From a virus: a DNA stretch of 43,823 nt. Each line of letters begins with the position of its first letter. The stretch's first letter is position 1. The stretch covers positions 1-43,823 of IMG/VR virus record IMGVR_UViG_3300010367_000075. One strand, 5' to 3'. The notes below the pieces were generated by a model that made no database searches, was not told the DNA's origin, and saw nothing but the letters and a program-made list of their open reading frames with translations. Of this stretch, positions 1-43,823 are shown piece after piece. A program made the position numbers and the translations under genes.

Positions 1-530
1 ATCCACATCGAGGTGTTGGTGCCAGCAAGACCGCCCATGTCCACCACATTCGCGGCGCTCTGTGCGTTCGCCGCAGTCACCGTGGAGTAACGAGGGGCAA
101 AGCCCGTGAACCGCTCCGGGTTTGTGGCCTGATTGCCGTAGATAATAGTCGAGGCGACCTGCTGGTTCATGCCCTCCAGAAACGCAACCACCTCCGAAGC
201 ACGGAACTCGCTTGTGTTTCCGTTAAGATCGGCGATGTCCTTATCGACCAGCGCATAAGCCTCAAGGTTACCGCAGGTATCTACGACCGGTGCCGTTGTC
301 GATTTGCTGTTCGGGACACCGTAGTTGAGCAGGCGCCATGTCGCCGTGGGCAAGCCCGTCCTGACCGTCGTTTTGTGCCCGGTCGGGAGATTGCCCTCCA
401 AGGTCAGCATATCAAGCAGGATCTCGTTTGTTTGCGAGAGCAGCTCGATGATGGTCCCGATACGATAGCCGTCCTCAACCCTTTTTGCCCAGTCAGCGTA
501 GGTCAGGACGGTTGTTCCAAGTACTGCCAT
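1..530 (-). CDS. Major capsid protein, N-terminal 176 residues (cut by left edge)
   Basis: Forms the icosahedral head shell. The ATG at 530 is preceded by AGGGA eight bases upstream. The translation begins MAVLGTTVLTYADWAKR and contains the stretches EGNLPTGHKTTVRTGLPTA and VDKDIADLNGNTSEFR, which I recognise from the GP7-type capsid proteins of podoviruses. The frame stays open to base 1, so the C-terminal part lies outside the window. It follows the scaffold gene with an 11-base gap, the usual portal-scaffold-capsid order. In a circular map the missing part would precede the adaptor genes found at the right edge. Family assignment rests on remembered sequence similarity only. Confidence 0.88.
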   Translation of the reverse strand, partial: MAVLGTTVLTYADWAKRVEDGYRIGTIIELLSQTNEILLDMLTLEGNLPTGHKTTVRTGLPTATWRLLNYGVPNSKSTTAPVVDTCGNLEAYALVDKDIADLNGNTSEFRASEVVAFLEGMNQQVASTIIYGNQATNPERFTGFAPRYSTVTAANAQSAANVVDMGGLAGTNTSMW

Positions 531-541
531 GTTTCAGATCC

Positions 542-1159
542 CTATTGAAGTCGTGGCCCGCCAGTATGCGGCCCGCTCGGGCCGTAGATGGCTTCGCCGA
601 GTGTAGAAGGCTGCCGTGTTCCAGCGGCTGGTGTCCCTCGTACCGGACCCCCTTCGGACAGGGCCTTAGCCCACCGTGCCAGGGTTCGTACTATTGCGGG
701 ATGGTTTCCTGCGCCAGTAAACGCCAATGCCTCTCGAAACTTCGGATCTGACAACTCAGGATCGCTTGCAACCTTTGAAAATGTCTGCAATACGCCTTGG
801 AGGTTGTCGCCCCCGATTTCCTTGTCGGCCCGTACCTCCGCTTGCCAGTCCGCATTCTGCTTGTCCCATGAAGCCTGTAGCTTTTGGTTGGCAGCTTGGA
901 CTTGCTTTGCGGCCAGATCGACCAGGGTTTGCGCTACGGGCATGGGCAAACCATGCTCCTTCGCCAAGTTCGTGAAGTCTCCGAAGAGGGTGTCGTCCCG
1001 CGACATCCCTTCGGGGATGGTAACTTTCTCGGCATCAAACGGCTCCGGTGCCGCAGGTGCCTCGCTTCCAAGGACGGATGGCTCAGGCGCCGTCGGCGTC
1101 TCCGTCGTCGGGGTCGTCAGTACCGAAGCCTCGGGTGCCGATTGCGCCTGGTCGCTCAA
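542..1159 (-). CDS. Capsid scaffolding protein
   Basis: 205 residues. The N-terminal 45 residues are a low-complexity Ala/Pro/Thr/Ser/Glu linker. A predicted helical core follows (about residues 60-125, with LVDLAAKQVQAANQKLQASW and LQGVLQTFSKVASDPELSD), then a Gly/Pro-rich tail. This composition and the place between the portal-side Bbp19-like gene and the capsid gene are typical of phage scaffolds, which organise procapsid assembly and then leave the head. The 5' end overlaps the preceding gene by 77 bases in another frame, an unusually long overlap, so a downstream start cannot be excluded. No protease signature is visible. Confidence 0.8.
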   Translation of the reverse strand: MSDQAQSAPEASVLTTPTTETPTAPEPSVLGSEAPAAPEPFDAEKVTIPEGMSRDDTLFGDFTNLAKEHGLPMPVAQTLVDLAAKQVQAANQKLQASWDKQNADWQAEVRADKEIGGDNLQGVLQTFSKVASDPELSDPKFREALAFTGAGNHPAIVRTLARWAKALSEGGPVRGTPAAGTRQPSTLGEAIYGPSGPHTGGPRLQ

Positions 1160-1412
1160 CTTCCATCTCCTTCAACATCTTGAGATACATATCGTGATTG
1201 GCCTGCATCGCTTCGGCTTGGAGCCGAAGGCCGACAAACCGGGTTCCCTCACGGAAAGCGAGGGCAAGGGCGTTGGACACCCCCGATGTTGTCCACACTC
1301 CACACTCGGACATTAGCTGGTAGAACCACCGTCTTCCGGCAGGTTCTCCCAGAAAGCGCCCCAATGACTGAAGCTCAGCGATCCGCTCGGGAGTGAACTT
1401 CGTTTTAGCCAC
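1083..1412 (-). CDS. Bbp19-like phage protein
   Basis: 109 residues beginning MAKTKFTPERIAELQSLGRF. The core FLGEPAGRRWFYQLMSECGV, followed by NALALAFREGTRFVGLRL, has the pattern of the Bbp19 family of BPP-1-like podoviruses (an early helix, a G-R-R-W/F segment, then an N-x-G-x-R-x-x-G-like element). The last 25 residues are acidic (DDPDDGDADGA). It starts just inside the portal gene's 3' end (eight-base overlap) and its 3' part overlaps the scaffold gene. Its function is not established; position suggests a head assembly accessory protein. Confidence 0.72.
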   Translation of the reverse strand: MAKTKFTPERIAELQSLGRFLGEPAGRRWFYQLMSECGVWTTSGVSNALALAFREGTRFVGLRLQAEAMQANHDMYLKMLKEMEVERPGAIGTRGFGTDDPDDGDADGA

Positions 1413-3078
1413 CTGCCCCGCCTCCCAGCATCAGTTGGAGGGCATTCGCCCCACCACCCACATCCGTCTCGCTCAGCGTCTTCGCCCCTTGAGCGGCTTG
1501 CGTAGCCATCTCGGTGGCTTGTGCGGCCTGTTGCTGGGCAGCACGAGCTTGGCGTGCCGCAGCAGCGTCCTCGTCGCCCACGACGATCTTCGGCGAGACG
1601 CCCAGCGCCGCGGCGTACTCGTCGATAGTCTGGTCCGGGTTCAGCTTGTCCAAGATGCTCGGGATAACCGCTGCGAGGTTCCCGGCGAAGCCCCACAACT
1701 TCTCGATCCCTGCGGTGGCGATGCCCTTCTGGGCCATTGCCAGCATCGAGATGTAATCGACCTGAATGTGCGTCGGCGAGCCGCGAAGCGATGCGGGCGG
1801 GGCCGGAAGGAGCTGGCCCCGCCACATTATACCCCATACCCGGTCTATCCCGTTCCCGAGGCCTTCGTGGGCCGACTCGATCCGCTCGAGGACCGGCCCC
1901 AACAGCACCAACTTCTCTTCGCGCCGCGCATCGATCTCGGTCGCCGTCCGCACCGTCTGGAGGTCGGTGATACCTGTGAACAGGTCGTTGTGGAAGGTGA
2001 TCTTGATCCGCTGCTGGACCTCGCGGATGTCCTGCATCATCTCAGCGATCGGCGGCATGATGGTGTAGATGGGGCGTGCGCCCTCCCGATCCCGACCCAA
2101 CCCTGAGACGTAGGTAACACCTCCGGGCAGCAGGCTCATCGGCTGGTTCTTGAGTTGAACGTCTGCGACCATCGGCGGGTTTACCATCTTGTCGATGGCC
2201 TGCGCCTTGCGTAACGTCTCCTTCTGGAGCTGCTTGATGTCGCCAAGGGCGTCCATGCCAGGGCTGCGCCCATAGGGATCGTTCGATTGGACGTCCCACC
2301 GTGGGGTCATGCAGGGCCAATCGTAGAACCCTCGTGAGCGGAGGAGGGTGTTGTTCGGGGAGCCGATCTCCCAATAGACCTCACGAAACGGGAATTTCTT
2401 CGGAACCAGATCGAAGTCGCCAGTGTTACGCTCGATAATGTGTCCGACCCGCTTCTCGCTCGACTTCATCGAGCCCTGCTCATAGCCGCGCCGCACCTCC
2501 GGCGAAACCTTATCTTCCCCAAACTCCTCGACCATCTGGCAATAGGTGAGCACGAACTCGCGGGCAACCGTCCCGACCTCGAGTTGGTTGTTAAGATCGA
2601 AGAAGAACTCGCCCAGGCACGGGTTGAAGCAGTGGATGATGTTGTCGTAGTTCTCATAGATGATGATACACGCGCTCCCGAACACCACCAGGTCGAAGTA
2701 CATGATCGCCATCGACTGGTAGAAGTTCGATGACTGGAAAACGGTCATCATCCGCCGCTCGCAATCACTCAGCCACGATTGAACTTCATAGTCCTCCTCG
2801 TAGCCCTCGATGCGGAGTTTAAACCACGGTCGGGTCGGGCTGGTGATACCGTTCATCATCCCGCTGGCGAGCGTCCGCGCGGCAAGGGTTCCGGTCGAGT
2901 CGATGATGTTGGTGTTGATCTCTGCTCCACGCGAACGATCGTTAGCGGATATGAGCCACTTGTACCGGCGCGGCAAGATGTAGCTGGATAGGTCGCGCCA
3001 GTGCAAATACCAAGTCATACGCACCGTGCGGAGCGACTCTATCCGCTCCTGGGCGTACTTGCGATATGCTTCGCTCAT
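1405..3078 (-). CDS. Portal protein (head-to-tail connecting protein)
   Basis: 557 residues. The dodecameric portal forms the DNA entry and exit channel of the head and docks the terminase and tail. The N-terminus is the diagnostic part: RIESLRTVRMTWYLHWRDL, YILPRRYKWL, IIDSTGTLAARTLASGMMNG and TSPTRPWFKL, as in bacteriophage head-to-tail connecting proteins (Head-tail_con family). Length agrees with the family. The C-terminus is Ala/Gln-rich and helical (QARAAQQQAAQATEMATQ), as expected for a portal barrel. ATGA-type overlap with the upstream small gene suggests translational coupling. Confidence 0.93.
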   Translation of the reverse strand: MSEAYRKYAQERIESLRTVRMTWYLHWRDLSSYILPRRYKWLISANDRSRGAEINTNIIDSTGTLAARTLASGMMNGITSPTRPWFKLRIEGYEEDYEVQSWLSDCERRMMTVFQSSNFYQSMAIMYFDLVVFGSACIIIYENYDNIIHCFNPCLGEFFFDLNNQLEVGTVAREFVLTYCQMVEEFGEDKVSPEVRRGYEQGSMKSSEKRVGHIIERNTGDFDLVPKKFPFREVYWEIGSPNNTLLRSRGFYDWPCMTPRWDVQSNDPYGRSPGMDALGDIKQLQKETLRKAQAIDKMVNPPMVADVQLKNQPMSLLPGGVTYVSGLGRDREGARPIYTIMPPIAEMMQDIREVQQRIKITFHNDLFTGITDLQTVRTATEIDARREEKLVLLGPVLERIESAHEGLGNGIDRVWGIMWRGQLLPAPPASLRGSPTHIQVDYISMLAMAQKGIATAGIEKLWGFAGNLAAVIPSILDKLNPDQTIDEYAAALGVSPKIVVGDEDAAAARQARAAQQQAAQATEMATQAAQGAKTLSETDVGGGANALQLMLGGGAGG

Positions 3079-3272
3079 TGTCCCAGCAGGACTTTATTGC
3101 GGATAGCACCGCCACTTGCGCCAAGCGGCCCGGTTAAGATCGTGTCACTCAACGCGCCGAAGCGCCCGATGTTGCTGTTCGGCTTCACGCTTGCCTGTGA
3201 GGCATAGGTGGGCGGAGCCGCTGGCGGCGGCGGCGGGGCCGGCGGTGCAGTCGCACCTCCTCCTCCAAACAT
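3075..3272 (-). CDS. Small proline-rich protein upstream of portal
   Basis: 65 residues: Gly/Ala start, a run of eleven residues that is almost all proline and alanine (APPAPPPPPAA), then a polar segment. It lies one base after the depolymerase-like gene and overlaps the portal start by four bases, so it belongs to the same translational unit. Small Gly/Pro-rich proteins are common just before portal genes in this phage group, but I know no function for them. A role as a short virion or assembly factor is inference. Confidence 0.6.
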   Translation of the reverse strand: MFGGGGATAPPAPPPPPAAPPTYASQASVKPNSNIGRFGALSDTILTGPLGASGGAIRNKVLLGQ

Positions 3273-3273
3273 A

Positions 3274-5667
3274 TCAAGCTCCCTTCGGGGCGACTACCGC
3301 CCAAGTCGGATCGTCGGCCCACGGTATCGCGATGCCGCTCTCCAGCGTCTTGGCGGCGATCGTGTCCTCGCAGTTGATCCAGGCTTCTTCGCCATCGGGC
3401 TGATCGACTACGAACGACAAAGCGGTTCGCGCCTCGTTGTAGTAGTTTATCGGCAAGCCCCAGTAGGGTATTTCGATTTCGCCGTCGAGCCGGCCGGTTT
3501 GTTTTTGCGCCGACCACCCGGTGAGGGTTTCTTCCCACGAAGCGAACCACACCACGCCTATCTTGAGGTCAGGCAGGACGTACTGGCCTGCCAGTTGCGG
3601 CGGGTAGCCTGGTGTCGCGAACTGGCCGATGACGTGCGGCGCCACCCACTCGACCAGCGCATCGACCGGGAAACCGAGTTCGCGTCCCCTCCCAAGCGCG
3701 GCGATACAGAACATCGTCATCCAGTGCGCGTTGGCCGAATAGGCGATAGCGGTGTTGTAGTAGGCCGGGTCGCTGGCGCTGTAGCCGGCCGCTCCCGCCC
3801 ACCACCGGCAGGGCGGTGGTCCGACCCCGCCCCAGCCGTCGCCGGTCGTGCCTATCGGCGCGGCACCGAACACATGCTGGGGATTGCCCGAGAACTCGGT
3901 CGAGTTGATGTGCCGCTGCCCTTCGTCCTTTGCGATGGCTTCATCGACCATCAGTGCGAACACCGCTTTCAGCGGGTCGGCGTCGGGCAACAACGCGGCG
4001 GCGCTGAACATCGTGCGGTACATCCACCCCATCGCGCGGCACTGGCCGTCTCCGTAACAGGTCATGTGGTTGTAGTTGCGATATCCGGGGTTGCCCCACA
4101 GCGAGTTGGCCCCGTGCCACATTTCCAGACCGTCGAGAAAGAACGGGTCGCCGGTCAGCAGATACGGTATCGAGAACGGGTCGGGGTGGTGCGCGATGTC
4201 CGACTGCCAGTCGTTCCCGGCGCCGGGGTCGATGATGACGACATCGTCTTCTGCGGTCGGCGAAAAACGATCATCGAGAAACCCGTAGGTGCCGCGCGTG
4301 TGACAGTGGATGGTTCGCCCCAAATTGGCCTTGGCGGGATCGCCCTCGCGTATGTGGCGTTTCCACCAGCCGGCCAATTCGGCTTGACCGATCATGATCT
4401 CGCGGTCGCGCCAATCTCCGCTCAACAAGGCCGAGACGTTCCACTGCGGGTTCAGCCCGATGTCCTTCCTGCCGCCCGTGTTCGGCATGTACGGCTGCCA
4501 CCAGCCGGCGCCGCCGATGGCGCGGTTCGTGGGCAGCCAGTTCGCGTAGTTGGCGTCGGACGTGCTCGCCGGTATCACGACGGCAGGGTCGTATTTCGGC
4601 ACCAGCTTGGTCTGCGCGAGGTACGCGATGTTGTGATAAAGATTTACTTTTTGTTCCGGGGTGCCGCCGTACCATACGGTCCTCGACCACCTTGAACCTG
4701 GCAGGTGCGCGATGCCGGATTGGCTGTAGACCCCCGCCCCGCCCACCGTGAGGTCGAGGTTGTAGTTCTGCGCCTCCATCGCTTCGGTGTTGCAGATTTC
4801 GCCGATGTACCGGGTAAAGACTTTTCCCAGGCCCGGCCATACGGTCACGACAAACCAGGGGTGGAAACTACGGTGGCTGCTCCAGCCAATGTCGAACACC
4901 CGTGCCGATGTCCGGTCGCAGCAAATATACGTCTGCGCGATCGGCCCCGAGGTCCACAGCGAATAGTAACCGGCGTCCAGCATCTCCCGCGCGCTGGCGT
5001 GGACCGCGTTCCCGTCCACCGGGTTGTGCAGTATGATCCTGGCGTCGTAAGCCGGAACCGAGGACAAGTGGGACGGCGTGTTGTTGGCGCTGACGGTGTT
5101 GGCGAACTGCAACGTGGCTGAAACCCCCGGCAACAGCGAGGGGACCACCGCCGCCAGGATGGCGAACTTTACCGACCCGTCGCCCCAGCGTTTCTTGACA
5201 TCGCACTGGGTCGGGACCGCCAGCCCGTCGAGGACGATCTCGGCATAGTTGGGGATTTCGCCCTGCACAAAGGCGCGGGCGAACTGGAGCGGGTAGTCGA
5301 TTGCCGCCACGCTCGATGCGTTGGTTAGGGTCATCGCGTTGTCGCTCTTGGGTTTCGGCTCCGTGGCAGGGCCAATAGCCGTCAGTACCTGTGGTGAATA
5401 GACAGTTTCGGTGCCCTGTTCCGCGATCACCGTGATTGAATAGTTGCCGGGCTGCACGGCGGCCACGAGGAACATATCGCCTTCGGCAACACCGAACTTA
5501 TCCTGATCAGGTCCACTCAGTGCCAACGTGCCGGAGAATGGCTCGCCCGATGTCTCGACCAGCACCTGCGCAATCACCGAGCCGACCGGCGCAGCAGCAT
5601 CGAAAACGACTGGCGTAACAGTTATGTCGAGCAATTTCCCGTTGGATGGTGGGCTTTTGCGTCTCAT
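3274..5667 (-). CDS. Large tail-associated protein, putative polysaccharide depolymerase
   Basis: 797 residues. Residues about 10-95 look like a cadherin/Ig-type beta domain (LDITVTPVVFD, SGTLALSGPDQDKFGV). Residues about 115-200 resemble the RIFT-barrel N-terminal domain of exo-rhamnogalacturonan-lyase-like enzymes (DYPLQFARAFVQGEIPNYAE, then KKRWGDGSVKFAILAAVV). The remaining 580 residues are rich in Trp, His and Tyr (IAHHPDPFSIPYLLTGD, GYRNYNHMTCYGDGQ), resembling the alpha/alpha-toroid of polysaccharide lyases and glycosidases. It sits among tail genes, ahead of the portal. I infer a capsule- or exopolysaccharide-degrading virion enzyme; catalytic residues cannot be assigned. It could instead be a purely binding tailspike. 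Confidence 0.6.
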   Translation of the reverse strand: MRRKSPPSNGKLLDITVTPVVFDAAAPVGSVIAQVLVETSGEPFSGTLALSGPDQDKFGVAEGDMFLVAAVQPGNYSITVIAEQGTETVYSPQVLTAIGPATEPKPKSDNAMTLTNASSVAAIDYPLQFARAFVQGEIPNYAEIVLDGLAVPTQCDVKKRWGDGSVKFAILAAVVPSLLPGVSATLQFANTVSANNTPSHLSSVPAYDARIILHNPVDGNAVHASAREMLDAGYYSLWTSGPIAQTYICCDRTSARVFDIGWSSHRSFHPWFVVTVWPGLGKVFTRYIGEICNTEAMEAQNYNLDLTVGGAGVYSQSGIAHLPGSRWSRTVWYGGTPEQKVNLYHNIAYLAQTKLVPKYDPAVVIPASTSDANYANWLPTNRAIGGAGWWQPYMPNTGGRKDIGLNPQWNVSALLSGDWRDREIMIGQAELAGWWKRHIREGDPAKANLGRTIHCHTRGTYGFLDDRFSPTAEDDVVIIDPGAGNDWQSDIAHHPDPFSIPYLLTGDPFFLDGLEMWHGANSLWGNPGYRNYNHMTCYGDGQCRAMGWMYRTMFSAAALLPDADPLKAVFALMVDEAIAKDEGQRHINSTEFSGNPQHVFGAAPIGTTGDGWGGVGPPPCRWWAGAAGYSASDPAYYNTAIAYSANAHWMTMFCIAALGRGRELGFPVDALVEWVAPHVIGQFATPGYPPQLAGQYVLPDLKIGVVWFASWEETLTGWSAQKQTGRLDGEIEIPYWGLPINYYNEARTALSFVVDQPDGEEAWINCEDTIAAKTLESGIAIPWADDPTWAVVAPKGA

Positions 5668-5894
5668 CGCACGGCCTCGTTAATCAGTTGCTTGACCTTT
5701 TCGCACGGCTCCAGGACCAGGAGCTGTTTCCCGTCCGCGAGCCACAGAATGCACCGCGCCTCATGCGTGACCAGCTTGTTCTGCGCCGAAGACGGCGCCT
5801 TGCTGTGCATCGAGGTGACGTGCGATGGGGCCACCAAGACCTCACCTCCATCGACCCGGTGCAGGATCACCAGAAGCATCACGATCAGGGTCAT
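5664..5894 (-). CDS. Small protein with N-terminal hydrophobic segment
   Basis: 76 residues starting MTLIVMLLVILHRVDGGEVL. A longer frame reaches 6116, but its upstream part has no gene-like composition, and the ATG at 5894 overlaps the upstream gene's stop by four bases, matching neighbouring genes. The first 11 residues are strongly hydrophobic (a short signal anchor or export signal), followed by a soluble domain with ARCILWLADGKQLLVLE and two cysteines. Unknown function. A small membrane-linked protein in a tail-gene cluster could be a lysis or exclusion factor, which is speculation. Confidence 0.6.
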   Translation of the reverse strand: MTLIVMLLVILHRVDGGEVLVAPSHVTSMHSKAPSSAQNKLVTHEARCILWLADGKQLLVLEPCEKVKQLINEAVR

Positions 5895-6085
5895 GTGATC
5901 ACGCTGACCGCGTACTGTTGCGGCGTCACCGTACCGGGCACGAGCACCTCCCGCACCAGCCCGCCAACGATCAGTGCGGTCGGCGTCGCCAGCAGCACCT
6001 CGCGGACGAGACCCGCCGCTGTCGCCGCTGGGACCGTCGTGAGCAGCACCTCGCGCTGGGTACCTGCGTTGCGGATGTCGGTCAT
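5891..6085 (-). CDS. Small repeat protein (three REVL repeats)
   Basis: 64 residues. After MTDIRNAGTQ the sequence consists of three imperfect repeats starting REVLLTTVPA, REVLLATPTA and REVLVPGTVT, spaced by 19-20 residues, with alternating hydrophobic positions suggesting a beta-solenoid or short beta-strand stack. The ATG at 6085 was chosen over an upstream start because it overlaps the previous gene's stop by four bases. It lies between the lectin-like tail gene and the small hydrophobic protein. Function unknown; a minor tail-tip or decoration role is inference. Confidence 0.6.
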   Translation of the reverse strand: MTDIRNAGTQREVLLTTVPAATAAGLVREVLLATPTALIVGGLVREVLVPGTVTPQQYAVSVIT

Positions 6086-7584
6086 GACTCGACCTTGACC
6101 CCGCCTTGCGCCGCATTGAGCGCCGCCACCGTCCACGCAGCCCCGGTCGCGGGATCGGTCGGAAACAGGCTCGTCATCCAGGCGTATGATGTGCCCGGCG
6201 CTAGGCTGGCCGCGCTGCCCGCACTGTCGGTCCCGCCGGATTTGGTGCGCAGCGAGAGCGTCTTAGCCCCGGCATCGCTTTTCGCGACGCTGCCCTTGAC
6301 CGCTGCCGCATAGATGATCGGGGCCGGCGCGGTCAGGGCTGGGAAGCCGTACAAATCCTCGTGCCCCACCGTGGCGTCGTAGACGTAGCTGTATTGGCCC
6401 TGCGGCGGGTTCTGCCCGACTTCGTAGCTGTTCGTCGCTATGCTCGACACGACCCCGAATATCACGGCAGTGATTTGTCCAGCGGTGGTGGCGGGTGCGG
6501 TCCCCGGTGCCCCGCTCGCGAAGGTCGCCGTTGCAAAGCGACCCACCGCAGAACTGTCCTGCGCCGTGTAGCTGTTCACCACCGCGATGTCATTCATGAG
6601 GCCGAACCAGTAGCGCGTTCCTGCGACCAGGGCTTGCGGCGTCGTCAGCGGCAGCGTCTGCAAGACGCCGGACGTCATGCCGACGACCGTCGATCCCGCC
6701 GACATCAGCGTGCCGGGAGTATTGCCGCTGTCGGCGTACAAGATCGGGCGTAACTGGACTGAGGCGTTGGTCAAATTCGGCAGTATTCCGATCGCACTGA
6801 CGGTGCAGTTCGCTGTAGGAGTGATCGGGCGCACATAAAACGTATTCGCGGTGGGGTTGTAAGGCGTTGCACTACGCGATGTTGTACTACCGACAATAGA
6901 CGCGCCGATCGCAAACTGAACCACCCCGTCGCTGGAGGGAAACTGCGTCTCTATGCGTGGCGAGGTCAAGAGAACCGCATTGTTGGTCGCGCCGCTCGTG
7001 TCGAACAGGTACAGATCGTCAATCGTCAGGGAAGGACCGGCCGCCACGGCGCCGATCGTCAGACCGTTCGCGGTGTTGTTCGCAGTTGCCGTCGTGTCGC
7101 CGGTCGTCGGGCCGAGAATGCTGACGCCATCCAGCCAAAGCTGATACGACCCACTGTTGCCAAAGGTGATGTCCCACTCAAGATAGTGTGTTGTGCTGGC
7201 TGTTATCGACGCTGCGGACGTACCCAGGATCGTACCGGCCAGGGTGCCGTTGCGGACAGCGATGGTGCCGTTGGTGTTGATAACGATAGACGCCTGTGCT
7301 GTCCCACTGTCGAGGAACACGATACCCGTCGTAGTAGTGCTCAGGTTTGCCGAGAACCGTACACCGCCGATCAGGCGCGCGTAACTGGCTGCCAATGTTT
7401 TCGTTATAGTCGTGCCTGATCCTACGGTCAGGGCAAACCCGGTACTGCTCAATGGCGCAACTATTTGGTGTGCCGTGCCCGCCGTCGATGTCCACTCACC
7501 GGCCGTCAACAGTGCTACAACATTGGCGTCCACAGAGTTGATGCCACCGTACTTGTCGAAGCCGTCCACCATAAGCAGCGCCAT
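6082..7584 (-). CDS. Tail protein with N-terminal LamG/ConA-like lectin domain
   Basis: 500 residues. The ATG at 7584 ([14 protein letters not shown]) overlaps the previous stop by one base; the frame extends further upstream but only as out-of-phase shadow of the preceding gene. Residues 1-200 have the features of a phage concanavalin A-like/LamG jelly roll: VDGFDKYG start, HYLEWDITFGNSGSYQLWLDG and LTIDDLYLFDTSG. The second half (about 210-500) is Ser/Thr/Ala/Gly-rich beta sequence with ASVQLRPILYADSGNTPG and GTRYWFGLMND. Likely a receptor-binding or carbohydrate-binding tail component; the receptor is unknown. Confidence 0.72.
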   Translation of the reverse strand: MALLMVDGFDKYGGINSVDANVVALLTAGEWTSTAGTAHQIVAPLSSTGFALTVGSGTTITKTLAASYARLIGGVRFSANLSTTTTGIVFLDSGTAQASIVINTNGTIAVRNGTLAGTILGTSAASITASTTHYLEWDITFGNSGSYQLWLDGVSILGPTTGDTTATANNTANGLTIGAVAAGPSLTIDDLYLFDTSGATNNAVLLTSPRIETQFPSSDGVVQFAIGASIVGSTTSRSATPYNPTANTFYVRPITPTANCTVSAIGILPNLTNASVQLRPILYADSGNTPGTLMSAGSTVVGMTSGVLQTLPLTTPQALVAGTRYWFGLMNDIAVVNSYTAQDSSAVGRFATATFASGAPGTAPATTAGQITAVIFGVVSSIATNSYEVGQNPPQGQYSYVYDATVGHEDLYGFPALTAPAPIIYAAAVKGSVAKSDAGAKTLSLRTKSGGTDSAGSAASLAPGTSYAWMTSLFPTDPATGAAWTVAALNAAQGGVKVES

Positions 7585-8039
7585 CAGCTTCGTGTCCCCA
7601 CCAGGGTCAAATAGAGGTCGGCGAAGCTGGCGTCCCCGGTCGTGACCAACCCCCTGATCGTGTCGCCCACCGCAAAACTCATCGCCGACGCCGCGACGAA
7701 GGTCGGAGTGGTCGTGCCGGCTCCGAAGGTCAGCGTTCCGATCGTGGAGAAACTCAACGGGCTCCCCGCCACGGCTTTGCTGAAGGTGACCAGGGGCGTC
7801 CCGGTGGCGTTCGCCGACCCGCCTGCCTGAGAGCCGCTGAAGTTCACCGAGAAGCTGGCGGCAGCCCCAAACACATGCGCGAACACCGCATTCAGTGTCA
7901 GCACGCCAGGAACATCGAAGCCGACGAGGTACGGCGTGCCGGCGCCCTGTGCGACCCACTTCACGCCGTCCCACTTCCAGCTCAACGAGCCGACGGTGAA
8001 GACCTGGTTTGTGGCCGGCGCGGCCGGAAAGTCGATCAC
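7584..8039 (-). CDS. Minor tail or fibre-associated protein
   Basis: 151 residues. It begins [14 protein letters not shown] followed by WKWDGVKWV, the short W-x-W-D-G-x-K-W element common at the start of phage fibre and head-fibre proteins. The remainder is Gly/Ala/Ser/Thr-rich beta sequence without charged catalytic residues ([18 protein letters not shown]). It overlaps the fibre gene upstream by four bases and the lectin-like gene downstream by one. Probably a small fibre or adhesin subunit working with its two neighbours; no enzymatic function is suggested. Confidence 0.65.
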
Positions 8040-9391
8040 CGCGCGGCCTCCAACGCTTCTACCTTGGCGCTAAGTTCTCGGACCGCTTGCCACAAAGTAG
8101 CGACGAGGCCGCCTAGATCAACCCCCTCCGAACGATGTGCGCCTGTAGCTTTCTCCACATCCTGTGCTAAAAACCCCCAGTTATGTCGCTCTGTGAACTC
8201 CTTTGGCATCTCGATGCCACGTTCCGACAGCGGCAACGGGTTCCAGCGGAAGGATTTTGGTTCAATTTCTCGGATAAGGTCCAGGCAGCAGGGCAAGGGT
8301 CCGATGTCGTGCTTGAGGTCTGCATCGCTAGTGAGCACAACATTGTTGGCATACACGCTGACCGCGTTGACCGTACCGGCTCCCTTAGCGCCGCCGGTCG
8401 GGCTGCCGACAACTATCGAGCCATAGTTAAGTTGGTTGCCAAAAACAGTGAAATCAGCGTTGGCATAGGATGTCGCGGCAATGAGCCCGATCTGGTTGAG
8501 ATTGGTGCCGGCCTCGTTCGACAGCAACAAGCTGTCAGTCCCGGCCGGGCGGGTGATGTAGCCGGTTGCGCCCGCACCCAGTAGCAGGTTGCTGCTGTTG
8601 ACGGTCAGCTTGCCGGTCAACGTGCCGCCCGATTTTGCGAGAAAATCCCGGTCTACGAACTGAGTGGTTGCAACGTCTCCCGTGACGGACCCAGTCGCCT
8701 TTGTGGGGGCCGACAGCGAGGTGTTGAAATTTCCCGTGACGCCCCAGAACTGGCCGTTCGCGGTGGTGGTGCCGTTGACCTGAACGTTGCCGGCGACGGT
8801 ACCGCCCGTGAGCGGCAAGGCGGGCGTAGTCAGGCTGAGCGTGTTGGCAGAAAGCGTCAGCCCCGTTCCTACCGTCCAGGTCTGCCCTGCGGGTCCGGTG
8901 GGACCGGGCTGGTTTGTCGCGATCACCCACTGCGTCGTGTTCGGGTCCGCGTAGCGCACGAAGAGATTTGCGCTAACACTGTCGAACCACAGGTCACCCG
9001 GCGCAGGACTGGCCGGAGCCGTGTCGGAAACCGTGATCGAGGAACCGGACGCCCCGGCTGGGCCAGTCGCACCTGCGGGACCGGCAGGCCCAGTGGCTCC
9101 AGGCGCACCTGCGGGGCCTTGTGGCCCGGCAGGCCCCTGAGGGCCAGAAGCGCCGTCTGTGCCTTTTTCGCCCGATGGACCCTGCGGCCCGGGAGGCCCG
9201 GGAGGCCCGGCTGGTCCGGTTAATCCTGGTGGGCCGGCTGGCCCCTGCGTGCCCTGACCCACAAAGTCCCGCATCATATCGAGGCTGATATAGTGGGGAG
9301 TCGCTGTGATTGGGTAGAATGGGTGGATGAGCATGTCCCCGCGCGCTTCTGGGAACAGCGGCCACAGGTAGAGGTCGGTATCAACGGCCAT
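8036..9391 (-). CDS. Collagen-like tail fibre with C-terminal S74 self-cleaving chaperone
   Basis: 451 residues in three parts. Residues 1-45 are the probable virion-attachment segment. Residues about 47-115 are Gly-x-Y collagen repeats ([19 protein letters not shown] and onward), forming a trimeric helix. The middle is a beta shaft. The last 100 residues are an intramolecular chaperone of the peptidase S74 type: the cleavage motif [14 protein letters not shown] has Ser355 and Lys360 five apart, like the Ser/Lys dyad of the K1F endosialidase chaperone, then [13 protein letters not shown], a GFLAQDVE segment and a terminal helix ([19 protein letters not shown]). Cleavage before Ser355 would release the chaperone after trimerisation. 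Likely a receptor-binding fibre. Confidence 0.9.
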
Positions 9392-9581
9392 AACGGTATG
9401 CTCTAATTAGCCGGATCGCCTGCGGTCCAAGGGACACTGTGCGTGTGTTACCGGTCTTATCACACCACTCTACCGTGCCAAGCAAATCGTCCGCCAGCGT
9501 CAAAACGCCCGTATTCACCTGCTCAAGAGTGTCCAATCGCACCGCGGCCCACCTTTTAGCATCCTCGCCAGCTATACGCAC
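9381..9581 (-). CDS. Small hypothetical protein between terminase and fibre
   Basis: 66 residues from a GTG at 9581, chosen because GAGGAGG lies five bases upstream; an ATG at 9662 in the same frame would overlap the terminase gene by 71 bases. The N-terminal half is helical and charged ([20 protein letters not shown]), then a beta-rich segment ([19 protein letters not shown]). It overlaps the fibre start by 11 bases. Not recognised. Position suggests a virion accessory gene cotranscribed with terminase and fibre. Confidence 0.6.
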
Positions 9582-9591
9582 CCGCGCCTCC

Positions 9592-11064
9592 TCACGCAGC
9601 ACTTGCGAATGGATCGTACTCCCACTCAACGAGAGGTCGATGGAACCCTTCGTAACCTGCATCGAGGTTCGGAACCACCGGATACGCGAAGGTTAGGGCG
9701 AGCGCATCGGCCCAATCGGGGCTGGGAACGCCCCGCGCCCGCATGTCCTGCTTGCGCTCCAGTTGGATCTCGTCCCGCGCGTTGAAGGCATAGGTTGGGC
9801 CGACTAACTGGTCCCGCAGGTCTTGTTCCTGCTCGATCGCACCAGTCACCAGCCAGGCGCGAAGGGCGCCCCACATCTCGGCGCGTTTGTTCGCGTACCG
9901 CTCACCTTCTGTCACGAAATCCGAGCGGTCAGCCCTGCCACCAAACTGCACATCGTGGACAGCCAAACGTAGCTGCCTACACCTATCCACGACACCACCA
10001 CCCACGCCACCACCATCAATAAAAACAGCGTCAGCCCGTAGCGATTGTGCAAGCTCCACCACCCTCGATGCGAGAGTCATGGTGTCGAGGCCTCGGAGCC
10101 GTTGGGATGCGATGGATCGGGCATCTCGCCCTTTTCGGACGACGAGGACGCTTTCGTCGTCTCCGTACCGCGCAACATCAACCCCGATAATGAGAGGGTC
10201 AAAACGTTGGGCAACCGCTTCACGGGCCTGGGCTTCGGCAACAACGGCGGCGGAGATAAACTCGCTTTCTCCGGTGCGGGGAAAGACCCCTCGGACCCGG
10301 ATGCGGAAGTAATCGGAGTCTTCTCCATAGGCTCGCTCCCACGCCAAGATTTGGGATTTGTTGGTGAAGGAGATTTGGCGAGCATCCACCTGAGTGGTCT
10401 GCCACCCGCTGTGTTCAGTGAAGAGTTCGCGGAAGCGTCCCGTCGATTTGGTGGGGTTGCCAAACACGAGCCAAAAACGCTCGGTATTCGCATCCGAGAG
10501 GAACCCAGAAGCGGTCTCCCAAATGATGGCCGGGATCGCGCTGGCCTCGTCGAACACCATAAACACCCGGCGGCCCTGGTTATGCAGGCCCGCGAAGGCT
10601 TCCGGGTTCCTCTCGGACCACGCCACCATATCGCACCTCCAAGTTTTGGCACGATCCGGGTCCACGGAGAAGAGGGCCGTGGCCTCGAGGCGAAAGAGGG
10701 TACGACCGATGAAGAGCCGATACCACTTCGCAAGTTCGACCCAGGTTTTGGTCTTGAGCTGTGTCTCGGTGTTGGCGGTCACGACCCCGCGTGTATCGGT
10801 GGAGGTGGACATAGCCCATAGGACAAGCCATGCCACCAACGCGCTCTTACCGACACCGTGGCCCGAGGCCGTTGCTTCCAGTACCGCCCGATCGACCGAC
10901 AGCCCCGCCCCTACCCGCAAGAGGAGGGCGCGTTGCCACGGCTCCGGCCCGCTTCGGGTGTGAAGCTCTCCGGTGCCCCACTCAAACGCCCACTCCACAA
11001 ACCCAAGCGGGTCTGATGCGTAAGCCGAGAGGTCAGCTATTAGTTGATCGAGGGGATCGTTCAC
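9592..11064 (-). CDS. Terminase large subunit (packaging ATPase and nuclease)
   Basis: 490 residues from a GTG at 11064 (frame open to 11157). It powers DNA translocation into the procapsid and cuts concatemers. Walker A is SGHGVGKS (about 67-74); Walker B is VFMVFDEA (167-174); a coupling motif resembling LVFGNPT follows at about 199-205. The RNase H-like nuclease shows GVDVARYGDDESVL (Asp296), AVFIDGGGVGG (Asp350) and a last acidic pair at SPDWADALAL (Asp450/Asp453). Order and length fit a complete TerL. A small unknown gene overlaps its start, and the small subunit lies 1.5 kb upstream rather than adjacent. Confidence 0.93.
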   Translation of the reverse strand: MNDPLDQLIADLSAYASDPLGFVEWAFEWGTGELHTRSGPEPWQRALLLRVGAGLSVDRAVLEATASGHGVGKSALVAWLVLWAMSTSTDTRGVVTANTETQLKTKTWVELAKWYRLFIGRTLFRLEATALFSVDPDRAKTWRCDMVAWSERNPEAFAGLHNQGRRVFMVFDEASAIPAIIWETASGFLSDANTERFWLVFGNPTKSTGRFRELFTEHSGWQTTQVDARQISFTNKSQILAWERAYGEDSDYFRIRVRGVFPRTGESEFISAAVVAEAQAREAVAQRFDPLIIGVDVARYGDDESVLVVRKGRDARSIASQRLRGLDTMTLASRVVELAQSLRADAVFIDGGGVGGGVVDRCRQLRLAVHDVQFGGRADRSDFVTEGERYANKRAEMWGALRAWLVTGAIEQEQDLRDQLVGPTYAFNARDEIQLERKQDMRARGVPSPDWADALALTFAYPVVPNLDAGYEGFHRPLVEWEYDPFASAA

Positions 11065-11239
11065 AGAGGCGCCGTATCTCCTCTGCCGAAGCCTGGAGGC
11101 GACGATAGAGGTTAGGAGGGAGCGCCTCTGCGATGCGCAAGATGGAGTCGAGCGCATCGGTCAAAGACTGGTGCGCCCGCTCCTCACGAAGCCGGACACG
11201 CCACCCTTCGTCCGCAGCGACTCCAAGCGGCGTGTCCAT
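11033..11239 (-). CDS. Small helical protein preceding terminase large subunit
   Basis: 68 residues. The sequence looks wholly helical: RLREERAHQSLTDALDSILR and NLYRRLQASAEEIRRLCE. It overlaps the GTG start of the large terminase by 32 bases in a different frame, and is separated by 12 bases from the PEP-CTERM gene upstream. Not recognised; no HTH can be asserted. It might assist packaging or be the remnant of a gene between terminase subunits. Coding nature is supported by its regular amphipathic pattern and tight packing. Confidence 0.5.
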   Translation of the reverse strand: MDTPLGVAADEGWRVRLREERAHQSLTDALDSILRIAEALPPNLYRRLQASAEEIRRLCERSPRSTNS

Positions 11240-11251
11240 GCTCCGCGATCC

Positions 11252-11977
11252 TTAGCTGTTCATGGCCTTGCGCCGCCGCAGGAACCCGGCCATGCCCAAA
11301 AGGCCTGCGCCGAGGAGGGCCAACGAGCCGGGTTCTGGCACCGATGTCGCACTCTTGATCTCGGTTTGGCCCCGGTTCAAGAGGGTAGCACCGGCAGTCA
11401 ACGTCCCAGTAGCCTGCTCAGTCATAGAGAAGAGTGCGCCGTCAGCTACCGCCCCAGACCCGTTATGGCTGAAGCTGTCCGCGGCAAGGAGCGCGGTGGA
11501 GGTGAACGTGTCGATCAGCGATCCAGGGGTGTCACCCGCGTTATCTGCGCCCTGTCCATTGGCCGGGTCGTTGTACCAGTTAAGGGTGATGTTCGAGCCG
11601 ACCGCGTTCTGCCACACCCCACTTCCCGCAGTAGCGAACTGCGTCACCGGGCCAATGAAGTTGTTGTCACTCACTGTGACCGTGACTGGGATCGAGGAGG
11701 CGGTTGTGTTTATGACGCTCAGCGAAGAGGTATTGAGGATGTCAATCGTGGGGCTCTTCGTGGAGGTCTGGATGCTTCCGTTTACCGTGACCCCATTGAT
11801 CGTCTGATCCTGTAGTTGGAGGATGCCAGTAGTCGGGTTGGTGTCACACCCAGTGTTGTCAACGCAGAGGCCAGTCGTGCCTCCAAAGTCCCAAGCGATC
11901 TGGAGGGTAGCGTTGGCCGGCGCGGCGAGGGCCAGAAGGGCGATAGCGGCGGTAGCGGCGGTAGCTGTACGAAGCAT
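11252..11977 (-). CDS. Secreted PEP-CTERM sorting-domain protein
   Basis: 241 residues. The ATG at 11977 has a purine-rich AGGGGGAA seven bases upstream. Residues 1-24 form a classical signal peptide ending APANA. The body is Ser/Thr/Asn/Gly-rich and beta-like, with one close cysteine pair (LCVDNTGCDTNP). The C-terminus, from about residue 213, is a textbook PEP-CTERM signal: VPEPGSLALLGAGLLGM, then a hydrophobic span and an arginine cluster (LRRRK). Such proteins are sorted by exosortase in Gram-negative bacteria that make extracellular polysaccharide, and end at the envelope or outside the cell. In a phage operon between terminase subunits this is very unusual and looks host-derived. Role unknown; see findings. 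Confidence 0.88.
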   Translation of the reverse strand: MLRTATAATAAIALLALAAPANATLQIAWDFGGTTGLCVDNTGCDTNPTTGILQLQDQTINGVTVNGSIQTSTKSPTIDILNTSSLSVINTTASSIPVTVTVSDNNFIGPVTQFATAGSGVWQNAVGSNITLNWYNDPANGQGADNAGDTPGSLIDTFTSTALLAADSFSHNGSGAVADGALFSMTEQATGTLTAGATLLNRGQTEIKSATSVPEPGSLALLGAGLLGMAGFLRRRKAMNS

Positions 11978-12039
11978 AGTGGGGTTCCCCCTGAGAGGTT
12001 GTGGGAAAGTGCTTGCGGTCTAGGTTCTTCTCTGTAGTG

Positions 12040-12071
12040 CGGCCTTGCGGCCGCCTCACGGCCTTGCGGCC
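12040..12071 (-). repeat. Two tandem GCAA-tetraloop hairpins
   Basis: The 13-base unit cggccttgcggcc occurs at 12040-12052 and 12059-12071. On the transcribed minus strand each copy can fold as GGCC-GCAA-GGCC, a stem capped by a GNRA tetraloop. Copy two overlaps the stop codon of the 71-residue gene and both stand upstream of the PEP-CTERM gene. They could separate or stabilise messages at this boundary; no T-run follows, so intrinsic termination is unlikely. Confidence 0.55.
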
Positions 12072-12271
12072 AGAGACTTACGAGCAAGGGCAGCGCATCG
12101 CACCCTCATCTCGCCAAAGTTCGCGCCAACCAGCATCCACTCTCGGCGATCCGTGTAGAGGGCTAGTTGGCGGGATGCCTGTTCCGCGACCTCCAAGGAG
12201 TCGAGGAGATTGGCGAGGGCTTCGCGCTCGGTGAGGGCGGCAAGGCCCAGAGGGGAGTCGGGAGCGTACAT
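12056..12271 (-). CDS. Small helical hypothetical protein
   Basis: 71 residues, starting MYAPDSPLGLAALTEREALA. Mostly helix-forming (NLLDSLEVAEQASRQLALYT) with a final basic stretch. The ATG at 12271 is three bases after the preceding stop (TAACCAATG), so translation is probably coupled. The stop lies in a hairpin unit. Not recognised. It is one of four small genes between the terminase small subunit and the PEP-CTERM gene. Confidence 0.6.
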   Translation of the reverse strand: MYAPDSPLGLAALTEREALANLLDSLEVAEQASRQLALYTDRREWMLVGANFGEMRVRCAALARKSLAARP

Positions 12272-12274
12272 TGG

Positions 12275-12454
12275 TTATCCTTGGTCTGCCTGCATACACA
12301 CGGTACGCAGGGCACCAATAGCGCACACAAGCGTCCGCACAGCACCCAGTACGCGCTGCACACTTGACGCGGCGGTTATACGTCGCCATAAGCTATCGGC
12401 AGCAATTCTGCCACCCCGTACCTGCCGAATTGGCTCCTCGCCACCGGCGAACAT
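12275..12454 (-). CDS. Small hypothetical protein (59 residues)
   Basis: 59 residues beginning MFAGGEEPIRQVRGGR and ending TVCMQADQG. The ATG follows the upstream stop at once (TAGAATG) and the stop stands just before the next start (TAACCAATG), filling the interval exactly. That fit is the main evidence, together with a GAGG ribosome-binding site about nine bases upstream. The middle (RRITAASSVQRVLGAVRTL, then VCAIGAL) is an amphipathic to hydrophobic helix that could touch a membrane. Two competing frames on the same strand lack start or stop alignment. Function unknown. Confidence 0.5.
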   Translation of the reverse strand: MFAGGEEPIRQVRGGRIAADSLWRRITAASSVQRVLGAVRTLVCAIGALRTVCMQADQG

Positions 12455-12455
12455 T

Positions 12456-12617
12456 CTAGCGGACCTCTTCGTGTTGCATTGCTTCGATAGCGGATTGCGC
12501 CTGCTTCCTCACCCAGTTACGGACATCTTCCGAAGCGTTCTCCCAAACCGGGGTCGGTGCGCGCCAGTGAGTGCGATAGATGGCTCGCGCCACCTGTTCG
12601 ATGAGTTCGTTATTCAT
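12456..12617 (-). CDS. Small hypothetical protein (53 residues)
   Basis: 53 residues: MNNELIEQVARAIYRTHWRA, then VWENASEDVRNWVRKQAQSA and IEAMQHEEVR at the end. The pattern E-x-x-A-R-A-I-Y/C followed by W-x-x-A-x-x-x-V-R-x-W resembles small phage proteins of unknown function that start with a similar helix. The ATG overlaps the small terminase stop by four bases (ATGA), which fixes the start. It is short but clearly coding by its composition and coupling. Function unknown. Confidence 0.68.
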   Translation of the reverse strand: MNNELIEQVARAIYRTHWRAPTPVWENASEDVRNWVRKQAQSAIEAMQHEEVR

Positions 12618-13126
12618 CGTTCGCGCGGCTCCTGGTCGATGACCGGAGGTCGTGCGCCCCGGGCGCGGTCCAGGCGCTCCCCGATGTTCAAGTTCAAGTT
12701 CTTATTCACTGACCGCGAAACCGGGGCCATTCCAGCGCGATCCGCGAACGCCTTGAACACATCGAGGGCGACCGCGACCGGAACCGCGTCCGGGTTATCC
12801 AGCAGCTGTTCGTGGATGTGTTGGCCGTAATCCGCGGCGACACCGAGCCACAGGGCCTCAAGGTCTCGCGCCGCGTCCCGTTGCTCCAAGCGGTATGCTT
12901 CGCATAGTTCAGCGAAAAGGGGATCGCGTTTCAGCGAGGAGATGCGCGAAAGCGCATAGCCGGTCAGATGGGAGACTTCCGTCTCGTTGAGCCCTCGGGC
13001 CAGGAGCCGCGCCGCTGTGTGGTGGCTATCGCGCAGCCGGGAAACGGCCGGGGGAGTCCCTCTCGGAACAACATCCCCGGCCGTAACCTCTCGAACCACC
13101 CCACACAGCTCGAGATCCAGTCCCAC
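12614..13126 (-). CDS. Terminase small subunit-like protein
   Basis: 170 residues from a GTG at 13126, chosen because AAGGAGG lies six bases upstream; upstream ATG codons in frame lack such a site. Residues about 30-75 form a helix-turn-helix: SHHTAARLLARGLNETEVSH, LTGYALSRISSLKRDPLFAE. This is the DNA-recognition fold of small terminases, which select the viral DNA and hand it to the large subunit. The C-terminal part is helical with a basic tail. It is the first gene of the leftward late operon, downstream of a candidate promoter. The alternative is a late transcriptional regulator; context favours terminase. Confidence 0.7.
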   Translation of the reverse strand: MGLDLELCGVVREVTAGDVVPRGTPPAVSRLRDSHHTAARLLARGLNETEVSHLTGYALSRISSLKRDPLFAELCEAYRLEQRDAARDLEALWLGVAADYGQHIHEQLLDNPDAVPVAVALDVFKAFADRAGMAPVSRSVNKNLNLNIGERLDRARGARPPVIDQEPRER

Positions 13127-13158
13127 GCTTCGCCTCCTTGCGGCACGGGCCACTACTA

Positions 13159-13187
13159 ATGGTAGCATATGCGCCAACGGCGCACAA
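13159..13187 (-). promoter_or_regulatory. Candidate late (leftward) promoter with extended -10
   Basis: Read on the minus strand: TTGTGC (13187-13182), a 17-base spacer, then TACCAT (13164-13159), preceded directly by TGC, giving a TGn extended -10. It lies 33 bases ahead of the small terminase GTG. The -35 and part of the spacer are embedded in overlapping palindromes (TGCGCC-AAC-GGCGCA at 13170-13184; GGCGC-ACAA-GCGCC at 13179-13192), as expected for an operator. Both hexamers are imperfect, so the call is tentative. Confidence 0.4.
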
Positions 13188-13435
13188 GCGCCGGGTCAAC
13201 CAGAAAGTGACACGAAGCGGCACAATCGTACAAGGGACCGAGAAATCCCGCCGTAGGCGGGAAGGGTGCATAAGTCGGTTTTCGACCAAGGTGTATGCCA
13301 CTGTGTGTGTTACCCCCGACCTGCACCAAATTGGAGGACGCAGTGCTTCCACGATGATGCCCCCCGCCTCGACGGGGCCGGCCCCCCGAGGGTGGCGATC
13401 CCCGACCGATGGCCGTGCGACGCCATCCCGTGACC

Positions 13436-13483
13436 GTGGGTGCGCCCGACGCCATGCGCCGCTATGTGGGTGCGCCCGACGCC
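13436..13483. repeat. Two 18-base direct repeats
   Basis: gtgggtgcgcccgacgcc is present at 13436-13453 and again at 13466-13483, a 30-base period (close to three helical turns), so a protein bound to both copies would lie on the same face of the DNA. A diverged third copy (gtgcgacgcc) lies at 13415-13424. They contain the TGCGCC element of the control region. Confidence 0.7.
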
Positions 13484-13627
13484 CTAAGCGCGTCACGGAG
13501 GCGCGCTCGTCATTTGCGGCCCATGTGCGACGGGATGTCGCAGACCACAATAAGCATTAGCCACACTGTCCCCACTATGTCATTGTGCGCCTGTCACCTC
13601 GTCATATGTGGTGATCGTCCGATAGGA

Positions 13628-13671
13628 CATGGGGTGCGGACCGTAGGCTCTCGATCCGCGCGCACCCCATG
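13628..13671. promoter_or_regulatory. Inverted repeat (11-bp arms)
   Basis: CATGGGGTGCG (13628-13638) pairs perfectly with CGCACCCCATG (13661-13671); an inner pair GCGGA/TCCGC can lengthen the stem with a small bulge. There is no following T-run on either strand, so it looks more like an operator or a transcript-end stabiliser than an intrinsic terminator. Confidence 0.5.
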
Positions 13672-13700
13672 ATACTGGTTTTCGGCGCAATGTTCCTCTA

Positions 13701-13723
13701 CGAGGCGGACTATGTGCGCCTCG
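13701..13723 (+). promoter_or_regulatory. Hairpin in the leader of the first early gene
   Basis: CGAGGCG (13701-13707) and CGCCTCG (13717-13723) form a 7-bp stem with a nine-base loop, 25 bases before the ATG at 13749. The right arm includes a TGCGCC element. It may be an operator or an mRNA 5' structure. Confidence 0.4.
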
Positions 13724-13748
13724 AACCCACACAAGGAATATCCCACTC

Positions 13749-14315
13749 ATGGCTTCAATCACAATCGACCTACCCGACACCATCACCATCCCACTCGGGC
13801 GCAATAGCGTTTACGGCACACTCGATGTAGATGTCGAACGCTTGCCACACAACGCGCTTGAGTACGTTTGGTCCTATGGTCTCCGTCAAGTCATAAACGA
13901 CGCGATGGCGACCAAGGTCGATAAGGATGGCAACGCTCTAAGCGACCGAGAAGTTGGCTTGAAAGCCTATGATAAGCTCCAAGCCTTGTACGCGGGCACA
14001 TTGCGTATGCGTGGCGAAGCGATTGCGGCGGATGCCTACGAGGCCGAAGCAATCCGCGAGGCAAAGCGTCACACTATCTCGGTGTTCACCAAGGCGGGCC
14101 TCATGAAGAACATCCCGAAGGGAACCGAAAACCGCATGATGTTTGTTATCAACCGCGAACTCACGGCTAAGGGCAAGTCGGAAATGACCGAGTCCGCCTA
14201 CCTTGCCAACTTCTTCACAACCAAGGTTGGCGAGGCAATCATCGAGCGGGCGCGGAAGACCGTCGATGAGCGCCGCGAACTAGCAACGGACATAACGGAC
14301 TTTTTCGCGGACTAA
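13749..14315 (+). CDS. First early gene product, unknown function
   Basis: 188 residues. MASITIDLPDTITIPLGRNS opens with a short beta segment, then a mostly helical body (NALEYVWSYGLRQVINDAMA, EAIREAKRHTISVFTKAGL) and an acidic C-terminus (ELATDITDFFAD). I recall phage early proteins with the same N-terminal pattern (beta strand, N-A-L/I-E-x-x-x-x-Y-G-L-x-Q-x-x-x-D), but no function. AAGGA stands eleven bases before the ATG. As the first rightward gene it is a candidate for very early host takeover or regulation, which is inference from position. Confidence 0.8.
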   Translation: MASITIDLPDTITIPLGRNSVYGTLDVDVERLPHNALEYVWSYGLRQVINDAMATKVDKDGNALSDREVGLKAYDKLQALYAGTLRMRGEAIAADAYEAEAIREAKRHTISVFTKAGLMKNIPKGTENRMMFVINRELTAKGKSEMTESAYLANFFTTKVGEAIIERARKTVDERRELATDITDFFAD

Positions 14316-14323
14316 CTAGGGAG

Positions 14324-14341
14324 CGGGGGCGAAAGCCCCCG
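14324..14341 (+). promoter_or_regulatory. GAAA-tetraloop hairpin after the first early gene
   Basis: CGGGGGC (14324-14330), GAAA loop, GCCCCCG (14335-14341): a 7-bp GC stem with a GNRA tetraloop between two genes, nine bases before the next ATG. No T-run follows. It probably stabilises an mRNA end or tunes readthrough and translation; a very similar structure lies at 24509-24528. Confidence 0.55.
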
Positions 14342-14349
14342 AACTAACG

Positions 14350-14496
14350 ATGGATTACGACTACGAATACATAGAGGGTCAACCGTGGCGCGCACCCTAT
14401 TGGCGCGTATGGGATGGTCTCTACGAGGCCTTCGGGGCCTCGCTAGACGAGGCGATCGACGAATTGCACCGCAACATGGGAGACCAGGACGAATGA
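14350..14496 (+). CDS. Small acidic hypothetical protein (48 residues)
   Basis: 48 residues: MDYDYEYIEGQPWRAPYWRV, then WDGLYEAFGASLDEAIDE and a short helix. Highly acidic and aromatic. It starts nine bases after the hairpin and overlaps the next gene by four bases (ATGA), which supports its being translated. The composition is that of small early phage proteins that bind host factors or mimic DNA, but no family is recognised. Confidence 0.6.
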   Translation: MDYDYEYIEGQPWRAPYWRVWDGLYEAFGASLDEAIDELHRNMGDQDE

Positions 14497-14693
14497 GCGA
14501 CCAAGAGATCTACGAGCAATGGCTGGCTGCATACGAGAACATAGATACGCGGCGCATCACCGGGTACATTAGTGCCGACAAGGCCGATAAGCTGATACGC
14601 AACATGGAGGAACGGCTAGGGGTCAATACCTGGTCGGTGCTACGATGGCATCGCGCCCAGAATGAATGGTACAAGGCGGAGGAGGGGGCTTGA
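14493..14693 (+). CDS. Small hypothetical protein (66 residues)
   Basis: 66 residues: MSDQEIYEQWLAAYENIDTR, a helix (ADKADKLIRNMEERLGV) and NTWSVLRWHRAQNEW near the end. The ATG overlaps the upstream stop; an upstream in-frame start would cut into the previous gene. Its own stop codon lies inside the stem-loop of an intrinsic terminator, so it is the last gene of the first early transcript. Function unknown. Confidence 0.65.
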   Translation: MSDQEIYEQWLAAYENIDTRRITGYISADKADKLIRNMEERLGVNTWSVLRWHRAQNEWYKAEEGA

Positions 14694-14706
14694 GCCCCCT
14701 CTTTTT
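14682..14706 (+). terminator. Rho-independent terminator
   Basis: GAGGGGGC (14682-14689), loop TTGA, GCCCCCTC (14694-14701), then TTTTT (14702-14706). It is the most canonical intrinsic terminator in the window, and it ends the leftmost rightward unit (13749-14693). The stop codon of the last gene is in the loop, so a terminating ribosome may influence folding. Confidence 0.88.
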
Positions 14707-14787
14707 CGTGCCCGATCCACTCAATTTTAGCCAAATGCCGTCGATCGGTCGGTCGAGCGTTCCCCTTTCGGTCCCATTTCGGCCTTC

Positions 14788-14874
14788 AGCCGCTTTCCCG
14801 CCGCTTCGCTTTCCCGCCGCTTCGGGGCTCCCGCCGCTTAGAGTTCCGCCTTTGTTCGCTGTTCCCCGCCGCTT
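14788..14874. repeat. Iteron-like repeats, core CCCGCCGCTT
   Basis: The 10-mer cccgccgctt occurs exactly at 14797, 14813, 14830 and 14865, with a degenerate copy at 14788; the first two are the 12-mer ttcccgccgctt. Spacing is 16, 17 and 35 bases, i.e. one unit of about 17. They stand in a 350-500-base interval without credible genes, followed by a poly-T tract. They may be initiator binding sites at a replication origin or operators. Confidence 0.6.
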
Positions 14875-14996
14875 ATCCCTGCGACACCTGAACGGCCTGT
14901 GAGATCCCGATTAGGAGCCTGTTCATGCCTCGCGTACTAGCGTTAGGTTGGGGTGCCTACCCCCTCCCCACCAATTAGTTGTACAGTAATTTGTTG

Positions 14997-15015
14997 TTTT
15001 TTTTTTTTTTTTTTT
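14997..15015 (+). repeat. 19-base poly-T tract followed by a purine-rich tract
   Basis: Nineteen consecutive T (14997-15015) are followed by AAATAAAG and a run of AAG/AGG triplets (to about 15040). No stable stem precedes the T-run closely, so it is not an ordinary terminator. It is the most AT-rich point of the intergenic region (14707-15216) and could be a DNA unwinding element. Homopolymer length from assembled reads may be inexact. Confidence 0.6.
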
Positions 15016-15129
15016 AAATAAAGAAGAAGAAGGAGGAGGAAGCCGCCAACAAATCGTATGCACCAACGCGAGGCCATAGCAGGCTCCTACACGCCTCTCA
15101 CAGTCCTGCACACATTCCCGCCGAGATTG

Positions 15130-15186
15130 TTGACACGTCACACGCGCCGTGCTTTGCTACGCTTGCACACGCTTCTTGAAGTGTGC
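15130..15186 (+). promoter_or_regulatory. Possible promoter and operator-like hairpin
   Basis: A perfect -35 box TTGACA (15130-15135) is followed 17 bases later only by a weak -10 (TTTGCT, 15153-15158). Downstream, GCACAC (15165-15170) and GTGTGC (15181-15186) flank CTTC-TT-GAAG, giving a nearly perfect 9-bp stem with a two-base bulge. It is the sort of site a repressor dimer binds. It lies 30 bases before the GTG at 15217. Confidence 0.4.
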
Positions 15187-15216
15187 ATGATGCTCAATAG
15201 CCAGAGGAATACCAAC

Positions 15217-15654
15217 GTGAAACGACTCGACCCCACCCTCCGTTTCAGCGACGTAGTTCCTGTATGGGAACAAATCCTCCGTGACAAAGGCGGCGTGCTC
15301 GAAACAGACAGCGATAACGAAACCATAGCCCTCATCTATCGCCTTAACCAGTACCGCAAGATCGTCCGAGAACAAAGCGATAAAGGCTGGACCGACTACG
15401 ATCGCTACGTTGTTCGCCGCGGCCGCCTCTGCGTTCACATAGAGCCGCGTATGAATATCAACCTCATAGCCCGCATGACGCGCCTCGATGGCTCCCCCAT
15501 CACTCCACGAGAGATCAAACCAAACCCGCTCGACAACAACGCGAAACGCTTCGTTGAAGCGGATGAGGAAGAACTCTCTCCGGAGGCCAAGAGAATACAG
15601 GAAGAAATGAAGAACCTAAAACCCCGGGCCGACGCGCTGAGGATTAAGCCATGA
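15217..15654 (+). CDS. Hypothetical early protein
   Basis: 145 residues from a GTG at 15217, preceded by AGAGGA eight bases upstream; the frame is open far upstream (to 15058), but that part crosses the promoter-like and hairpin sequence and is not protein-like. The sequence is charged and mixed (TLRFSDVVPVWEQILRDKGG, RLCVHIEPRMNINLIARMTR) and ends in a helix. No family recognised. It overlaps the next gene by four bases. Confidence 0.6.
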   Translation: MKRLDPTLRFSDVVPVWEQILRDKGGVLETDSDNETIALIYRLNQYRKIVREQSDKGWTDYDRYVVRRGRLCVHIEPRMNINLIARMTRLDGSPITPREIKPNPLDNNAKRFVEADEEELSPEAKRIQEEMKNLKPRADALRIKP

Positions 15655-15854
15655 GAGGTTTCTACGATTACGAAGAAATTCGCCGTCTCGATGCAAAACT
15701 GGATGGGCTTTCTAGCAGGATAGCTGCGATAGAACAGATCGTAATGTACCAAGATGACATACTCCGAGGTATCTGGTACCTCATGGAGGAAATTGTGTCT
15801 AAAGAGAAACGTGAGAATTGGTACGCTGAACTAATGGATAAGAAAAAGAAGTAA
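15651..15854 (+). CDS. Small coiled-coil protein (67 residues)
   Basis: 67 residues, nearly all helical with hydrophobic positions at heptad spacing: IRRLDAKLDGLSSRIAAIEQ and ILRGIWYLMEEIVSKEKREN. The C-terminus is basic (MDKKKK). It could be a short dimeric coiled coil. The start overlaps the preceding stop (ATGA). The gene is followed by a strong hairpin, so it probably ends a transcription unit. Function unknown. Confidence 0.68.
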   Translation: MRGFYDYEEIRRLDAKLDGLSSRIAAIEQIVMYQDDILRGIWYLMEEIVSKEKRENWYAELMDKKKK

Positions 15855-15865
15855 CGTCCTCATTC

Positions 15866-15895
15866 GCGCCCCCACAGTGGTTTTTGTGGGGGCGC
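15866..15895 (+). terminator. Strong hairpin, possible terminator
   Basis: GCGCCCCCACA (15866-15876) and TGTGGGGGCGC (15885-15895) form a perfect 11-bp stem with an eight-base loop containing TTTT. It lies after the coiled-coil gene and before a strong promoter, where a transcript should end, but no T-run follows the right arm. Termination efficiency is uncertain. Confidence 0.5.
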
Positions 15896-15938
15896 CCCCG
15901 CTTCGCGGACAGTTAATCGGCGGTGGCCCACAACCTGC

Positions 15939-15966
15939 TTGACAAACCCGCGCATTCGTGTATAAT
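15939..15966 (+). promoter_or_regulatory. Sigma70-type promoter, near consensus
   Basis: TTGACA (15939-15944), 16-base spacer, TATAAT (15961-15966): both hexamers are perfect consensus. It would start transcripts near 15973, about 60 bases before the ATG at 16032, and drive the long run of tiny early genes. It implies immediate early transcription by host RNA polymerase. Confidence 0.85.
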
Positions 15967-16031
15967 GTGTGCGGTGCGGCGAGGTGGCGGTCGAGGGGAT
16001 CGCCAGCCGCACCCCCCGAGGAAGCCCCACA

Positions 16032-16223
16032 ATGTCTGATCCCACCATCCCAGGTTACTACGTAACCGCCCTCATTCGCACCGACAACTGGCCCTATGCA
16101 ACCACCTCCATTGTGGGAGGGCCGTACCGCGATCCACCTACTCAGGTAAATGAAAACGAGAAGATCCGCTATTGGAACGGAACCAACTGGACACTACGCG
16201 GACTCTTAAAGGATCACGCCTGA
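16032..16223 (+). CDS. Small hypothetical protein (63 residues)
   Basis: 63 residues: MSDPTIPGYYVTALIRTDNW, then a region rich in Asn, Pro and aromatic residues (NENEKIRYWNGTNWTLRG). The ATG at 16032 is favoured over 15969, because the latter is right at the promoter start. GAGGAAG lies about nine bases upstream. It is the first gene after the consensus promoter and therefore probably abundant. Function unknown. Confidence 0.65.
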   Translation: MSDPTIPGYYVTALIRTDNWPYATTSIVGGPYRDPPTQVNENEKIRYWNGTNWTLRGLLKDHA

Positions 16224-16471
16224 TGAACCCCACCATCGCAATCCAGGGAGAACACTTCGTGCTCTCCTTCGAGGCACACACTATCCGCATCCCCCTCCGC
16301 GATCCCGATAAGCTGATCGCGGTCCTCAAGGCCCGTCAGCGCGGGGCGCTCCGCATCGCCGAGGCCGGCTCACCGGTCCAGTCGATGATCGACCGGCCTA
16401 CCGAGCGGGCGCAAATCGACGCCTTCTGCGCGAACCGTCGCGACGCCACCTTCGCCGAGCTTGGCTTATGA
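16223..16471 (+). CDS. Small hypothetical protein (82 residues)
   Basis: 82 residues: MNPTIAIQGEHFVLSFEAHT, IRIPLRDPDKLIAVLKARQR, then a helical C-terminal half (RAQIDAFCANRRDATFAELG). The ATG overlaps the previous stop by one base (TGATG), indicating coupling. The alternating N-terminal pattern suggests a small beta-sheet followed by helices. Similar short phage proteins exist but I know no function. It overlaps the next gene by four bases. Confidence 0.65.
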   Translation: MNPTIAIQGEHFVLSFEAHTIRIPLRDPDKLIAVLKARQRGALRIAEAGSPVQSMIDRPTERAQIDAFCANRRDATFAELGL

Positions 16472-16746
16472 CCCCCCTATCCATCGCCCAATCACTCAAT
16501 TCGTGGTGGCTCCATCGCTACGGCGCCGACTCGATGTCAGGTAATTGCGGCAAACTTGCGTACCGCCTCGCCGCCCGACTTCCTGGCTCCCAGGTGGTTA
16601 GCGGTTCCTTCCGCGACCATCGCGGTAATCATGCCTGGGTCGAACACCACGGACAAATCCTCGACCCTTCCGTCTCACAATACGGTGACTATCCAGTCCT
16701 GGGCGACCCCACCAATTACCTGGAGCGAACCCGCACTACACCCTGA
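16468..16746 (+). CDS. Papain/transglutaminase-fold small protein, putative Cys-His-Asp hydrolase
   Basis: 92 residues. A Cys sits in SGNCGKLAYRLAARL (Cys27, at the start of a helix), His in GNHAWVEHHGQILD (His55) and Asp in LDPSVSQYGDYP (Asp66). The order Cys-helix, then H-A-W-V-E strand, then D-P-S at the next strand is that of the papain-like/transglutaminase fold, where the three residues form the catalytic triad. The size is close to minimal for such a domain. It could cleave a peptide or amide in a host protein or cell wall, or be an inactive binding module. The fold is inferred from the motif only. Confidence 0.55.
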   Translation: MTPLSIAQSLNSWWLHRYGADSMSGNCGKLAYRLAARLPGSQVVSGSFRDHRGNHAWVEHHGQILDPSVSQYGDYPVLGDPTNYLERTRTTP

Positions 16747-16760
16747 GTAGTCCTTCGGCA

Positions 16761-16777
16761 TCGGGGCTTCGCCCCGA
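16761..16777 (+). promoter_or_regulatory. Short GC hairpin
   Basis: TCGGGGC (16761-16767) pairs with GCCCCGA (16771-16777) around a TTC loop, between the stop at 16746 and the next start at 16847. It resembles the other gene-boundary hairpins and may protect the mRNA end or give partial termination. Confidence 0.4.
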
Positions 16778-16846
16778 CCAAACAATCCCTCGCTTCGCGG
16801 TCGAAGACCGGAGAAGTGGTCCCCATCCCACCAAAGAGGCCCACCT

Positions 16847-17011
16847 ATGGACCCAGACATCACCATGATGATACCTGGTTTCCTTGTATTCGCTTTCCTC
16901 TTCGGCGTCTACGTCGGCCACTCGGTTGCCAACACACCAGGCAACCGTTTCATCGTTTGGCTCGAAGAGAACCGTAAACAGGCGGCCGAAGGCCGCACCA
17001 CAGAGAAGTGA
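16847..17011 (+). CDS. Small single-pass membrane protein (54 residues)
   Basis: 54 residues: MDPDITMMIPGFLVFAFLFG then VYVGHSVANTPGNRF and a charged tail (WLEENRKQAAEGRTTEK). Residues about 7-27 form a transmembrane helix; with two acidic residues before and basic ones after, the C-terminus is probably cytoplasmic. AGAGG lies eight bases before the ATG. Function unknown; early expression argues against a holin and for a superinfection-exclusion or membrane-modifying role, which is inference. Confidence 0.62.
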   Translation: MDPDITMMIPGFLVFAFLFGVYVGHSVANTPGNRFIVWLEENRKQAAEGRTTEK

Positions 17012-17016
17012 TCCCC

Positions 17017-17244
17017 ATGCTCATCGACGAAGAAATCGCCTCCCTCATCAACAACCTTCTCCCGCTCTTGCGGGAGCGGGGCATTCGCCACACATCCCTC
17101 TTCACCGACGGCGAGCCCCGCATCTACCTATCGAGCGGCCCATGGCGCAACGAGGCGAAGGGTGAGGGCAGTTCGCCCGCCGAAGCCCTGGCGACGCTCG
17201 ACGCCGCCCTGGGCGACCGCGACCTTCTCGAGACCCTCTACTAA
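17017..17244 (+). CDS. Small hypothetical protein (75 residues)
   Basis: 75 residues: MLIDEEIASLINNLLPLLRE helix, then RGIRHTSLFTDGEPRIYLSS and a final helix (SPAEALATLDAAL). A GTG at 17008 in the same frame is possible but overlaps the previous stop. The pattern (helix, strand with DGEPRI, strand, helix with A-E-A-L-A-x-L) looks like a small dsRBD- or HicB-like alpha-beta protein, but I cannot assign a family. Its stop codon is within the hairpin that covers the next start. Confidence 0.6.
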   Translation: MLIDEEIASLINNLLPLLRERGIRHTSLFTDGEPRIYLSSGPWRNEAKGEGSSPAEALATLDAALGDRDLLETLY

Positions 17245-17268
17245 GCGGGCCAGGAAATGGCCCGCTTA
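17242..17268 (+). promoter_or_regulatory. Hairpin enclosing a ribosome binding site and start codon
   Basis: TAAGCGGGCC (17242-17251) pairs perfectly with GGCCCGCTTA (17259-17268). The seven-base loop AGGAAAT holds the Shine-Dalgarno AGGA and the first two bases of the ATG at 17257. The left arm contains the stop codon of the preceding gene (TAA). A ribosome finishing the upstream gene would melt the stem, so this should enforce translational coupling. Confidence 0.65.
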
Positions 17269-17430
17269 ACACGCCCCGACCTCTCACAGCTCATCCACCT
17301 CGTCCACGAGAAGGTCGCGCGGTTCAAGCCACACTCGAACGAGTCCGCGGAGATGTTCGCATTTCGCATCAAGAACTGGCGCGATCTCCTGCAAAAGTTG
17401 CAGGAGATCTTCGAGGAGGAAGGGCGATGA
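17257..17430 (+). CDS. Small helical protein (57 residues)
   Basis: 57 residues: MARLTRPDLSQLIHLVHEKV, ARFKPHSNESAEMFAFRIKN, and WRDLLQKLQEIFEEEGR. All-helical with a mixed charge pattern, a possible helix hairpin. The start is unusual: it sits in the loop of a perfect 10-bp hairpin (17242-17268), so translation likely depends on ribosomes from the upstream gene. It overlaps the next gene by four bases. Function unknown. Confidence 0.65.
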   Translation: MARLTRPDLSQLIHLVHEKVARFKPHSNESAEMFAFRIKNWRDLLQKLQEIFEEEGR

Positions 17431-17645
17431 CCCGCCGCATAATTACCGCGCCGCCCATTGCCGACCGTCGCTGGGACTGGTCGGCAATGGAGGATGGGTA
17501 TGAGCCAGGCGATCCGATTGGGCGCGGGGCCTCGGAACTCGAGGCCATCGCCGATCTCCAGGAACAAATCATGGAACTGTGGGCCGGCTACGAGGAGTGG
17601 CTCGATGCCCAAGCGCTGGCGTGGGACGAGGAGACGGATCGGTGA
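17427..17645 (+). CDS. Small acidic protein (72 residues)
   Basis: 72 residues: MTRRIITAPPIADRRWDWSA, EDGYEPGDPIGRGASELEAI, then an acidic Trp-rich helix (ELWAGYEEWLDAQALAWDEE). The segment from D-x-Y-E-P-G-D-P-I-G-x-G-A-T/S-E-x-E-A-I-x-D-L is one I recall from small phage proteins, but without function. GAGGAGGAAGG lies just upstream. Four-base overlap on both sides supports the frame. Confidence 0.68.
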   Translation: MTRRIITAPPIADRRWDWSAMEDGYEPGDPIGRGASELEAIADLQEQIMELWAGYEEWLDAQALAWDEETDR

Positions 17646-17815
17646 TCGGCAGGTACAATCGCACCTCGCCGCTTCCTCTTCGTCGCATCGAGTGCGCCCG
17701 CTGCAAGGCGCCGGTCGCAACGCGGTCCTCCTTACGCAAATACTGCGATGAGTGCATCCGGCGCCTCAAGATCGAGGCGGCCACGAAGCGTCGCCACAGG
17801 AGGCGCAATGCCTGA
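17642..17815 (+). CDS. Small zinc-ribbon protein
   Basis: 57 residues from a GTG at 17642 that overlaps the preceding stop (GTGA). Two cysteine pairs, CARC and CDEC, are separated by about 16 residues (RIECARCKAPVATRSS, then LRKYCDECIRRLK), a treble-clef or zinc-ribbon arrangement for one zinc ion. The flanks are strongly basic (ATKRRHRRRN), so it probably binds nucleic acid or RNA polymerase. Such small zinc-finger proteins are common among phage early genes. Specific role unknown. Confidence 0.68.
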   Translation: MIGRYNRTSPLPLRRIECARCKAPVATRSSLRKYCDECIRRLKIEAATKRRHRRRNA

Positions 17816-18044
17816 CCATCACTTAACGGTGGAGGGCCGCGAGGCCCTATCCCGCGCCCACAGCGCCGAATTGGTGGGCGTCCTCCGACTCAAGAACGGA
17901 GACTTTGCCCTCTATAACCATGCCAAACACTTGGTGATGATTGTCGATCTCGAGGATATGATCCACATCCTCGCCACTTGGCCCCCATTCCCACCGCTGG
18001 TGGCGCCACCGAAGGTGGACCTCAGTGACCTAGGAATACTCTGA
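17808..18044 (+). CDS. Small protein with C-terminal VDLxDLGIL tail
   Basis: 78 residues from ATG 17808, with AGGAGG four bases upstream (this decides against 17748). The sequence is an alpha-beta mixture (ALSRAHSAELVGVLRLKNGD, FALYNHAKHLVMIVDLEDMI) ending in a proline-rich linker (PPFPPLVAPP) and KVDLSDLGIL. The same ending, VVDLKDLGIL, closes the gene at 21659-21841. Such a tail on a linker looks like a docking peptide for a shared partner. Function unknown. Confidence 0.65.
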   Translation: MPDHHLTVEGREALSRAHSAELVGVLRLKNGDFALYNHAKHLVMIVDLEDMIHILATWPPFPPLVAPPKVDLSDLGIL

Positions 18045-18343
18045 TGTTGTGGTACGCCATCTCCCCCAACGCCAGGGATTTGTTGGGCCTCATCCCCTCC
18101 TTCCTCGTCGAGGACGACCCGCGGCCCGCTCGCACGCAGATAGCGGATCGCTACGTTGCAGGCTGGCAAGCGATGCCCGGCTTTCGCCTCGGCGAGAGCA
18201 TGGACCTTCTCTACGAGGGCGATCCGCCCCTTGCGCCTGCGGCATGGACGCGCCTCCGCGACGAGCTGATCGTCGTATACCCTTACGGTTGGATAGCCAT
18301 CATCCAGCCTGATGAAACCTTTGAGGTCGCACGGTGCGACTAG
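18044..18343 (+). CDS. Hypothetical protein (99 residues)
   Basis: 99 residues: MLWYAISPNARDLLGLIPSF, then an acidic and aromatic middle (WQAMPGFRLGESMDLLYEGD) and a beta-type C-terminus (ELIVVYPYGWIAIIQPDETF). The ATG overlaps the previous stop by one base. No recognised family. The compact alpha-beta layout suggests a folded single domain rather than a disordered factor. Confidence 0.65.
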   Translation: MLWYAISPNARDLLGLIPSFLVEDDPRPARTQIADRYVAGWQAMPGFRLGESMDLLYEGDPPLAPAAWTRLRDELIVVYPYGWIAIIQPDETFEVARCD

Positions 18344-18423
18344 GGAGCGGCCTCGACGAGGCTACGAAAGCACTTTTCGTTGCATCCGAACTACTCATTC
18401 ATGCTATGGAGCAAGAAGTATGA
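18334..18423 (+). CDS. Possible 29-residue peptide
   Basis: A GTG at 18334 with GAGG seven bases upstream opens a 29-codon frame (VRLGSGLDEATKALFVASEL, then LIHAMEQEV) that ends in an ATGA overlap with the next gene. Without it there would be a 76-base untranslated gap in an otherwise gapless run of coupled genes. The peptide would be one amphipathic helix. Because it is so short, its reality is uncertain. Confidence 0.35.
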   Translation: MRLGSGLDEATKALFVASELLIHAMEQEV

Positions 18424-18623
18424 CTAAGCAAGACCGCGCCAACCTTCAGGCAGCTATCAACGCGGCGCAAGAGGCGATCGACAAAGCAGTCCTCGACGCG
18501 CGCGATATCATCGAAGATGAGGATGACGAAGATGTGGTGGAGGCGATGGAGGGCCTCCTCGACGAGTTGGATACGCAGCTCCCGGCGGTCGCCGACTACT
18601 TCCCCGACGACGCGAAGCCATAG
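18420..18623 (+). CDS. Small acidic helical protein (67 residues)
   Basis: 67 residues: MTKQDRANLQAAINAAQEAI, DKAVLDARDIIEDEDDEDVV, then EAMEGLLDELDTQLPAVADY. Very acidic from the middle on (a D/E-rich run), mostly helical. GGAG lies eight bases before the ATG at 18420. It precedes the helicase gene. Acidity and size recall DNA mimics or inhibitors of host nucleases, but this is only a compositional resemblance. Confidence 0.65.
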   Translation: MTKQDRANLQAAINAAQEAIDKAVLDARDIIEDEDDEDVVEAMEGLLDELDTQLPAVADYFPDDAKP

Positions 18624-18644
18624 CAGCTCGTAAGGAGGCAGAAC

Positions 18645-20108
18645 GTGTTTACACCAACCGCTGAACAAGTTGCCATCGTAGAGGCAGCCACTAAAACCAG
18701 CGATAACATCCTAGTGAATGCACTTGCCGGAGCAGCTAAGACAACGAGCCTTGAATTGGTATGTCGAGCTATAACGACTATCCCAATTCTGTCGTTGGCT
18801 TTCAACAAGCGTATTGCCACTGAAATGCAAAAACGCTTGCCAGGCCATGTCCAATCCCAGACGATGAACTCATTAGGTCACAGGGTGTGGGGCCAAGCAA
18901 CAGGCAAGCGCCTCTCGATCGACACCAAGAAGATGCACACGATCCTCACCACCGCAATCCGCGCCCTCCCGAAAGGGCGCCAGGAGGCCGCATGGGAAGA
19001 TATGTCAGACACGCTTGGTTGGCTCCGCGCGGCCAAGCGGGACGGATACGTTCCGCCCAAGTGGCGCGGATCGTCGCGTTTCAACGCTGGGACGCTACGC
19101 GAGTGGCTCGAGCCGTACCCAGAGGAGCCCACGGACCTTCAGTGCGAACTGATCGACGAGGCCCTTTGCGCCTCGATCGACGCGGCGTATGCGGGCGGCC
19201 TCGACTTCGATGACCAAATCTATATGCCCGTATGCTTCGGCGCCTCGTGGCCCCGCTTTCCCCTGGTGATGATAGATGAGTTCCAAGACCTTAACGCTCT
19301 CCAACACGAAATGCTGGCTAATCTTGCCGGGAAGCGGCTCATCGGGGTTGGAGATCCTTGGCAAAGTATTTATGGCTTTAGAGGAGCAAAACAGAACGGG
19401 ATGGCCGCAGCTCAAACAAGGTGGAACATGCGAGAACTTGCCTTATCTACGACCTTTAGAGTTCCACGTTTGGGAGTGGAGAGGGCTTGGTTTCGAGTTC
19501 CGCATATGCGCTGGCGAGACGGTGCTCCTGAAGGGGTCATTGCCTCGCTTGAAGGGTGGGACGAAAGCACTATTCCAGATGGTGCCGCAATTATCTGTCG
19601 TAATAACGCGCCTCTTTTCCGAGCTGGGCTACGACTTCTGGGTCGAGGACGACACATAAAGCTGGTAGGGATGGATATCGGGGCCGGATTGCTTCGCATC
19701 CTCAAGAAGTTGGGGCCGCTCGAGATGGCGTCCATCCAGATGGAGGGCGCCATCGAGAGGTGGCAAAGCGATGCGCTCCGGACCGCTAAGAGCGAAGAGA
19801 CGGTCTACGAGCGCGCCGAGTGCCTACGTGTCCTCTGTGCGCCGCAACACGACAACTGGACCCTTCGGAGCGCGATTGCGCGAGCCGAGGGCCTTTTCAA
19901 GCAGGAGGGCCCGATCCAGTTGATGAGCGGCCACAAGGCCAAAGGGCTCGAGTATGAGACGGTGTTCCACCTCGATCCCTGGCGGGTGCCTTCCCGCTTT
20001 GCTCGAGAGGGCACTGAGGAATACGAACAGGAATTGAACGTAAAATATGTAATCGAAACTCGGTTCAAACAAAATCTGTTCCTGATCGACAACGAGGGAT
20101 GGACATGA
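18645..20108 (+). CDS. UvrD/Rep-like superfamily 1A DNA helicase
   Basis: 487 residues from a GTG at 18645 (TAAGGAGG eight bases before). SF1A motifs in order: Q motif FTPTAEQVAIVEAA (2-15); motif I ALAGAAKTTSLE (Lys32); Ia LAFNKRIATEMQKRL; II VMIDEFQDLNALQ; III LIGVGDPWQSIYGFRGA; V MSGHKAKGLEYETV; VI KYVIETRFKQNLFLI, where most relatives have T-R-A-K. The Walker A form G-A-A-K-T-T is typical of small phage UvrD-like enzymes. It is shorter than bacterial UvrD (about 720) because insertions are reduced. Likely unwinds DNA in replication or recombination with the downstream nuclease and Sak4-like genes. Composition varies along the gene, with AT-richer stretches at both ends of motif II-III. 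Confidence 0.9.
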   Translation: MFTPTAEQVAIVEAATKTSDNILVNALAGAAKTTSLELVCRAITTIPILSLAFNKRIATEMQKRLPGHVQSQTMNSLGHRVWGQATGKRLSIDTKKMHTILTTAIRALPKGRQEAAWEDMSDTLGWLRAAKRDGYVPPKWRGSSRFNAGTLREWLEPYPEEPTDLQCELIDEALCASIDAAYAGGLDFDDQIYMPVCFGASWPRFPLVMIDEFQDLNALQHEMLANLAGKRLIGVGDPWQSIYGFRGAKQNGMAAAQTRWNMRELALSTTFRVPRLGVERAWFRVPHMRWRDGAPEGVIASLEGWDESTIPDGAAIICRNNAPLFRAGLRLLGRGRHIKLVGMDIGAGLLRILKKLGPLEMASIQMEGAIERWQSDALRTAKSEETVYERAECLRVLCAPQHDNWTLRSAIARAEGLFKQEGPIQLMSGHKAKGLEYETVFHLDPWRVPSRFAREGTEEYEQELNVKYVIETRFKQNLFLIDNEGWT

Positions 20109-20371
20109 GATCAGTCCGAAACTTAGCGCACCTCGATCGAGATACCGGCTACCGCTGGACGGACGCGGACCCAATCGTCGAGTTCCTGCGTAACGACATC
20201 ACGGACAGCGGGTGGTCCGCTACCTACCTTGCAGAGCGGGCTGGCGTCTCGGTCACAACTGTGACCAATATACAGAAAGGCAAGACCCGTCATCCTTGGA
20301 ATAGCACAGTTGAAACCCTTCTAGCAGCTTTGGGGTGGGGGAGGCCCATCCGGCGCATATCCCCCGACTAA
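20105..20371 (+). CDS. XRE-family helix-turn-helix regulator
   Basis: 88 residues from ATG 20105 (ATGA overlap with the helicase; an ATG at 20099 would place the GAGGG site too close). The HTH is at about 40-75: WSATYLAERAGVSVTTVTNI, QKGKTRHPWNSTVETLLAAL. This is the Cro/C1-type pattern (L-A-x-x-A-G-V-S-x-x-T-V-x-x-x-x-x-G-x-x-x-x-P). It is followed at once by a promoter with an inverted repeat, its probable target. It may control the switch between early blocks. Confidence 0.82.
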   Translation: MRSVRNLAHLDRDTGYRWTDADPIVEFLRNDITDSGWSATYLAERAGVSVTTVTNIQKGKTRHPWNSTVETLLAALGWGRPIRRISPD

Positions 20372-20398
20372 CAATACGGGCAGTACTTACGATTTGGG

Positions 20399-20427
20399 TT
20401 GACGCGCATACGCGCATAGACTATGTT
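20399..20427 (+). promoter_or_regulatory. Sigma70-type promoter
   Basis: TTGACG (20399-20404), 17-base spacer, TATGTT (20422-20427). The spacer is a tandem of cgcata units (CGCATACGCGCATA), a potential operator for the XRE regulator encoded just upstream. The start point would fall at the base of the hairpin at 20431. Confidence 0.65.
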
Positions 20428-20430
20428 GTA

Positions 20431-20450
20431 GGGGTCCAATCACGGACCCC
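20431..20450 (+). promoter_or_regulatory. 5' leader hairpin
   Basis: GGGGTCC (20431-20437), loop AATCAC, GGACCCC (20444-20450). It begins just after the -10 box, so it would form at the very 5' end of the mRNA, ahead of the GTG at 20468. A stem at the 5' end typically protects the message from RNase E; it could also be an operator. Confidence 0.6.
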
Positions 20451-20467
20451 CATAGAGGAGTTTACAA

Positions 20468-20965
20468 GTGGCACAGCTTACCATCAAAGGCCAAATCTTC
20501 GACATCGCTGACGATCCGTCCATCGCTCCCGGCGTCCCCCTCACCGAAGGCATGGCCGCGACGCTTCAGCAGACCCGCCGCGAGAACATTCGCAACAACA
20601 TGGCGAAAAAGGTCGAGGAAGCCCTGAATGGGTCCGGCGATCTGGCCCCGGGCAAGTACGAGGAGCTCCAGAAGCTCGTCGCGGAGTACGCAGACAAATA
20701 CGAGTTCGGTGTCCGGCAACCCGGCTCTCCACGCGTTACCGATCCGGTCGAGAAGGAGGCCCGGCGCGATGTCTCCGAGGCCATCAAGGCCGCTTACTTC
20801 CGCCGTCACGGAGAGAAGCTCAAGGGCGACTCCCTCAACGAGGCGGTCGAACAAGTACTGGCGAGCCCAAAGGGCGACACTTACCGGGAGCGGGCGCGGG
20901 AGCGCATCCGCGAGCGGGAAGCAGCTGGCGAGGATGTCCTCTCGGCGACAGGCCTTGCTGCCTAA
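20468..20965 (+). CDS. Conserved phage protein of unknown function
   Basis: 165 residues, GTG start with AGGAG seven bases upstream. It begins MAQLTIKGQIFDIADDPSIA, followed by ENIRNNMAKKVEEALNGSGD and ELQKLVAEYADKYEFGVRQP. I recall phage proteins with the same beginning (A-Q-x-T-I-K-G-x-x-Y/F-D) and the N-x-I-R-N-N-x-A-K-K and Y-E-F-G-V-R elements, but none with a known function. The C-terminal third is highly charged helix. It has its own promoter and leader hairpin, suggesting high expression. Confidence 0.8.
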   Translation: MAQLTIKGQIFDIADDPSIAPGVPLTEGMAATLQQTRRENIRNNMAKKVEEALNGSGDLAPGKYEELQKLVAEYADKYEFGVRQPGSPRVTDPVEKEARRDVSEAIKAAYFRRHGEKLKGDSLNEAVEQVLASPKGDTYRERARERIREREAAGEDVLSATGLAA

Positions 20966-20990
20966 GAAGCGGCGGAGAGTGTGTAAAGTG

Positions 20991-21008
20991 GACCCCCTCA
21001 CGGGGGTC
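20991..21008 (+). promoter_or_regulatory. Hairpin after the 165-residue gene
   Basis: GACCCCC (20991-20997), TCAC loop, GGGGGTC (21002-21008), 26 bases after the stop and 20 before the next start. No T-run. It echoes the leader hairpin of the same gene (ggaccccc/gggggtcc), so the transcript would be capped by similar stems at both ends. Confidence 0.45.
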
Positions 21009-21027
21009 TACCTGCTCCCGGCAGGCC

Positions 21028-21252
21028 ATGCATAGGGGTAGGCCGCCCAAAGGAACTACTGCCCCGTCGCTTTTAGCGGAGTTGGTCGCTCTCTGGGCGC
21101 GCGCCGCGGCTTCGCCTCTGGGCATAGTGATTGAGTCCCAGCGGCCGAACGCCCTTGCACAACACCTCTACGCGGCCCGTCGCGAGGTGGGCGGCTTCCA
21201 CGATCTCCGGGTCGTCGAGGACGACGGACGGGTTTGGATTGTCCCCAGATAA
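21028..21252 (+). CDS. Small hypothetical protein (74 residues)
   Basis: 74 residues: MHRGRPPKGTTAPSLLAELV start, then helices and a short beta end (VVEDDGRVWIVPR). The ribosome-binding site is poor (CAGG two bases away), so an internal start is possible. The second half, NALAQHLYAARREVG followed by FHDLRVVEDDG, recalls small winged or MerR-like DNA-binding elements in phages, but I would not name a family. Function unknown. Confidence 0.55.
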   Translation: MHRGRPPKGTTAPSLLAELVALWARAAASPLGIVIESQRPNALAQHLYAARREVGGFHDLRVVEDDGRVWIVPR

Positions 21253-21265
21253 AGGAATGCGAAGC

Positions 21266-21481
21266 ATGATGAAAAGTCCCGAGAAGCTCACACGACACCA
21301 AATTCTCCTCTTTGAGGGAGATTTCGACAAACTGTCCGACATCTATCGGCGTCGGCGGGCGACCGAGGTCATTCGGACGCTGGTGCGAGAGCACTTGCGC
21401 CGCGTTGACTCCCGCTACCGCGAACGCCTGGCGACGCAACCGAGGCTTGATCCGATCACCCTCGAGGAGATAGAGGCGTGA
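21266..21481 (+). CDS. Ribbon-helix-helix DNA-binding protein
   Basis: 71 residues from ATG 21266 (AAAGGA nine bases upstream). Residues about 9-45 fit the RHH fold: a short strand (HQILLFEGD), a helix (FDKLSDIYRR), a turn and a second helix (ATEVIRTLVREHLRRVD). RHH proteins bind DNA as dimers through the strand and act as repressors. The E-G-D-F-x-x-L-x-x-x-Y and E-V-I-R-x-L-V-R-x-H elements are ones I recall from other phage RHH proteins. Overlaps the next gene by four bases. Confidence 0.75.
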   Translation: MMKSPEKLTRHQILLFEGDFDKLSDIYRRRRATEVIRTLVREHLRRVDSRYRERLATQPRLDPITLEEIEA

Positions 21482-21669
21482 GCCGCATCACCACCGACCA
21501 GGCCATCAGCATGGCTAACAGCTTCTGCAATAAGAACGCCATCTCCTCTTGGAAGAAGCGTGAGGCTCTATCCATATTGATAGCAGAGGTCTACTACCTG
21601 GGCTACGAGGCCGGGATTGATGATCTCAAAGATGCCATCAAGAGGAAGGAGCGCACCAATGTCGGATGA
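21478..21669 (+). CDS. Small helical protein (63 residues)
   Basis: 63 residues from a GTG at 21478 (GTGA overlap with the RHH gene). Helical (TTDQAISMANSFCNKNAISS, SILIAEVYYLGYEAGIDDLK) with a basic end. The segment L-G-Y-x-x-G resembles a motif common in small phage proteins of unknown role. AGGAG precedes the start by seven bases. It overlaps the following gene by 11 bases. Confidence 0.6.
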   Translation: MSRITTDQAISMANSFCNKNAISSWKKREALSILIAEVYYLGYEAGIDDLKDAIKRKERTNVG

Positions 21670-21841
21670 GAAGCCCGAAACCCTTGCCGAACTCTTCGCC
21701 CGCGATCCATTCTCCTACTCCAAGCAAGATTTGGATCGCCTGATCACTTACTACCGCGAGTCGCGTCGCACCTTCACCCTCACTGGGAAGGGTGTGAAGG
21801 AGAAGCAGGTGGTAGATCTCAAGGATTTGGGGATTTTGTGA
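21659..21841 (+). CDS. Small protein with C-terminal VDLxDLGIL tail
   Basis: 60 residues from ATG 21659 (AAGGAG seven bases upstream decides the start over 21617). Helices: ETLAELFARDPFSYSKQDLD and RLITYYRESRRTF, then a short basic linker and the ending KQVVDLKDLGIL. The start D-P-x-x-x-S-x-x-D-L-D-x-x-I-x-x-x-R is one I recall from phage proteins of unknown function. The last nine residues match those of the gene at 17808-18044. See findings. Confidence 0.66.
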   Translation: MSDEKPETLAELFARDPFSYSKQDLDRLITYYRESRRTFTLTGKGVKEKQVVDLKDLGIL

Positions 21842-22212
21842 TGCCATCGCCGTCTCCGCGCACTAAGAAGGATAGAGTGTTAAAGCTCTTCCAGGATAGT
21901 AAGAGGGTAGGTGATTGCATAATCCCTCCTAATAGACCTGGGCCTCGAGGATACGTCTATATCAACTACCAGTATACTCACTATCGAGCGCATCGACTTG
22001 TCTGGGAGGTAATCAACGGCGAAATATCCGAGGATGATCTGATCCTGCACCGATGCGACAATAGAGTATGTATCAACCCTAAGCATCTCTATCTTGGTGA
22101 TGCAATGGAAAACACGACTGATATGATGGAGAAGTGCCGTGGAGCAAATCAATATCAAAGAGGATATGGCTGGAACATCGGTGGAGACAACCGTGGACAC
22201 CGCACTCGTTGA
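21841..22212 (+). CDS. HNH homing-type endonuclease
   Basis: 123 residues. The C-terminal HNH core is clear: YRAHRLVWEVINGEISEDDL, ILHRCDNRVCINPKHLYLGD, with H-R-L-V-W, the HRCDNRxCxNPxHL metal-finger block, and then AMENTTDMMEKC. This is the HNH_3-type of free-standing phage homing endonucleases. The gene is visibly AT-richer than the early genes around it, a sign of transfer. It starts one base into the preceding stop and its 3' end overlaps the nuclease gene by 74 bases. It probably cuts the corresponding site in competing phage genomes. Confidence 0.88.
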   Translation: MPSPSPRTKKDRVLKLFQDSKRVGDCIIPPNRPGPRGYVYINYQYTHYRAHRLVWEVINGEISEDDLILHRCDNRVCINPKHLYLGDAMENTTDMMEKCRGANQYQRGYGWNIGGDNRGHRTR

Positions 22213-23083
22213 AAGTCAATTTCTTCCAGATGGGCGGCAATGGGCCTGGAACCATAGTTCGTTGGAACCGGCCAAGAGCTGCCCGCGAAAGTACAAATAC
22301 ATGGTCATCGACGGCTGGCGGCCGAAGTCCTCATCGGACGATATGATCTTCGGCTCCCACTACGCAAAGGCCCTCGAGATGTACCACCGTTGGAGGGCTG
22401 ACAGTGTGTCCCACAAAGACGCGCTCGAGAACGTATGTTTCGCCACCCTGGCGGATACCAAAACTTGGGTGTCTGCGCACAACGCGAAGACTCGAGAGAC
22501 CCTCCTTCGGTCGATCGTGTGGTACCTGGATACCTTCGAGAACGACCTGTGTAAAACCGTCGTGCTGGCGGACGGCCAGCCCGCAGTCGAACTGTCCTTC
22601 CGCTTCCAGCTCGACGCGGACATCATGCTGTGCGGCCACCTAGACCGGATAGTGTCATACGCAGGCGATTACTACGTCCAGGACCAAAAGACTACGGGTG
22701 CAACGCTGGGCAGCTACTACTTCCGCCGTTACAATCCCTCTGACCAGATGTCTCTCTACACGATAGCGGCGGAGGTGGTGTGGCATCAGCCAGTCAAGGG
22801 TGTGATGATCGACGCTGCGCAGATCGCGGTGGGGTTCACACGGTTCGAGCGTGGGTTTACCTTCCGTACCCAGGCCCAGAACGACAAGTGGCTCGCGGAT
22901 GCCCGTTACTGGATACATCGTACTTGGGAGGCCGAAGCCGCTGGGTGGCCCCTCAACGATGCCGCCTGCATGATGTATGGGGGCTGTCCGTTCCGCGAAG
23001 TGTGCTCGAAAGACCCCTCCGTCCAGCGACAGTACCTCGAGACGTTGTTCGAGCGCCGGCCTGACAACCCGTTGGCGCGATGA
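22139..23083 (+). CDS. PD-(D/E)XK nuclease, Cas4/RecB-like with probable Fe-S cluster
   Basis: 314 residues from a GTG at 22139 with GGAGA seven bases upstream. Active site: GHLDRIVSYAGDYYVQDQKT (Asp, then Q-D-x-K as the D/E-x-K element). One Cys near the N-terminus (SCPRKYKY) and three near the C-terminus (ACMMYGGCPFREVC) form the four-Cys clasp of 4Fe-4S nucleases such as Cas4 and AddB. These process DNA ends in recombination and pair well with the Sak4-like ATPase that follows. The N-terminal 25 residues overlap the HNH gene and may be a junction created by that insertion; an original start might have been downstream. Confidence 0.85.
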   Translation: MEQINIKEDMAGTSVETTVDTALVESQFLPDGRQWAWNHSSLEPAKSCPRKYKYMVIDGWRPKSSSDDMIFGSHYAKALEMYHRWRADSVSHKDALENVCFATLADTKTWVSAHNAKTRETLLRSIVWYLDTFENDLCKTVVLADGQPAVELSFRFQLDADIMLCGHLDRIVSYAGDYYVQDQKTTGATLGSYYFRRYNPSDQMSLYTIAAEVVWHQPVKGVMIDAAQIAVGFTRFERGFTFRTQAQNDKWLADARYWIHRTWEAEAAGWPLNDAACMMYGGCPFREVCSKDPSVQRQYLETLFERRPDNPLAR

Positions 23084-23128
23084 GAGGATGCGCATAGTGG
23101 CCGAGTTCCAACATTTTGGAGAAATAGG

Positions 23129-23926
23129 ATGCCTAGCGCCGCCGACCACCAATCCTCCGCTTTCGTCAAACTCCTCTACATCGGCGACAGCGGGACGGGC
23201 AAAACAACGTCCCTTGCCTCCCTCGTAGAGGCCGGGTATCACCTGCGTGTCCTCGACTTCGACAATCTTCTCGACCCGCTGATCCAGATGGTCCGGCGCT
23301 CCGCATCCGCGAAGCTGGACGCGATCCAATACATGAGTTTCAGGGACAAGTTCCGCACCACCCCTAACGGCCCGATCATCGACGGAGTTCCAACCGCATA
23401 CATCGGCTCCATGAAGGCGATCGACCTGTGGGAGGACGCTTCTGTCCCCTCGAGTTGGGGAAAGAAGCACATCTTAGTGATCGACTCCCTAACCACCATG
23501 TCCCGCTCCGCTTATTGGTGGGCCAAAGGGCTGCTGGGCGCGGCGACGTTCGCGGAGGGCGTCCCGATCAGGGGCGTGCGACCCGAGCAGTTCTACCATA
23601 CCGCCCAGCAAGCCCTCATGAACACGATCGCCTACGTCACCGCTGAGTCCTTCGGGGCCAACGTGATCGTGATCGCTCACGTCAAATACATGGAGCGGGA
23701 CGGCCAAACCAAAGGTTTCCCGGTCGCAGTCGGTAACGCCATATCTCCGGAGATACCCAGCTACTTCCCCTCTGTTGCCTTGGCGACGAAGAGCGGGACT
23801 CGCCGGTTGATCCGAACCCGGTCCACCAACATGATCGACCTCAAGAACCCCCGGTCCTTCGACATGGCAGAGGAGTTCGATATGGAGGACGGGCTTGCCC
23901 GCTTTTTCAAAGCCGCGCTTTCTTAA
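23129..23926 (+). CDS. Sak4-like RecA-fold ATPase (phage recombinase)
   Basis: 265 residues, ATG with GGAGA seven bases upstream. Walker A is GDSGTGKTTS (19-28, Lys25). Walker B is KHILVIDSLTTM (Asp119). A third strand follows (NVIVIAHVKYMERDG), as in the RecA/KaiC core. Sak4 proteins are short RecA paralogues that promote single-strand annealing or exchange and usually neighbour an SSB. Here the next gene is SSB-like, and the previous one is an end-processing nuclease, forming a recombination cassette. D-x-x-T in the Walker B region fits the AAA_24 group. Confidence 0.85.
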   Translation: MPSAADHQSSAFVKLLYIGDSGTGKTTSLASLVEAGYHLRVLDFDNLLDPLIQMVRRSASAKLDAIQYMSFRDKFRTTPNGPIIDGVPTAYIGSMKAIDLWEDASVPSSWGKKHILVIDSLTTMSRSAYWWAKGLLGAATFAEGVPIRGVRPEQFYHTAQQALMNTIAYVTAESFGANVIVIAHVKYMERDGQTKGFPVAVGNAISPEIPSYFPSVALATKSGTRRLIRTRSTNMIDLKNPRSFDMAEEFDMEDGLARFFKAALS

Positions 23927-23977
23927 GCGCGGGGCCTCGAAGTGAAAGGAGAATGTGCAGCCTACACAAAAAACTGC

Positions 23978-24006
23978 TTGCAAAACACCCCGATTTGATG
24001 TAAGAT
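23978..24006 (+). promoter_or_regulatory. Sigma70-type promoter before the SSB-like gene
   Basis: TTGCAA (23978-23983), 17-base spacer, TAAGAT (24001-24006), 31 bases before the ATG at 24037. The 110-base gap here is unusual for this tightly packed strand and fits a separate promoter for a protein needed in large amounts. Both hexamers match consensus at four of six positions. Confidence 0.6.
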
Positions 24007-24036
24007 GCTAGTCCTCACAAGGGAAAGACCCCAACC

Positions 24037-24501
24037 ATGCCAAACCTACATGAACTGATCGAACAAGAAGCCAAAACCAATCTCGAAGACATCAAGGAGG
24101 TGCCGCCGATCCCGGTGGGTTCCTACCTGTCACAGATCGTTGGGAACTACGAGAACGTTAACTCCACACGGAAGCAGACGGCGGGCATCCAATTCACCGT
24201 CCGTTTGATCTCCGCGATGCAAGATGTCGATCAGGATGCGCTGCGCGAGTATCTCGATGCGACCAACCAGACCCTTCACGACGTAACCATTCGTCACACC
24301 ATCTGGGAGTCGCCCTACGCGATGTCCACGCTTAAGACGTTCCTCCTTAACACCCTTGGCCTCACCGGGCCGCTTAAGGAGTCGTTGTCGCGGGTGCCGG
24401 GCCAACAGCTGCTCGTATCTATCACTCACCGCCCGATGCAGTCGGATGACGGAACGATGCGCTTGATGGCACAGATCGGATCAACCGCCCGCGCCACCTA
24501 A
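24037..24501 (+). CDS. Single-stranded DNA-binding-like protein
   Basis: 154 residues. The N-terminal half has DIKEVPPIPVGSYLSQIVGN then a lysine/Arg-Gln element and TAGIQFTVRLISAM, which resembles phage SSBs of the DUF669 type that accompany Sak4 recombinases (P-x-G-x-Y strand start, then Q-x-x-x-R-L strand). The C-terminal half is mixed. It has its own promoter and stands right after the Sak4-like gene. SSB function is inferred from context and the strand pattern; an acidic SSB tail is not present. Confidence 0.68.
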   Translation: MPNLHELIEQEAKTNLEDIKEVPPIPVGSYLSQIVGNYENVNSTRKQTAGIQFTVRLISAMQDVDQDALREYLDATNQTLHDVTIRHTIWESPYAMSTLKTFLLNTLGLTGPLKESLSRVPGQQLLVSITHRPMQSDDGTMRLMAQIGSTARAT

Positions 24502-24508
24502 AGGGAGG

Positions 24509-24528
24509 GGGAGGGCGAAAGCCCTCCC
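24509..24528 (+). promoter_or_regulatory. GAAA-tetraloop hairpin after the SSB-like gene
   Basis: GGGAGGGC (24509-24516), GAAA, GCCCTCCC (24521-24528), between the stop at 24501 and the ATG at 24536. It is followed by ACCATTT, too weak a T-run for a good terminator. It matches the design of the hairpin at 14324-14341 and may serve as mRNA end protection or partial terminator. Confidence 0.55.
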
Positions 24529-24535
24529 ACCATTT

Positions 24536-25774
24536 ATGACATCAGGTATCTTCCATAGCTTCCCGCTCGATGATATTATCATCGACCGCCATAACAGACA
24601 GCGTAAATCTATTGACTCTAAACACATAACCGATCTTGCCAGTTCCATATCAGAGAACGGCCTCATTCATCCAATAGTGTTGACACGAGACGGCTTGTTG
24701 GTAGCTGGGGAGTGCCGGACGCTTGCGGCGCGAAGCCTTGGATGGACTCATATAGCTGCACAATATCAAGATGAGGTTGATGAAGAAACGTTAGCTGCTA
24801 TAGAGTTTGAAGAGAATGTTAAGCGGAAGGATATAGAGTGGCAAGATAGAGCTGAAGCCATTCATCGTATGCACGAGATATTCAAGAAGAAAAATCCTGG
24901 TTGGCGTACCGAGGATACTGCGCGTAGGGCAGGGCTGTCTACTACTACAGTCAAAGAACATATCATCGTTTATGAAGAGATGCAAGACGATCCTGAGATA
25001 AGAGCCGCGTCTGTATTCTCGGCGGCTAAGAATAGTGCAGCACGGAAGGTAGAGCGGCGAGTACAAGATGCGATTATACACACGGGTCGAAAAACGACCG
25101 ATACACACCAGTCCCCCATCCTAACCGCCAACTTCCACCTTTGGGCACCCCTCTACACCGGCCCCAAGTTCAACCTGATCCACTGCGACTTCCCCTACGG
25201 TATAGACGCAGACCAACATCAAGGCCAAAACTCCCAGCTTCACGCCGAGTACACCGATACCGCTGACACTTATTGGTTCCTCTTGGATACCCTAACCATC
25301 CACCTCGATAAGTTCTGCGCCGAGTCTGCCCATCTATTCTTTTGGTTCTCTCCGCAGCACTATACCCGAACTTTGGCGGCGCTCGAAAACCTTGATGACT
25401 TCAAGTTCGATCACTATCCACTGGTTTGGCAACGAGGTGAAAATGAGGGTATCGCTCCAGACCCTGCGCGACGACCACGCCGAGTTTATGAGACGGCGTT
25501 CTTTGGCTGGCGAGGTGACCGAAAGATCATCCGAACCAAAGCTAACTCTATCGTTGCCCCAACAAGCCGAGAAATTCATCCCCACGAAAAATCCATCGTC
25601 GCTCTTCAACACTTCTTCGAGATGTGTGTCGATGGGAATACCCGCCTCTTTGACCCAACCTGCGGAAGTGGGTCCGCACTCCGAGCCGCCCGTGCCCTCG
25701 GCGCCAGGGACGTGTTTGGACTCGAGTCCAACCCCGAGTACGCCGATGCCGCCCGCCGTGCCCTCGATCCCTGA
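24536..25774 (+). CDS. ParB/Srx domain fused to a beta-class DNA methyltransferase
   Basis: 412 residues. Residues 1-110 are a ParB-like domain: HNRQRKSIDSKHITDLASSI, then LVAGECRTLAARSLG (G-E-x-R-x-x-A motif). A helical HTH-like linker follows to about 180. The rest is a methyltransferase: CDFPYGIDADQ (Asp218; variant of D-P-P-Y, motif IV) precedes DPTCGSGSALRAARALG (motif I, residue 373 on), the order of beta-class N4/N6 amino-methyltransferases. It could methylate phage DNA against host restriction, targeted by the ParB module. The first 550 bases are AT-rich and the rest GC-rich, suggesting two origins joined at about 25090. Confidence 0.85.
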   Translation: MTSGIFHSFPLDDIIIDRHNRQRKSIDSKHITDLASSISENGLIHPIVLTRDGLLVAGECRTLAARSLGWTHIAAQYQDEVDEETLAAIEFEENVKRKDIEWQDRAEAIHRMHEIFKKKNPGWRTEDTARRAGLSTTTVKEHIIVYEEMQDDPEIRAASVFSAAKNSAARKVERRVQDAIIHTGRKTTDTHQSPILTANFHLWAPLYTGPKFNLIHCDFPYGIDADQHQGQNSQLHAEYTDTADTYWFLLDTLTIHLDKFCAESAHLFFWFSPQHYTRTLAALENLDDFKFDHYPLVWQRGENEGIAPDPARRPRRVYETAFFGWRGDRKIIRTKANSIVAPTSREIHPHEKSIVALQHFFEMCVDGNTRLFDPTCGSGSALRAARALGARDVFGLESNPEYADAARRALDP

Positions 25775-25922
25775 TCGCGTCATCGTGCGCCCCGCTGAGA
25801 ACGGTATAGAGGTCATCACCTACACTAAAGAGGGTGTCGCCACAGTGGCCGTAAGTCCGCGCCGTGCCCTCCAACTCGCCCACGACCTCATTTGCAATGC
25901 TCTCAGGATGTCAACGCCGTGA
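25746..25922 (+). CDS. Small hypothetical protein (58 residues)
   Basis: 58 residues: MPPAVPSIPDRVIVRPAENG, IEVITYTKEGVATVAVSPRR, ALQLAHDLICNALRMSTP. Two or three beta strands and one helix (P-R-x-A-L-x-L-A-x-D-L). No good ribosome-binding site; a GTG at 25758 is an alternative start. It overlaps the methyltransferase by 29 bases and the next gene by four bases. Unknown; coding is supported by the clear strand-helix pattern. Confidence 0.55.
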   Translation: MPPAVPSIPDRVIVRPAENGIEVITYTKEGVATVAVSPRRALQLAHDLICNALRMSTP

Positions 25923-26983
25923 CTCGCATGGTTCTCCTGGGCGAAGCCTACGGTGCCAACGAGTCCGAGGCGAAGGCGCCTTTCGTCGGAGCCACAGGAG
26001 CCCTTCTCTTTAAGCTCCTTACCGAGTCCGGTGTGGTAACGCCGGACCAGGGTCGCGCCTTATCCGGCGCTCTCTGGGCGCGGCAGTATCGCCGCCGCGA
26101 TGCCATCCTGCTGGATGCAGGCATCCGCCTGACCAACGTCTTCAACTTTCAGCCCCCTTCCAATCGGATAGACGCGCTCTGCGGCCCTCGCCACGACGGG
26201 CTTCCACCCATCCGCGCCGGAAAGTACCTCCGTGCCGAGTTCTATCCCGAGCTCGAACGGCTTCGCGAGGAGTTGGCCGCATGGAGGCCGAACATCTTGG
26301 TCGGCCTCGGGGCGACCGCCTTGTGGTTCGCTACTGGCGCGGGTCAGATTACACGCAAGCGCGGCACCATCAGCGACACCCCTTACGGTAAGTTCCTTGC
26401 CACCTTCCACCCTGCCTACCTGTTACGCGGCGCAGCCAACATGCGGCCCATCGTCATCAGCGATCTCATTAAGGCTCATCGCGAGTCTGCTACCGCCACA
26501 GTAAGCCGTCCCGATCGCACCATCTACATCCCTGAGTCTGTCGAGGACATCATCGACGCCTTCCGGCAGATCGAACGGAGTCGATTGCTCGCAATCGACA
26601 TCGAGACGGCTAAGGGCCAAATCACTTGCATCGGCTTCGCGTGGGAGCAAGGCCAAGCCCTCGTCGTGCCAATCTGGGACAACACCAAGGGTGACAACAG
26701 CTATTGGAGTGAAGTCGATGAACCCCTCGTTTGGGAATGGGTCAGAAGAATTTGCGGATTGCCAGTGCCTAAAGTCTTTCAAAACGGCCTCTATGACCTC
26801 CACTATATCTGGCGCGGATACGGTATTACAGTCGCAAATTGCCTTCATGATACAATGCTACTCCATCACGCCCTCCAGCCAGAAGTGCAGAAAAGCCTTG
26901 GATTTCTTGGTTCGCTGTATTCAGACGAGCCCGCCTGGAAACAGATGCGACATCGCACCACGTTGAAGAGGGAAGACGTATGA
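25919..26983 (+). CDS. Uracil-DNA glycosylase domain fused to the first part of a DNA polymerase 3'-5' exonuclease
   Basis: 354 residues from a GTG at 25919. Residues 1-190 resemble family 4/5 uracil-DNA glycosylases: VLLGEAYGANESEAKAPFVG, LTNVFNFQPPSNR and ATFHPAYLLRG. The Fe-S cysteines of typical family 4 enzymes are missing. Residues about 215-354 are DEDD exonuclease: exo I LLAIDIETAKG (Asp227, Glu229) and exo II FQNGLYDLHYIWRG (Asn289, Asp293), then LHHALQPEVQKSLGFLGSLY. The frame ends before exo III, which is in the polymerase gene at 27305. Presumably it removes uracil and proofreads as a subunit of the replicative polymerase. Confidence 0.85.
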   Translation: MTRMVLLGEAYGANESEAKAPFVGATGALLFKLLTESGVVTPDQGRALSGALWARQYRRRDAILLDAGIRLTNVFNFQPPSNRIDALCGPRHDGLPPIRAGKYLRAEFYPELERLREELAAWRPNILVGLGATALWFATGAGQITRKRGTISDTPYGKFLATFHPAYLLRGAANMRPIVISDLIKAHRESATATVSRPDRTIYIPESVEDIIDAFRQIERSRLLAIDIETAKGQITCIGFAWEQGQALVVPIWDNTKGDNSYWSEVDEPLVWEWVRRICGLPVPKVFQNGLYDLHYIWRGYGITVANCLHDTMLLHHALQPEVQKSLGFLGSLYSDEPAWKQMRHRTTLKREDV

Positions 26984-27333
26984 TCCCCTTCCGCCGCGTT
27001 ATCGTCGAGTCTCCTTACCGCGCACTGAACTCCCGAATAGCGCGACGCAACATCACATACGCCATCTCCGCAATGAAGAACTCCATCAACCGTGGCGAGG
27101 CTCCATTTCTATCCCACCTCCTCTACCCCGATGCTTTGGACGATACCGTCCCTTACGAGCGTGAACTTGGCATCACTTTGGGATACGCATGGTGGGCATC
27201 AGCCGAGGCGGTGTGCTTCTACTGCGACTTCGGCTGGTCGATGGGGATGGTCAACGCAAAAATACTGGCGCAATCACGCCATATCCCGATAGAGGAACGC
27301 TACATTGCGCAAGATCGCGACCAGAACTATTGA
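26980..27333 (+). CDS. DUF7768-like protein inserted between the polymerase parts
   Basis: 117 residues: RRVIVESPYRALNSRIARRN, ITYAISAMKNSINRGEAPFL, SHLLYPDALDDTVPYERELG, then CDFGWSMGMVNAKI. The V-x-S-P-Y/F start, G-E-x-P-x-x-S-H-x-x-Y and D-x-G-x-S-x-G-M elements match a small domain I know as DUF7768, related in fold to nucleoside 2-deoxyribosyltransferase-like proteins; activity unknown, perhaps nucleotide-related. ATGA overlap with the exonuclease part and 29-base overlap with the polymerase part make the three genes one coupled unit. Confidence 0.75.
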   Translation: MIPFRRVIVESPYRALNSRIARRNITYAISAMKNSINRGEAPFLSHLLYPDALDDTVPYERELGITLGYAWWASAEAVCFYCDFGWSMGMVNAKILAQSRHIPIEERYIAQDRDQNY

Positions 27334-28801
27334 CCCCGAGCGGTTGTCGCATAATGATGCCCTCTGGGTCTACAACGGCCTTGACTGCTGCATAACCCAC
27401 GAGGTACTTGGGGCATTGCTGCCCCAAGTGACCGAGGTTATCGGGGCAACGTACCGCTTCAGCCGCGATCTGCAAGGTCCGATCCTCGAGATGAACACAC
27501 GCGGCCTCCGCGTAGATCTGTGGCGAAGGGACGAGGTGCTCGCCGACTATCGCACCAAGATGGTGACGCTCGAGCAACAACTGGATGCCTTGGTCCGCGA
27601 CGGTATCAGCTTCTCCGAGTGGCGTGCCACCTCTTCTTGGCGCTCCAACAAGGATATGTGCCAGCTTCTCTACGAGAAGTTGGGCCTCCCGGTGCAGCGG
27701 AAGCGTCGGCCAGATGGTTCCTCCGGCCCAACCGCCGATCGTGACGCCCTCGAGAACCTTGAGTGTTACATGCTGGCCGAGCCAATCATCAAGCACGTTT
27801 TCGCACTCCGCGACCTCGGCAAGAAAGTGTCATTTCTCCAGACAGCAGTGGACCCAGATGGCCGCTTGCGTACCTCGTTCAATATCGCCGGGACCACTAC
27901 CGGACGCCTTGCGTCCTCTTACAGTGACTTTGGAACGGGAACCAATCTACAGAACGTCGAGAACCTCCTTCGCTCCGTCTTCGTAGCTGATCCCGGCATG
28001 AAGTTCTGCAACATTGACCTCGAGCAGGGTGACTCGCGGGGCGTCGGCGCTATCCATTGGAACCTGTTCCGCGACGGGCGCTACCTAGACGCCTGTGAGT
28101 CCGGGGATTTGCACACAGAAGTAGCGCGAGGAGCCTTTCGTCACCTCCCTTGGACCAACAATGCCAGCGATGACCGCGCGATAGCCAACCAGCATTTCTA
28201 CCGATCCTTCACTTATCGTGACGCAGCAAAGCGCCTGGGACATGGGACGAACTATCAGGGCCAAGCCGATAAGATGTCCCGCGCGACACACATTCCTATC
28301 ACTCACATCAAATCCTTCCAACAAAACTACCTTGAGAAGTTCCCGGCCTTCCCACTGTGGTGGCGGTGGGTTCAAGAGGCCCTTCGCGATACCCGCCAGA
28401 TCACCACGATCCTTGGACGCCAAAGGCATTTCTTGGGTGACTGGAAAGATGCAGAAACGATCCGGCAAGCGGTCGCCTACGAACCCCAATCAATTACAGC
28501 GGACACCATCGACCGTGGCCTGCTTGCGATTTGGCGCGGCAATCGCGTCCAGATGCTCTTGCAAGTGCATGACTCGGTGCTCTTCCAATTTCCCGAGCAC
28601 CTCGAACACGAGGTGGTCCCGTGGGCGCTTGCACAGATACAACAAGAGGTAGCCCTGAAGGGCGGGCGGACCTTTGTGATCCCTGGCGACGCCAAATGCG
28701 GTTGGAATTGGTCCGATGACCACTCCGACCCTGACGCGCTTCGTAAGTGGAGCGACCCCGCGCGTCCGCAGCGACGCACCCGCAACCCCTCTTTTCCCTG
28801 A
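27305..28801 (+). CDS. DNA polymerase family A, polymerase part (with exo III motif)
   Basis: 498 residues from a TTG at 27305 with AGAGGA eight bases upstream; no ATG exists before the conserved part. Residues 20-31 (VYNGLDCCITHE, Tyr23 and Asp27) are exo motif III. Then the palm, fingers and thumb: motif A FCNIDLEQGDSRG (Asp238, Glu240); motif B RDAAKRLGHGTNYQG (Arg305, Lys309, His313, Tyr317); motif C QVHDSVLFQFP (His422, Asp423). The position of E. coli Phe762 is His313, and the acidic residue after the motif C aspartate is Ser. It is the replicative polymerase, probably acting with the exonuclease gene at 25919. Confidence 0.92.
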   Translation: MRKIATRTIDPERLSHNDALWVYNGLDCCITHEVLGALLPQVTEVIGATYRFSRDLQGPILEMNTRGLRVDLWRRDEVLADYRTKMVTLEQQLDALVRDGISFSEWRATSSWRSNKDMCQLLYEKLGLPVQRKRRPDGSSGPTADRDALENLECYMLAEPIIKHVFALRDLGKKVSFLQTAVDPDGRLRTSFNIAGTTTGRLASSYSDFGTGTNLQNVENLLRSVFVADPGMKFCNIDLEQGDSRGVGAIHWNLFRDGRYLDACESGDLHTEVARGAFRHLPWTNNASDDRAIANQHFYRSFTYRDAAKRLGHGTNYQGQADKMSRATHIPITHIKSFQQNYLEKFPAFPLWWRWVQEALRDTRQITTILGRQRHFLGDWKDAETIRQAVAYEPQSITADTIDRGLLAIWRGNRVQMLLQVHDSVLFQFPEHLEHEVVPWALAQIQQEVALKGGRTFVIPGDAKCGWNWSDDHSDPDALRKWSDPARPQRRTRNPSFP

Positions 28802-28813
28802 TGGAGCCGCGTC

Positions 28814-30079
28814 GTGGCTGCTGCAACCAATATAGCTCCCTTCTTAATGCCGGATCGACAACTTGCATCATGGATGTCAGGGTTTCTCGAGTACACAGAA
28901 GGCATTCAATCCCCGCTGATCCATCGGCGATGGGCAGCTATCGCGACTGTGGCCGGGGCTATGGAGCGCAAGGTGTGGCTACGCTCCCAGGGCGAGAACA
29001 TCTACCCAAACGTCTATGTGTTCCTGGTCGGTCCCCCTGGGACAGGGAAGACGAGGGCCTTGATGGCCTGCTGGCGCTTGTGGAACACTCTCGAGGGCTA
29101 CCATGTTGCCGAGATCTCCTTGACCAAAGCCGCCCTCATCGACCGCCTCGCGGAGGCGACCCGCCAGGTCTACACCGGCGGTATCGAGGACTACAACAGC
29201 CTTCTGGTCGCCGCGCCAGAGCTTGGCGCCCTCTTGCCGAGCTACGACAGCGACTTCATGAACACCCTGACCCACCTCTACGACGGCCACCTTTACACCG
29301 AGCGCCGCCGCTCCGCCAAACAGGACTTCCAACCCATCCTAAACCCAAACGTCAACCTCGTGGCTTGCACCACACCCGGCTTTTTGACCTCCGCGATGCC
29401 CGCGTCCGCGTGGAATGAGGGCTTCTTATCGCGTGTGTGCATTGCCTACTCTGGAGAAGTCGAGATCAAAGAGTTCGACCTCGCGGAGTCGAACCCGCAC
29501 CACGGCAATGTCCGACTTCGCGATGCCCTGATCCATGATCTCCGCAAAATCAGCGAACGCACCGGGAAGATCAGCTGGACGGAGCGGGCCATCGCCACAG
29601 CGGAGGACTACAACCGACGCGAGTTCGACATAGTAACAGACAGTGGTGTGCCGCTGCTGCCGAAGCCAACGCATCCCCGCCTGATGCACTACAACACCCG
29701 CCGTCCAGTTCACTTCCTAAAACTATGCATGATCTGTGCCATCGACCGTGGCACCGAGCATATAGACCTGCCCGATGTCCTGTCCGCCATCGACCTAATG
29801 ATAGAGGTAGAAAAGGCAATGCCAGACGTATTCACGGCCATGTCCTCGGGCGGCGACGCCCAGGTAATCACTGACTGTATTTATTGGGTAATGACCGAGA
29901 ACATCCGTGCGAAGGACGAGGGCGTGCCGATGCACCTTGTCCACGAGTGGTTGTCGAGTCGCGCCCCTGCTACGCATGTCCAAAGGATCTTCGAGCTAAT
30001 GGTAAAGGCCAAGATGATCCGGGTGTTAGAGATCCCCGGAGGGTACGTCGTTAAGACGAAGCCCCAGGCGGTGGCATAA
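28814..30079 (+). CDS. DUF3987-like P-loop ATPase, probable replication helicase
   Basis: 421 residues from a GTG at 28814 (GGAG seven bases upstream). Residues 15-55 (SWMSGFLEYTEGIQSPLIHR, RWAAIATVAGAMERKVWL) resemble the N-terminus of phage DUF3987-type ATPases. Walker A is GPPGTGKT (73-80). Further motifs: LVAAPELGALLPSYDSDFMN (Walker B-like, E-L-G), and LVACTTPGFLTSAMPASAWN with arginine SRV (sensor and Arg finger). The C-terminal part looks like a winged helix (VHEWLSSRAPATHVQRIFEL). These proteins stand next to phage polymerases and are thought to be helicases or initiators. Its 3' end overlaps the convergent iron permease gene by 29 bases. Confidence 0.72.
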   Translation: MAAATNIAPFLMPDRQLASWMSGFLEYTEGIQSPLIHRRWAAIATVAGAMERKVWLRSQGENIYPNVYVFLVGPPGTGKTRALMACWRLWNTLEGYHVAEISLTKAALIDRLAEATRQVYTGGIEDYNSLLVAAPELGALLPSYDSDFMNTLTHLYDGHLYTERRRSAKQDFQPILNPNVNLVACTTPGFLTSAMPASAWNEGFLSRVCIAYSGEVEIKEFDLAESNPHHGNVRLRDALIHDLRKISERTGKISWTERAIATAEDYNRREFDIVTDSGVPLLPKPTHPRLMHYNTRRPVHFLKLCMICAIDRGTEHIDLPDVLSAIDLMIEVEKAMPDVFTAMSSGGDAQVITDCIYWVMTENIRAKDEGVPMHLVHEWLSSRAPATHVQRIFELMVKAKMIRVLEIPGGYVVKTKPQAVA

Positions 30080-30401
30080 CGGCCCGGCGAACCTCTTCGA
30101 GTTCTTCCACCGGGAGATCTTCTATCGCACCCAGCTCCGTGCGGGCACCCTCTACGGCCCGCAGCAATTCGGCGAGCTTGATCTGGATCGCGGCGGTGTC
30201 CCGTGACTGAGTGGCCTGGATCAAGAAGACCATCAGGAAGGTTACGATGGTGGTCCCGGTGTTGATGACGAGCTGCCAAGTGTCGGACCACCGGAAGAGT
30301 GGTCCGGTCGCAGCCCAAATCACCACCGTCACGAGGGCAGCAAAAAATGCCCACTGCGTTCCAACGGCCCGCTCGACCCGCCTTGCGAGGTCGTCGAACA
30401 T
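30051..30401 (-). CDS. Low-affinity iron permease-like membrane protein
   Basis: 116 residues. Starts [20 protein letters not shown], then [20 protein letters not shown] and [20 protein letters not shown], ending in a helix ([20 protein letters not shown]). This agrees along the whole length with the Iron_permease family (Pfam PF04120) of Gram-negative bacteria, about 120-140 residues. Two transmembrane helices at about 14-36 and 45-66, with the charged helix outside the membrane. Transport activity in this bacterial family is not well proven. It is the last gene of the leftward virion operon (TGATG overlap upstream). Could be an iron-related host gene, or a two-helix membrane protein recruited for holin-like use. 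Confidence 0.85.
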   Translation of the reverse strand: [116 protein letters not shown]

Positions 30402-33400
30402 CAGTGCCCCGTCTCCAGCACCCGCAACCGTAGCTCTTGTCCCTTCTCAACAATGTCGTCTTCGGTCCCCAGACTCCCAATGCCCACTTCAGCCCGTCCC
30501 ATAGCCCGCGCCTGATTGACGATACTCTTAATCGTATCTATCTGTGCGCCGGGCGGCATAGAGCGGAAGCGATCGCTTATGATCCCATCGAGCATGGTTT
30601 TGGCGAGCCGTCCACTGATGCGGGCATAGTCGTCGTACTGGCGTTCGGTCAGATCCACGCCGCCGATCTGCCGCCGGGGCTTATCCACGTTGATGCCAAG
30701 CTCGAGCATGGTACGGTTAACTGGATCGTCGTTGACCATCCTCATCTGTAGAGGACCGTACGCATCTGGGACGAACGGCTCGCCCCAACGGTCCCTCTTG
30801 GGCATCAAGTCCTGGCGCATCCACGGTATCCGCGACTGAAAAGACTCCCCAAGACTCCGTACTTCTCGATCGAGTGGATCGAGCATACGCGCCGTTTGCC
30901 CAACAATGCCTGGCACCGCTGACCCGGCCAGTCCGTTTATAAAACTCTTCCCGTGCCTTTCATAATCCATTACGGCCTCTGCAAGACCAGTGATGCCTCG
31001 CAGAGACAGCTTGTCGATCAGGTTCCGCCAAATTGTTATGCCAGCTAGCGTAGTAAAACGCTCATAATCAAAGTCTCGCCCATACTCATCCTTCTCGGTC
31101 ACCCAGTACTTAGCTACCGCTGCTAGATCAGCTGCCACCCCAACTGTGTTCGAGAAAGGGTCGAAGCGGCGATAGCTGACATAGACATCGCCGATCTTAG
31201 CGGAGTAAGGTTCCCATCCAGTCATCCGCAGGGTCATCTGTTCTTCGTCTTTGAGCGGACCGCCCCCTGTTATCAACCCGTTCAGTGCCATATACCCAAC
31301 ACCGATCCCCACCATATTCCCCACTAGCATCCTCGATATTTGGGTGTCCCGCGCCACAGCCCCATTCTTGCCGACCATGTTCTCCCACACTTGCTTCGAG
31401 AAGAACCCAAGTGGGCCACGCTCTAGCGAGTACTTGAGAAGGTTGACGGGCGTGCGGACGAATGGCAGCACGAGGCGCATTAACGGATGCACGCCAGCTA
31501 ATTGAAGTAACCACTGTGCCTTGCTGCCGAGCGCCGATTGAAAGGTCTGGTAACGCTCAAAATCCATCGCTGCCGCAAGCATCTCAGGGGTTGGCATACT
31601 GCGAAGCTCTACGATACGCGCCCGAAACGCATCTCCAGTCAGCCCTTCTTCTCGAGCTATCCGTGCTGACTGCACGTTGATCTCTTGTTGCCACGCTATC
31701 GCCTTGAAGAACTTATCCTCCGCTGCCAGGAAGCGGCCCGGCAATCGCACCCCCTGTCCCACTATCCCTGGGATGGAACGCTCTCCTACCTCCGATGGAT
31801 TGTAAACATCGACCTTACTCTCATCACGCAGAATGGCTCCAGCCCCTCGAAGCCCGTCCACAAAACCCATCGAGATACCATGCGCCCGATCAATCATATC
31901 ACGAGCTACCACACCCTGTTCTCTACCAAACGTCCGAAATACTCGGCCAACCGCTGCGGCCACCCCTGCCTCAAGCGGCGCTCCCACCATCACACCAAAA
32001 TTGGTTCCCATATTTACGAGGTGCGTATATGGCCCGGATACCAGCGCATTGATCCACGCCTCCGTGAACATCTTTCCCCATCGGGCATCTCTTATCCTCG
32101 ACAGATACGTGTTGATCTGTTCCGGCATGGCCAGCTGCGACAACTCACGAGCCTCGGCACGCAGCTCTTCAAGCCCTATGCCTTTTTTGTTCTGTCTTTT
32201 AAGCAAGAGATTTATTTCACCAAGCTCTCCCTCTGCCCGAAGATAACGGAAGGCTCGCAGCGCCCGACCCGCTTCAGCTGTTGCTCCCGATACGGCCTCC
32301 TGGATCATCATGTGGGTTTGCCTGGCCTGTGCGTAGTCAAGCAGGGTGGTTTCGTCGGCCTTGGTCGCAAGTTTGAGGGCGAGGTCGCGGACATAGGTGG
32401 CGGAGTTCCTTAACAGAGTTCGTGCCCACACTACCTGCTCCGCGGTCCATGCCTGCCCGACTTCCCATTTGTCAATCGACTTTGGATCAACTCCTAGCTC
32501 TTCGGCGAGCCGGATAGTTTCTGCGTCAGTAAGGACGTTGCGACGAGCCTCCATGAACCCGCTCTGTTCTCCCGACGCATCAACGATCACCTGCCGCACA
32601 TCGTCAGCGGTTTCAATGTTCTCGACCCGAATGTTTCCATCGTAGTCTATGAGGGGACGGTCGGCAGGCCCGTATCCATCTCCCGTTTCGCGTGGCGTTT
32701 CGCTTTTTCTCGAAGATACAGTTCTACCTTCGCCGACGTTATCATCTGGTCCAATACCTGCTTCTCTTCGGAAGACAGCTTTTGGGTCTTCTGCGCCTCC
32801 GTCAGATACGCCAGTTCGCGCTGGGCGGCTCCTTGCATCTCGTCGTCCACTTTGGATCTCCGCTCTCAGTTGTCCGGCAGCGGCCTCACGCTCCCGCGCC
32901 AAATCATCCGCTTTGTCTGCGGCGAGGTGAGGCGGGGTGGCGCGCGCTTCAGCGACCGGGTCGCGGGGCGGTGGCCGCTCCGGCGCAACGACGGGTTCCC
33001 GCTCCGGCGCGAGCATCCGATCGAAGACCTGCCTAATGCGGTCGTTGATCGGCACCCCGGCCTGTATTCCGCCCTGATAGATCGCGGTGAGCCACTCCTT
33101 GAACTGCTGGAACACCCGCCCCAAACCCTTCGATGGCGCAGTTCCTTCCAACAAGTACCGCTCGAACCCAGACGCGAACTGTTCGTGCGACGCCACCGAG
33201 ATCGGCTCGCCCTCCTGCACACCTAGCCACTCGCGAAGCGCCGCCACATCCTCGACAAGATCACGAGGGGCCTTGCCATGCGTCGAGTCGCGGAACAGCC
33301 GCTCGAGCCAATCATGGCCCGTCTCATGCATGAAGGTGGAGGCATCGGCGTTCTTGAAAAAGGTGATCAGGCTGCGGGCTGCGCGGGGGTCTGATGGGTC

Positions 33401-35485
33401 GGCGAGCCGTATCTTGCCGCGCGCGGGCTGTTCGAGGACTACCCCTGTTTCACGAGCTGTGCCACGCTGTCCCGACCCCCGCACATTGGGCGCTTCACGC
33501 TGGTAGATGTCCCACGCACTACCCAGTTCCCCTTTGAACCGGGCCGCATGGGCTTCGTACATCGACTGTAGAATGCGGGCAGCGGCCTTCGCTTCAGTCT
33601 CCGGTCGCCCAGCCAGCACCAGCTTTTGGGCCGCGTCGGTAGAGATGGTGCCGTTGCGCTGGTACAGCGTACGCAGCGCGTCGGCGTTCTTCGCGATCAT
33701 CCTGTCACGGATGCGGTTGGCCTCCGTAAACCCCACAGCTAAATCGCGCTGTATGTCACTCGTCGAGAGGTTGCCGGTCGTCGTCAGCTCACGTTCGAGG
33801 CGCGCAGCCGCCGCCGCTATCCCCGGCTTCTCCTCCAACCTGATTGGCAACGCTTCGGTGCGCAGGCGATCGACACCTTGGCGCAGGATGGCCTGCACAT
33901 CAGCGTCGTGCCGCGCTACATCCTCCGCGCGGACAGCCGCATTGCGCCGTTGCTCCGCGTTGCGCAGCGCTGTCCGTTCCTCGCCCGACAGATCGAGGCG
34001 AACACGCTCTCCATCCATCACCACCGACACGTTGCCAGCATTGTTGACCCGATACGGCAACGGCTTGCCAGCCTCGGCATCCGTCTTCGCTGCCAGGATC
34101 GCCGACCTTTGCGCGTAAGCCGCTTTGAGGCGGGCTTCTTGAGCCGCTGCCGCCTCCGGTGTGACCGCCGCCAGTCGTCCCACGCCTTCCGGCGTGTCGA
34201 TGACAATCTCGAACCCGCCTCCAGGCAATCGGTTGATCTGGGTTTGGGCACCGCGCGGTGCCACCACTGTTGGCTCTGGCGCATGGATGGCCTCCGTCGC
34301 ATCGCGTATGGCGGTCCCGACTTGCGGCCCCAGTGTCCGCAGCCCCTCGTCGGCCTCCACGAGTCGCTGACGCAGGAACGCCATCGCCGGTGTGTCCTCG
34401 TGCAGATAGCTGTCGAGCGCGTCTTGGGTTTCCGCGATCCGTCTGCGCTGCGCGTTGGTCAGGCGAGACTCGACCCCATTCACCTTCGCCAGCATCTCGT
34501 CGATGTACTGCTGTGCCGCCACAGCGGTTGGATGCGAGCGTCGCGCTTCGGCCTCCTCGTTAATGAGGCGCAGCGTTTCCGCGTGCATCTCGGTGAAGTG
34601 GTCGTATGCCGAGAAGAGCTGCGGATTGGTCGTGGCCGCTATCTCACGCGGCGTGAAGGGCGGCATCTCAGGGACCGCCCCCGGAAACGCGCCCGGCGCC
34701 TCGCCCTGGGTGGCAACTGGTTCGCCCACTATCGGGGCTTCCGCAGTCCGTCCCTGCACCGTAAGCGACACATCAGCGTTAGGCGCGAACCGTTCCGACG
34801 CCGTGAGATCGGACGACCGCCGCCCGAACACCCCAAGGTCTGCCGCCACATCCAGATCAAGCGGTGCTCCGCGCGGCAACAGCCGTCCCATAGTCGGCGA
34901 CGGCGCACCGAGCGGAGCACCTCCCCGCAGAGGGAGGCCAGTCAAACGCCCTGCGGGGAACACTTCGAGCGCGGCGCCTATCGCTTCCCTTGGAACCCCC
35001 AACTCTACTGCGGCCCCTGCCGCGCCCATGATCGTGGCCTGCGAAGCCCAGAGGGCCTGATACATCATCTCGTTGAATTGCTGGGTGATCGTCCTCATCC
35101 GTGCGTCCACTGGCGCAAACACCCCCGCATCCTGCAACTGTTTCCTCGTCGGGTCAGGTTGTCCTGGGATGGCTGTAGTGCTCATCGCCTGGTCCCAGAC
35201 CCGATTATACTCCGCTGCGAAGTGGCTCAGGGCCGGTGACTTGCTGTACCACGGCTTCGGTGGCGCGAACACCTCATCAACATTCGGCAGCCGTCCGAAC
35301 ACCTCATCGACATCTGGCAGCGGTCCCTTGAAGGCACTCGGCGCGTTTGGCAACAGCGGCAGGGACGGCGTAATAGCTCCGACAACGGCTGCGGCTGCCG
35401 AAGCAATGCCACGTCCACTTCGCTCTGCTTGCGGGTTTACCGGAACATCTTCTGCTGGCGGGACGAGGGGCGGTAGATCACTCAT
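30401..35485 (-). CDS. Giant internal virion protein with metalloprotease-like motif
   Basis: 1694 residues. The N-terminal 100 residues are linker-like with a duplicated PDVDEVFGRLPNVDEVFAPP element. Long helical stretches follow (about 280-560). At 715-730 TFMHETGHDWLERLF contains HETGH, the H-E-x-x-H zinc site of metallopeptidases. After a Pro/Arg-rich linker (about 850-960) come helical regions and a hydrophobic segment (about 1385-1420: MLVGNMVGIGVGYMALNGLI). Giant multi-domain proteins in this position are the ejected internal proteins of T7- and BPP-1-like phages, which form a channel across the envelope. The zinc protease could process host or virion proteins after entry. It is likely fully coded as one frame; ATGA overlap upstream. 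Confidence 0.85.
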   Translation of the reverse strand: MSDLPPLVPPAEDVPVNPQAERSGRGIASAAAAVVGAITPSLPLLPNAPSAFKGPLPDVDEVFGRLPNVDEVFAPPKPWYSKSPALSHFAAEYNRVWDQAMSTTAIPGQPDPTRKQLQDAGVFAPVDARMRTITQQFNEMMYQALWASQATIMGAAGAAVELGVPREAIGAALEVFPAGRLTGLPLRGGAPLGAPSPTMGRLLPRGAPLDLDVAADLGVFGRRSSDLTASERFAPNADVSLTVQGRTAEAPIVGEPVATQGEAPGAFPGAVPEMPPFTPREIAATTNPQLFSAYDHFTEMHAETLRLINEEAEARRSHPTAVAAQQYIDEMLAKVNGVESRLTNAQRRRIAETQDALDSYLHEDTPAMAFLRQRLVEADEGLRTLGPQVGTAIRDATEAIHAPEPTVVAPRGAQTQINRLPGGGFEIVIDTPEGVGRLAAVTPEAAAAQEARLKAAYAQRSAILAAKTDAEAGKPLPYRVNNAGNVSVVMDGERVRLDLSGEERTALRNAEQRRNAAVRAEDVARHDADVQAILRQGVDRLRTEALPIRLEEKPGIAAAAARLERELTTTGNLSTSDIQRDLAVGFTEANRIRDRMIAKNADALRTLYQRNGTISTDAAQKLVLAGRPETEAKAAARILQSMYEAHAARFKGELGSAWDIYQREAPNVRGSGQRGTARETGVVLEQPARGKIRLADPSDPRAARSLITFFKNADASTFMHETGHDWLERLFRDSTHGKAPRDLVEDVAALREWLGVQEGEPISVASHEQFASGFERYLLEGTAPSKGLGRVFQQFKEWLTAIYQGGIQAGVPINDRIRQVFDRMLAPEREPVVAPERPPPRDPVAEARATPPHLAADKADDLAREREAAAGQLRAEIQSGRRDARSRPARTGVSDGGAEDPKAVFRREAGIGPDDNVGEGRTVSSRKSETPRETGDGYGPADRPLIDYDGNIRVENIETADDVRQVIVDASGEQSGFMEARRNVLTDAETIRLAEELGVDPKSIDKWEVGQAWTAEQVVWARTLLRNSATYVRDLALKLATKADETTLLDYAQARQTHMMIQEAVSGATAEAGRALRAFRYLRAEGELGEINLLLKRQNKKGIGLEELRAEARELSQLAMPEQINTYLSRIRDARWGKMFTEAWINALVSGPYTHLVNMGTNFGVMVGAPLEAGVAAAVGRVFRTFGREQGVVARDMIDRAHGISMGFVDGLRGAGAILRDESKVDVYNPSEVGERSIPGIVGQGVRLPGRFLAAEDKFFKAIAWQQEINVQSARIAREEGLTGDAFRARIVELRSMPTPEMLAAAMDFERYQTFQSALGSKAQWLLQLAGVHPLMRLVLPFVRTPVNLLKYSLERGPLGFFSKQVWENMVGKNGAVARDTQISRMLVGNMVGIGVGYMALNGLITGGGPLKDEEQMTLRMTGWEPYSAKIGDVYVSYRRFDPFSNTVGVAADLAAVAKYWVTEKDEYGRDFDYERFTTLAGITIWRNLIDKLSLRGITGLAEAVMDYERHGKSFINGLAGSAVPGIVGQTARMLDPLDREVRSLGESFQSRIPWMRQDLMPKRDRWGEPFVPDAYGPLQMRMVNDDPVNRTMLELGINVDKPRRQIGGVDLTERQYDDYARISGRLAKTMLDGIISDRFRSMPPGAQIDTIKSIVNQARAMGRAEVGIGSLGTEDDIVEKGQELRLRVLETGH

Positions 35486-38091
35486 CGCAGCGGCACCCCA
35501 GCTTCCGGCACAACCTGTTTACGCATACCCAGCCCCGCTCTTATAGAGTACTGCTTAGCGGCTTCAATCGCCTCCTGTGTCCCAAACGTCCCAAAGCGGC
35601 CCTCCTTGTACGCCTTCATAATCGCAGGGTTATCCTTCAACTCGCCTTCGGCGGGCGCATTCGCAGTCGCCTGGCCCTTCCCAAACAGCTTCGCGCCTTT
35701 TCCATACTCATCCAGTATGGCCCTATTCCCGAGATACTCTGGGTTGGGTTTGTCCGGCGACCCTGGATCAAACAGCTTCCTCGTATCCTTCCCTTCGTTG
35801 ATGTAGTCATTCACAGTGTTCTCGACGAACATCTGATAGCGCCGCTCCCGCATCGGCCCATTCTCATCCATCTTAACACCAACGCCGCCTGTCATATGCT
35901 TCAGCGGGAACAGTACCCCCTCCGCATCCTTGAGGAGTTGGGTAATGTGGGGCTGTATGAATTGGCGCTTCGCATTGTTCTGGAGCAATAGCACGTTGTT
36001 GAGGTCTTGGAACTGATGCCAGGTGATGCGCTGATCGACGGGAGTCGGATCGGCCATCAGTGCGGCGATGTCCGAGGTCTTGGTCAGCTGGGGCTTCCCA
36101 TTCACCCCTGCGCCCAGCCGCTGGTACGCCTCGATCCTATTGACTTCAGATTGGGCCGCACTCGGTTGCGGGTGATTGGGTGCGTTCAGCGCCCCGATCA
36201 AGTTCTCGCGCATCTTTAAGCTGAGGCGCTTATCGGTGCGGATCTCTGCGTCCGAGGGACGGTTGGTTCCGCCAGGGACCATACGCTCGTAATACTGCCC
36301 GCCTACCTCTTCATCCGTCTTCGCTTGTGCCAGCGCCTTCTCCCGCTCCGCGTGCATCTTCTGGTTATATGCGATGTTTGCGTCCTGCCGCACCGAGTGC
36401 ACATAGGCGTTCCACACCTGTGGCTTCGCGTCGGGCGGCAAGAGCTTCGCGCCCTGTTGGAGCTTCTCCAAGAGGCCGGGTATCTCTGAGTCAGGGAAGT
36501 CGCCGGGCTCGTTGGGTGGGAGAGGCGGCATCGTTGGGCCACCTCCGGTCTGACCGGGCGGCGCTGGTGATGTTGTGGAGGGCGGAGTGGCTGTGGCGGG
36601 CGGAGTGGCTGTGGCAGGTTCCCCTCGCAGTATCTGTTGCGCCCGTACCGTGTCACCGCGCGCAACAGCCGCTTTATAACGTGCCTCTACATCCATTGGG
36701 CCCGGCGCATCACCACCAGTCGTAGGCGGTTGATCGCCACCAGCCGTCGCCGCCGGTTGCGCCGGAGGGGTCGATCCTCCCGATAGCGCCGCATATTTTT
36801 GTGTGGCCGCAAGGCGTTTTGCATCTGCTTCTGGAGTACGCTTGCCTTGCTCAAAGTCGTTCTGGATGTCACGCAGCTGTTCTGCCGTTGTCACAGCGTT
36901 TACGCGGGCACCCTCTGGCCGACTACGCAGTTCTTGAAGGGCGAACTGGGCTTGCTGCTGCCACGTTGGGCGCGGTCCAAACTGCTTTTGCATAGCCGCC
37001 AGCCGATCAGCGTTATGCCCATACATCCCGTAGCCAGGCGGCAATCCTTTAGAGGCTAAGTATGCATGATCGTGAGTTGCCTCTGGGTTGAAGTTAGACT
37101 CGACCTCGGCCGCGGGCGTGAGTACTGCTGCCTCGTTAGGACTTGCACCAATAGAGCGCTGGTAGTTGTAATGCTCTCTTCCCATTGGACTGATCGCGCC
37201 CTGCGTTGCCCCGCCCTTCACCAAGTTCGGTTGCGAAGTGATTGGGGGCAGTCCATTCTTCATCCGATCTACGTCGTACTGCGTGCTCGCAGCCGTGGCC
37301 TTTTGCAGCAGGTTGTCGTATTGATCGCCCAACTCATCTTTGTGGTCGAGAACGAACTGTTTGCCTTCGGGGGCGTTGCGCACTATGGCATCGTTGGCCC
37401 AGGTAGTGGTTGCGGCTTGAACGGTCTGCGTTCTGTGGAGCTTGATGGTTTCATCGGAGGCGCCACTCAAACGCAACGCCTGCTCGCCCGCCACCAACGA
37501 CGACTCCAGGGCCGACTTGAGCCGGGCAAAGTCGTTGTTGTTAGAGGCGACCGCCATCTCGTTCAATCCGAGCTTATAGGTGTCCTTGGCCGTCTCGGCG
37601 GCGTGCTTGTTGTACTGCTCATCGTAGTGTCGCCCTATCGCAGACAGCGCATAGTTGCGGTAGCGGTTTACATCCTGATCGAACAGATAAACTTGACGAG
37701 GGTTCTTAAGCTGCGCGCGGTGGTCCGCGAGCATCGCATCCACGGCTTGCCGAGCACCATCCCGCTTCTCTAAGGCATTCTTTCCCTGCAACCCCAGATA
37801 CCCTACATCGCCTGCTACCGAGGGATCACCGTACAGCGCCTTGTTAACCTTGTCCTCATAAGAATTCCGCTGTTCATCCACCGTCACCTGGTCGTAGAAC
37901 TGCTGGGTGCTCTCTAGGTGCCCGGCCGCCTTCTCGAGCGACGCGCCAAGGCCGCTCAGGGCCCTAGCGGTTGCGCCGCCGAACGCATCTTCGGGCGCAC
38001 GAATTTCCTGGTACGGCGTGAGCGGAACCGGAGACGGCTCCACCGTGGGCGCTGCGGGGGTCAGGTAGCCACTTGCTGGTAAAACAGGCAC
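35482..38091 (-). CDS. Internal virion protein with putative tail-lysozyme domain
   Basis: 869 residues from GTG 38091 (AGGAA upstream). Residues 60-260 are helical (core or ejection protein). Residues about 310-400 hold a lysozyme-like segment: AAEVESNFNPEA (Glu329/Glu331), then GYGMYGHNADRLAAMQKQFG and WQQQAQFALQELRS. The E-S-x-F-N-P, G-x-x-G-x-x-x-x-R-L-x-A and Q-x-x-F-x-x-x-E-L pattern is that of Phage_lysozyme2-type tail lysozymes. A Pro/Thr-rich linker (about 425-535) follows, then helical sequence to the end. Probably opens peptidoglycan locally during DNA entry. The catalytic glutamate is inferred. Confidence 0.8.
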   Translation of the reverse strand: MPVLPASGYLTPAAPTVEPSPVPLTPYQEIRAPEDAFGGATARALSGLGASLEKAAGHLESTQQFYDQVTVDEQRNSYEDKVNKALYGDPSVAGDVGYLGLQGKNALEKRDGARQAVDAMLADHRAQLKNPRQVYLFDQDVNRYRNYALSAIGRHYDEQYNKHAAETAKDTYKLGLNEMAVASNNNDFARLKSALESSLVAGEQALRLSGASDETIKLHRTQTVQAATTTWANDAIVRNAPEGKQFVLDHKDELGDQYDNLLQKATAASTQYDVDRMKNGLPPITSQPNLVKGGATQGAISPMGREHYNYQRSIGASPNEAAVLTPAAEVESNFNPEATHDHAYLASKGLPPGYGMYGHNADRLAAMQKQFGPRPTWQQQAQFALQELRSRPEGARVNAVTTAEQLRDIQNDFEQGKRTPEADAKRLAATQKYAALSGGSTPPAQPAATAGGDQPPTTGGDAPGPMDVEARYKAAVARGDTVRAQQILRGEPATATPPATATPPSTTSPAPPGQTGGGPTMPPLPPNEPGDFPDSEIPGLLEKLQQGAKLLPPDAKPQVWNAYVHSVRQDANIAYNQKMHAEREKALAQAKTDEEVGGQYYERMVPGGTNRPSDAEIRTDKRLSLKMRENLIGALNAPNHPQPSAAQSEVNRIEAYQRLGAGVNGKPQLTKTSDIAALMADPTPVDQRITWHQFQDLNNVLLLQNNAKRQFIQPHITQLLKDAEGVLFPLKHMTGGVGVKMDENGPMRERRYQMFVENTVNDYINEGKDTRKLFDPGSPDKPNPEYLGNRAILDEYGKGAKLFGKGQATANAPAEGELKDNPAIMKAYKEGRFGTFGTQEAIEAAKQYSIRAGLGMRKQVVPEAGVPLR

Positions 38092-38103
38092 TTGTATGGT
38101 TCC

Positions 38104-38616
38104 TTACAGTGGCTTATACTTCGCCCATTTGTCTGAGAAGCTCGCAGCCCCACTCAACAACGATCCCGCCGCGCTTAGATACCCAGCACTCTGCGAGGCG
38201 CTCGCCTTCTGCTCATCGAGCGCGGCCTCGGCCAGATAGTTGGTGCCCTGTGTCTCGTAGGACCGTGCCCGCAGCGCGGCGTTCTGCACGATGTTCGCTG
38301 TATCGAGCCTATATACTTGCGCCGATCCCTCGCGAGCGTCTTCCAAAGACGGGCTGTCAAGCGACAACCCGCTTGCGCTCTGCGCTGCCCTTATCGACCC
38401 CAAAGCGGAACGCGCCTTGAGGTCTTGGGCTTGCGCAGAAGTTTCCCCTGCTTGCGAGGCGTACTCAGCGTTCTGTTGCGCTATCTGGGCGTTGTTCCGC
38501 GCCACTTGCGCCTGATACCGGCCTGTACTTGCCGCAGCAGTGCCTTGGCTGATCCCGCCAATCGTGCTTACCAGCGTACTCGCTGCTGTAGCGCCAAGCA
38601 TTACCTGAGGGCCCAT
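38104..38616 (-). CDS. Small internal virion protein
   Basis: 170 residues. Begins with a hydrophobic Ala/Gly segment (MLGATAASTLVSTIGGISQG), then a long Ala/Gln-rich helix (YQAQVARNNAQIAQQNAEYA, SQAGETSAQAQDLKARSALG), the S-G-L-S-L-D/x-S-P-S element, and a final Ser/Ala-rich helix. This is the pattern of the gp14-like internal core proteins of T7-like and BPP-1-like phages. It sits directly before the two large internal proteins. ATG 38616 or the ATG at 38602 (overlapping the previous stop as TAATG) are both possible starts. Confidence 0.75.
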   Translation of the reverse strand: MGPQVMLGATAASTLVSTIGGISQGTAAASTGRYQAQVARNNAQIAQQNAEYASQAGETSAQAQDLKARSALGSIRAAQSASGLSLDSPSLEDAREGSAQVYRLDTANIVQNAALRARSYETQGTNYLAEAALDEQKASASQSAGYLSAAGSLLSGAASFSDKWAKYKPL

Positions 38617-38693
38617 ACCACCATCCCTACGAGAATTGCGACCAGCACCACCACCACCACAAGCATAAGCTCGTTAAGTTCTCTTTCACTCAT
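38601..38693 (-). CDS. 30-residue single-span membrane peptide
   Basis: MSERELNELMLVVVVVLVAI followed by LVGMVVWALR: a charged N-terminal decapeptide and a 17-residue, Val-rich transmembrane helix. The ATG overlaps the stop of the GNAT-like gene by eight bases, and its stop lies inside the start of the next gene, so all three are coupled. Short charged-plus-helix proteins of this type occur in other phages as holin-like or entry proteins. In the absence of any other obvious holin it is a candidate; evidence is composition and coupling only. Confidence 0.55.
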   Translation of the reverse strand: MSERELNELMLVVVVVLVAILVGMVVWALR

Positions 38694-39120
38694 TGTGCAG
38701 CACAAACATCAAGTGGCGTTCATGCGGAGTTATCTTCGCCCCACACCATTGCAGCCATCGTTGCGATGCCTTGTAGTCCGTCTCGATCTCTCCGTAGAGC
38801 ACACGGTATCGCTCGCGCATCATCTTGATCGCGGCCCTCGAGAACCGCAAGAAGTGGATCGGGTAGTCGTCGATTATCGAGGTACCAAGCATCCAAATGT
38901 AGGCACTGTTGTCGAGGAGTTGTGCGGCCCGCAGACCCCACAGCACCGCAGGAACCCCTTCGACAAGGCCCACATAATTCGAGATGCTCTCAGACATTGC
39001 CGCTTGGATCACTTCGGTCGGGTTCCCCTGTCGTATCAAGTTGATCCGGTCCCGATCTCGCAGGAACGGCACGATGGTAAGAGCGTCGTGGCGCTCCGCA
39101 CTTCTAAAGCTCACGTTCAC
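38686..39120 (-). CDS. gp13-like internal virion protein, GNAT fold
   Basis: 144 residues from GTG 39120 (GTGA overlap with nozzle). Core: SESISNYVGLVEGVPAVLWG, then QLLDNSAYIWMLGTSIIDDY, FLRFSRAAIKMMRERYRVLY and ASQRWLQWCGAKI. The N-terminal Y-V-G-L-V-E-G-x-P-x-A strand pair, W-M-L-G and the end R-W-L-x-W-x-G-A-x-I are those of the GNAT-like phage proteins related to T7 gp13 (DUF2833). In T7, gp13 is needed for assembly but not retained in the mature virion. Acetyltransferase activity has not been shown. Confidence 0.82.
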   Translation of the reverse strand: MNVSFRSAERHDALTIVPFLRDRDRINLIRQGNPTEVIQAAMSESISNYVGLVEGVPAVLWGLRAAQLLDNSAYIWMLGTSIIDDYPIHFLRFSRAAIKMMRERYRVLYGEIETDYKASQRWLQWCGAKITPHERHLMFVLHNE

Positions 39121-41771
39121 ATCACATCCCCTTGAGCCAACTCTGGCATAATACTAATCACCGTGGCCGGGTACGGATCATCCTGCTGCACGCACACCCA
39201 TCCTCCAATCGAAAAGATTTGGTCTAGCCAGATACGCTGGTCGCCGCTATAGAGGCCAAACGCGCCATACGGCAATAGGGGCTGCTCGTCCGTCGAAGAG
39301 GCACCCTGTTTCCACGGTGCCAGTGTGGTGAAGGAGGAGCCGTACTTGAGGCCAAGAGCGTCGCGGACCCTCACGCTTGCAGCAGCCACCTTCTTCCGCT
39401 TCCCCTGGATGGAGGTAGCCTCTGGCGTCTCGACGTACAACGGTTGCAACTGGGCCTGGAAGCGATAGCCTACTACCACCTGCGATCCCGGCGTCGTGAG
39501 CGTGATCGTGCCGCCCACCACCGTAAACGGTCCCTGAGCTACGCCATTAACGAGCGCGTAGACGGTCGTACCCTCGAAGTGGTCGAGGCCCGTGATGGTG
39601 CTCAGCACCGGGTCCATACGCCACAGTCCTGGATACAGGGACTGGGAGAAGAATGGGTGCGCCGGGTCTATCGCGAGCGTCACTTGTGTCGAAGATATAA
39701 ACTCGGTGATGGTGCCGCGTGACCATACCGCATGTACCTCCTTCCCCACATCGCCGAGGGCAAACACCGGAGCCGATGCTACCGCAGCCACCGTCCCGGT
39801 CTGCCCGCCGACATCCAGCTGCGCGGCCGGATAGTGCGAAGCGATTGACAGGGCACCGTCGAGTTGCCAAGCATCGCTGGCTTGGAAGAATTGCTGTTGT
39901 GCTTGCCGCTCTATCCACCGCACCCCGAACCTTAGCACGCTGAAGTAGACTGCGTTGATCTCGCCCTCTTGGATCGTGGCGATCGCCTCTACTATCCCAT
40001 ACGGAGTGTCGTGCCGCGCCCAGCCCGCAATCTCCTGCGCCTTTACATACGTCAGGGATAGAAGGGTGCCCGTATCGAGTATCGCCCACACCACCTTACT
40101 CGGAGCGTCGGCATAGGCCCAATCAAGTACCCGCGCCTGCGTAAAGAAGTGGTTGGATAGGATTGTAATGTCAGCGCCAGCGTAAATGTTGGCGTAGAAG
40201 TTGTAGGTCAGTTCGTTGACGCTGCCCTCAGTACGGATGTAGAGGATGTTGTGGTCGATGACGATTGGCTCTACGTCGGCTGCGCCAAATTGCGATTGTG
40301 GCACCACCACTGCATTAGTCGCAGTCACCGCGACGGGATTACCGGCAGTGGGACTTCCACCGGTCAGTTGGACAACATGGGAGTTGGTGCCGATAAGGAG
40401 GCCGCCCGGCAGCGAATGGAGCCAGAAGATACGGGACACCTGTTGATCGAAGATATCGAAGCGGAAGGCATCTCCATCAGTGATGGGATTGCTGGTACGG
40501 AAGTCGTCGGGCGCACCAGGCCTCGAGGCCGTAAGCGAGGTCGGCTTCTCCTCACTTGAGGCGTAGATAAGGCGCTGCTGGAAGATGCCGAGTGCGGCAG
40601 GGTCGAGACCGGTCGATGGACCGACGGTGAAGGCAGCCGAGAAGCCGGTCCCAGCCCCGGTCGCTGTCGCGGTCGGAGCGGTATAGCCATGCCCTGGATC
40701 AGCAATGTAGAGGCCCACAATACCGCCAGCCACTCCCGCCTTGTTCGTGTCGAGCACCGCATACACCACCGCGCCCGACCCGGTAGTATCGCTGACAACA
40801 ATTAGGGTGCTCTCGGGGATGTATCCGGTTCCGGGAGCGGTGATCGCGTAGCCCGTAAGAGCGCCGGGAGCGAACGGGTCGTTCGCCGAGATCGGCGCCT
40901 GCACAAAGTCTGGGACGATGTTCGAGTCGGTAAAGCTGGTGCCGTAGGAGTAGCCCGCGAAGCCGAACTGCTCCGAGGGTGCAGGAACCCGGTTGCCGTG
41001 CGCCGGGAGCGCCTTCCACACCTTGTAGTACTGGGCACCCGTGACCGGCTGCCAGAGCACTGTCACGGTCCCTGCTGTGACCGCGATGTTGATCCCGGCG
41101 TCGCTGAGCACCGGTACACTCGGAAGGCTCTCCGCCCCATCGGCGTTAACCGCAGACACCGCATACATATACCGAGTCTCGACTGCTGGAGCCGGAGTGG
41201 TCCCGGTCGGCGCATCACTCACAGTAGCGGAGATCATTACCGGAGCCGCGATGTCCGGCACCGACGACACCTCAGTCAACGTCCAGTTGTCATCGGCAAG
41301 CCGCGACAGCTTCTTGCGAGTGTGGCCTCGACACGCGAGCCACATCACATCAGCCATCTGGACGTAGTGGAGGCCGCGCAGATCGCCTTCTGCGTAAGGC
41401 GTTGCCACAGTATAATCGCTGCCGCCACTCTGTACGAAGCCAGCATTCGATCCATTCGGGTACGCAGCGGTCCCCGGGTTCTTGACAAACTTGATCTGGC
41501 CTGGGCTGAACACCAGCACATAACTCTGGCCAACATCCGGCGAGAACTGGAACGGGATCAGCCGCGCGTAACCAGCGGATGCAGGGTAGCCGAGGAACTG
41601 CGTTCCCGGCCGGATCGTAGCACCACCCCGAGGATCAACGTAAAAGTTCCGTAGGACAGCACAGCCGCTGGCGTACTTCTGTATGTCCTGTCGGCCATAG
41701 AAACCGGGACTGATCTCACCGGTAGCGAAGGAGTGCTGCGCCAGCGAGATCGGGGCTTCGCGATCAGGCAC
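39117..41771 (-). CDS. Tail nozzle protein (gp12-like tail tube protein B)
   Basis: 884 residues from a GTG directly after the adaptor's stop (TAG-GTG). Start: HSFATGEISPGFYGRQDIQK, YASGCAVLRNFYVDPRGGAT and IRPGTQFLGYP, which are highly characteristic of podoviral nozzle proteins (F-x-x-G-E-I/L-S-P-x-x, C-x-x-x-x-N-F, R-x-G-T-x-F). Residues about 180-270 hold an inserted fibronectin-III-like domain (ETRYMYAVSAVNADGAESLP). The body contains repeated YxVW and ILSNHFF elements and ends with a beta-rich C-terminus. Forms the distal tail tube; longer than T7 gp12 (794). Confidence 0.88.
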   Translation of the reverse strand: MPDREAPISLAQHSFATGEISPGFYGRQDIQKYASGCAVLRNFYVDPRGGATIRPGTQFLGYPASAGYARLIPFQFSPDVGQSYVLVFSPGQIKFVKNPGTAAYPNGSNAGFVQSGGSDYTVATPYAEGDLRGLHYVQMADVMWLACRGHTRKKLSRLADDNWTLTEVSSVPDIAAPVMISATVSDAPTGTTPAPAVETRYMYAVSAVNADGAESLPSVPVLSDAGINIAVTAGTVTVLWQPVTGAQYYKVWKALPAHGNRVPAPSEQFGFAGYSYGTSFTDSNIVPDFVQAPISANDPFAPGALTGYAITAPGTGYIPESTLIVVSDTTGSGAVVYAVLDTNKAGVAGGIVGLYIADPGHGYTAPTATATGAGTGFSAAFTVGPSTGLDPAALGIFQQRLIYASSEEKPTSLTASRPGAPDDFRTSNPITDGDAFRFDIFDQQVSRIFWLHSLPGGLLIGTNSHVVQLTGGSPTAGNPVAVTATNAVVVPQSQFGAADVEPIVIDHNILYIRTEGSVNELTYNFYANIYAGADITILSNHFFTQARVLDWAYADAPSKVVWAILDTGTLLSLTYVKAQEIAGWARHDTPYGIVEAIATIQEGEINAVYFSVLRFGVRWIERQAQQQFFQASDAWQLDGALSIASHYPAAQLDVGGQTGTVAAVASAPVFALGDVGKEVHAVWSRGTITEFISSTQVTLAIDPAHPFFSQSLYPGLWRMDPVLSTITGLDHFEGTTVYALVNGVAQGPFTVVGGTITLTTPGSQVVVGYRFQAQLQPLYVETPEATSIQGKRKKVAAASVRVRDALGLKYGSSFTTLAPWKQGASSTDEQPLLPYGAFGLYSGDQRIWLDQIFSIGGWVCVQQDDPYPATVISIMPELAQGDVM

Positions 41772-42572
41772 CTAGTAGACCCCTCCAGCATCCTCAACAA
41801 ACGGGAAGTTGGACCAGCCACTGCCGTGCCACGCATTCCACGCAGTTGAAGTGCGTGCCCTAATCCAGTCTGGAGTATGGTCGGTCAGTGTCCAACCCTC
41901 ATTGCCGTCACGAACCCGCGCCTCGATAAGCGCATCCCGTGCTATCGCAAGCTGATCGCTGCGCATAGCCCGTGCCTGCGCCTTATCCTCGATACACGGA
42001 ATTGCAAGGCGGGCCGCGAGGGCCGCAACGAAAGCGCGACGGAACCCGGCGTCCCAGGCATCCGGGTACTGTACCAACCCTGTGTAGACGAGCATCGCTC
42101 CCAACTGGTTTGTCGCGATGACTCGGGTGGACTCGGGGTTGTGCCCTTCGGTCGATGCCCAATCACTCTCGATGTCGTTGACGAGCGGCGCGTCGGTCAC
42201 AATGAATGGAGCTGGACGGTTCCACGCAGGAGCAGCGGCCAACGGGGCACCGCTCGCGTCCAGCGCGTAGGCGTCCAGTCCGAGCACCCACCGGGCGTGT
42301 ACGCAGTCGTTCGGCCACTCGTACATATAGGCCCAAGGTTGCGGCACGTTTCGGTTGTTGTGGTATTGTCCGCAGGCATCGCCTCGTAAGTCGATTTGCC
42401 GCTGCCTTCGGGCGAAGTTCCACGGAGCCGCTGCGTGCATCATCCGCAGCATCGGATCATAATTGCGCCGTGCTACGTTCGCAGCCCTCGATCCTTCGTG
42501 GATGTCCCCGATCTCTGGAACCCCGATCTCATCCAGAGCTTCATTTACGATGTCATCCGGGGTTGTTGGCAT
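41772..42572 (-). CDS. Tail adaptor (gp11-like), paralogue 1, next to nozzle
   Basis: 266 residues: starts MPTTPDDIVNEALDEIGVPE, then IHEGSRAANVARRNYDPMLR and AAPWNFARRQRQIDL, the hallmark of gp11/TTA-like adaptors (I-x-N-x-A-L-x-x-I-G, helix, W-x-F-A-x-R). The C-terminal helical half contains AALAARLAIPCIEDKAQARA. It fills the space between portal and nozzle, allowing the tail to attach. AAGGAAA precedes the ATG. Two further full paralogues and one fragment lie immediately upstream. Confidence 0.87.
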   Translation of the reverse strand: MPTTPDDIVNEALDEIGVPEIGDIHEGSRAANVARRNYDPMLRMMHAAAPWNFARRQRQIDLRGDACGQYHNNRNVPQPWAYMYEWPNDCVHARWVLGLDAYALDASGAPLAAAPAWNRPAPFIVTDAPLVNDIESDWASTEGHNPESTRVIATNQLGAMLVYTGLVQYPDAWDAGFRRAFVAALAARLAIPCIEDKAQARAMRSDQLAIARDALIEARVRDGNEGWTLTDHTPDWIRARTSTAWNAWHGSGWSNFPFVEDAGGVY

Positions 42573-43113
42573 CAGGTTTCCTTTCCTGCGGATGCGGTGC
42601 GAAGCGGCGCTCTAGCTTCTTCGACAGCGCCATAACCATCAACTCGATGAAGTCCTCGTACCAGATAGCTGGATCGTGAGTGTGGACAATGCAGGTGAGG
42701 ATCGGGGCCGGATCGTTTCCGAGAAGGACGTAGGTCTGATTGGTGCCGGTCTTAACACGGAAGCGCATAGCGCGCGGTCGCCAAATCGGCATTGTGTGCG
42801 CCCTCGGCTTCAAGGCCAGCGGCACCAAACACTCTTCAGGTTGTGCGTACTCATAGAGCCACGGCATATCTGGGTAGAGGGCTGGTTCCCACGGTGTTTG
42901 CTCGTCGTAGTACGCGGGGGCCGTCTTGCTCACCATCAGTGGAACGTCCTCTCGTGCCCATTCCGGCTGTGTCCGTACCAGCAGGGCGTCGCGAGTCTCG
43001 CTCCACATATCCCGTGCCACGACTGCCTCTGGCGATCCATCCCAGAACGACCCTATACGCTGCTCGTGCCCGATGATCTCGAGGGCCTGGTTGACGATGT
43101 CCTCAGGCTTCAT
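42553..43113 (-). CDS. Tail adaptor-like protein, paralogue 2
   Basis: 186 residues from ATG 43113 with AGGAGG seven bases upstream (the frame extends to 43209 but lacks such a site). Starts MKPEDIVNQALEIIGHEQRI, GSFWDGSPEAVVARDMWSET, RDALLVRTQPEWAREDVPL: the same N-terminal pattern as paralogue 1. C-terminal: IWYEDFIELMVMALSKKLER. The last 20 bases overlap paralogue 1. Because it is shorter, it may be a specialised adaptor or a second ring component. Confidence 0.8.
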   Translation of the reverse strand: MKPEDIVNQALEIIGHEQRIGSFWDGSPEAVVARDMWSETRDALLVRTQPEWAREDVPLMVSKTAPAYYDEQTPWEPALYPDMPWLYEYAQPEECLVPLALKPRAHTMPIWRPRAMRFRVKTGTNQTYVLLGNDPAPILTCIVHTHDPAIWYEDFIELMVMALSKKLERRFAPHPQERKPDANNPG

Positions 43114-43595
43114 TGCCGCTCCTCCTTCGCAGGGGCCGGAGCCGCGATCAATCGCTGGAGACGGTGCGCCAGGGCCTGGATCACCATCGAGGTGAAATCC
43201 GGGGGCCAATCGGCTGGATCGAGTACGCGATCGGTCACAGCCGCTGTGGCGACCTCAGCCGACGTCAGGATCAGGCGCTCCCCGCCCGCGTAGCTTTCGA
43301 CCCAGCGGCTTGGCTCCGGGTCGTATGGGTCGAACACGCTCGAATAAACATCGAGCACCACGATCGCGCTCGCCGGCCTCCTGTACGAGAGCAGCGATTG
43401 CACCGACGACACCCGTTCGAGGCGATAGAAGGCGCGAGCGAACATCCAAGGCTGCACCGACAACACCGCATCGCGGGTATCGGCATAAGCGTTGAGAGCA
43501 ACCCGCGCCTCCGGCGTACCGTCCCAGATCGAGTCGATGTGCCGCTTGTGCCCGATCACATCGAGGGCTTGGTTGCATACCAGTTCAATGCTCAT
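43110..43595 (-). CDS. Tail adaptor-like protein, paralogue 3
   Basis: 161 residues from the ATG at 43595 (TGATG overlap with the upstream gene). Starts MSIELVCNQALDVIGHKRHI, DSIWDGTPEARVALNAYADT, RDAVLSVQPWMFARAFYRLE, then a beta-type middle and a final helix (WPPDFTSMVIQALAHRLQRL). In the first 55 residues it matches paralogue 2 strongly (N-Q-A-L-x-x-I-G-H-x-x-x-I-x-S-x-W-D-G-x-P-E-A), so the two arose by tandem duplication. Four-base overlap with paralogue 2. Confidence 0.8.
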   Translation of the reverse strand: MSIELVCNQALDVIGHKRHIDSIWDGTPEARVALNAYADTRDAVLSVQPWMFARAFYRLERVSSVQSLLSYRRPASAIVVLDVYSSVFDPYDPEPSRWVESYAGGERLILTSAEVATAAVTDRVLDPADWPPDFTSMVIQALAHRLQRLIAAPAPAKEERQ

Positions 43596-43790
43596 CACAT
43601 ATCCCGTATCCTGCCAATCCCGGCAAATCCCAGCGCCTCGTCCATCTTCAGCTTAGACGCCTCGATCCTGTTCTCAAGTGCAAATGCAAGGCTCGAGGCG
43701 AGCATCCGCACAAAAGCTGTGTGATAGATCGTGTCCCAGAACTCTTCCTCCACCGCCTTGGTGTAGATAATCCAGAGCGCCTCGACCTGG
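43595..43790 (-). CDS. Tail adaptor-like protein, paralogue 4, C-terminal fragment (cut by right edge)
   Basis: Only the last 65 or so residues are present: VEALWIIYTKAVEEEFWDTI, YHTAFVRMLASSLAFALENR, IEASKLKMDEALGFAGIGRI, then RDM. The W-D-x-x-x-x-x-A-F-V-x-x-L-A-x-x-L-A pattern equals the C-terminal helices of gp11-like adaptors (compare IQALAHRL in paralogue 3). The frame continues to the window end, but the last 33 bases are sequencing adapter and must not be translated. The rest of the gene and the capsid gene's end are missing from the window. Confidence 0.68.
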
Positions 43791-43819
43791 GTGTAGATCT
43801 CGGTGGTCGCCGTATCATT
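43791..43819. other. Illumina P5 adapter sequence (assembly artefact)
   Basis: Read on the minus strand, 43819 to 43791 equals the 29-base Illumina P5 flow-cell adapter letter for letter (it starts AATGATACGGCGACC). Bases 43820-43823 are A, as seen when a read runs off the end of a fragment. This is therefore not phage DNA, and the true sequence ends at or before 43790. Confidence 0.97.
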
Positions 43820-43823
43820 AAAA

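Follow-up and report, generated by a model that had tools for sequence, protein, structure and literature searches.

A phage family A DNA polymerase encoded by two genes that divide its exonuclease domain

RESULTS AND DISCUSSION

A polymerase in two genes

In a 43.8-kb virus record from IMG/VR, analyzed here over its whole length (the window), the family A DNA polymerase is encoded by two genes separated by a small third one, and the break falls inside the exonuclease, between motifs Exo II and Exo III. The best explanation, and one that we consider highly probable, is a natural two-chain replicative polymerase in which each chain contributes part of the proofreading site. Exo I, II, and III of family A polymerases belong to one compact fold. 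The evidence supports the view of the preliminary description that functional proofreading would depend on both chains together. The three genes are the following.

25919 to 26983, + strand: P1, 354 amino acids from a GTG start, with a UDG-like domain and Exo I and II; conserved in 93 other loci
26980 to 27333, + strand: the DUF7768 gene occupying the slot between the halves, 117 amino acids (Pfam DUF7768, 2e-22)
27305 to 28801, + strand: P3, 498 amino acids from a TTG start, with Exo III and the family A polymerase domain

Coordinates and Pfam matches bear out the reading frames described beforehand, with the DUF7768 gene between the two halves and overlapping both. P1 matched the Pfam families UDG (3.5e-14) and DNA_pol_A_exo1 (8.3e-5, narrowly missing the cut-off but passing it in a second search), and its profile matches in the PDB were type-4 UDG and UdgX, while P3 was placed in family A by its match to DNA_pol_A (PF00476, 4.9e-31). 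The PHROG profile of the whole polymerase, phrog_17, ends at position 788 in P1 and restarts at 803 in P3, so that almost no sequence is missing at the break. P1 and P3 lie in the same frame in the window, with several stops between them, and their frames vary among relatives. A domain search of the record found a single family A polymerase, a single exo1 domain, and no RNase_T domain.

Two fusions were seen in this region. Directly upstream of the polymerase genes (24536 to 25774), a ParB-N domain is fused to an N6/N4 DNA methyltransferase. The type-4/UdgX-like UDG domain of P1 (25919 to 26490) is fused to the exonuclease part, as it also is in the unsplit relatives described below, and a uracil-sensing polymerase is possible on account of this domain.

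Catalytic residues and selection

All elements of a DEDDy exonuclease (DxE in Exo I, D in Exo II, and YxxxD in Exo III) are present, distributed over the two chains, together with the polymerase motifs.

26597 to 26605, + strand: Exo I, Asp227 and Glu229 of P1; D and E kept in 92 of 92 readable sequences
26783 to 26797, + strand: Exo II, Asn289 to Asp293 of P1; N in 93 of 93 and D in 94 of 94
27371 to 27385, + strand: Exo III, Tyr23 to Asp27 of P3; Y in 91 of 94 and D in 94 of 94, aligned with Exo III of Klenow
28016 to 28018, + strand: polymerase motif A, Asp238 of P3; 94 of 94
28568 to 28573, + strand: polymerase motif C, His422-Asp423 of P3; 90 of 90 readable sequences

The assignment of Exo I and II to P1 and of Exo III to P3, already proposed from the single sequence, held in the alignments. 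Column 23 of the P3 profile falls on position 174 of Klenow (chain length, 605 residues); taking Klenow numbering to start at 324, this position is Tyr497, which identifies Tyr23 and Asp27 as Exo III. Within the 94-sequence set, the exonuclease has a median identity of 51%. In its P1 part, invariance of 99% or more was reached by only 10 of the 159 columns, of which four are catalytic, and among the first 60 columns of P3 by two, one of them D27. Values of dN/dS among close relatives were about 0.09 for the exonuclease, 0.07 for the polymerase, 0.08 for the UDG domain, and 0.14 for DUF7768. In three loci (L027, L030, and L033), Arg replaces the Tyr of Exo III (DVRNGID) and the Asp is kept; their exonuclease may be altered.

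These figures bear on the possibility that P3 alone acts as an exonuclease-deficient polymerase and that P1 was kept only for its UDG domain. The entire polymerase domain does lie on P3, a chain that could be functional without P1, and the UDG domain is under selection; but the Exo I and II residues and the Exo III Asp are invariant at this median identity, dN/dS of the exonuclease is about as low as that of the UDG and polymerase domains, and relatives without any insert retain the exonuclease residues as well, all of which makes this reading very unlikely. More generally, loss of proofreading, which the preliminary description had left as an option, appears unlikely from the sequences, since the residues are kept, dN/dS is low, and the window has no second family A polymerase or exo1 domain nor any RNase_T domain. 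We infer active proofreading by P1 and P3.

Relatives and fixation of the break

Searches of IMG/VR with P3 gave 17 loci, after which 80 of 318 matches were taken in, and further loci were obtained through the divergent members L019 (Caulobacter phage Kuura) and L092 and from GTDB contigs. By profile-HMM count, there were, besides the window, 93 split loci, namely L114 and 92 main-clade members, one of which is Kuura, with a few near-duplicates among them; another 20 loci were unsplit at this point. The break site was identical in all 92 other classifiable loci of the main clade: P1 ends a few residues past a conserved W-K, typically with K(K/R)ED, and P3 starts ca. 20 residues before YNGLD. 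Kuura, where the same arrangement is annotated as “hypothetical protein,” two small genes, and “DNA polymerase,” is a cultured plaque-forming podophage with an assembly verified by BamHI digest (PMC9959647). The recurrence of the same break in 93 loci, with frames differing between loci, excludes chance and the assembly error that had been feared at first; loci from separate metagenomes, from genome bins, and from an isolated, digest-checked phage all break alike, and an assembly or frameshift error is left with a negligible probability.

A continuous UDG-exonuclease-polymerase chain was found in ctMlz233 and its relatives, Mel-JY34, a Desulfofustis phage, and vir526, and the unsplit loci (L020, L100-L112, and L116) all fall outside the split clade. 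In a quick maximum likelihood tree of the polymerase part, in which long branches were flagged, the split and unsplit labels need two changes: 89 split rows form a single clade (SH-aLRT 97), and L114 falls within the unsplit group, next to L111 and L109. Judged from these sequences, the break is the derived state, since neither the outgroups nor ordinary PolA show it. The preliminary description had suggested a search for relatives with an unsplit polymerase or with a break at the same point, and both were found; the continuous frame that it would have held against a split exists only outside the split clade, where it shows the ancestral state and leaves the split standing.

Origin of the break

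The P1 frame of L114 ends with a stop at 7050; an ORF extends from 7052 to about 7480, and P3 resumes shortly before YNCLD. This ORF matches HNH endonuclease PHROGs (best, phrog_3377, 8.3e-28) and falls into one cluster with those in the slots of L003, L029, and L124, which likewise belong to HNH families. The loop broken in L114 is the same as in the main clade (L111, WKDDGKVADAKVPEERRWFYN; L114, WKPDKTTWKVGG-stop ... TEEDLWKYN). From sequence comparison, L114 is an independent break, a separate event from that of the main clade, and it resembles what would be expected as the starting state of the main clade's split. The likeliest origin of the break is insertion of a homing-endonuclease (HNH) gene, since L114, nested among unsplit relatives, has an HNH gene in the same loop; the state is in direct view in L114, and for the main clade, where some slots are likewise occupied by HNH ORFs, we infer it. 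As in genes in pieces of the nrdA/mobE type, the gene is continuous in relatives and lies in two ORFs here, but the break in the window holds DUF7768 and not a homing endonuclease gene.

The slot between the halves

The gap between the two genes is a parking slot for varied small genes. Its occupants in the 93 split loci include DUF7768 (31 loci), DUF1937 (21), KTSC (16), and HNH genes (at least 10 loci, including L114, L003, L029, L038, L045, L054, L063, and L124); MazG, a methyltransferase, RNase H, and an Acb1-like anti-CBASS gene were also seen. In seven loci (L050, L057, L067, L077, L078, L079, and L122), the polymerase is split although nothing is inserted, the start of P3 often overlapping or directly following the stop of P1. 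Since the content varies or is absent while the break stays, no cargo is needed for the split to persist. The slot ORF of L027 (5621 to 6001) matches the anti-CBASS protein Acb1 (Pfam PF23474, 2.5e-11), which indicates that the slot is able to carry counter-defence genes; PADLOC gave no matches for the slot genes tested. KTSC or DUF1937 genes were also located just upstream of or near an unsplit polymerase (L112, 1746 to 1943; L116, 5450 to 5647; L025, 2359 to 2679), and L063, L069, L076, and L086 carry DUF1937 upstream of P1 rather than in the slot. The presence of slot gene types beside unsplit polymerases suggests that the cargo is partly drawn from companion genes of this polymerase.

The DUF7768 protein of the window belongs to a nucleoside deoxyribosyltransferase (NDT)-like superfamily (PHROG deoxyribosyltransferase, 1.1e-11). 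At 27226 to 27258, it reads DFGWSMGMVNA where DUF1937/deoxyribosyltransferase-like slot proteins have SxGvxxE. It thus seems to lack the usual catalytic Glu and, for this reason, may not be a working deoxyribosyltransferase.

Could a DUF7768/NDT-like gene itself have caused the break by recombination and be a functional partner of the polymerase? Genes of the NDT superfamily are the commonest occupants of the slot (the DUF7768 and DUF1937 loci counted above), including those of the deep branches L092 and L118. However, an NDT-like gene is missing from many slots, among them the seven without insert, it is replaced by KTSC, HNH, MazG, and others, and the DUF1937 gene stands outside the slot in the four loci just named and near the unsplit polymerase of L025. 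We regard this alternative as unlikely; the slot content changes while the break remains, and a causal role of DUF7768 is not supported. The preliminary idea of a gene inserted into the polymerase was therefore right in outline, but DUF7768 looks, from its patchy occurrence, like variable cargo, a passenger or neighbor gene that was a later or incidental occupant.

Expression signals

Three signals accompany the gene overlaps in the window.

26966 to 26980, + strand: conserved end of P1, KREDV, whose codons AAG AGG GAA GAC form a purine-rich, Shine-Dalgarno-like stretch for DUF7768
26980 to 26983, + strand: ATGA overlap in the sequence, the DUF7768 start on the P1 stop
27291 to 27296, + strand: AGAGGA in the sequence, probably serving as the ribosome binding site for P3; it lies within DUF7768, 8 bases upstream of the TTG

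A strong Shine-Dalgarno word was present in 44 of 94 P1 ends versus 0 to 20 in control windows, with enrichment of AGG/AGA arginine codons. The conserved K(K/R)ED was considered as a docking tail and rejected, because its codons look like a Shine-Dalgarno sequence for the next gene, and its conservation is no proof of an interface. The TTG start of P3 inside DUF7768, noted in the preliminary description, is real: it aligns with the ATG of most relatives (“MRxIxT” versus “LRKIAT” in the window) and is preceded by AGAGGA at the spacing given above. P1, the slot gene, and P3 are likely made by coupled translation.

Alternatively, the halves might be rejoined during or after expression, through splicing of an intron, a split intein, ribosome bypass, or a programmed frameshift. 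Phage polymerase genes are known to contain group I introns and split inteins (PMC6892783). Here, however, the gap is taken up by the slot ORF, which overlaps the genes on either side, an intein would not fit (13 residues after the conserved WK in P1 and 22 before Exo III in P3), and the frame and distance between P1 and P3 are variable, from abutting to about 1.5 kb. No intein N and C parts flank the break, and no group I or II intron RNA was detected, Rfam giving no match in the window or in L114 even at E values up to 1. All four routes were rejected on these grounds, and we give rejoining only a very slim chance.

Assembly of the two chains

For modeling with AlphaFold2, the exonuclease part of P1 was connected to P3 by a linker of 108 out-of-frame residues, obtained by translating the intervening sequence through its stops. 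The model had a pLDDT of 85 and a pTM of 0.83, with a disordered linker, when the alignment included unsplit relatives; when unsplit and in-frame joined rows were all taken out, leaving separate P1 and P3 rows of split phages, the values were 82 and 0.80. Some P3 heads were misplaced in the alignments. Both models match full-length Klenow (1kfs), with TM scores of 0.74 and 0.73. A Klenow-like fold rebuilt from the halves is consistent with re-assembly, although the tethering of the chains and the training of the network on intact polymerases, a fold it already knew, mean that the predicted docking is not independent proof. The P3 head “MRxIxT” had been considered a clade-specific extension, unsplit ctMlz233-like proteins being shorter there; in both models, it is a strand, and it may instead match a Klenow strand preceding Exo III. 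Correlations of between-gene distances (exonuclease-polymerase, r = 0.89; UDG-polymerase, 0.78; slot-polymerase, about 0.85) mostly reflect common descent and were set aside as a sign of contact.

The two-chain polymerase that we favor would have arisen from an unsplit UDG-exonuclease-polymerase gene when the loop separating Exo II from Exo III was interrupted, at the cost of little sequence or none. Most likely, the break was begun by a free-standing HNH homing-endonuclease gene inserting there; the endonuclease would later have disappeared or given way to other small genes, in the window DUF7768. The break is now fixed across a large phage clade. P1 and then P3 would be translated in sequence through the overlapping stop and start signals, and the two proteins would assemble noncovalently in vivo, completing the proofreading site across two chains. 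A more speculative extension, which we consider rather doubtful, is that fidelity is set by the relative amounts of P1 and P3: P3 alone would be exonuclease deficient, the pair would proofread and read uracil, and the slot would tune the ratio by translational coupling while carrying counter-defence and nucleotide genes.

Comparison with known split genes

In most members of the MEP401/MEP402-type OM43 phages, related to Zobellviridae, the family A polymerase is also divided over two ORFs, which flank a small ORF of unknown nature (PMC10580990). However, the PF01612 exonuclease there lies entirely on the first ORF, together with part of PF00476, so that the break lies in the polymerase domain and the exonuclease is intact, whereas here it lies between Exo II and Exo III. 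Breaks at still other sites, just after Exo III or inside the polymerase domain, were also seen in further phage family A polymerases, namely, L129 (ctLwi270; just after Exo III), L022 (VS-ABTNL-3), and L128 (Youna2). ctMlz233 and its relatives (L020 and L100-L112) have the same domain order and similar neighbors, with a methylase upstream and a primase-like gene downstream, but in a single chain.

The polymerase chains gp43A and gp43B of the T4-like phage 25 copurify with activity (PMC2988022), and phages 25 and 44RR share with our case two chains and, as in L114, a homing endonuclease at the break, although they belong to family B, with another fold and another site. In Aeh1, nrdA is split by the HNH endonuclease mobE and the two polypeptides form an active enzyme (PMC2988022); this is a ribonucleotide reductase with the endonuclease still present, whereas the slot of the window holds DUF7768. 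Since the Aeh1 NrdA chains and phage 25 gp43A/gp43B assemble, they are precedents for assembly of P1 and P3. The split PolB of phage MIJ3 (PMC6892783) likewise has two pieces around an HNH gene, but its break is flanked by intein motifs, for which there is no room here. The split PolIII of jumbo phages and divPolA1/2 were rejected as parallels, being different events.

In the literature searched, which covers part of the field, we found no account of a polymerase broken between Exo II and Exo III. Among split phage polymerases, a break that falls within the exonuclease and is fixed across a clade appears to be new. The present case is set apart by where the break lies, between Exo II and Exo III, by its fixation throughout a large clade in which the exonuclease residues are preserved, by a slot that varies in content or holds nothing, and by the independent occurrence of another break in that loop.

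Implications

The annotation of P1 of Kuura as a “hypothetical protein,” even though it carries half of a proofreader, is a warning for annotation. A phage clade with a cultured member keeps its catalytic residues while two genes divide the exonuclease fold, and it is a natural system for testing whether an exonuclease active site can be shared between chains, whether proofreading can be regulated through subunit ratio, and how selfish HNH genes make subunits from single genes. L114 is an independent instance of the apparent starting step in this loop, and the main clade shows what becomes of such a split over time, down to slots that have lost their insert while the two genes stayed separate.
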